A stretch of 34,403 bases of DNA from an uncultured Clostridia bacterium (GTDB taxonomy: Bacteria; Bacillota; Clostridia; Christensenellales; CAG-1252): NCBI GenBank assembly GCA_946625545.1, contig CAMOTC010000007.1, positions 1-34,403 on the forward strand. Reading direction: 5' to 3'. The position numbers and the translations under genes were made by a program. The notes beneath the pieces were generated by a model. That model was not told the origin of the DNA. It did not search any database and worked only from the letters and a program-made list of their open reading frames with translations. Within the stretch, counting starts at the first letter, position 1. Each line of letters starts with the position of its first letter. This document shows, piece by piece, positions 1 through 34,403 of this stretch.

Positions 1-462
1 TTCAAGGGGGAAATACGTTTCACCTTGCCCGCATACGCGCCTAGACATACGAATAAATTCTTTTCCATAGTCATCACTTTCGGCGAGGACTTTTCCGCAA
101 GCACTGCCGCTCGGCCATCCGCCCTCGTCATAAAGCCAGACCTCCATATCGAGCTCTGCGGCACGCTGTACGGCATAACGATATTCTTCCAAGTATTCTT
201 GCGTTAAATAATCGGGAGAAAGCCTCGACGGCAAAGAGGTGGGTCGAAAACCTTTTGGGATCGGAAGAACATAAAAACGCTTGATTCCAAGCCGAAGCAT
301 CTCTTCAAGCTGTCGATCAGTCTCTTCGTGCGAAAGTTTGTCATTCCACATCCAAGAATACACCGGTGCATATCCCCTTTCCGGCTGCATAAAAGCATCT
401 ATATTAAATCGTTTTTCCGCCAAAAAGCCTTTCTTGGACTTTTTCCCGCGACTATTGCTCAT
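1..462 (-). CDS. Glycoside hydrolase, GH106-like (N-terminal fragment)
   Basis: The open frame starts at an ATG at 460-462 and runs off the left edge, so only the first 154 codons are present. The translation contains WMWNDKLSHEETDRQLEEM, then LGIKRFYVLP, then LDMEVWLYDEGGWPSGSACG. This is the N-terminal pattern of large glycoside hydrolases related to alpha-L-rhamnosidases (GH106 and relatives): a Trp/Asn-rich strand, a helix that turns the barrel, and the hallmark 'YDE.GWPSG' loop. The likely role is hydrolysis of plant or mucin glycans, but the substrate cannot be read from this fragment. The gene lies beyond the pnp terminator and has no Shine-Dalgarno sequence. A hand count gives about 47% GC, somewhat lower than the core genes beside it, so it looks like an accessory gene. 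The family call is fairly sure; the subfamily is not. Confidence 0.75.
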   Translation of the reverse strand, partial: MSNSRGKKSKKGFLAEKRFNIDAFMQPERGYAPVYSWMWNDKLSHEETDRQLEEMLRLGIKRFYVLPIPKGFRPTSLPSRLSPDYLTQEYLEEYRYAVQRAAELDMEVWLYDEGGWPSGSACGKVLAESDDYGKEFIRMSRRVCGQGETYFPLE

Positions 463-469
463 ATTTGAA

Positions 470-499
470 ATTATAAAATAAAAGTCGGCAAGCAGTCAA
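470..499 (-). promoter_or_regulatory. Promoter of the glycoside hydrolase gene, predicted leaderless
   Basis: On the minus strand TTGACT (499-494), an 18-base spacer and TATAAT (475-470) form a near-consensus sigma-A promoter. The predicted first transcribed base is about 463, directly before the ATG at 462. The -35 box lies exactly in the loop of the pnp terminator. Confidence 0.6.
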
Positions 500-515
500 C
501 CCGCTTACCGACTTT
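478..515 (-). terminator. Intrinsic terminator of rpsO-pnp
   Basis: AAAGTCGGCAAGC (481-493) pairs with GCTTACCGACTTT (503-515), 13 bp with one wobble, around a 9-base loop. On the minus strand the stem is followed by TATTTTAT. It begins about 18 bases after the pnp stop codon. Confidence 0.85.
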
Positions 516-532
516 TGATGTTCTTTCGAAGC

Positions 533-2626
533 TTACGCCTTTTCGAGGATCTCCATCAAACGGAGGTCCACTCTCTTCTTTTCATCGATCTTGATGACCT
601 TCACGCGAACGAGATCGCCGATATTCACGACGTCCTCCACTTTCTCCACGCGCTCGCCGGAAAGCTTGCTGATATGGATCATGCCGTCCTTGCCGGGAGC
701 CAGCTCGACGAAAGCGCCAATGGGAATGATACGCGCGACTCTGCCTTCATAGACGTCGCCCTTCTCGGGATCCTTGCAGATGGCGTCGATGATCTTCTTC
801 GCCTTATCCGCGCTTGCGCTGTCCGGGCTGGCGATAAAGACGATATTATCATCGCTGATGTCGATCTTCACGCCGGTATCCTCGATGATCTTATTGATGG
901 TCTTGCCGCCGCTGCCGATGACTTCACGCACCTTGTCGGGATCGATCGGGAAGGAGATGATCTTGGGAGCGAACTTGGAGAGCTCCTTGCGCGGTTCGGG
1001 AAGAACTGCGAGCATCTTGCCGAGGATGAACTCTCTGCCCTCTTTCGCCTGAGCGAGAGCGGTGCGGAGGATCTGCTCGTCGATACCCTTGATCTTGATA
1101 TCCATCTGGATAGCGGTGATACCTTCGCGGGTACCCGCTACCTTGAAGTCCATATCGCCGAGGAAGTCCTCGAGACCCTGGATATCGCTCATAACGGCGA
1201 CCTTGCCGCTCGCGACGTCCTTGATGAGACCCATCGCGATACCTGCAACAGGAGCCTTGATGGGCACGCCTGCATCCATGAGAGCGAGGGTGCTACCGCA
1301 GATACTTGCCTGAGAGGTAGAGCCGTTGGAGCTCAAGATCTCGGAAACGGTACGGATCGCATAGGGGAAATCCTGCTCGCTGGGAAGAACGGGCTCGAGA
1401 GCTCTCTCTGCGAGAGCGCCGTGACCGATCTCACGTCTGCCCGGGCTCTTCAGCTGACGAGCTTCGCCCGTGCTGTAGGGGGGCATATTGTAGTGGTGCA
1501 TATATCTCTTAAAGACATCATCGTCCAAGCTCTCGAGTTTCTGCGCCTCGCTGATCGTGCCGAGGGTACAGGTGGTCAGAGCCTGGGTGGAGCCACGGGT
1601 GAAGACGCCGGTGCCGTGCACGCGGGGCAGTACGCCCACTTCACACCAAATGGGACGGATCTCCTTGAGGCTTCTGCCGTCGGGACGCACACCGTCGTTG
1701 ATGATCTTCGCGCGGACTTTCTCCTTCTTCAAGGCATACATCGCGTCAAAGACCTCTCTCTTGCAGCCGGGGAAGATGTCGGCGAAGTGCTCCTGCACTT
1801 CCTTGTCGAGTTCATCTTCGACAGCTTGTCTCTCGTACCTATCGAAATGGGTGAGCACAGCGTCCATCTTAGCGGAAGCATACTCTCTGACCGCGTCGGA
1901 GATCTCAGCGGGCACGGAGTACATATCCACCTTGGTGGTCTTTTTCTTGCCGCAATCGGCGGCAATGCTCTCGATAAAAGCGACGATCTTCTTGATCTCC
2001 TCATGTCCGAAGAGGATCGCGCCGAGCATCTCTTCCTCGGTGATCTCGCTCGCACCTGCCTCGACCATCATGATCGCGTCCTTGGTACCGGACAGGGAGA
2101 GGTGCAATCTGCTCTTCTCTCTCTCAGCGGAATTGGGGTTGATCACGTACTTGCCGTCAACGTATCCGACCACCACGGAGCCGGTCGGGCCGCCCCAAGG
2201 AATATCGGAGATAGAGAGCGCGATCGAGCTGCCGAGCATCGCATAGACCTCGGGGGGGATATCGGTATCCACGCTCATCGCCGTGCAAACCACGGCTACA
2301 TCGTTAAAGAGTCCCTTCGGGAACAAAGGACGAATAGGTCTGTCGATCAGACGGCTCACGAGGATTGCCTTATCGGAAGGACGACCTTCTCTCTTCTTGA
2401 AACCGCCGGGGATCTTGCCCACTGCGTACATCTTCTCCTCAAAGTCGACGCCGAGGGGGAAGAAATCGATACCGTCACGCGGCTGAGCCGCCATCGTCAC
2501 GTTGGTAAGAACCGCGGTATCGCCGCATCTGACGAGACAGGAACCATTCGCCTGCTCGCAGTAAGCGCCGACTTCAACGGAAACTTCTCTGCCGCCAATA
2601 GTTGTCTTGTAAATCTTTCTTTCCAT
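533..2626 (-). CDS. pnp: Polyribonucleotide nucleotidyltransferase (PNPase)
   Basis: PNPase is a trimeric 3'-to-5' phosphorolytic exoribonuclease of the cytoplasm that degrades mRNA using phosphate and can also add tails. The 697 residues match the family length. Two RNase PH repeats (roughly residues 10-140 and 305-520) flank a helical domain. A KH domain follows at about 561-620, with the loop GSGGKT at 571-576, and an S1 RNA-binding domain (GDVYEGRVARI to the end) starts near 623. The ATG follows AGGAGG at good spacing. It lies downstream of rpsO with a 121-base gap containing hairpins, the arrangement found widely in Bacteria. No promoter is evident in the gap, so it is probably co-transcribed with rpsO. 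Nothing is missing or truncated. Confidence 0.97.
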   Translation of the reverse strand: MERKIYKTTIGGREVSVEVGAYCEQANGSCLVRCGDTAVLTNVTMAAQPRDGIDFFPLGVDFEEKMYAVGKIPGGFKKREGRPSDKAILVSRLIDRPIRPLFPKGLFNDVAVVCTAMSVDTDIPPEVYAMLGSSIALSISDIPWGGPTGSVVVGYVDGKYVINPNSAEREKSRLHLSLSGTKDAIMMVEAGASEITEEEMLGAILFGHEEIKKIVAFIESIAADCGKKKTTKVDMYSVPAEISDAVREYASAKMDAVLTHFDRYERQAVEDELDKEVQEHFADIFPGCKREVFDAMYALKKEKVRAKIINDGVRPDGRSLKEIRPIWCEVGVLPRVHGTGVFTRGSTQALTTCTLGTISEAQKLESLDDDVFKRYMHHYNMPPYSTGEARQLKSPGRREIGHGALAERALEPVLPSEQDFPYAIRTVSEILSSNGSTSQASICGSTLALMDAGVPIKAPVAGIAMGLIKDVASGKVAVMSDIQGLEDFLGDMDFKVAGTREGITAIQMDIKIKGIDEQILRTALAQAKEGREFILGKMLAVLPEPRKELSKFAPKIISFPIDPDKVREVIGSGGKTINKIIEDTGVKIDISDDNIVFIASPDSASADKAKKIIDAICKDPEKGDVYEGRVARIIPIGAFVELAPGKDGMIHISKLSGERVEKVEDVVNIGDLVRVKVIKIDEKKRVDLRLMEILEKA

Positions 2627-2708
2627 TATTACCTCCTAAAGAACGAGACCGTCTCTGGAATCGTCCTGTTTTCTCTGTAATCAAGGGCGATAGCCCTGCT
2701 TTCTCGCA

Positions 2709-2736
2709 AATAAGAGCAGGTCTCCCCGCTCTTATT
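2709..2736 (-). other. Hairpin in the rpsO-pnp intergenic region
   Basis: AATAAGAGC (2709-2717) and GCTCTTATT (2728-2736) form a perfect 9-bp stem with a 10-base loop, just after the rpsO stop codon. There is no convincing U-tract on the minus strand, so it is more likely an RNA-processing or stability hairpin, or a weak attenuator, than a full terminator. A smaller AGGGC/GCCCT hairpin lies at 2684-2697. Confidence 0.6.
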
Positions 2737-2747
2737 CGACGAATGCT

Positions 2748-3002
2748 TTACTTTCTCAATCCCAAAGACTCGATAAGCGCTCTGTAACGCTCGATGTCGC
2801 TGTTCTTCAGATAGTTGAGGAGCTTCTTTCTCGTGCTAACCATCTGCAGAAGGCCGCGACGACCGTGGTTATCCTTCTTGTGGACGGCAAGGTGCGCATT
2901 GAGCGCTTCGATCCTTGCGGTCAAGAGCGCGATCTGGACCTCGGGGGATCCGGTATCGCCTTCGCTGCGTGCATACTTGGCAATGATTTCGCTTTTATCC
3001 AT
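2748..3002 (-). CDS. rpsO: 30S ribosomal protein S15
   Basis: S15 is a primary 16S rRNA-binding protein of the small-subunit platform. The 84-residue product starts [12 protein letters not shown] and carries the family signatures [14 protein letters not shown] and [10 protein letters not shown]. An upstream in-frame start would add 28 residues unlike any S15. The ATG at 3002 is chosen because it follows CGGAGG at about 9 bases and gives the normal S15 length. The gene has its own promoter and an 83-base leader and precedes pnp. S15 often represses its own mRNA through a leader fold, and this leader is long enough for that, but I could not recognise a known S15 site. Confidence 0.97.
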
Positions 3003-3091
3003 AATATAAACCTCCGTTTGGATAGAATTATTCGCCGTGAGCGTAGTAGTGCGAAAGCGACCCGCAAGACCAAGCTCAAGGTACATTCAAT

Positions 3092-3120
3092 ATAATAACA
3101 TTAAAAGAGTTATATGTAAA
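3092..3120 (-). promoter_or_regulatory. Promoter of rpsO-pnp
   Basis: TTTACA (3120-3115), a 17-base spacer and TATTAT (3097-3092) on the minus strand sit in an AT-rich gap after hemZ. Predicted transcription start is about 3085, giving an 83-base rpsO leader. Confidence 0.75.
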
Positions 3121-3123
3121 GCA

Positions 3124-4518
3124 CTAATCTCGGAAAAAATCCTTTTTCTTCAAGATCATTTCGTCGATACGCTCAAGGTAGCCTTTGATCTCCTTGACCT
3201 CGGCAAGTCTCTCGATACGGCCGTTGCCGAAGAGCCTCTTTGAGATCGCGCCTGCGCCGGAAGCGTAAATGTCGTGCGTCTCCTCCATGATGTCGATATT
3301 GTACTTGCACACCTTGTCGGGCTTCGCATAGCCGATATTTTCCAAGCGACCCGAAGTATTCTTTTGGCGATACATATAGTATGGACGGTATCCCGCCTTT
3401 TCGAGCGCTTCGCGGGCATAATCGGACATTCTCTCCGCGAGGCCGTCACTGGAATTATCGTACTTGGTCTCCGCAAAGATACTCCCCCGCTTGATGGAGA
3501 GCGAATGAACGGTGATATTTTCGGGATCGAGATCGATCGCGATATCGATCGAACGCTTGAGATCCTCAAAACTCTCGCCGGGGAGCATCGTGATCAGATC
3601 CATATTGACGTCAAAGTGCCCCGCGTCACGAACGAGGCGATACGCCCTGTATATATCCTCCACCGTATGCTTGCGCCCGATGAGATCGAGCGTTTCCTGC
3701 TTGAAGGTCTGCGGATTGACGGAGACGCGCGTCACGTGACGATCGCGCATCACGGCGAGTTTCTCCGCAGTCAAAGTCTCGGGGCGCCCTGCCTCCACCG
3801 TAAACTCCTCTCCCTCGGCGTCGATCGCAGAGAGAACGGCGTCCAACTGTTTCTCGTCGAGAGAAGTCGGAGTGCCTCCGCCGATATAGATCGCGCGGCG
3901 AGGCTTTGACCTCGGTACGCAGGTGATATCGCGGATCAAGGCGTCGACGTAAGCGGGGAGATTACTCTTTTTCGGACGGATGACCTCGGAGAGGAAACTG
4001 CAATAGTGACACCTTGAGGGACAAAAGGGGATATTGACAAACCAATCCGCCTTCTCCGTCTCGGTGCCGATGACGCCCTTCTGTACGTTCACGATCTCAG
4101 CGATTAGATCCGCTTTTGAGGGAGATACCCGAAAGAAATCCACGAGTTCATTTCGCCCTTTTCCTTCGTCAATGAGTTCGTATAGGAGCTTGGTCGGACG
4201 GATACCCGTCAGGGATCCATAGGAGAGATTTACCGCAGTCATCGCGGAGAAATAATCATAGAGATCACGCTTCAAGTAGCGCTTCAAGTAGCGCTTCAAG
4301 TATAGCTCCGAGAGATCGTCATCAAGGGGATATTCTCGAGAAATCTTCCCATATTCCGGAGATTTTATATCTGTAATGGCCATATCCTCCTCTATGAGGA
4401 GATCGGCGCGCACAGAGATACCCGCCTCGCCGAGGGTAAGATAGGGGGAGAAGGCTCTGACCATCTCTTCCAATTCATTTCTGTAGCTTTCGCAGTTCGT
4501 TTCGATTTTTACGATCAT
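3124..4518 (-). CDS. hemZ: Radical SAM protein HemZ (coproporphyrinogen dehydrogenase family)
   Basis: This 464-residue protein belongs to the oxygen-independent coproporphyrinogen III oxidase-like radical SAM family. The 4Fe-4S motif CPSRCHYC places cysteines at 166, 170 and 173 (CX3CX2C), and GGGTPTSL and the C-terminal KRGS..AETKY region follow. The N-terminal domain with LTGIRPTK at 104-110 is specific to HemZ and absent from HemN. HemZ is annotated as converting coproporphyrinogen III to protoporphyrinogen IX, but in many Clostridia it occurs without a heme pathway, so the physiological substrate is uncertain. Its ATG overlaps the MBL-hydrolase stop by 4 bases, suggesting coupled translation. 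Residues 73-84 are three tandem YLKR units encoded by a 12-base repeat. Confidence 0.88.
   Translation of the reverse strand: MIVKIETNCESYRNELEEMVRAFSPYLTLGEAGISVRADLLIEEDMAITDIKSPEYGKISREYPLDDDLSELYLKRYLKRYLKRDLYDYFSAMTAVNLSYGSLTGIRPTKLLYELIDEGKGRNELVDFFRVSPSKADLIAEIVNVQKGVIGTETEKADWFVNIPFCPSRCHYCSFLSEVIRPKKSNLPAYVDALIRDITCVPRSKPRRAIYIGGGTPTSLDEKQLDAVLSAIDAEGEEFTVEAGRPETLTAEKLAVMRDRHVTRVSVNPQTFKQETLDLIGRKHTVEDIYRAYRLVRDAGHFDVNMDLITMLPGESFEDLKRSIDIAIDLDPENITVHSLSIKRGSIFAETKYDNSSDGLAERMSDYAREALEKAGYRPYYMYRQKNTSGRLENIGYAKPDKVCKYNIDIMEETHDIYASGAGAISKRLFGNGRIERLAEVKEIKGYLERIDEMILKKKDFFRD
4268..4303 (-). repeat. Three tandem 12-base repeats within hemZ
   Basis: cgcttcaagtag occurs at 4268-4279 and 4280-4291 and, with the last base changed, at 4292-4303. 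The units are in frame and encode (YLKR)3 in the HemZ N-terminal domain. Slipped-strand gain or loss of a unit would not shift the frame. Confidence 0.9.
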
Positions 4519-5159
4519 AACAAGTACAATATAGGATTTGTAGAATATTCTTCTCCGATCGTCGTTTGCGGCATAGCAAGCGTCGCCTCACGCGTGGCGT
4601 CTCCATGACCGGAATACACCCTTGTTTCCTTAGGAAGCTCAAAGAGCTCGTTACAGATCGAATTTACGAGGTCCTGCTGGTCTCCCGTCGGAAAATCCGT
4701 TCGCCCGTACGAACCGGGAAAGAGTGTATCGCCCGTAAAGAGCTCATCACCGATAAGATAAGATACCCCGCCCTGCGTATGCCCGGGAGTATGGATCACC
4801 CTTATAGTAAAAGGCGCAAGCTCGAGGACAGTCCCATCCTCGACCGCCACATCAGGGATGTAAGAGAGATGCGGTAGTCCGAGCGCAAGGGAGAGGGACG
4901 CCCTGCCCGCGATCAAAGAAAACTCCTCTTTATGAGCGTAGATCTTATAGCCCATTTCCTGAAGTCCGGGAGCGCCGATAGCGTGATCCGCGTGCCCGTG
5001 CGTCAGGAGTACTGCGAGGATGGTTACGCCGAGTTTCTCGCACTCGGCGGATATCCTCTGCGCAGTGGCACCGGGGTCGATCACGATCGCCTTATTCCCT
5101 TCTACGATCAAATAGGTACATTCCGAGAGATACTCTCCCTGCATCGAATAAACGATCAT
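4515..5159 (-). CDS. MBL-fold metallo-hydrolase (glyoxalase II-like)
   Basis: The 214-residue protein has the metallo-beta-lactamase metal-binding motif HGHADH (His54, His56, Asp58, His59). Further ligands are in IHTPGHTQGGVSY, FTGDTLFPGSYGR and YSGHGDATR. This is the compact hydrolase type, likely binding two metal ions in the cytoplasm and hydrolysing a thioester or similar bond such as S-lactoylglutathione-like substrates; the true substrate is unknown. It is locked between recJ and hemZ with 4-base overlaps on both sides, so it is translated as part of that operon. The neighbourhood does not identify its pathway. No signal peptide is seen. Confidence 0.88.
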   Translation of the reverse strand: MIVYSMQGEYLSECTYLIVEGNKAIVIDPGATAQRISAECEKLGVTILAVLLTHGHADHAIGAPGLQEMGYKIYAHKEEFSLIAGRASLSLALGLPHLSYIPDVAVEDGTVLELAPFTIRVIHTPGHTQGGVSYLIGDELFTGDTLFPGSYGRTDFPTGDQQDLVNSICNELFELPKETRVYSGHGDATREATLAMPQTTIGEEYSTNPILYLL

Positions 5160-7477
5160 AATGATTGCTTTAGCTTCAAGATCCTCTTATACAGGCGAGA
5201 ATTGACGAGATCGGGGATCGGACGCATCGCAAGCGCAAAGCCCTTACCGATCGAGATCGCACCGAGGTCGTATAAGATGTAGAACCGGATCAAAAAGTCT
5301 TTCTCCGAGCCATAAGCGATCCTACCTGCGAGATCCATCGGAGAAGTAGCGCCTCCCCCAGAGCGGATCAAGCGCTCGACGCTCTTATAGGTCGAAAGGA
5401 GAGCCTCTTGGGATATATCGACCGCGCGAAATACATCTTTGTAGGGATAATTCTGCTTAACAACGACGATTTCGGCGCCAGACGTTTTATAGAGTCTCGC
5501 GATATATCCTGTCGTTAGGAGAGAATCGAGAATAACGATCTTTTGAAATCCGATGGGCTCCGCTACAGGGGCGACCAAGACTTCATTCCACGGCGCGTCG
5601 TAGGTTTTGCCGTAGGAGACGAGCAGTTTCCCCTTTAGCGAAGGATTATCAATCGCCATAGCGGCACTTTCAGGAGAAAGCGCCAGATACAGCGTGGAGA
5701 ATTTATCATCATAGAGCGAGGCTCCGAGCTCATCGGCGGTAATCGAAGAGCAGTCGGATGATTCTCCCGGATAGAGATTCGCACGCAAATATTGATTAAA
5801 GAGGGGCAAGTCGTTTCCTTCACGGCTACCGACGAGGTGCTCCGAGACGATCTTCATCTGCACTTTAACGACGTTCTTAAACTCGTTCTTTCCGCATTCG
5901 CATAGGTAGTCGTAGGCATACCCAACACGCAACCCGTCAGCAAGATAGCCCCTGCCGAAGACGATCATTTCCGCATTCGGGTTGAGCTTTGCTTTTAGGT
6001 TTTCACCATTACCGAAAGGAATAAGGGAGACATCTTTCGAGGAGAACTTGAAAAGAGGCTTGGGATTTCCCACGCCAAAAGGCTCCATAAGCTCGATGCT
6101 GTCCGCAAGGGACATCGTGACCTCCTCGGGCGCGATCTCAAAGTCGTACGCCTTGGAACGGGTAAAGATATCGTCGGGATAGGTCGTGGCGAGATAATCG
6201 TCCATCGCATTCCGTGCGGCGATAAAATTCTCCATCTTTACAGAGAGCCCTGCCGCGCTCTTATGTCCTCCGAATCGAATAAGGTACTTTTCCGCACTCT
6301 TCATCGTGAGATAGAGATCCACGCCGTCCACCGACCTGCCGCTACCGCTGAGATCATCCTCTCCGCAGAGAAGGATCACGGGACGATTGAATTCATTCCT
6401 GAGCCACCCGCATACGAGACCGATGATCCCGGACGACCATTCCTTTTTATAGAGCATAATGATCTTATGGATGGAGAGATCGTACTCATTGATCATTTCC
6501 CTTGCTTCGCGATAGGTTTCATCAAGCATACTGCGACGGATCTCGTTGCCGCGATTCATCTTTTCTACCAATCCCTGCAGTTCGATGTATTCCTCCCCGA
6601 TAAAGAGGCGAACGGCTTCGGTAGCGTCGGCGATCCTTCCGAGAGAATTTATCCTCGGAGCGATCTGAAAGCCGACAGCGTGCGGATCAACGGGGCCTTT
6701 CAGGTCGATGGATTTTATGAGAAGGCGCAGTCCCTTATTGATAACTTCGCGGGAATTGATCTTTTTCAAGCCGAGAGAGACGATCAAGCGATTCTCTCCT
6801 GTGAGCGGGACGACGTCAGCCACGGTAGCGATAGCGGCGATCTCGATATAATTCCACGCCGCATCAGCGCCTCCGAGAGCCTGAACGAGCTTAAAAGCCA
6901 CACCTGCGCCGCAAAGATCGGTAGAAGCAGTCGTCGGATCGAGCTTTGGATCTACGACGATGGTATTCGGCAATACCTCGGGGAGCATATGGTGGTCGGT
7001 AACGATGAGATCGATCGCTAGGACGTCTTGGAGATACTCCGCCTCGGCGACCGAGGTGATACCGCAGTCAACGGTAATGATAAGATCGGGATAATAGGTC
7101 TCGGCGATCTCTTCGAGCGCCTCCACCGATAACCCATAGCCCGTATCGAAACGACTGGGGATAAAGTAGCTGACGTCCGCGCCGATCGATGAAAGATAGC
7201 CGCACAATATCCCCGTAGCGGAGATCCCATCACAGTCATAGTCGCCGTAAACGACGATCTTCTCCCCTTCGTCTATCGCGCGGCGTATGCGCTCCACTGC
7301 CTCTTTCATCCCTGACAAAATATAGGGATCCTCGAAGTCTTCCCTCGAGGGATAGAGATAGCGCCTCGCACTCTCCTTATCCGAGATCCCCCTATCTACG
7401 AGTAGCCCCGCGATGCGGCTGTCGAGAGAGAAGGCACCCACAAGTTCTTTTATCAATTCGTCTCTTTGCATATCCAT
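5156..7477 (-). CDS. recJ: Single-stranded-DNA-specific exonuclease RecJ
   Basis: RecJ degrades single-stranded DNA 5' to 3' in recombination and mismatch repair. The DHH phosphoesterase core is clear: VVYGDYDCDGIS (Asp79, Asp81, Asp83), ITVDCGI, then VTDHH (161-163). The DHHA1 motif FGGHKSAAGLSV lies near residue 400. An OB-like domain and a long C-terminal region make 773 residues, at the long end for the family but common in Clostridia. The start is uncertain: two ATGs (7477 and 7471) are available and neither has a visible Shine-Dalgarno sequence. The gene begins only about 15 bases after the secF terminator. Its stop overlaps the next start by 4 bases. Confidence 0.95.
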   Translation of the reverse strand: MDMQRDELIKELVGAFSLDSRIAGLLVDRGISDKESARRYLYPSREDFEDPYILSGMKEAVERIRRAIDEGEKIVVYGDYDCDGISATGILCGYLSSIGADVSYFIPSRFDTGYGLSVEALEEIAETYYPDLIITVDCGITSVAEAEYLQDVLAIDLIVTDHHMLPEVLPNTIVVDPKLDPTTASTDLCGAGVAFKLVQALGGADAAWNYIEIAAIATVADVVPLTGENRLIVSLGLKKINSREVINKGLRLLIKSIDLKGPVDPHAVGFQIAPRINSLGRIADATEAVRLFIGEEYIELQGLVEKMNRGNEIRRSMLDETYREAREMINEYDLSIHKIIMLYKKEWSSGIIGLVCGWLRNEFNRPVILLCGEDDLSGSGRSVDGVDLYLTMKSAEKYLIRFGGHKSAAGLSVKMENFIAARNAMDDYLATTYPDDIFTRSKAYDFEIAPEEVTMSLADSIELMEPFGVGNPKPLFKFSSKDVSLIPFGNGENLKAKLNPNAEMIVFGRGYLADGLRVGYAYDYLCECGKNEFKNVVKVQMKIVSEHLVGSREGNDLPLFNQYLRANLYPGESSDCSSITADELGASLYDDKFSTLYLALSPESAAMAIDNPSLKGKLLVSYGKTYDAPWNEVLVAPVAEPIGFQKIVILDSLLTTGYIARLYKTSGAEIVVVKQNYPYKDVFRAVDISQEALLSTYKSVERLIRSGGGATSPMDLAGRIAYGSEKDFLIRFYILYDLGAISIGKGFALAMRPIPDLVNSRLYKRILKLKQSL

Positions 7478-7487
7478 ATCAAATGAA

Positions 7488-7512
7488 GAAAAGGGGCGAC
7501 ATCGCCGCCCCT
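7488..7512 (-). terminator. Intrinsic terminator of secDF
   Basis: AGGGGCG (7492-7498) pairs with CGCCCCT (7506-7512). On the minus strand the stem is followed by TTTTCTTC. It lies 12 bases after the secF stop and just before recJ. Confidence 0.75.
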
Positions 7513-7523
7513 AACCGTAGCCG

Positions 7524-8588
7524 TTACGCCTTACGCTTTCTCTGACTCAGTACGTCGGAAGCATCGTCCTTTTTCTGAGATTGCTGTCCGGGTTGCTGAC
7601 TCTTTTTAAGCTTCGCATTCTGGATCGCGGTGCGGATCATATAATAGACCGTCGGCGCGAGGATCAGAGAAGAATAAGTACCTGCGATCAAACCGAACAT
7701 GATCGGCCAAGCGAACTGCTTCAAGGAAAGAACTCCGAAGCATCCGAGCAAGAAGACCGGGATCATCGTCGTGATGGTAGAAACCGCGGAACGAGTAAAG
7801 GTGGCGTTAACTGCCTCCTCGACGTAGGTGTCGAGATTGATCTTGCCGACCTTGGGCGCGAGCCTCGTAGTCTCACGCACCCTGTCGAAGACGATGATCG
7901 TATTGTTGATACTGTACGCAACGATCGTGATGACCGCGGCGACGTAGGTCGTATTGACCTCGATGTGGAAGATGATCGTAAAGGCGATCATCATCAAAAC
8001 GTCGTGGATCAAGCCGATCAATGCGGAAATACCGCTCCAAAGCTCAAATCTGATCGCGATATACACGAGCATGACGACGAAGATGACTGCAAGGGAGATC
8101 AGCGCTTTCTCCAAGAGATCATTCGCGGAGGACGCACTGATGGACTCGAGAGAGATAGCCTCCGCAGAGATATCGGGATAGACCGCCATGATCGCATCCT
8201 TCATCTTTTGATTGCTCTCTTCGAGATCTGCGTCCTTATTCTGATATTTCAGCATGACGCCCGATTCATTACCGCTACCTGACATCTGCACGTAGCTGAC
8301 ATTATATCCCGCTTCTTCGACGATATCACGAAGCTTCGTGCTGTACTCGTCGTATGCACCGTCCTCGTCGAGACCGGGAACAGTCACAGTCATCACCGTA
8401 CCGCCGGTAAAGTCGATACCGAGGTTCATGCCCTCCTGCACGTCCTTATTGACGATGGAGAAGACGGAGAATACGATCACCGCGATGAGAATAGCTACAA
8501 GGGGCACCGCAAACCAAATGCGATACTTGGAGAGGAAGCGAACGTTATAAGAGCTGAGGTCAAGCTTTCTGATACTGAACTTACTCAT
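7524..8588 (-). CDS. secF: Protein translocase subunit SecF
   Basis: SecF forms with SecD the membrane complex that uses the proton gradient to pull secreted proteins through SecYEG. The 354 residues start with a transmembrane helix at about 25-47. An extracytoplasmic part containing LGIDFTGGT (57-64, the SecF signature) comes next, followed by five further helices including IRFELWSGISALIGLIHDV and the conserved YSINNTIIVFDRVRE. A hydrophilic Lys/Gln-rich tail ends the protein. The start overlaps the secD end by 8 bases, so translation is coupled. The length is normal. Confidence 0.97.
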   Translation of the reverse strand: MSKFSIRKLDLSSYNVRFLSKYRIWFAVPLVAILIAVIVFSVFSIVNKDVQEGMNLGIDFTGGTVMTVTVPGLDEDGAYDEYSTKLRDIVEEAGYNVSYVQMSGSGNESGVMLKYQNKDADLEESNQKMKDAIMAVYPDISAEAISLESISASSANDLLEKALISLAVIFVVMLVYIAIRFELWSGISALIGLIHDVLMMIAFTIIFHIEVNTTYVAAVITIVAYSINNTIIVFDRVRETTRLAPKVGKINLDTYVEEAVNATFTRSAVSTITTMIPVFLLGCFGVLSLKQFAWPIMFGLIAGTYSSLILAPTVYYMIRTAIQNAKLKKSQQPGQQSQKKDDASDVLSQRKRKA

Positions 8589-10005
8589 TGTCGGTCACCT
8601 CCTTGACAGATTCCGTATCGGAGTTTGCAGGCACAATGTCCTCCACTTCACCTTCTTCTTTATTCTTATTATACAGATTGTAGAGCTTCGGATTTTCCCT
8701 ATCGAAGGCAAGGAAGCTGCTGACGAGGAGCCTCGTAACAACGAGCGCGGTGAAGATACTGATCACGATACCGATCGCGAGGGTAAGAGCAAAGCTCTTA
8801 ATCGCGGAAGTACCGAGGAGATACATCACCAAACAGCCGAGGAGCGTCGTGATATTACCATCCATGATAGCGGAGATGGACTTCTTAAAGCCCGAAGTCA
8901 CAGCGGTCTGAATAGAGATCTCACCCGTACCGATACGATACTCGTCCTTGATACGGGAGAAGATGATGACGTTCGCATCGACCGCCATACCGATACTGAT
9001 CAAGATACCCGCAATACCCGCAAGAGTGAGCTGCACCCACGGGAAAACCGAGAGGATAAAGACGTAAGTGATGACATAGTAGATCAGCGCGATGCCCGAA
9101 GATACGCCGAGCAAACGATACAGAAGGATGAGGAGCAGGATGATGATGCCGATCGCGATCGCACCGATGATCAAGCTGGTGGAAAGCGCGTCCTCACCGA
9201 GGGTAGCGGAGATCTCACGGCTCTCAACGAGCTCGAGCTCCACGTCGAAGGCGCCGGCAAGAAGGGAAGTGACGTAGTCATTCGCCTTGTTATAGTCATT
9301 TGCCCATTCACCGCCGGTGATGATCGCCTTACCGTCGGAAATGACAGCGTTGACCGTCGGACCCATGACCCACTCGCCATTGATCCAGATATTGAGCGCC
9401 TTGCCTTGCAGCTCGGTGGTCGCCTTGGCGAACTTATCGGTACCTTCGGAATCAAACTGAAGAGCGATAACGTACTGGTTGTCCTCATTCAGAGAAACGT
9501 AAGCGGTCTCGAGATCCTTACCGGTGACCCAGAGGCCTTCGTCGGTAAACTCTTCGCCCTTACCTTCCGTTCTGAACTCCAAGCTGGAAGGAGTACCGAT
9601 CAATTGAAAGAGGGTCTCGGGATCGGAGACGTCAGGCACCTCGACTCTGATACGATCATCGCCGACCTTGCTGACGGTCGCCTCGGTGTAGCCCTTATCG
9701 TAGAGCATATTGGACAGCTGATCCACCGTACCGCTCATACGCGAATCGAGATCAGTGGTATCCGTCGTATTCGCCCGGAATACGGCATACACGCCGCCCT
9801 TCATATCAAGTCCGAGACTGATGTTTCTCGGAAAAGCTTTATAGTCGTAAACGCCAAGCTCTCCGTTATCGAGAGAAACAAAAGCAAAAACAGCGCCCAT
9901 CGTGATCAAAATACCCATGATCACGAATACGACGATCGCTTTTGCCTTAGTCATCTTTGGCTTTGAACTATTAGAGCTGGGTTCTTTCGAAAAAGTCCTA
10001 CTCAC
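8581..10005 (-). CDS. secD: Protein translocase subunit SecD
   Basis: This 474-residue partner of SecF has a first transmembrane helix at about 22-44, the signature ISLGLDMKGGVY (62-73) and an extracytoplasmic domain. A block of C-terminal helices includes SIGMAVDANVIIFSRIKDE. The start is a GTG at 10005: GGAGG lies 8 bases upstream, while an ATG at 10012 immediately after that GGAGG is out of frame and closes after four codons. A charged acidic tail (EEGEVEDIVPANSDTES) ends the protein. Its own promoter lies in the gap after scfB, so secDF need not depend on the upstream scf genes. Confidence 0.96.
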   Translation of the reverse strand: MSRTFSKEPSSNSSKPKMTKAKAIVVFVIMGILITMGAVFAFVSLDNGELGVYDYKAFPRNISLGLDMKGGVYAVFRANTTDTTDLDSRMSGTVDQLSNMLYDKGYTEATVSKVGDDRIRVEVPDVSDPETLFQLIGTPSSLEFRTEGKGEEFTDEGLWVTGKDLETAYVSLNEDNQYVIALQFDSEGTDKFAKATTELQGKALNIWINGEWVMGPTVNAVISDGKAIITGGEWANDYNKANDYVTSLLAGAFDVELELVESREISATLGEDALSTSLIIGAIAIGIIILLLILLYRLLGVSSGIALIYYVITYVFILSVFPWVQLTLAGIAGILISIGMAVDANVIIFSRIKDEYRIGTGEISIQTAVTSGFKKSISAIMDGNITTLLGCLVMYLLGTSAIKSFALTLAIGIVISIFTALVVTRLLVSSFLAFDRENPKLYNLYNKNKEEGEVEDIVPANSDTESVKEVTDNE

Positions 10006-10042
10006 AGGTCATGCCTCCAAAAAAAAAATAAATACTTAATCT

Positions 10043-10071
10043 ATTATATATTTAGATAATATATAAGTCAA
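10043..10071 (-). promoter_or_regulatory. Promoter of secD-secF
   Basis: TTGACT (10071-10066), a 17-base AT-only-to-rich spacer and TATAAT (10048-10043) make a near-consensus promoter directly after the scfB stop. Predicted start is about 10036, with a 31-base leader that includes a run of ten T and then GGAGG. Confidence 0.8.
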
Positions 10072-10073
10072 CT

Positions 10074-11435
10074 TTATTTCGAGAATTTTTTCTCCACCGC
10101 ATAAATCCCGAGGGAGCATTCGAGACGCTTTTTCATCATCTCGCATCCTGCACCGTAGGGGGTCAAAAGATCCTTCTCGTAGTAGTGCGAAGCCGCCACA
10201 CAGCCACCGCTGCAATAGTACTTCGCAAAACAAGACTCACACTTAGCCTTATTATTGACCGTTATCTCGCCGAACTTATCGGGGATCGCGAGATCAAATG
10301 TACCGTCAAGCACGTTGCCGATACGATAGTCGGCCTCCCCTACGAACTGATGGCATGGATAGATGTCCCCAACGGGAGAAACGGCGAGATAGCCGCAACC
10401 CGCAGAGCACCCCGAAAGCCTCTTCATAATGCAGGGTCCTTCCTCGAGATCGATCATGAAATGGAAGAAATTGAACCACTTCCCGCCCATTCGGCGATCG
10501 ATATACGCCTCGGCGAGAGCATCGTACTCGGCAAGGACCTTTCCGACCATGTCCGAAGTGATCGCCATCGGATTATCCTGCGGCAAGACCACAGGCTCGA
10601 CGGAGATCTGGTCAAATCCCGCATCCGCGAGAGCGAGAACGTCCTTGGAAAAGTCGAGATTATAAGCGGTAAAGGTGCCGCGGATATAGTAGCGCTTATC
10701 GCCGCGTACGGCGCGTAGTTTCTTCGCGGAGGAAAGGATGAGATCGTAGGCGTCGGCGCCGTTGCGCGTTTTACGCACGCGATTATGCACGTCGCGCCTG
10801 CCGTCGATACTGATCACGATATTATCCATCTCGCGATTGAGATATTCTATATTTTCATCCGTCAGAAGGAGAGCATTCGTCGTCATCGTGAAGCTAAACT
10901 CTTTCCCGTGCTTCGCCGCTTGCTCACGACCGTACTCCACGGCAAACTTCACGACCTTCATATTCATCAAAGGTTCGCCGCCGAAAAAGTCAATCTCGAG
11001 GCTCTTGCGACTGCCGCTCTTCGCGATCAGGAAGTCGATCGCCGCTTTCGCGACCTCCTCCGTCATATAGTCACGAGCGGTATTGTACGTCCCTTCCTTT
11101 GCAAAACAGTATTTGCATTGGAGATTACAGTCATGGCAGACGTGCAAGCACAGCGCCTTGACGATATCGGATTTTTTATAGGGGAAAGTGATATCGACGC
11201 CGAGAAGCCCTTGCTTTTCAAGCTCGGCGATCTCCGACTCGATCTCGAGAACGTCCGCGCTGTCTAAAGCGGAAAAGTCCGCAAGCTCTTGCGGACTCAA
11301 CTCTTCGTATTTATGCTTAATAACGAGATATGCCTTGTAATCAACCGAATGCAGACTATTGCTATACGGATGATAGACCAAGTAAAAAGTTTCACCTTTA
11401 TAGGTAAAGGGAAAACTATGGGTGATAAGCCTCAT
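10074..11435 (-). CDS. scfB: SCIFF peptide maturase, radical SAM/SPASM thioether-forming enzyme
   Basis: This 453-residue enzyme has an N-terminal peptide-recognition region (about 1-85) and a radical SAM core with CNLQCKYC (Cys103, Cys107, Cys110). The C-terminal SPASM region has cysteine clusters in CSAGCGYLAVSPVGDIYPC and CESCFAKYYCSGGC for auxiliary iron-sulfur clusters. In characterised homologues it joins a cysteine sulfur to a threonine in the SCIFF peptide, forming a thioether bond. The gene follows scfA after 3 bases, so substrate and enzyme are made together. The yajC/secDF location is the standard one in Clostridia. The biological role of the mature peptide is unknown. Confidence 0.95.
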   Translation of the reverse strand: MRLITHSFPFTYKGETFYLVYHPYSNSLHSVDYKAYLVIKHKYEELSPQELADFSALDSADVLEIESEIAELEKQGLLGVDITFPYKKSDIVKALCLHVCHDCNLQCKYCFAKEGTYNTARDYMTEEVAKAAIDFLIAKSGSRKSLEIDFFGGEPLMNMKVVKFAVEYGREQAAKHGKEFSFTMTTNALLLTDENIEYLNREMDNIVISIDGRRDVHNRVRKTRNGADAYDLILSSAKKLRAVRGDKRYYIRGTFTAYNLDFSKDVLALADAGFDQISVEPVVLPQDNPMAITSDMVGKVLAEYDALAEAYIDRRMGGKWFNFFHFMIDLEEGPCIMKRLSGCSAGCGYLAVSPVGDIYPCHQFVGEADYRIGNVLDGTFDLAIPDKFGEITVNNKAKCESCFAKYYCSGGCVAASHYYEKDLLTPYGAGCEMMKKRLECSLGIYAVEKKFSK

Positions 11436-11438
11436 TGA

Positions 11439-11609
11439 TCAGATGTTGGTCTTCTTTTCGGTAGTATTGATCCTTTCTTCCTGCTTGCAGGTCTGATTGC
11501 CAACGGTGCAGCTGGTCTTGCAGGCGGACTGGCAGCTGGACTGGCACTCGCCGCAACCCATGACGGTGGACTTTCTCTCGGTTTTCGCAATGGTGCTGAT
11601 ATGCTTCAT
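11439..11609 (-). CDS. scfA: Six-cysteine SCIFF ribosomal peptide precursor
   Basis: The 56-residue product starts MKHISTIAKTERKS and carries the diagnostic core CGECQSSCQSACKTSC followed by TVGNQTC, six cysteines at 19, 22, 26, 30, 34 and 41. This is the Clostridia-wide SCIFF family (six Cys in about forty-five residues), the substrate of the adjacent ScfB. The ATG at 11609 follows AAGGAG at about 7 bases; a longer in-frame start upstream does not fit the family. SCIFF peptides as I know them stop a few residues after the sixth cysteine. This one continues for 15 polar residues (KQEERINTTEKKTNI), which is unusual. It has its own strong promoter. Confidence 0.95.
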   Translation of the reverse strand: MKHISTIAKTERKSTVMGCGECQSSCQSACKTSCTVGNQTCKQEERINTTEKKTNI

Positions 11610-11629
11610 AGTGTACTCCTTACGATCAA
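11606..11629 (-). CDS. Possible 7-residue leader peptide overlapping the scfA start
   Basis: TTG at 11629 follows GGAGG (11641-11637) by 7 bases and opens seven codons reading MIVRSTL. Its TGA stop shares bases with the scfA ATG (ATGA). An AGGGA/TCCCT hairpin (11643-11629) covers this ribosome site. The good ribosome site and stop-start overlap suggest a translated leader coupled to scfA, but no similarity supports it. Confidence 0.35.
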   Translation of the reverse strand: MIVRSTL

Positions 11630-11657
11630 GGGATTTCCTCCCTCGTTCAACATAAGA

Positions 11658-11686
11658 ATTATAGCATATCGACACGGTGTTTTCAA
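11658..11686 (-). promoter_or_regulatory. Promoter of scfA-scfB
   Basis: TTGAAA (11686-11681), 17 bases ending in TGC, then TATAAT (11663-11658): an extended -10 promoter. Predicted start is about 11651, leaving a 42-base leader. The -35 box overlaps the stop codon of the upstream membrane-protein gene. Confidence 0.8.
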
Positions 11687-12078
11687 GCGTTTTTCGTCTT
11701 CTTTTTCACGTTTACGGCGATAACGCCGCAAATCAAACCCACGACGGCGCCCGTCAATACGTCCACCCAAGAGAGATCCCTTATCGAGAACTTTCCCGAG
11801 ATCGAGGCGAATACGAGAAAAGACGTAAATACGTAGAGAAGTCCCGAGATCAGTCCTTTCAGCCAACCGCCCGATCCTCCGCGCTTGAAGCCGAGGAGCG
11901 TCCCTACGAGTACGCTCACGATCTTGATCGCGACGTTCACGTAACCGATCGTCGTGTCCGATATGTCCGTCGCCTTCACGATCAAAGCGAAGACAAGCAC
12001 CAAAACCATAGAGATCAAGACCGCGATCACGACCGTCTTGATGATATCCAAAATCCAACGAACTACGCCCTTTTCCAT
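11683..12078 (-). CDS. TIGR04086 family membrane protein
   Basis: The 131-residue product is almost entirely hydrophobic, with four predicted transmembrane helices (about residues 10-34, 44-64, 72-93 and 103-124). Basic loops (GFKRGGSGGW) and a basic end (KKKTKNA) complete it. Length, topology and position between yajC and scfA match the TIGR04086/YrzE-like family, conserved beside SCIFF genes in Clostridia. No function is established. The ATG follows CGGAGG at about 7 bases. The strong terminator upstream separates it from yajC, but I could not find a convincing promoter of its own in the short gap. Confidence 0.8.
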   Translation of the reverse strand: MEKGVVRWILDIIKTVVIAVLISMVLVLVFALIVKATDISDTTIGYVNVAIKIVSVLVGTLLGFKRGGSGGWLKGLISGLLYVFTSFLVFASISGKFSIRDLSWVDVLTGAVVGLICGVIAVNVKKKTKNA

Positions 12079-12127
12079 AAGATACCTCCGTCTATATGGA
12101 TATGGCGATACGCCTTCGATTATGAAT

Positions 12128-12154
12128 AAAAAAAGGGAGAGCTACTGCTCTCCC
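12128..12154 (-). terminator. Intrinsic terminator of yajC
   Basis: GGGAGAGC (12135-12142) pairs with GCTCTCCC (12147-12154) around a 4-base loop. On the minus strand seven T follow directly. This is the strongest terminator in the window. Confidence 0.93.
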
Positions 12155-12181
12155 ATTCCTGTCCGTTCAAATCAGATACGA

Positions 12182-12649
12182 TCAGATCGAATCGTCCTCG
12201 CTCTTGTCGTCGGTCGATTCGGTGGTCTCGCTCGCCTCTTCGGCATTCTCCTGCGCCTCTGCGGGAGCATCGGTATCATCCGCGTCAACGTCACCGGAAG
12301 CGGCGTTCACCTTGATATCGCCCTTGCTGTCGGGAGCGACCTGCTGTGCGTCAAGATTCAGACCGATACCTTCGCGGTTGATCAAGATCACGACAGGGTT
12401 ACCCTTCGTGCCGATATCAAGCTCGATGGTGTTGTCGGTGTTGATCGCCACGACGGTACCGATCAATCTGCCGATCGTCATGATGCGGGTGCCGACCTTG
12501 ATGGCGCTCTGCATGGCTTCGTATTCCTTCTGCTTCTTCTTTTGCGGAATGATGGAGATGAGCATCATACCCACAAACAAGACGATCAGAATGACGATCA
12601 TTATGATACTAGTGGGACCACCTTCTGCAGCAATATAATTCGTAATCAT
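12182..12649 (-). CDS. yajC: Preprotein translocase subunit YajC
   Basis: YajC is a small single-span membrane protein associated with SecDF-SecYEG. One transmembrane helix (about 12-35) is followed by PQKKKQKEYEAMQSAIKVG and IMTIGRLIGTVVAINTD, the conserved YajC core. After about residue 107 the protein continues as a roughly 48-residue tail rich in Asp, Glu, Ala and Ser (for example AEAQENAEEASETTESTDD). Many YajC proteins end near 85-110 residues, so the tail is an extension. The ATG follows AAGGAG. The gene has its own promoter and terminator, so it can be expressed apart from tgt and scf. Confidence 0.93.
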   Translation of the reverse strand: MITNYIAAEGGPTSIIMIVILIVLFVGMMLISIIPQKKKQKEYEAMQSAIKVGTRIMTIGRLIGTVVAINTDNTIELDIGTKGNPVVILINREGIGLNLDAQQVAPDSKGDIKVNAASGDVDADDTDAPAEAQENAEEASETTESTDDKSEDDSI

Positions 12650-12687
12650 TACATTATCTCCTTTACCGATAATACGGTTATACGTAG

Positions 12688-12716
12688 ATTATACACTATC
12701 TTTCTCTATTTCACAA
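12688..12716 (-). promoter_or_regulatory. Promoter of yajC
   Basis: TTGTGA (12716-12711), a 17-base spacer and TATAAT (12693-12688). Predicted start is about 12681, with a 32-base leader. Confidence 0.75.
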
Positions 12717-12731
12717 CTATTTCAATGTGAA
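12710..12731. repeat. Inverted repeat overlapping the yajC -35 box
   Basis: TTCACA (12710-12715) and TGTGAA (12726-12731) are perfect 6-base inverted arms separated by 10 bases. The repeat covers the -35 hexamer and could be an operator. An RNA hairpin from tgt read-through is also possible. Confidence 0.4.
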
Positions 12732-12747
12732 TTTTTTTACAGCAGGA

Positions 12748-13872
<1,125 letters not shown>

Positions 13873-13882
13873 CTAACGAACG

Positions 13883-13902
13883 ATCGCAAAACCTCTTGCG
13901 AT
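13883..13902 (-). other. Hairpin between queA and tgt
   Basis: ATCGCAA (13883-13889) and TTGCGAT (13896-13902) form a 7-bp stem with a 6-base loop, 22 bases before the tgt start. There is no U-tract. It may modulate tgt expression; I could not match it to a preQ1 riboswitch. Confidence 0.5.
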
Positions 13903-13915
13903 AGGTCTCTGTAAA

Positions 13916-14944
13916 TCATCTTTTCACGATAAAACAAGCGTCACCGAAACTAAAGAAGCGATACTTGCTCTCTACGGCGTGTTTATAAGCGGCAAGCGCA
14001 TTCTCCCTACCCATAAACGCCGACACGAGCATCAGGAGAGTGCTCTCGGGAAGATGGAAATTTGTGATCAAGGCGTCCACGATCTTGAACGTATAGGGCG
14101 GATAGATGAAAATATCGGTATTTCCGCTCCCCGGATTAAGATGCCCGATCCTATCCGCGGCACTCTCGAGAGTACGCACGGAGGTGGTGCCGACGCAGAT
14201 CACGCGTCTCCCCTCCGCCTTTGCACGATTGATCTCCTCCGCGACCTCGGGAGAGATCTCGTAGTACTCGTCGTGCATCTTATGATCCTCGATATTCTCC
14301 GCCTTCACGGGACGAAAGGTAGATAAGCCGACGTGCAAAAGTATCTCCAATACCTTGATCCCCTTCGCGCGAATGCGATCGAGGAGAGCATTGGTAAAGT
14401 GCAATCCCGCAGTGGGCGCGGCGGCAGAGCCGTCTATCTTGCTATATACCGTCTGATATTTGGAATTATCCGTCAATTTCTCCTTGATATAGGGAGGGAG
14501 CGGCATCGCTCCGACACGAGCGAGGATATCCTCAAAGACGCCGTCAAAGAGAAACTCAACGACGCGTTCTCCCTCTTCCCCGCGCTCAACGATGCGAGCG
14601 GAGAGCTCGGAGGAAAAGACCACTTCCGCCCCGACGTTCAGCTTCTTGCCCGGACGAACGATACAGCGCCAGTGGGTATAGTCGATCCTCTTCAAGAGGA
14701 GAAATTCCACTTCACCGGTAAAACCTTTTCTGTGCCCGATCAGGCGAGCGGGGATGACCTTTGTATTATTTACGACGAGGACGTCCCCTTCGCGGAGATA
14801 ATCGATGACGTCGGTAAATACTTTATCCTCATAAGCACCGCTTTCGCGATCGATGACGAGGAGACGAGAAGAATCCCGCGGTTCGGCGGGATGCTGTGCG
14901 ATCAATTCTTCGGGTAAATCGTAATAAAAGTCACTAGTTTTCAT
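13916..14944 (-). CDS. queA: S-adenosylmethionine:tRNA ribosyltransferase-isomerase
   Basis: QueA transfers and isomerises the ribosyl part of S-adenosylmethionine onto preQ1-modified tRNA, giving epoxyqueuosine. The 342-residue product matches family length and begins with the characteristic [19 protein letters not shown]. It also contains [14 protein letters not shown] and a C-terminal [17 protein letters not shown]. The start overlaps the ruvB end by 11 bases and no promoter is seen, so it is part of the ruv operon. The product of the next gene, Tgt, makes its substrate. Confidence 0.97.
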
Positions 14945-16025
14945 CGGAGTCGGGATCTTTCGTTTTCTCTATCTGTTCCAAAAAGGCTTCCTTGGAAGGC
15001 GGGACCTTAAAGCCAAGATGCTTATACGCACCCGAGAGGCACACCCTTCCGCGCGGGGTACGAGCGATAAAGCCGAGCTGTATCAGATAAGGCTCGTAAA
15101 CGTCCTCAATCGTGGAAGCGTCCTCTCCGATCGTCGCGGAGAGCGTATCCAATCCGACGGGACCGCCGTTATGTTTCTTGATGATCGTCAGGAGGATCTC
15201 CCTGTCCACGTGATCCAGTCCGAGATCGTCGATCTCGAGGAGATCGAGACTACGCTTTGCAGTCTTCAGCGTGATGGTCTTTTCATTCTCATATTCGGAG
15301 AAATCACGCACACGTTTCAAGAGACGGTTTGCGATACGCGGAGTACCGCGAGAGCGGCGAGCGATCTCGACCGATGCCTCCTTCTCGATCCCGATCTCCA
15401 AAAGCTTCGCGCTTCTCGTGACGATGCGGGCGAGATCCACGGGCTTGTACATTTCCAATCGGCAGATCACGCCGAAACGGTCGCGCAGAGGCGCGGTAAG
15501 CATGCCCGCACGCGTCGTAGCGCCAATCAAAGTAAACTTTTTCAAAGGCAGGCGAATGCTTTTCGCACTCGGTCCCTTGCCAACCACAAAGTCCAGGACG
15601 TAGTCCTCCATTGCAGGATAGAGGATCTCCTCTACCGCGTGAGACAAGCGATGGATCTCGTCGATAAAGAGGACGTCACCCTCCTCAAGATTGGTCAACA
15701 TAGCCGCGAGGTCTGCCGCCTTCTCGATGGCAGGACCCGAGGTGACTCTGATCTGCGAATTCATCTCATTTGCGATGATATGTGCGAGCGTGGTCTTGCC
15801 GAGTCCGGGAGGTCCGTAGAGAAGGACGTGGTCGAGCGCCTCGTTTCTCTTCTTTGCGGAATGGATAAAGACGGAGAGATTCGTCTTTACCTTCTCCTGC
15901 CCGACGTATTCGTTCATCGTCTTGGGTCTAAGTGTATTCTCGATCTCCTCGTCGATCTCCTCTCTGTCCCTACCGATGAGGTTATTCCCCATCGCGCTGG
16001 TGATGTAATTATTATCGTCGATCAT
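14934..16025 (-). CDS. ruvB: Holliday junction branch migration helicase RuvB
   Basis: RuvB is the hexameric AAA+ motor that drives branch migration of Holliday junctions bound by RuvA. The 363-residue product has Walker A GPPGLGKT (71-78), Walker [11 protein letters not shown] near 120, sensor 1 LIGATTRAG and a C-terminal winged helix ([15 protein letters not shown]). The ATG sits in TAATG with the ruvA stop, a one-base overlap. A short acidic tail ([11 protein letters not shown]) ends the protein. The ruvC-ruvA-ruvB order means the whole resolvasome is made together. Confidence 0.98.
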
Positions 16026-16618
16026 TACTTATCCAACCTCTTCAGTACCATCATGACCAGTTCGTTGACGTTTCTCGCATCCTTTTTGCACGTCGCGACG
16101 AGAGTATATGCCTCGGTACGGCTGACGCCGAGCGAAGTCAAGAGCTCCAAAGCCTCTTCGATCATAGCGTCGCTCTCGGGCGCAAAACTCACGCCCGCGG
16201 AAAGCAGAGTCGTCTCCTCGCCCATATTCTCTTTGAGCTCGACGATGATCCTTTCGGCAGTCTTTTTACCGATCCCCTTGACCTTGGAGAGCGCCTTCGT
16301 ATCCCCCGAGATGATCGATGTGGCGAGAGTATTGACGTCTGCGGCGGAGAGGATCCCGATCGCCATCTTGGGACCCACGCCCGAGACGGTGATCAAGCGG
16401 AGGAACATCCGCCTTTCCTCCTCCGAATAAAAGCCGTACAGACTCATATCGTCCTCACGTACGGCGAGATAGGTATATATCTTGACGGTCTCACCCGCTC
16501 TGCCGAGCTTAGCTACGGTAAAATTAGAGACGTTGATATAATATCCGACGCCCGCAGCCTCGACGACAATGTAGCCGTCACCGTAACTATCCACCTTTCC
16601 TAAAATGTAAGCATACAT
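16025..16618 (-). CDS. ruvA: Holliday junction branch migration complex subunit RuvA
   Basis: RuvA is the tetrameric junction-binding protein that loads RuvB. The 197 residues have the OB domain ([19 protein letters not shown]...GVGYYI), two helix-hairpin-helix motifs ([14 protein letters not shown] and [17 protein letters not shown]) and a C-terminal domain that contacts RuvB. The start codon lies 5 bases after the ruvC stop, with AGGA in the ruvC end as a ribosome site. Length and motifs are normal. Confidence 0.97.
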
Positions 16619-16623
16619 ATATC

Positions 16624-17115
16624 CTACGCCCCAAAGAGTGATCCGAACCGATTTGTCTGCGCGTGGGTGAGCGCCACGGCGAGTGCGTCAGCGGCATCGT
16701 CGGGCTTGGGAATAGACGGGAGTCGAAGGGTCTGTCTGACCACTTCCTGCATCTGTCTCTTGTCCGCCCCGCCCCAACCTGTGATCGCCTGCTTGATCTG
16801 GTTCGGCGTATATTCAAACAATTTGTCCGTATAGTTGATCGCGGTCATCAGGATCACGCCGCGTGCCTCAGCGACCGGGATACCCGTCGTCTTGTTATTG
16901 GAGAAAAAGAGCTCCTCCACGGCGATCTCGTCAGGCTTGAACTTTTCAAAAAGGGACAAAAGTCCCTTATGAATCATCTGCAATCGAATGGGTGTACGCA
17001 CGCCCGCAGGTGTATTGATGACACCGTAATCGATGGGTCTGACGCGTCCCTTGACAGATTCTACCACGCCGTATCCGACGATCGCGAGACCGGGATCGAT
17101 CCCGAGAACGATCAC
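16624..17115 (-). CDS. ruvC: Crossover junction endodeoxyribonuclease RuvC
   Basis: RuvC is the dimeric nuclease that cuts Holliday junctions symmetrically. The 163-residue product has the RNase H-like acidic residues: Asp7 in VLGIDPG, the Glu of IAVEELFF, and the aspartates of KPDDAADALAVAL. The start is GTG at 17115, overlapping the proA stop in GTGA, so it depends on translational coupling. The length is close to the family norm. Confidence 0.97.
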   Translation of the reverse strand: MIVLGIDPGLAIVGYGVVESVKGRVRPIDYGVINTPAGVRTPIRLQMIHKGLLSLFEKFKPDEIAVEELFFSNNKTTGIPVAEARGVILMTAINYTDKLFEYTPNQIKQAITGWGGADKRQMQEVVRQTLRLPSIPKPDDAADALAVALTHAQTNRFGSLFGA

Positions 17116-18356
17116 TTGCGCACCTGACCTTCGCCGACGACGACGTATTTCTCGCTGGTGAGCTGTTTCAGACCGAGAGGTCCGCGTGCGTGGAGCTTCT
17201 GCGTGCTGATCGCCATCTCTGCGCCGAATCCGTACTCGAAGCCATCGGTAAAACGGGTGCTCGCATTCACGTAAACAGCGGCGGAGTCCACACCGATCTT
17301 GAATGCCTCGATCGCCTCGTTGCTCGAGGAAATGATCGCATCACTGTGGTGGGTGCCGTATTTATTGATGCGTTCGATCGCTTCTTTATAGCCGCTGACC
17401 ACCTTGACGGAGAGAACGAGACCGAGGTGCTCCTCGTAGTAGTCTTCCTCAGTGGCGAGCTCCGCCATCGGATAGATGCGGCAAGTCTCGGTACAGCCGA
17501 GGATACGCACCCCCTGCTTGGAGAGTCTGTCGAGGCTCTTTGTCAGGAAGGGAGCGGCGATCGCTCTGTCCACGATCAACTGCTCGGTCGCATTGCAGAC
17601 CGAGGGACGGCTGACTTTGGCATTAAAGAGGACGTTGTCCGCCATCTTGAGATCGGCGGTCTTTTCCACGTAAGTATGGCAATTTCCGCCTGCAGAAGCG
17701 ATCACGGGGACCGCGGCATTCTCGAGGACGTACTTCTTGAGACCTTCGCCCCCGCGAGGGATCACGACGTCCACGGTGTCAGACTGCTTCAAAAGCTCCG
17801 CAGTGACTTCACGATCGGGCTCTGCGAGGAACTGCAATACGTTTGCGTCGTAGCCGCCCTTAACGAGAGCGTTCTTCATCGCGTTGAAGATCGCGAGGTT
17901 GGAATTGATCGCTTCTCTGCTGCCGCGAAGCACGACGGCATTCCCGCTCTTGATCGCAAGAGCCGCGGCGTCTGCCGTGACGTTGGGACGCGCCTCATAG
18001 ATGATCGCGATCACACCGAGGGGGGCGCGCACCTTGGAGATCTGCAGTCCATTCGGAAGGGTCCATTTATCGGTGACCTCACCGACGGGATCGGGGAGCT
18101 CCGCCACCGCCATAATGCCGTCGATCATCTGTCTGATACGACTCTTATAGAGGGTGAGCCTGTCGATAAAGGTATCCTCCTTGCCGTTCTGTTTTGCGGC
18201 AAAGATATCGTCGTTATTCGCGACGAGGATCTCCTCCATCTCGTCCCCGATGCCATTCGCCATCGCGATGAGCATCGCCTTCTTTTCCGTAGGGGTAAAT
18301 GTCGCCAGGCGATAAGACGCCTCTTTCGCCAAAGCACATACTTCTGCGGTCGTCAT
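17112..18356 (-). CDS. proA: Gamma-glutamyl phosphate reductase
   Basis: ProA reduces gamma-glutamyl phosphate to glutamate semialdehyde with NADPH, the second step of proline synthesis. The 414-residue aldehyde-dehydrogenase fold contains YEARPNVTADAAALAIKSGNAVVLRGS and catalytic Cys254 in RPSVCNATEQ. It also carries the C-terminal signature ASTRFTDGFEYGFGAEMAIST. Its usual partner proB is not here; instead it lies between yebC (2-base gap) and ruvC (4-base overlap). Its Shine-Dalgarno sequence is formed by the codons for the Glu-rich end of YebC. The enzyme looks intact; the odd point is its company. Confidence 0.96.
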   Translation of the reverse strand: MTTAEVCALAKEASYRLATFTPTEKKAMLIAMANGIGDEMEEILVANNDDIFAAKQNGKEDTFIDRLTLYKSRIRQMIDGIMAVAELPDPVGEVTDKWTLPNGLQISKVRAPLGVIAIIYEARPNVTADAAALAIKSGNAVVLRGSREAINSNLAIFNAMKNALVKGGYDANVLQFLAEPDREVTAELLKQSDTVDVVIPRGGEGLKKYVLENAAVPVIASAGGNCHTYVEKTADLKMADNVLFNAKVSRPSVCNATEQLIVDRAIAAPFLTKSLDRLSKQGVRILGCTETCRIYPMAELATEEDYYEEHLGLVLSVKVVSGYKEAIERINKYGTHHSDAIISSSNEAIEAFKIGVDSAAVYVNASTRFTDGFEYGFGAEMAISTQKLHARGPLGLKQLTSEKYVVVGEGQVRK

Positions 18357-18358
18357 TT

Positions 18359-19099
18359 TTATTCCTCCTCTTCTTCTTCGGGCAGGATCGCATTGTGGAA
18401 TACGTTCTGCACGTCGTCATTCTCCTCCAAACGATCGATCAAATTCAAGATCTTGGGGACAGCGGCTTCTTCCGGAGTGATGTAGTTCTCCGGGATCATC
18501 TCGATATCGCTGGAAAGGATCTTGAGTCCCTGCTTCTCGAGATTTTCACGTACGGCGGTATAGTCCTGCGGCAAGGAATAGATCTCATAGACCCCATCCT
18601 CGCTCTTGACGTCGTCAGCGCCCGCATCCAAGGCAAGGAGCATCAGCTCGTCCTCTTCGAGACCATCGGCGTCCACGACGATGAGTCCCTTCTTGCTGAA
18701 CATATAAGACACGCAGCCGGTATTGCCCATATTGCCGCCGAACTTATCAAATGCGCATCTGACGTCGCCTGCGGTACGGTTCTTATTATCCGTCAAGGTC
18801 TCAACGATGACCGCCACACCGCCTGCGGCATATCCCTCGTATGTGATCTCCTCGTAGTTGACTGCATTCAGCTCGCCCGACGCCTTCTTGATAGAACGCG
18901 AGATATTGTCGTTCGGCATATTAGCCGCCTTCGCCTTGGCGATGACGTCGCGCAAACGAGAGTTGCTGTCCGGGTTCGGTCCGCCCTGCTTGACGGCGAT
19001 CGCGAGCTCTCTGCCGATCTTCGTAAAGACGTTCGCCCTCGCGGCGTCGCCCTTTGCTTTCTTATTCTTGATGTTTGCCCATTTGCTGTGTCCGGACAT
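18359..19099 (-). CDS. YebC/PmpR family regulator or translation factor
   Basis: The 246 residues start [20 protein letters not shown], the near-invariant N terminus of the YebC/PmpR family (TIGR01033). [22 protein letters not shown] and [18 protein letters not shown] follow. Members were described as DNA-binding regulators, in some bacteria of ruvC, and more recently as helping ribosomes through proline-rich stretches. Adjacency to the ruv genes is a recurrent arrangement. A run of six Glu ends the protein, and its codons supply the ribosome site of proA. The ATG follows CAGGAGG at about 7 bases. Confidence 0.95.
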
Positions 19100-19113
19100 A
19101 TATTGCCTCCTGA

Positions 19114-19875
19114 TTATTGCTTGAATTGATTACGTTCGAGAATATACATCGCCACGCCCGCGCTGACCGCCGCATTCAAGGACTCCATCGACTGCATCGG
19201 TATGGATAGTTTCCTGCCGATCGCCTTGATCTCGTCCGATACGCCATGCGCCTCATTGCCTACGACGAGAGCGTATTTGCCTTGCGGAACGTGAGCAAAA
19301 ATATTCTCGCCCATCATATCAAGTACCATTATATCATACTTTAGTGTATTTTTACTACACAAAAATTCGGTATTATCACAAAAACATAGATTAATCTTAA
19401 AAATCGCGCTCATACTCGCCCTGACCGCCTTTGGCGAATAGGGATCCGCACAGCCGATAAACACCGCCGTGCGGTAACCGGCGGCGACTGCCGTACGCAG
19501 TACGGCGCCGACATTTCCCGCGTCCGAGACGTGATCGAGGACGATGATCTTTTCGTCGTCAATGTCGGATATATCCGTATTTTTCGGCATTTCGACGACG
19601 GCGGCGATGCCTGCCGGGGTAACGGTATCGGACACGCGATCGTACAGTTCATCAGTGAGCACGATCTTTTCCGCATTGAAAAGATCCGTGATCTCACGGA
19701 AAGTATCCTCTTTGCTCTCCTTGACAAAGATCATCTTGACGCGATCCTTGCAAGGGATATCCTTGACGAGGTTCGCCCCTTCGGCGAGATAGCATCCCGA
19801 CGCTTTGCGCCCTTTCACCTCGAGGAGAGATCGAAAGAACTTTACTTTTTCATTGGATATACTCGTTATGACCAT
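19114..19875 (-). CDS. TrmH/SpoU-family RNA 2'-O-methyltransferase
   Basis: The 253-residue product has an N-terminal substrate-binding domain ([21 protein letters not shown]... [12 protein letters not shown]) and a knotted SPOUT methyltransferase domain. That domain carries [29 protein letters not shown] and [15 protein letters not shown]. It likely methylates a ribose in 23S rRNA or tRNA; the target cannot be decided. Position after infC-rpmI-rplT is typical for Clostridia. The start at 19875 matches family N termini, but no Shine-Dalgarno sequence precedes it and the rplT terminator lies directly upstream. A longer in-frame start (19974) would be inside the terminator and rplT, so it is rejected. 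Codons around 19320-19405 are strikingly AT-rich. Confidence 0.88.
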
Positions 19876-19884
19876 ATCTATGAC

Positions 19885-19919
19885 AAAAAAAATGCTTTCG
19901 TTTGACAGAAAGCATTTTT
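19885..19919 (-). terminator. Intrinsic terminator of infC-rpmI-rplT
   Basis: AAAAATGCTTTC (19888-19899) pairs with GAAAGCATTTTT (19908-19919), 12 bp with an 8-base loop. On the minus strand the stem runs into a T tract. It lies 5 bases after the rplT stop. Confidence 0.88.
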
Positions 19920-19924
19920 GCATT

Positions 19925-20275
19925 TTAGAGAGCTGCCTTTGCCTGCTCGCAAAGTGCGGTGAATGCCGCCGCATCGTTGACTGCGAGGTCGGCGAGCACC
20001 TTACGGTTGAGGTTGATCTGGCTCTTCTTCAAGCCGTTCATGAATCTGCTGTAACTCAAGCCGTTCATTCTGGCCGCCGCGTTGATACGCGCGATCCAAA
20101 GCTTGCGGAAGTCGCCCTTCTTGTCCTTTCTGCCGATGTACGCATACATCTGGGACTTCATCACGGCTTCGCGAGAAACTCTGTAAAGCTTGCTCTTCGC
20201 GCCACGATATCCCTTGGCGAGCTTGAATATCTTTCTGCGTTTCTTTACTGCATTAACTGCTCTTTTGATTCTCAT
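19925..20275 (-). CDS. rplT: 50S ribosomal protein L20
   Basis: L20 binds 23S rRNA early in large-subunit assembly and represses its own operon through the leader RNA. The 116 residues begin [20 protein letters not shown] and contain [42 protein letters not shown]-type residues and [10 protein letters not shown]. The ATG follows GGGGAGG. It is the last gene of infC-rpmI-rplT and is followed closely by a terminator. Confidence 0.98.
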
Positions 20276-20291
20276 ATTCTTACCTCCCCGA

Positions 20292-20486
20292 TTACTTCTG
20301 AATCATAGTCCTGATGGTCTTGGCTTGCGTCTCGGAAACATAGCCGCCCGCCCTGAGACCGCGCTTTCTCTTGGTCTCTTTCTTGGTAAGGATATGGTTT
20401 TTACCCTGCTTGCTTCTCTTTATCAATCCGTTCTTGGTTACGCGAAATCTCTTTCCTGCACCGCTGTGCGACTTTTGTTTTGGCAT
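20292..20486 (-). CDS. rpmI: 50S ribosomal protein L35
   Basis: The 64-residue, highly basic L35 begins [20 protein letters not shown] and contains [15 protein letters not shown], the family pattern. The ATG follows CGGAGG. It lies 16 bases before rplT and 19 after infC in the standard order, and is presumably co-regulated by L20. Confidence 0.98.
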
Positions 20487-20505
20487 TTTGCCTACCTCCG
20501 ATAGT

Positions 20506-21012
20506 TTATTTTTTTGCAGGCGCGAGCTGCATCTTGATCGTGTTTCCTTCGATACTCGGTGCCTGCTCCATTACTGCGCCTTCGATTTTCTGAAAAAATT
20601 GTTCCATGACCTTCATGCCGAGCTCGGGACGTTTATTCTGCCTGCCGCGCATTCTGATCACGACACGCACCTTGTCTCCGTCGGCGATAAAGCCGTTCGC
20701 CCTTTTTGCCTTTACGTTGATGTCACCGACGTCGATCACGATACTGAGCTGGACCTCTTTGATCTTGACGATCTTTTGATTCTTCTTTGCTTCCTTTTCC
20801 TTCTTGATGGAATCGAAGCGGAATTTATCATAGTCCATTAGCTTGCAGATAGGCGGCGTGGACTGGGGGGCGATCTTTACGAGATCGAGTCCCTGCTCGT
20901 CGGCGATCTTCTGCGCATCGTATGCGCTCATCACGCCGAGGTTCTTTCCCTCTTGGTCAATGAGTGTGACCTGCCTGTCACGGATCTGCTCGTTGATTTG
21001 ATAGTCTTTGAT
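20506..21012 (-). CDS. infC: Translation initiation factor IF-3, predicted AUC start
   Basis: IF-3 binds the 30S subunit, prevents premature 50S joining and rejects poor start codons. The protein has the N domain (YQINEQIRDRQVTLIDQEGK), the linker and the C domain (VRVVIRMRGRQ, LGMKVMEQFF). The first in-frame ATG (20934 or 20937) or GTG would delete most of the N domain. Reading upstream, the frame is open to a TAG and offers no ATG, GTG or TTG. ATC at 21012-21010 lies 8 bases after GGAGG and gives 168 residues with normal N-terminal alignment. Rare AUU-type starts are known for infC and make its synthesis self-limiting. I therefore place the start at AUC. Confidence 0.9.
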   Translation of the reverse strand: MKDYQINEQIRDRQVTLIDQEGKNLGVMSAYDAQKIADEQGLDLVKIAPQSTPPICKLMDYDKFRFDSIKKEKEAKKNQKIVKIKEVQLSIVIDVGDINVKAKRANGFIADGDKVRVVIRMRGRQNKRPELGMKVMEQFFQKIEGAVMEQAPSIEGNTIKMQLAPAKK

Positions 21013-21125
21013 AACGACATCCTCCTATAAAAGAAATTGGGCAGAAGAACTGCCCAAAAATACCTTACGAGATATTTAAGAAACCCTGTGCAACGTACTG
21101 CTCGGGTGAGAAACAGTTCTACTTT
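21013..21125 (-). promoter_or_regulatory. L20-type attenuator leader of infC-rpmI-rplT
   Basis: The predicted 113-base leader ends in a terminator hairpin: TTGGGCAG and CTGCCCAA (21057-21037, 8 bp, 5-base loop) followed by TTTCTTTT, just before the infC ribosome site. Near the leader's 5' end AGAACTG (21120-21114) is perfectly complementary to CAGTTCT in the left arm and loop of that terminator, and wobble pairs extend the match. This gives mutually exclusive antiterminator and terminator folds. A third hairpin (AAATATC/GGTATTT) lies between. Position and design match the L20 leader of Bacillus, where excess L20 favours termination. I infer the ligand from context. Confidence 0.82.
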
Positions 21126-21131
21126 GGATTT

Positions 21132-21160
21132 ATAGTATCACCGCTGCCGCTTACTGTCAA
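21132..21160 (-). promoter_or_regulatory. Promoter of infC-rpmI-rplT
   Basis: TTGACA (21160-21155), a 17-base spacer and TACTAT (21137-21132), directly after the thrS stop. Predicted start is about 21125. Confidence 0.9.
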
Positions 21161-21172
21161 GCGTTTTGGTGA

Positions 21173-23107
21173 CTATTTCAAGATTTTTTCTCTGACGTCC
21201 TTTGCGAGCTTTTCGATAAAGGCGTCCACCGTCATCGCACCGAGATCGCCGTCAGAGCGATGTCTTACGCTGACCGTGCAGTTCTCCTTCTCCTTATCGC
21301 CGATGATCAACATATAGGGGACCTTTTGGAGCTGTGCTTCGCGGATCTTGTAACCTACCTTCTCACTGCGGGTATCGGACTCGGCGCGGAAACCGTAGGA
21401 CTGGAGCTTCTCGGTGAGAGCGATGACGTCCTCCGCCGTTCTGTCGGTCAGGCTGATCACCTTGACCTGCACGGGAGCGATCCAAGCGGGGAATGCACCT
21501 GCGTACTTCTCGATGAGCATCGCGAGGGTGCGCTCATAGCAACCGATACTACTGCGGTGAACGATATAGGGAGTCTTCTTGACGCCGTTCTCGTCCACAT
21601 AGGTCATCTCGAAACGAGCAGCGCTCGCAAAGTCGATCTGGATCGTGATGATGGTGTCTTCCTTACCATAGACGTTCTTTGCCTGCACGTCGAGCTTGGG
21701 GCCGTAGAAAGCCGCCTCACCCACCGCTTCGACATAGTCGATGCCGAGGTGATCGAGGATCTCCTTCATGAGTTTCTCCGTTCTCTCCCACTCGGGGGGA
21801 TTATCGATATACTTATCCGTATTCTTGGGATCCCACTTGCTGAAGCGGAAGGTCACGTCGTCACGCAAACCGAGGCAATTCAGGAAATAGTAGGAAAGAT
21901 CCAAGCATCTCTTGAACTCCCCTTCGACCTGCTCCGGAGTACAGATGATATGTCCATCGGAGAGGGTGAACTGTCTGACGCGGATCAAGCCGTGCATCTC
22001 GCCCGAAGCCTCGTTACGGAAAAGGGACGCCGTCTCCGCATAGCGGCACGGGAGATCGCGATAGCTCTTGATCCCGTTCTTATAGATCTGATACTGGAAG
22101 GGACAAGTCATCGGGCGAAGCGCGAGGACCTCTTCGTCCTTCTCTTCGTCGCCGATCACGAACATCTTGTCACGATAGTGATCCCAGTGACCAGAGATCT
22201 TATACAGGTCGTTCTTTGCCATCGAGGGAGTCCTCGTGATCATAAAGCCGCGACGCTCCTCCTCATCCTCCACGAAACGAGTGAGGATCTGCATCATCTT
22301 TGCGCCTTTCGGCATCAAGAGGGGGAGTCCCTGACCGATCGTATCCACAGTCATAAAGAGCTCGAGATCGCGGCCGAGCTTGTTATGGTCGCGTTTCTTT
22401 GCCTCCTCGAGCTTCACGAGATACTCCTCGAGAGCTGCCTTTTTATCAAAAGCGACGCCGTAGATACGGGTGAGCATCTTCTTTTTCGCATCGCCGCGCC
22501 AATAAGCGCCCGTGATGCTCGTCAACTTGACCGCCTTGATCATCCCCGTGCTCTTGAGGTGAGGACCGACGCACATATCCACGAAATCACCCTGATGGTA
22601 AAAGCTGATCTCCGCGCCCTTCGGGAGCTCCGAGATCATCTCGAGCTTATAGGGCTCGCCGAGCTTACGCATGAGAGCGGTAGCGCTCTTACGCGGCAAG
22701 ACCTCTCTCGTGATGGGGAGATTCGCCTTGATGATACGCTGCATCTCTTCCTCGATCTTTGCAAGGTCCTCCATCGTGGGAGGGGTGATGTATTCGATAT
22801 CATAGTAGAAACCGGTGTCGATCGCAGGACCGATCGCGAGCTTCGCGGTCGGATAGATGCTCTTGACCGCCTGCGCCATCACGTGAGCGGCGGTATGATT
22901 ATAGATGTGCTGACCTTCCTGATCCTTAAAGGTCAAGATCTGCACCTCGGCATCCTTATCCACGACGTAGGAGAGATCAACGGCTACGCCGTTCACCTTA
23001 CCCGCAAGCGCGGCACGATGAAGTCCTTCGCCGATATCAGCGGCGATCTGCTCCACGGTAACGGGAGAATCGTATTCCTTGACCGAATCCCTCAAATAGA
23101 TCTTCAT
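21173..23107 (-). CDS. thrS: Threonyl-tRNA synthetase
   Basis: ThrRS charges tRNA-Thr with threonine. The 644 residues comprise a TGS domain (MKIYLRDSVKEYDSP...), an editing domain with zinc-type HTAAH (NHTAAHVMAQAV), and the class II catalytic core. Motif 2 is RNEASGEMHGLIRVRQF; motif 3 is SIGCYERTLAMLIEKYAG. The anticodon-binding domain is at the C terminus. The ATG at 23107 follows AAGGAGG; an upstream in-frame start would add 20 residues translated from the T-box terminator region and is rejected. Expression is controlled by the T-box leader. It is one of the best-conserved genes of the window. Confidence 0.98.
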   Translation of the reverse strand: MKIYLRDSVKEYDSPVTVEQIAADIGEGLHRAALAGKVNGVAVDLSYVVDKDAEVQILTFKDQEGQHIYNHTAAHVMAQAVKSIYPTAKLAIGPAIDTGFYYDIEYITPPTMEDLAKIEEEMQRIIKANLPITREVLPRKSATALMRKLGEPYKLEMISELPKGAEISFYHQGDFVDMCVGPHLKSTGMIKAVKLTSITGAYWRGDAKKKMLTRIYGVAFDKKAALEEYLVKLEEAKKRDHNKLGRDLELFMTVDTIGQGLPLLMPKGAKMMQILTRFVEDEEERRGFMITRTPSMAKNDLYKISGHWDHYRDKMFVIGDEEKDEEVLALRPMTCPFQYQIYKNGIKSYRDLPCRYAETASLFRNEASGEMHGLIRVRQFTLSDGHIICTPEQVEGEFKRCLDLSYYFLNCLGLRDDVTFRFSKWDPKNTDKYIDNPPEWERTEKLMKEILDHLGIDYVEAVGEAAFYGPKLDVQAKNVYGKEDTIITIQIDFASAARFEMTYVDENGVKKTPYIVHRSSIGCYERTLAMLIEKYAGAFPAWIAPVQVKVISLTDRTAEDVIALTEKLQSYGFRAESDTRSEKVGYKIREAQLQKVPYMLIIGDKEKENCTVSVRHRSDGDLGAMTVDAFIEKLAKDVREKILK

Positions 23108-23146
23108 ATATTCCTCCTTTCGGCACACTTGGCGCCCTACTAGTAT
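23081..23146 (-). terminator. T-box-controlled terminator
   Basis: CCTTATGCG (23081-23073 on the transcript side) pairs with TGCGTAAGG (23166-23158), about 9 bp with two wobbles, around TTTAGA. CTTTTTATTTATA follows on the minus strand. It competes with the antiterminator containing the T-box sequence. The feature is best read as spanning 23146-23181. Confidence 0.85.
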
Positions 23147-23337
23147 AAATAAAAAGCCCTTACGCATCTAAACGCATAAGGACGACTGTTGCCGCGGTTC
23201 CACCTTATTTGAGCATAAAATGCCCCACTTTCTATGAAAATACTCGCCGAACGGTGGTACCACAAAGCGGCAAACGCTTCGCTCTCAGCAAATGCGAAAC
23301 TCTCTGGAGAATGCTTGTGCTCTGCGACATGTCCGTT
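23108..23337 (-). promoter_or_regulatory. T-box riboswitch of thrS
   Basis: The leader carries the T-box sequence AAGGTGGAACCGCGG (23206-23192). Stem I is closed by AACGG (23337-23333) with CCGTT (23254-23250). Just inside the 3' side lies ACC followed by A (23258-23256), a threonine codon where the specifier is expected. Uncharged tRNA-Thr would pair with the specifier and, through its 3' end, with the UGGA of the T-box, favouring the antiterminator. The 5' end of stem I is only 8 bases from the encoded CCA of tRNA-Leu. Confidence 0.95.
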
Positions 23338-23345
23338 CCATGTCA

Positions 23346-23431
23346 TGGTGCCGAAGGCGGGACTCGAACCCGCACGGAGTTGCCCCCGAGGGATTTTAAG
23401 TCCCTTGCGTCTACCATTCCGCCACTTCGGC
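23346..23431 (-). tRNA. tRNA-Leu (anticodon UAA)
   Basis: The acceptor GCCGAAG/CTTCGGC, the anticodon arm GGGACTTAAAATCCC with TAA, a long variable arm, and the T arm GCGGG-TTCGAGT-CCCGC are all intact. The discriminator is A and CCA is encoded. The long variable arm is expected for a leucine tRNA. The T-loop is canonical, unlike in the two neighbours. Confidence 0.96.
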
Positions 23432-23437
23432 TCTAAT

Positions 23438-23512
<75 letters not shown>

Positions 23513-23567
23513 ATAACGCTATATAATATGTTTCGCACGCGAAGGGCGTCACATAAAAGCCAACTTC

Positions 23568-23630
23568 TGGAGCGGGAGACGGGATGCCCGATATCTCGGG
23601 GACCTCCGATTCTCTCCGGTTCGGTCCCGC
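23568..23630 (-). pseudogene. Decayed tRNA-Gly-like remnant or attachment scar
   Basis: The 18 bases tggagcgggagacgggat at 23568-23585 exactly repeat the 3' end of the intact tRNA-Gly at 23690-23707, including CCA and the discriminator. Upstream on the minus strand GCGGGA (23630-23625) can pair with TCCCGC to make a 6-bp acceptor-like stem, giving a 63-base unit. No anticodon arm or normal T-loop remains, so it cannot be a working tRNA. It is either a degenerate second tRNA-Gly or a scar of integration at the tRNA. Confidence 0.6.
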
Positions 23631-23689
23631 GGCGGGTCTGATGCTACGCATCTATTACTACGCAATCGAATCCCTACCGAGTAGACCTT

Positions 23690-23764
23690 TGGAGCGGGAG
23701 ACGGGATTCGGACCCGCGACATTTGCCTTGGCAAGGCAACGCTCTACCACTGAGCCACTCCCGC
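23690..23764 (-). tRNA. tRNA-Gly (anticodon GCC)
   Basis: Acceptor GCGGGAG/CTCCCGC, D arm GCTCAGTGGTAGAGC, anticodon arm TTGCC-TTGCCAA-GGCAA with GCC, discriminator T and an encoded CCA. The T-loop reads TCCGAAT, so position 55 is C rather than U, as in the neighbouring tRNA-Cys. It is the first gene of the tRNA operon, about 8 bases after the predicted transcription start. Confidence 0.96.
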
Positions 23765-23778
23765 GCGAATGCTCTATT

Positions 23779-23807
23779 ACTATATCAAATAACGACGACT
23801 TTGGCAA
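23779..23807 (-). promoter_or_regulatory. Promoter of the tRNA operon (probably also thrS)
   Basis: TTGCCA (23807-23802), a 17-base spacer and TATAGT (23784-23779). Predicted start is about 23772. No other promoter is visible before the thrS T-box. Confidence 0.8.
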
Positions 23808-23826
23808 CCGTTTTTTTGAAAAAAAG

Positions 23827-25467
23827 TTACTCCGCCGATAAAATATAGAAAGAATGCGGCTGTTTTCCCTCGTAGAGGATCACTTCAAGGTCGGGAGAGA
23901 CCTCTCCGAGAGCCTCGACGAGCGCTTCCGCCCTCTCCTTGTCAACGCCCTCGCCGTAATATACGTTCAAGACGTCCATCTCGTCAAATCTCATCTTTTT
24001 GACAAGATCCACGGTCACGTCGTTTATATCCGAGCCCTTGACGAGGATCTTTTTATCCGACAAGCCGATGATCTCCCCTTTCTTCAAGGAAAGTCCGTCC
24101 ATATCGGTATCCCTGACGGCGGTGGTGACCTGGGCGCAAGTGACCGCACCGAAGGCCTCCGTCATCGCGGCGACGTTCTCATCGATCCCGAGGAGCGGAT
24201 CGTATGCGATGATCGCGGCGATGCCTGCCGCGACGTTCTCCGTCGACAGTACGACGGCATGACGCGAGGCAATATCCTTCGCCTTCTCCGCCGCAAGAAT
24301 GATATTCTTATTATTCGGCAAGACGATCACGTGATCGGCATTGACGCGATTGATCGCAGAGAGGATCTCGTTTACGCTGGGGTTCATCGTCTGCCCGCCC
24401 TCTACGATGATATCGACGCCGAGGTCGTGATATATCTTGCGCATCCCTTCTCCCGCACAGACGGCGACCATTCCGATGGGCTTTTTAGTCCTCTCGAGTT
24501 CCGCCTTGATCTTGCGATTTTGCTCAAGCATATTCTCGATCTTGACGCGGTCGAGCTCGCCGAGCTCAAGAGCGTAAGTGAGCGCCCTTCCGGGTTCATT
24601 GGTATGCACGTGCACTTTCACGAGGGAGAGATCGCCGATACAGATCAAGCTGTTACCGATCTTCGCGAGCCTCTCGCGCAGTTTCTCGATATCTCCATCG
24701 GTGGCGTCAGGACGGATATTCTTTACAAAAAACTCGGTACAATACGCAAATTCGATATTATCGAGGTCGTGGATGTCTGCGGCAAAGACCTTCTCCTCCG
24801 AGTCCGCGCTTTCGGCGCCGAGGGTGGATTTCGCGATCTTTTTCCCCGAGATAGCCATCTCAAATCCTTCAAAGACGTAGATAAGTCCGCTACCGCCCGC
24901 GTCGACCACACCCGCACTCTTCAGGATGGGGAGGAGATTCGGCGTGTCTTGGAGAGCGATGCGCCCTTCTTGCAGTATGACCTCAAAAAGTGACTCAAAG
25001 CCGACATCCTGCTTCTTGCTCGCCGAGACGGCACCCTCCGCGATCAAACGCATGACGGTGAGGATCGTACCTTCCTTCGGCTGATTGACGGCGCTATAGG
25101 CGATACGCGCGCTCTCGCCGAGAGCACGAGAAAAGACGTCGGGAGTGATCTCCCCCTCGAGAGGAGCGACCACGTCGGCGATCCCCTTATAGATCTGGGA
25201 GAGTATGACGCCGCTATTTCCCCTCGCTCCGCGAAGAGATGCGCCTCTCAACACTTTTGCAAATAAATCGTAGGTGAGATCCTTGTCGGAGATCGCGTTC
25301 AATTCGGACGCGGCGGTCTGCGCAGTCGCGCACATATTCGTACCCGTGTCACCATCGGGAACGGGAAACACGTTCTGCGCGTTGATCTCCTCCTCGTGGA
25401 CCGCTAAATTCTCAGCGGCGAGAAGAAACATTTCGCGTAGCGTGTTGATATTGATACTCTTTGTCAT
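23827..25467 (-). CDS. fakA: Fatty acid kinase catalytic subunit FakA (DAK2/DegV-like, YloV)
   Basis: FakA phosphorylates fatty acids held by a DegV-type FakB protein, feeding exogenous fatty acids into phospholipid synthesis. The 546-residue product has the DAK2 ATP-binding motifs FPVPDGDTGTNM (about 34-45) and GARGNSGVILSQI. A middle domain and a C-terminal DegV-like domain end in GKQPHSFYILSAE. The ATG at 25467 follows AGGAG; an upstream start would add 43 residues without similarity. In most Bacillota the Asp23-family gene yloU lies between rpmB and this gene; here it is missing and replaced by a 148-base leader. The gene faces away from rpmB. Confidence 0.92.
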   Translation of the reverse strand: MTKSININTLREMFLLAAENLAVHEEEINAQNVFPVPDGDTGTNMCATAQTAASELNAISDKDLTYDLFAKVLRGASLRGARGNSGVILSQIYKGIADVVAPLEGEITPDVFSRALGESARIAYSAVNQPKEGTILTVMRLIAEGAVSASKKQDVGFESLFEVILQEGRIALQDTPNLLPILKSAGVVDAGGSGLIYVFEGFEMAISGKKIAKSTLGAESADSEEKVFAADIHDLDNIEFAYCTEFFVKNIRPDATDGDIEKLRERLAKIGNSLICIGDLSLVKVHVHTNEPGRALTYALELGELDRVKIENMLEQNRKIKAELERTKKPIGMVAVCAGEGMRKIYHDLGVDIIVEGGQTMNPSVNEILSAINRVNADHVIVLPNNKNIILAAEKAKDIASRHAVVLSTENVAAGIAAIIAYDPLLGIDENVAAMTEAFGAVTCAQVTTAVRDTDMDGLSLKKGEIIGLSDKKILVKGSDINDVTVDLVKKMRFDEMDVLNVYYGEGVDKERAEALVEALGEVSPDLEVILYEGKQPHSFYILSAE

Positions 25468-25615
25468 AGTACTCCTACTTTCTGTCGAGACAGCCGGATA
25501 CGCAATGTGGAAAGGTGATCTCGACGAAATCCTATCGCAAAGGAAAAGCGGATAAACTCTCTCCCCGTACGTTATCGTGGCAAAGCCGCGCCGCAAGCTG
25601 TGCGCCCCGCCTTTT
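25468..25615 (-). promoter_or_regulatory. Long 5' leader of fakA, function unknown
   Basis: From the predicted start (about 25615) to the ATG there are 148 bases without a convincing ORF. Visible pairings are CGCA/TGCG and GGC/GCC near the 5' end, TCCT/AGGA in the middle and a longer GTCGAGA/TCTCGAC stem enclosing about 24 bases just before the ribosome site. I do not recognise a known riboswitch class. Confidence 0.4.
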
Positions 25616-25621
25616 TAATAT

Positions 25622-25650
25622 ATAATAAAATATTCATAAATAATTTGCAA
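25622..25650 (-). promoter_or_regulatory. Promoter of fakA
   Basis: TTGCAA (25650-25645), a 17-base spacer and TATTAT (25627-25622). The -35 hexamer is identical to that of the divergent rpmB promoter. Confidence 0.75.
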
Positions 25651-25677
25651 CTAATTTTCAAAATTACCGAAAAACGG

Positions 25678-25706
25678 TTGCAAAGAAAAAAAAATCGTGA
25701 TATAGT
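25678..25706 (+). promoter_or_regulatory. Promoter of rpmB
   Basis: TTGCAA (25678-25683), a 17-base A-rich spacer and TATAGT (25701-25706). Predicted start is about 25713. The 63-base leader contains AAGAC/GTCTT (25721-25735) followed by TTT, a weak attenuator-like hairpin. Confidence 0.85.
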
Positions 25707-25775
25707 GATATGGTCGTGATAAGACTGCACGTCTTTTTCATATGAATGAGATAAGTTACGGGAGGTAATAGATAT

Positions 25776-25976
25776 ATGTCGAGAGTTTGCAGTGTATGCG
25801 GAAAGAGCAAGATGAGCGGTAACACCGTCAGCCACAGTAATCGCAAGGCTCCCACGCACTGGAATGCGAATATTCAGAAGGTATCCGTCGTCGACGATAA
25901 GGGCACGGTATCCAAGCAGTATGTTTGCACCAGATGTCTGAGAAACGGCGCCGTAAAGAGAAAGAGCGCTAACTAA
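25776..25976 (+). CDS. rpmB: 50S ribosomal protein L28 (zinc-ribbon type)
   Basis: The 66-residue protein begins MSRVCSVCGKSKMSGNTVSH and contains the L28 pattern SNRKAPTHWNANIQKV. Paired cysteines CSVC near the start and CTRC near the end mark the zinc-binding (C+) form. GGAGG lies 10 bases before the ATG. It is the only plus-strand gene in the window. It has its own promoter and shares a bidirectional terminator with the convergent spoVM-like gene, as in other Bacillota. Confidence 0.98.
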   Translation: MSRVCSVCGKSKMSGNTVSHSNRKAPTHWNANIQKVSVVDDKGTVSKQYVCTRCLRNGAVKRKSAN

Positions 25977-25995
25977 TCATTATTTACCTGATAAA

Positions 25996-26025
25996 AAAAG
26001 GCGTAAGTCGATGCTTACGCCTTTT
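25996..26025. terminator. Bidirectional terminator between rpmB and the spoVM-like gene
   Basis: AAAAGGCGTAAG (25996-26007) pairs with CTTACGCCTTTT (26014-26025) around TCGATG. T tracts follow on both strands. The stop codon of the minus-strand small gene lies inside the stem. Confidence 0.9.
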
Positions 26026-26098
26026 TCTTTTTACAACCGCAAAAGTATCTCAATACTGCCCTGATGATCCGGGGCGGACGAAAACATATCATTCGCAA
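26015..26098 (-). CDS. spoVM: SpoVM-like small sporulation protein (27 residues, TTG start)
   Basis: A TTG at 26098 lies 8 bases after a perfect AAGGAGG (26113-26107) and opens 27 codons. The product reads MRMICFRPPRIIRAVLRYF and then a basic, Cys-containing end (CGCKKKKA). In Bacillus spoVM lies exactly here, between thiN and rpmB, and encodes a 26-residue amphipathic helix that marks the curved forespore membrane for coat assembly. The segment IIRAVLRYF parallels the Bacillus IVRAMLGSF and a proline precedes it, as Pro9 does in SpoVM. Compared with Bacillus about four residues are missing between the proline and that segment. Synteny plus motif make the call likely, not proven. Confidence 0.65.
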   Translation of the reverse strand: MRMICFRPPRIIRAVLRYFCGCKKKKA

Positions 26099-26115
26099 AT
26101 GGCGCACCTCCTTAC

Positions 26116-26712
26116 CTAAAAAGAATGGATCAGCAGGATGCCCTCCCCCTTCACGGATACGAAAACCTTCTCATCTATGCACACGTTAGAAAGCCCGCGC
26201 GTATCGTGCCGCGTCAAGGTCACACCCTCTGCCGGGTATTTGAGCCCCGTCGCCTTTATTATATGCGCGCTCTCGCCGAAAGGTACGATGGACAGCGTAT
26301 CACCCTTGGATACGCTGAGATACATCCCCCCTTCCGTATAATAGATATCGGAGTGATCGCCGCGTATGACCGCACGGATACCGAGGTCGTCGGCGATCTT
26401 TAAAAGATGCAGATTGTATAGAAAATGATCGGGTCTGCCACCCATCGCGCCGTAGATGTCGAGCGAAGTCAGCGAGCGTAACGCGGCGACGCGAATGCCG
26501 AGCTCGCCGTCAGAGAAGTCCTTTTCGACGGGGACTTCTACCCTTTCGACCTCCGTCGGCACGCGACCGAGACTGTCAAAATCGCCGACGATGAGATCCG
26601 GTTTTATCCCACGTTCTATCGCGCGAAGATATCCTGCGTCGGCAGCGATAACAAAGGGAGCCTCGAGATATCTCTCGAAAGGCTGAGATAGGATCAGAGC
26701 TCCTCTTCTCAT
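26116..26712 (-). CDS. thiN: Thiamine pyrophosphokinase
   Basis: ThiN transfers pyrophosphate from ATP to thiamine, making the cofactor thiamine diphosphate. The 198 residues show ADAGYLRAIERGIKPDLIVGDFDSLG, KDFSDGELGIR and GAMGGRPDHFLYNLHLL, the nucleotide- and thiamine-binding motifs of the family. The start overlaps the rpe stop by 4 bases. The spoVM-like gene follows 17 bases on, the usual Bacillota order. Confidence 0.94.
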   Translation of the reverse strand: MRRGALILSQPFERYLEAPFVIAADAGYLRAIERGIKPDLIVGDFDSLGRVPTEVERVEVPVEKDFSDGELGIRVAALRSLTSLDIYGAMGGRPDHFLYNLHLLKIADDLGIRAVIRGDHSDIYYTEGGMYLSVSKGDTLSIVPFGESAHIIKATGLKYPAEGVTLTRHDTRGLSNVCIDEKVFVSVKGEGILLIHSF

Positions 26713-27359
26713 CCTCTCATCACGCGAATCGCGCGTGCGGGATCCTCCGCCTTAAAAGTCGCACTTCCCGCGACGAGCACTGTGATACCGAGAGAGCGAA
26801 ATCTCTCCGCATTGGTCTCGGTGACGCCACCATCCAGCTCAAGCAGGATATCACGTCCGCTCTCGTCTATCTTCTTACGGAAAAGCACGATATTATCCGA
26901 TACGCTCTCGATGTAAGACTGTCCGCCGAAACCGGGGAAAACGCCCATAAGAACGATCATATCCACGAGATCCATATATGGCTCGACAAGGGAGAAGTCC
27001 TTATCGGGATTGACGACCAAACCGCACTTTTTTCCCTTCGCCTTGATCTTTAGGAGTGCGTCGCGGGCATCCTTGCTCGCTTCGGGGTGAAAGGTGACGA
27101 TATCGGCGCCCGCATCGCAGAAGCGCTCGACGTATTTCTCGGGCTCCGTGATCATAAGATGCACGTCGAGAGGGAGCGTCGTATAGGGACGGATCGCTTT
27201 CACCATCGGCATGCCAAATGTGATATTGGGCACGAACACCCCGTCCATAACGTCACAGTGCACGAGATCCGCCCCCCACTTCTCGACGTTGGCGACGGTT
27301 TCTCCCATCCCGGCGAAGTCTCCCGAAAGAATAGACGGTGCGATACTGCAATTACTCAT
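26709..27359 (-). CDS. rpe: Ribulose-phosphate 3-epimerase
   Basis: Rpe interconverts ribulose 5-phosphate and xylulose 5-phosphate in the pentose phosphate pathway. The 216-residue TIM barrel has IAPSILSGDFAGMGE, VHCDVMDGVFVPNITFG, DVHLMI, the GFGGQ loop and ELDGGVTETN, which hold the metal and phosphate ligands. The ATG follows GGAGG. It directly follows rlmN with a 9-base gap; the genes prpC, prkC and rsgA that normally stand between them are absent. Confidence 0.97.
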   Translation of the reverse strand: MSNCSIAPSILSGDFAGMGETVANVEKWGADLVHCDVMDGVFVPNITFGMPMVKAIRPYTTLPLDVHLMITEPEKYVERFCDAGADIVTFHPEASKDARDALLKIKAKGKKCGLVVNPDKDFSLVEPYMDLVDMIVLMGVFPGFGGQSYIESVSDNIVLFRKKIDESGRDILLELDGGVTETNAERFRSLGITVLVAGSATFKAEDPARAIRVMRG

Positions 27360-27368
27360 AGTCTCCTC

Positions 27369-28412
27369 CTACTGTTTATTGATATATTTCGCGCGGAGTT
27401 GTCCGCATGCTCCTTCGATATCCGCTCCCATCGTGCGACGAACGGTGATCTGCACTCCCCCCTTCTCGAGGAGTCCCGAGAAACGATACGCCTCCTTGCG
27501 CGAGGTCGATGCCAAGCCGCGCTCCTTGACGTAATTCAATACGATCAGGTTCACAATACAGGGAAAGCCTTTCACCTTTTCGATAAGGAGCGCCGCATCC
27601 TCTTGGCTGTCGTTTACCCCTTTAATGAGCGAATACTCAAATACGACGCGGCGTTTGGTCTTTTCAAAAAACCTCTTTGCGGCGTCGATCACCTTATCCA
27701 CACCGTACTTCTTATTGACGGGCATGATCGAGGAACGCACCTCGTCGGATGCCGCGTGTAGGGAAAACGTCATCGTGATAGGGATATCTTCTCCCAAGAA
27801 GCGATCGAAGGCGTCGATCAAGCCGCAAGTCGAGAGCGAGATATTTCGATAGCTGATATTCAGCCCTTTCTCCGCATTGACAAGACGCAGAAATTTGACG
27901 GTATTATCGTAATTATCGAGTGGCTCTCCGCTCCCCATCAGTACAACGTTAGTGATCTTGCGGTTGGTGAGATCGCCCCCGTCGAACCGATTGGCGGCTA
28001 TGACCTCGCCGAGGATCTCCCCCGCCGTCAGATTTCGCTTCAATCCCTCGAGCCCCGAAGCGCAAAAGGCGCAGTTCATACGGCATCCGACCTGCGTGGA
28101 AATGCAGAGGGTATTGCCGTACTTATAGCGCATCAGCACCCCTTCGACGATATTACCGTCCATGAGCTCGTAAAGAAACTTGACTGTGCCGTCTATCTTG
28201 GACACGAAACTCTCGAGGATATTTACGCCGCGAGCGACGTATCCGTCTGCGAGCAAGCGCTCCTTGAACGCCTTTCCGATATTCGTCATTTCGGGATAAT
28301 CCTTGCCTGCGTAGAGGTTAAGATAGAGCTGCTCCGCGCGAAAAGCGGGCTCCCCGTAGGACGCCGTCAATTCTTTCAATTCGTCGAGAGAATAATCGGT
28401 CAGCAATTTCAT
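27369..28412 (-). CDS. rlmN: Dual-specificity 23S rRNA/tRNA methyltransferase RlmN
   Basis: RlmN is a radical SAM enzyme that methylates C2 of A2503 in 23S rRNA and A37 of some tRNAs. With the ATG at 28412 the protein has 347 residues. Its 4Fe-4S motif is CRMNCAFC (Cys110, Cys114, Cys117), and the catalytic C-terminal cysteine is in GACGQLRAKY. A TTG at 28433 would add seven residues, but the ATG has GAGGAA close upstream and overlaps the rsmB stop in ATGA, so it is preferred. Confidence 0.96.
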   Translation of the reverse strand: MKLLTDYSLDELKELTASYGEPAFRAEQLYLNLYAGKDYPEMTNIGKAFKERLLADGYVARGVNILESFVSKIDGTVKFLYELMDGNIVEGVLMRYKYGNTLCISTQVGCRMNCAFCASGLEGLKRNLTAGEILGEVIAANRFDGGDLTNRKITNVVLMGSGEPLDNYDNTVKFLRLVNAEKGLNISYRNISLSTCGLIDAFDRFLGEDIPITMTFSLHAASDEVRSSIMPVNKKYGVDKVIDAAKRFFEKTKRRVVFEYSLIKGVNDSQEDAALLIEKVKGFPCIVNLIVLNYVKERGLASTSRKEAYRFSGLLEKGGVQITVRRTMGADIEGACGQLRAKYINKQ

Positions 28413-29632
28413 TTCTTCCTCATCACAGCGCAATAGTATGACTCCCCGCCACCCTTGATAGGATCGGTATGCTTCTCCTTTTCCAATGAAAAGTCGTTTC
28501 TATTCTCCAATAGTGACCTGACGATCGATTCATCCTCGGAGGGGAGATCGGAGCAGGTAGCGTACACGAGCACGCCTCCCGCGGCGACGTATTCCGCGGC
28601 AACGGAGATCAGCTCTCTTTGGAGCTTGATGATCTCTTCGACGTCCTCTTTCGTCCTATGTAATACGACGTCTTGATTGGTCGCGAGCGAACCGAAGCCG
28701 GAACACGGCGCATCGAGGAAAACCACGGGGAACTGCCCTTTCCACTCGGGGATCAGATCTCTCGCGTCCAAAAGGATCGTGGAGATCCCTTTTGCGTTGA
28801 TCGTCCGCGCGTATTCCTTGATCAGCTTTACGCGGTGGATATACTTATCGCAAGAGACCACCTTTGCACCGTATTTCTCGGCAAAATAGATGCTCTTTCC
28901 TCCCGGTGCGGCGCAGAGATCGAGGATCATACCCCCCTCGTACGGAACGCTCTCGCAGACGTCGATACTGCTCCAAGCCATCGCCGTCGCCTTGCCTTCG
29001 ATATAGAGACCGTGCCACTTGCAGTCGCCGCCTATATAGAAGCCGTACTCCGTCTCCTCGTAGATGCACTTCATCTCGTCGAGCGCCTGCTTGAGCGCCT
29101 CTTTTCCAAAGCTTCGAGCGGGACGGATATGCGCCTTTTCGGTCTTTACGGTCAGAAGGCGCCTGCTTGCTTCCTCCATACCGAGTTCATTTATATAGCG
29201 ATCGACCTGCCAGCGCGGACGATTTGCTCGAGCGGCGAGATTTTCGACGGGATCCTCGGGATAAAGCTCGCGCCCTTCCCGCGCATAACGACGTAGGACA
29301 GCGTTGACAAAGCCGCTGACTCCCCGCTTCCCGACCACCTTCGTCATCTCGGTAACGTCGTTCACGACGGCGTATTCGGGGATATTGAAGACGTCGAGGA
29401 GCGCCATGCCGATCTTCAGTATGATCTTAACGGAGGTCTTTGGCGGACGGTCTGTCAAGCGGGAGATCCTATACTCGGTCAGATAGTCGCGCTCCACCAC
29501 CGTATGTACGAGACGGAAATACATCGGCTCCATCATAAACCCGGGGAGATGATGCTTGATCGCCTCGCCTATCCAACTGCCCTTCGTATAGATATCGGAC
29601 AGCGCGTAGTAAACCGCGGGACTGATCACCAT
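28409..29632 (-). CDS. rsmB: 16S rRNA (cytosine-C5) methyltransferase RsmB
   Basis: RsmB methylates C967 of 16S rRNA. The 407 residues comprise an N-terminal NusB-like RNA-binding domain (about 1-140) and a Rossmann methyltransferase domain. Its motifs are LDLCAAPGGKSIYFAEKYGA (SAM binding), FLDAPCSGFGSL (motif IV cysteine) and VYATCSDLPSED (motif VI cysteine, catalytic). The start overlaps the fmt stop by 7 bases. The order fmt-rsmB-rlmN is standard. Confidence 0.96.
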   Translation of the reverse strand: MVISPAVYYALSDIYTKGSWIGEAIKHHLPGFMMEPMYFRLVHTVVERDYLTEYRISRLTDRPPKTSVKIILKIGMALLDVFNIPEYAVVNDVTEMTKVVGKRGVSGFVNAVLRRYAREGRELYPEDPVENLAARANRPRWQVDRYINELGMEEASRRLLTVKTEKAHIRPARSFGKEALKQALDEMKCIYEETEYGFYIGGDCKWHGLYIEGKATAMAWSSIDVCESVPYEGGMILDLCAAPGGKSIYFAEKYGAKVVSCDKYIHRVKLIKEYARTINAKGISTILLDARDLIPEWKGQFPVVFLDAPCSGFGSLATNQDVVLHRTKEDVEEIIKLQRELISVAAEYVAAGGVLVYATCSDLPSEDESIVRSLLENRNDFSLEKEKHTDPIKGGGESYYCAVMRKK

Positions 29633-30540
29633 ATTTTTTTCTCCGCTATAGCGCGATGCCCGATCAGGTACTCGCGTCCCGACATCCGTTTCTTCCCTTC
29701 CGCCTGCACGGATAGTAGGTGAATGGCGCCGCCCGAAAGATTCAGATACAATTCGCCGTTTTCGCTGTAGAAAGCACCTACTTCTCCCTTCTTAGCCGCC
29801 GCCTCGGCGCTAAAGATCTTGAGACGCTCGCCCTCGACGGTGATAAAGGCAACGGGCCACGGCGTATAGGCGCGCACCATATTGAGAGCTTGCCTCGCAT
29901 CAACGTTTGCGAATATCTCGGCGTCCGACTTCTCGATCATTTTACAAAAAGTCGCCTGCGACGCGTCCTGCGGGGTGTATGTGATCTCTCCCCTCTCCAG
30001 GAGATCGAGAGCCTCCACGATCCCTTCCGCGCCGAGCGAGGCGATCTTATCAAAGAGGGTGCCCGCATTATCCTCGGGAAGTATGGGGATCACCTTTTTC
30101 AAGATAATATCCCCGCTATCCACCTCGTACGCAGTACGCATGATGGTGACCCCGGTCTCGCTGTCCCCGTTCAAGAGACAGGACTGGATCGGGCTCGCTC
30201 CGCGATATTTCGGAAGGAGTGATCCGTGCACGTTAAAGACGCCGTACTTCGGCAGGGAGAGGAGCTCTCTCGACAAGATCTGCCCGAATGCGGCAGTCAC
30301 CATCACGTCGGGTGCGAGAGAACGGACGAGATCCACCCCCTCTTTCCTAAGCGATGCGAATTGATAGACGTTCAGTCCCAGCTTCTCCGCCTCGACCTTA
30401 ACGGCGGGCGGCGTCATCACGAGACGCTTGCCGAGTTTGTCGGGCTGAGTGATCACGCCGATCACTTCATGATGCGACGAAAGTATCGCACGAAGCGAGG
30501 GGATCGCGAAATCGGGTGTGCCGAGAAATAATACTCTCAT
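29626..30540 (-). CDS. fmt: Methionyl-tRNA formyltransferase
   Basis: Fmt formylates initiator Met-tRNA using 10-formyl-tetrahydrofolate. The 304-residue product has VLFLGTPDFAIPSL at the N terminus, the catalytic loop NVHGSLLPKYRGASPIQ and SGDIILKK, followed by a C-terminal tRNA-binding domain. GGAG lies 5 bases before the ATG. It is adjacent to def, whose product removes the formyl group. Confidence 0.97.
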   Translation of the reverse strand: MRVLFLGTPDFAIPSLRAILSSHHEVIGVITQPDKLGKRLVMTPPAVKVEAEKLGLNVYQFASLRKEGVDLVRSLAPDVMVTAAFGQILSRELLSLPKYGVFNVHGSLLPKYRGASPIQSCLLNGDSETGVTIMRTAYEVDSGDIILKKVIPILPEDNAGTLFDKIASLGAEGIVEALDLLERGEITYTPQDASQATFCKMIEKSDAEIFANVDARQALNMVRAYTPWPVAFITVEGERLKIFSAEAAAKKGEVGAFYSENGELYLNLSGGAIHLLSVQAEGKKRMSGREYLIGHRAIAEKKIW

Positions 30541-30548
30541 AGGTCTCC

Positions 30549-31022
30549 TTACTTCTTTTTGGGGACTTTGACCTCTTTATCGTAAAAGAGTATCCCGCTC
30601 AAATGATCTATCTCATGAGAGGCGACGACGGCATTAAAGCCGGACAAGACGCGCTCTTTCTTTTCTCCGTATCTGTCCTGATAGATGACGGTGATCGTCT
30701 CGGGACGAAGGACGTCGCAGCGTTTATTCGGGACGGAGAGGCACCCTTCGGGTCCGATCTGCTTCCCTTTCTTTGCGGTAATGACGGGATTGATCATCTC
30801 TAAGATCTCCCCTTCCTCACTCCCCTCTACTTCGAGCTCGCAAATCACAGCCTGACGAAGGATCCCCACCTGCGGCGCGGCGATGCCCACACCGTTAGCG
30901 GCGATCATAGTCTCGAGCATATCATTTAGGAGGATATGCAGTTTCTCGTCAAAGACCTCGACAGGTCTCGACTTCTTTCTGAGCAGGGGCTCACCGTCTT
31001 TCACGATATCACGTATAGCCAT
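30549..31022 (-). CDS. def: Peptide deformylase
   Basis: Def removes the N-formyl group from new proteins. The 157-residue protein contains the three family motifs: GVGIAAPQVG, EGCLSVP (metal-ligand Cys) and HEIDHLSG (HEXXH with two His ligands and the catalytic Glu). It ends in a short basic KKK tail. AAGGAGA lies just before the ATG, and the gene sits 16 bases after priA and 8 before fmt. Confidence 0.97.
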   Translation of the reverse strand: MAIRDIVKDGEPLLRKKSRPVEVFDEKLHILLNDMLETMIAANGVGIAAPQVGILRQAVICELEVEGSEEGEILEMINPVITAKKGKQIGPEGCLSVPNKRCDVLRPETITVIYQDRYGEKKERVLSGFNAVVASHEIDHLSGILFYDKEVKVPKKK

Positions 31023-31038
31023 ATCTTTCTCCTTCTTG

Positions 31039-33234
31039 TCAATTCATATTCTGCGGATTGATCTCCACAAATACGGTAGCGTTTTTCTTATCCTGAGCGT
31101 TCACGATCTCATACACGTGAGAGAGAGTGTCTATCTCCTCTTTTCTCGTGAGCCGCATGATGATCTGATAGCGATATTTGCTCTCTATCTTTTTTACGGG
31201 AGACTTCATCCCCGATACCGCGACGAAGCGCTCGGGGTGCTCCTTTTGATAGGCGCGGATCTTGACGAGCATCTCTTTGGTGAGTCCGAGAGCGCGCTCC
31301 TCGTTCTCGCTCGCGGTCAGCACCCGCACGATCTTGGTAAAGGGCGGGAAGTTCGTGACCTCGCGAATATTGATCTCCTTGCGGAAAAAGCCTTCGTAGT
31401 CATTATCTCTCGCATAAGCAAAGACATAGTGTCTCGGCGAATAGGTTTGGAGTACGACCGTCCCCGGCTTATCCGCGCGCCCCGCTCTGCCGCTCATCTG
31501 CGTGACGAGCTGAAAGGTGCGTTCCGCGCTGTGGTAGTCCTCGTAATAGAGGCTCATATCGGCGTCGAGGATCCCCACCAATGTGACATTGGGGAAGTCG
31601 TGACCTTTGACGATCATCTGCGTCCCCACGAGGATATCCGCCTCTCCCATACGGAAGGCAGAGAGTATCTCGTCGTAGCTCCCCTTTCGCCGTGTCGTAT
31701 CTTTATCCATACGCAGGGTGCGTGCCGAGGGGAAACGACGATGGATCTCCTCGATCACGCGCTCCGTCCCCACTCTGCCGAGACGCATATCGCTCTCGCC
31801 GCAGTCGGGGCATTTATCGGGAACGACGTAGGGTCTCCCGCAGTAGTGACATTTGAGGAGATTGTCCTCCTTGTGCCAGGTCAGAGAGACGTCGCAATCC
31901 TCGCACTTCATCACCTTGCCGCACTTCTTGCAGATCATAAAGGAGGCAAAGCCGCGGCGATTGAGAAAGATCATACTTTGATTTCCCTCTTTCAAGGTGT
32001 GCTCCAGCCTTTCGAGCAGCTCTGCGGAGAGTATCCCATTATTACCCGTACGGATCTCGGTACACATATCCACGACCCTGACCTCGGGCATATTCGTCCC
32101 ATTGACTCGATTTCGGAGAGTAATGAGTCCGATCTCCCCTTCCTTAGCGCGTTTGAACGTCTCGAGAGAGGGGGTAGCGCTGCCAAGGACGAGCTTGGCA
32201 CCGTTATAGGCGCGGCGCATCTCGGCGACTTCAGTCGTCACGTAACGAGGATTATTCTCACTGATATAGCTGCCGTCGTGTTCCTCGTCGATGATGATGA
32301 TCCCGACGTTTACGAGGGGGGCAAAGACAGCGGAGCGAGCACCGATCGCGATCACGGCGTCGCCTCTCAAGAGGCGGAGCCATTCATCGTATCTCTCACC
32401 GTCCGACAACCCGCTGTGCAGGACTGCCACTTTATCGCCGAAACGAGCGCGGAAGCGTCCCATCATCTGCGGTGTCAGGGAGATCTCGGGAACGAGCATA
32501 ATCGCGGTCTTACCTGCGGAGAGGACCTCCTCGATACATTTCAGATAGATCTCGGTCTTGCCGCTACCGGTCACGCCGAAAAGGAGATTTACCTCCTTGT
32601 CGCCGCGCATGACGCTCTCCACAGCCGCCGCCTGCTCCGCATTCAAGGTGACGACCTTATCCTTGACCGCTCTGAGCTGCGGTCTCCTGCGCTTGGTGAC
32701 CTCGGACACTTTGACGAGTCCTTTCTCTGCAAGTGCCGCGATAGCGGAAAAGCCGTACTGTTCGCCGAGGATCGCCGCCCATTCGCCGCCCCCGCTGAGG
32801 ACGGAGAGGATCGCGCGTTGATTGACCGCGTTCGCTTTTATGGTAGCGAGTGCGCTCTCAAAGGTCACCCCTTCTGCGAGGGTCACGAAATGACGCTTGA
32901 TCTCCTTTACCCTGCCGCCGCGCATCATCGCGGGGATAAAGAGACGAAGGACGTCCACGAGACGGAGATTATTCTCTCGGCTCATACGCCACATCAGCTC
33001 GATCATCTCGGGCAGGACGGGGGTGAATGCGTCGAGTTTCTTGGCGATGGGTTTCAGAGGATGCGTGGTATCCGCATTCTCCTTTATACGAACGATAAAC
33101 CCTTCGGTGTATTGTCTGCCGAAGGGTACTTTCACTCTGTCGCCGACCTGCAAGTCGAGCTCGGGCGGCAGGATATAATCGAATATTTTATCTATTTCAC
33201 TCGTGGAGATATCGACGATGACTTCGGCGATCAT
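31039..33234 (-). CDS. priA: Primosomal replication-restart helicase PriA
   Basis: PriA recognises stalled or collapsed forks and reloads the replicative helicase. The 731 residues show an N-terminal DNA-binding domain, Walker A GVTGSGKTEIY and the helicase motif IIDEEHDGSY. A zinc-binding insert (CKKCGKVMKCEDC and CHYCG...CPDC) and QMSGRAGRADKPG (motif VI) follow. It overlaps the coaBC stop by 4 bases. All motifs are intact, so it is presumably a functional helicase. Confidence 0.97.
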   Translation of the reverse strand: MIAEVIVDISTSEIDKIFDYILPPELDLQVGDRVKVPFGRQYTEGFIVRIKENADTTHPLKPIAKKLDAFTPVLPEMIELMWRMSRENNLRLVDVLRLFIPAMMRGGRVKEIKRHFVTLAEGVTFESALATIKANAVNQRAILSVLSGGGEWAAILGEQYGFSAIAALAEKGLVKVSEVTKRRRPQLRAVKDKVVTLNAEQAAAVESVMRGDKEVNLLFGVTGSGKTEIYLKCIEEVLSAGKTAIMLVPEISLTPQMMGRFRARFGDKVAVLHSGLSDGERYDEWLRLLRGDAVIAIGARSAVFAPLVNVGIIIIDEEHDGSYISENNPRYVTTEVAEMRRAYNGAKLVLGSATPSLETFKRAKEGEIGLITLRNRVNGTNMPEVRVVDMCTEIRTGNNGILSAELLERLEHTLKEGNQSMIFLNRRGFASFMICKKCGKVMKCEDCDVSLTWHKEDNLLKCHYCGRPYVVPDKCPDCGESDMRLGRVGTERVIEEIHRRFPSARTLRMDKDTTRRKGSYDEILSAFRMGEADILVGTQMIVKGHDFPNVTLVGILDADMSLYYEDYHSAERTFQLVTQMSGRAGRADKPGTVVLQTYSPRHYVFAYARDNDYEGFFRKEINIREVTNFPPFTKIVRVLTASENEERALGLTKEMLVKIRAYQKEHPERFVAVSGMKSPVKKIESKYRYQIIMRLTRKEEIDTLSHVYEIVNAQDKKNATVFVEINPQNMN

Positions 33235-34403
33235 AATGTCTTCAGAGCGTCGAGGATCGCGTCTGCGACCTCGATCTTAGGCATCTTTTCATAGGGATGC
33301 ACGTTGCCCGCGCGATCGATGATGGTCACGATATTGGTATCGGTGTCAAATCCCGCACCCTCCATCGTGACGTCGTTCGCGACGACGAGGTCGGCACCCT
33401 TCTTGAGGAGTTTTCCTTTGGCATTCTCGAGGAGATGATCGGTCTCTGCGCTGAAGATGACGAGTTTCGTACTCTCTCCCTTTGCCTTGCCGACTGCCTG
33501 AGCGATATCCTCCGTCTTGCGCAGTTCGAGAGTCAGAGACTCCGACTTTACCTTGCTGTCAAAGGTCTTTACGGGTGTATAGTCCGCAGGAGCCGCCGCC
33601 ATCACGATATAGTCTGCGCCCTTTACTCTCTCCGTCACGGCGAGATACATATCGTGGGTAGAGGATACCCTGCATACCTCGGCGAGATTGTCGGGAATGA
33701 GCGCGGTCATCTTCCCCGCTACGAGGGTGACCTCGGCGCCTCTGTCTGCGAAACGCTCTGCGATCGCCGCACCCATCTTGCCGCTGCTGTGATTAGACAA
33801 ATAGCGCACGCCGTCGATGTCCTCTACGGTAGCGCCCGCTGTCACGAGCACTTTCTTTCCCGCAAAGTCGAGAGTCAGCGCGAGGGCGCGAGCCACCGCT
33901 TGGGCGATCTCGTCGGGCTCCACCATCTTACCGATACCGACGTCCCCGCAAGCGAGGCGTCCGCTGATCGGCGTCAGGATCGTTGCACCCGAGGAAGCGA
34001 CCTTCTCGAGGTTCTCTTGAAATACCTTGTCCTCGTACATCGCGGTATTCATCGCCGGACAGATGATCTTCGGCGCTTTTGACGCGAGATAGGTCGTGGT
34101 GAGCATATCATCACAGATACCGTTCGCGATCTTACCGACAAAATTCGCCGTCGCGGGTGCGACGACGACGACCTCACAGCTCTTCGCGAGGGAGACGTGC
34201 TCGACCTCCCACTCTCTGTCCCGACGGAACATATTGGTCACGACGGGGTTATGAGAGAGGGTCTCGAAGGTCATAGCGGATACGAACTCCCGCGCGTGCT
34301 CTGTCATCAGGACGTGTACGTCACATCCCATCTTGACGAGAGCGCTGACGAGGTAACAGGATTTATAGGCGGCGATCCCGCCCGTAACTCCTACGAGGAC
34401 CTT
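33231..34403 (-). CDS. coaBC: Bifunctional CoaBC, 5' end outside the window
   Basis: CoaBC joins cysteine to 4'-phosphopantothenate and decarboxylates the product, two steps of coenzyme A synthesis. The frame is open to the right edge: 391 codons including the stop are present, and the edge codons read KVLVGVTGGIAAYKS, so only a few N-terminal residues are missing. The CoaC half shows APATANFVGKIANG and PAMNTAMYE; the CoaB half shows VTAGATVEDIDGVRYLSNHSSGKMG and VANDV. An internal ATG at 34331 is not the start, because flavin-binding residues lie before it. Confidence 0.96.
   Translation of the reverse strand, partial: KVLVGVTGGIAAYKSCYLVSALVKMGCDVHVLMTEHAREFVSAMTFETLSHNPVVTNMFRRDREWEVEHVSLAKSCEVVVVAPATANFVGKIANGICDDMLTTTYLASKAPKIICPAMNTAMYEDKVFQENLEKVASSGATILTPISGRLACGDVGIGKMVEPDEIAQAVARALALTLDFAGKKVLVTAGATVEDIDGVRYLSNHSSGKMGAAIAERFADRGAEVTLVAGKMTALIPDNLAEVCRVSSTHDMYLAVTERVKGADYIVMAAAPADYTPVKTFDSKVKSESLTLELRKTEDIAQAVGKAKGESTKLVIFSAETDHLLENAKGKLLKKGADLVVANDVTMEGAGFDTDTNIVTIIDRAGNVHPYEKMPKIEVADAILDALKTL

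Follow-up and report, generated by a model that had tools for sequence, protein, structure and literature searches.

A spoVM gene with a predicted SigK-type promoter inside thiN in a probably spore-forming clostridial lineage

The window analyzed here, i.e., the whole 34,403-nucleotide stretch of DNA, belongs to an uncultured Clostridia bacterium, whose draft genome measures 1.45 Mb at 81% completeness and has this stretch as contig 7. The named records nearest to the rpe gene of the window were "Christensenella sp. UBA3798", at 95% identity, and genomes of rumen "Clostridia bacterium". On the minus strand, flanked by thiN (thiamine diphosphokinase; 26116..26712, minus strand; TIGR01378 at 122.7 bits, PF04263/PF04265) and by the convergent rpmB (ribosomal protein L28; 25776..25976, plus strand; TIGR00009), lies a 27-codon gene (26015..26098) with a TTG start and a TAA stop, which we regard as almost certainly a real spoVM, encoding the short peptide by which endospore formers anchor their spore coat. 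Its start is 17 nt from the thiN stop, and its product, (M)RMICFRPPRIIRAVLRYFCGCKKKKA, is 27 aa long. Two further neighbors are syntenic: rpe (ribulose-phosphate 3-epimerase; 26709..27359, minus strand; TIGR01163) and a yloV/fakA-like gene (23827..25596, minus strand; TIGR03599), whose coordinates are those of the longest frame, the true start probably being further in. Directly upstream of rpe stands rlmN (the pair at 26709-28433; names read from the open reading frames), with no prpC-prkC-rsgA between the two; in B. subtilis, these three genes presumably stand between rlmN and rpe. An earlier note on this DNA had recognized the gene place as typical of spoVM, and the adjoining rpmB supports this, closeness to rpmB being described as conserved in the excerpted text of PMC5607322.

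A ribosome-binding site, AGGAGGTG (26105..26112, minus strand), is found 6 nt ahead of the TTG. The combination AGGAGGTG-N6-TTG (26096-26112, minus strand) occurs once in the window, for a mean of 0.01 in shuffled sequences, and AGGAGGT is kept across the genus loci, consistent with the ideal ribosome site described earlier. We searched 61 related genomes for thiN and inspected the DNA downstream of it: the peptide, its TTG start, and the AGGAGGT site were all present in 12/12 loci of the genus where thiN was found. The earlier claim of a SpoVM-like gene with a TTG start is thus upheld by a frame that is open, under selection, and conserved in all of these loci, and its proposed check for relatives with a broken frame returned intact frames in each of the 12. 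The start codon is TTG in L021 and L023 as well, two additional loci from the same family, and since L017, L020, L021, and L023 offer no other in-frame start codon nearby, we take it to be the start of spoVM. Across 58 named loci (E < 0.01), there were 37 ATG and 12 TTG starts, with ATG prevailing in other families; the remaining nine reflect a slipped register, with ATG as the preceding codon, and three of them are in L101. The pairing of a weak TTG with a very strong ribosome site, both conserved, suggests that the dose of this membrane-active peptide may be tuned.

We compared the peptide to proteins of known structure through a profile, A1, made of 22 peptides of 21–30 aa. Among 177,635 distinct PDB sequences, A1 had one match, B. 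subtilis SpoVM (2MVH), with a weak E-value of 0.076 that would not be significant by itself, although no other match appeared up to E = 10. The alignment of the two is gapless over M1 to R17, with the prolines at position 9 in register. Since this alignment leaves no room for the loss of about four residues after the proline that had been proposed earlier, that part of the note is not confirmed: the peptide is full length, and a four-residue deletion is rejected. According to the excerpts of PMC5607322, K2, I6, and I15 are functionally critical in SpoVM, and the aligned SpoVMs all share a single conserved residue, Pro9. Here, the residues that are critical in B. subtilis are retained or replaced conservatively (K2 to R, I6 to F, P9, and I15 to V), and M1 and P9 are the sole invariant columns of the A1 alignment (Pro9 in 22/22 peptides), with C5 and L16 nearly so. 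Residues 10–20 displayed a hydrophobic moment of 0.96, equalled by 0.2% of shuffles, indicating an amphipathic helix after Pro9. The length of 27 aa fits the SpoVM size class (26 aa in B. subtilis), given as "<30 aa" in PMC3533761, the excerpted text of which also describes spoVM as seldom annotated and leaves its presence in distant clostridia open. At column 5, the SpoVM of the host order carries a nearly invariant Cys, where B. subtilis has Thr; Cys5 is thus an order-wide feature and not a species-specific one.

Overall, the likeness to B. subtilis SpoVM (2MVH) covers length, gapless N-terminal alignment, Pro9, a basic residue 2, the amphipathic helix, rpmB adjacency, and co-occurrence with SpoIVA. 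The peptide differs in having Cys5 for Thr5, a Pro8-Pro9 pair, and a Lys-rich tail read from a terminator, and in escaping PF08183, while the gene differs in its TTG start, its predicted promoter within thiN, and predicted control by SigK instead of SigE. C. difficile SpoVM, as far as it is described in the excerpts of PMC5607322, is similarly clostridial, near rpmB, and accompanied by a SpoIVA partner gene, but its gene is co-transcribed with CD25622 under SigE, whereas the one studied here adjoins thiN and has a SigK-type element.

Existing models do not recover this peptide: PF08183 at its curated cut-off had no match in the source genome and matched 0/22 A1 members (one of 14 control genomes passed), and no NCBIfam model matches the peptide. 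With A1, in contrast, it was found in 43 of the 61 relatives at E ≤ 1e-3; 22 of these had supplied A1 itself, and the other 21 were among the 39 genomes outside A1. We also examined co-occurrence in 297 genomes of the host order, a set overlapping the 61 relatives: SpoVM (E ≤ 0.01) was detected in 159/246 SpoIVA-positive and 10/51 SpoIVA-negative genomes (Fisher p = 5e-9, uncorrected for relatedness). No SpoVM match was obtained for 87 of the 246, and several of the ten SpoVM-positive, SpoIVA-negative genomes are incomplete. Selection on the frame was evaluated from 12 spoVM sequences of the genus over 21 codons: pS was 0.698 and pN 0.276 in frame, while the two shifted frames gave pS/pN of 0.352/0.355 and 0.268/0.374 (pN/pS of about 1.0 and 1.4). 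For comparison, thiN displayed pS/pN of 0.675/0.236. The spoVM frame is under purifying selection.

The same genome encodes SpoIVA (E = 4.4e-111), SpoVAD (E = 2.8e-131), GPR (E = 5.3e-29), and SpoIIE (E = 2.2e-72, yet under the NCBIfam cut-off), and carries sigE, sigG, and sigK on contig 5. The other sporulation genes that the earlier note had proposed to look for are hence present, and from spoIVA, spoIIE, gpr, spoVAD, sigE, and sigK we conclude that sporulation capacity is likely, as that note had suggested. Spo0A did not reach the cut-off in the present, incomplete draft and exceeded it in 9/13 genus genomes. The spore programme is perhaps unusual. GPR is the protease that degrades small acid-soluble proteins (SASPs) in germination; the alpha/beta-type SASP model (PF00269) had no match in any of the 13 genus genomes (G000-G012), though GPR is present in 13/13. 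The three sigma factor genes form one cluster (L175, 2863-6902, G000:C5), in which the genes between sigG and sigK are presumably nrdR-like and pseudouridine-synthase-like. Another genome, G025, had two SpoIVA matches spanning the whole profile, on contigs 265 and 128.

Downstream, spoVM and rpmB converge on a terminator hairpin serving both strands (25995..26026), identified by fold and terminator pattern. It folds at −19.4 kcal/mol on the minus strand and −18.4 kcal/mol on the plus strand, with z below −4.6 and no shuffle as good. The spoVM stop sits in its 5' arm, so that the stop within a shared terminator noted earlier is confirmed. A tail running into the stem had been described as well: this is the case here and does not extend to the genus as a whole, the last residues (K-A or K-K-A) being read from the stem in 5/12 genus loci (L009, L010, L011, L014, and L015) while in the other seven the frame ends elsewhere. 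Given this distribution, the Lys-rich tail is partly a by-product of the terminator and a local feature.

Upstream, a predicted SigK-type mother-cell promoter of spoVM lies within the thiN coding sequence (26258..26286, minus strand): GTACC..., a 17-nt spacer, and CATATAAT. Specifically, the AC is at 26284-26283 and CATATAAT at 26265-26258, and the element (GTACCTT...GCATATAAT, 26258-26286, minus strand) stands about 160 nt ahead of the spoVM start. When synonymous sites were scanned along thiN in the genus, codons 142–159 stood out: of 188 windows, the top 10 were all located there, and codon identity at the element reached 0.85 for a gene mean of 0.50. Other families display GT[A/C]AC-N17-CATANNAT, mostly 22–44 nt in front of spoVM. 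We assembled 71 non-redundant spoVM loci from the 22 loci of the thiN search and a subset of 80 named loci (SpoVM match at E ≤ 0.03, copies dropped). AC-N17-CATA was present in 57 of them, proximal in 39 and inside thiN in 18, while shuffled controls had a mean of 0.91 and a maximum of 5. Since AC-N17-CATA was read off the same data, and the position ranges were chosen after data inspection, these counts describe the set and are no independent test. The ATA-type site was found in 0/71 loci in the position ranges examined. In the other 14 loci, the element is missing at the register and ranges chosen; some of them have it with N15 or N16, or at another distance. A scan of 250 nt upstream for SigE-type sites by consensus indicated one position common to most thiN-abutting loci, with little significance relative to shuffles, and it was this position that was then examined for synonymous conservation, and sigma-70 patterns near spoVM gave five matches, none of which was used. 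On these data, we hold with good confidence that the spoVM promoter lies inside thiN.

As host to this element, thiN seems to bear its mark. The −10 CATATAAT encodes His-Ile-[Ile/Leu/Met] in ThiN, and this tripeptide, encoded via CATAT, was present in 22/22 thiN genes abutting spoVM (gap ≤40 nt) and 0/10 non-abutting ones. Family f15 holds both kinds, L028 with an abutting spoVM and the motif and L030 with neither. Because spoVM adjacency is clustered on the tree, these 32 cases are not independent. In L027, L028, and L031, the −10 within thiN is retained but no AC stands in register there. We predict from this pattern that the −10 dictates three ThiN residues, which would mean that a spore gene has shaped the adjoining enzyme.

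Which mother-cell sigma factor reads the element can be examined from its −35 region. A single −35 base separates SigE promoters, which have T, from SigK promoters, which have C; this base is read by Gln217 in SigE and by Arg in SigK (PMC517825, excerpted text), and C. difficile promoters are given in ATA (SigE) and AC (SigK) forms in the excerpts of PMC3789822. The source genome encodes both a SigE with GISQSYIS and a SigK with GISRSYIS, i.e., with the diagnostic Gln and Arg. We take the CATA-type −10 to be that of SigK promoters. For spoIVA, candidate upstream regions came from 10 stretches, 17 real ones of a further 20 (three were 100-base placeholders), and loci L001-L008; excluding L181, L184, L191, L192, L002, L005, and L007 (start unreadable) as well as L003/L004 left 26 regions of the host order. 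The SigE form, ATA-N16-C[A/G]TA, was detected in 16/26, the AC form in 0/26, and neither type in 10/26; the spoIVA upstream region of the source genome is outside this sample, as its contig begins there. In the genus, ATA was present in 10/10 regions. These same regions (L161-L170) all display a −10 variant, CGTATAAA (CGTATATA once), replacing CATA. The regions upstream of sigK and sigE were scanned for both promoter types and had neither. Judged by their AC and ATA forms, spoVM looks SigK-type and spoIVA SigE-type within one clade. The spoVM promoter is thus probably a SigK rather than a SigE promoter, and late timing is predicted. Its −35 AC, with the SigK-specific C and a matching Arg in the genome's SigK, resembles the SigK-type promoters described in the excerpts of PMC517825 and PMC3789822; unlike those, it is embedded in a metabolic gene, and the gene it serves is a SigE regulon member in the two species studied there. 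Indeed, both spoVM and spoIVA are under SigE in B. subtilis and C. difficile (excerpts of PMC517825, PMC3789822, and PMC5607322). A literature search covering Christensenella-type SpoVM and SASPs, spoVM with thiN, and clostridial spoVM with SigK returned, among the matches listed, no paper describing the layout seen here, and one for promoter consensus strings had no match.

Taken together, we hold with good confidence that this locus holds the spoVM of a gut-associated clostridial lineage that probably forms spores, with a SigK-type promoter inside thiN and a terminator common to rpmB. Transcription of spoVM would start from AC-N17-CATATAAT inside thiN, about 160 nt upstream, late in the mother cell and from a promoter unlike the putative SigE-type one ahead of spoIVA, and would end at the hairpin shared with rpmB, the stem of which would encode the last residues. 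The SpoVM helix is described in excerpts of PMC12004969 and PMC9542656 as inserting in the outer forespore membrane, preferring its convex side via Pro9, and binding SpoIVA. By analogy, the amphipathic helix of the present peptide (residues 10 to about 22, after the Pro9 kink) would lie on the convex outer forespore membrane, on the mother-cell side, and the membrane-bound peptide may, as in B. subtilis and C. difficile, bind SpoIVA and help tether the coat.

The main rival to a SigK shift is cross-recognition by SigE: SigE, alone or together with SigK, would recognize the AC-type element, with timing as in B. subtilis. Some SigK promoters are also recognized by SigE (PMC517825, excerpted text), spoVM is SigE-dependent in both B. 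subtilis and C. difficile, and the −10 is common to the two promoter types. However, spoIVA in the genus has ATA at the same register in all 10 upstream regions, the genome's SigE retains the T-reading Gln, and no ATA-type site precedes spoVM in the ranges covering the 71 loci, so that we see SigE reading as unlikely, if still a serious contender. Alternatively, the bases in thiN could be kept by protein or codon constraint on ThiN itself, with spoVM being simply the last gene of a thiN operon. The element does lie wholly within coding sequence, and the spoVM start, at most 40 nt past the thiN stop, is within read-through range. Against this, it is synonymous sites that are conserved exactly at the element, non-abutting thiN genes differ at this position (0/10, including the contrast of L028 and L030 within f15), and in other families these two blocks recur as proximal DNA, 22–44 nt before spoVM. 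We therefore judge constraint on ThiN improbable as the explanation, and retain a SigK-type promoter within thiN as the preferred reading.

Two other possibilities concern the gene and not its promoter. Loss of sporulation, leaving a decaying spoVM relic, would fit the absence of PF00269 SASPs from 13 genus genomes, the small genomes, and a Spo0A below cut-off in this draft. Yet frame, start, ribosome site, and purifying selection are kept in 12/12 loci, SpoIVA, SpoIIE, GPR, SpoVAD, and both mother-cell sigma factors are present, and Spo0A is over the cut-off in 9/13 genus genomes, all of which makes decay very hard to credit. As for the frame being open by chance, the gene between thiN and the terminator has just 27 codons, a non-ATG start, and no curated model match, but conservation in the 12 genus loci, selection, SpoIVA co-occurrence, and homology already refute it, leaving it next to no probability.

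The gene itself is ordinary; its regulatory layout is unexpected. Beyond this locus, we place even weight on a wider proposal drawn from the upstream sequences, in which spoVM would have moved from SigE to SigK across the order, making SpoVM a late protein, and selection on the −10 would have fixed three ThiN residues in several families. If so, SpoIVA would already be in place when SpoVM is produced, and SpoVM could not serve as the coat's founding landmark; it would act late, in encasement or the cortex. In the standing model, SpoVM marks curvature and recruits SpoIVA, yet C. difficile barely needs SpoVM (excerpts of PMC9542656 and PMC5607322). A switch to SigK, if true, would provide a direct reason for this and an order of events that can be tested. 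The promoter embedded in thiN would be a clean case of a regulatory site dictating residues in an enzyme unrelated to it, and the thiN genes without spoVM behind them would be its internal control. In addition, spoVM is recovered across an order where PF08183 misses it (22 peptides tested). Elsewhere in the window, a radical-SAM protein (10074-11435), which we take to resemble the maturase of the clostridial SCIFF peptide, is encoded beside secDF and yajC.
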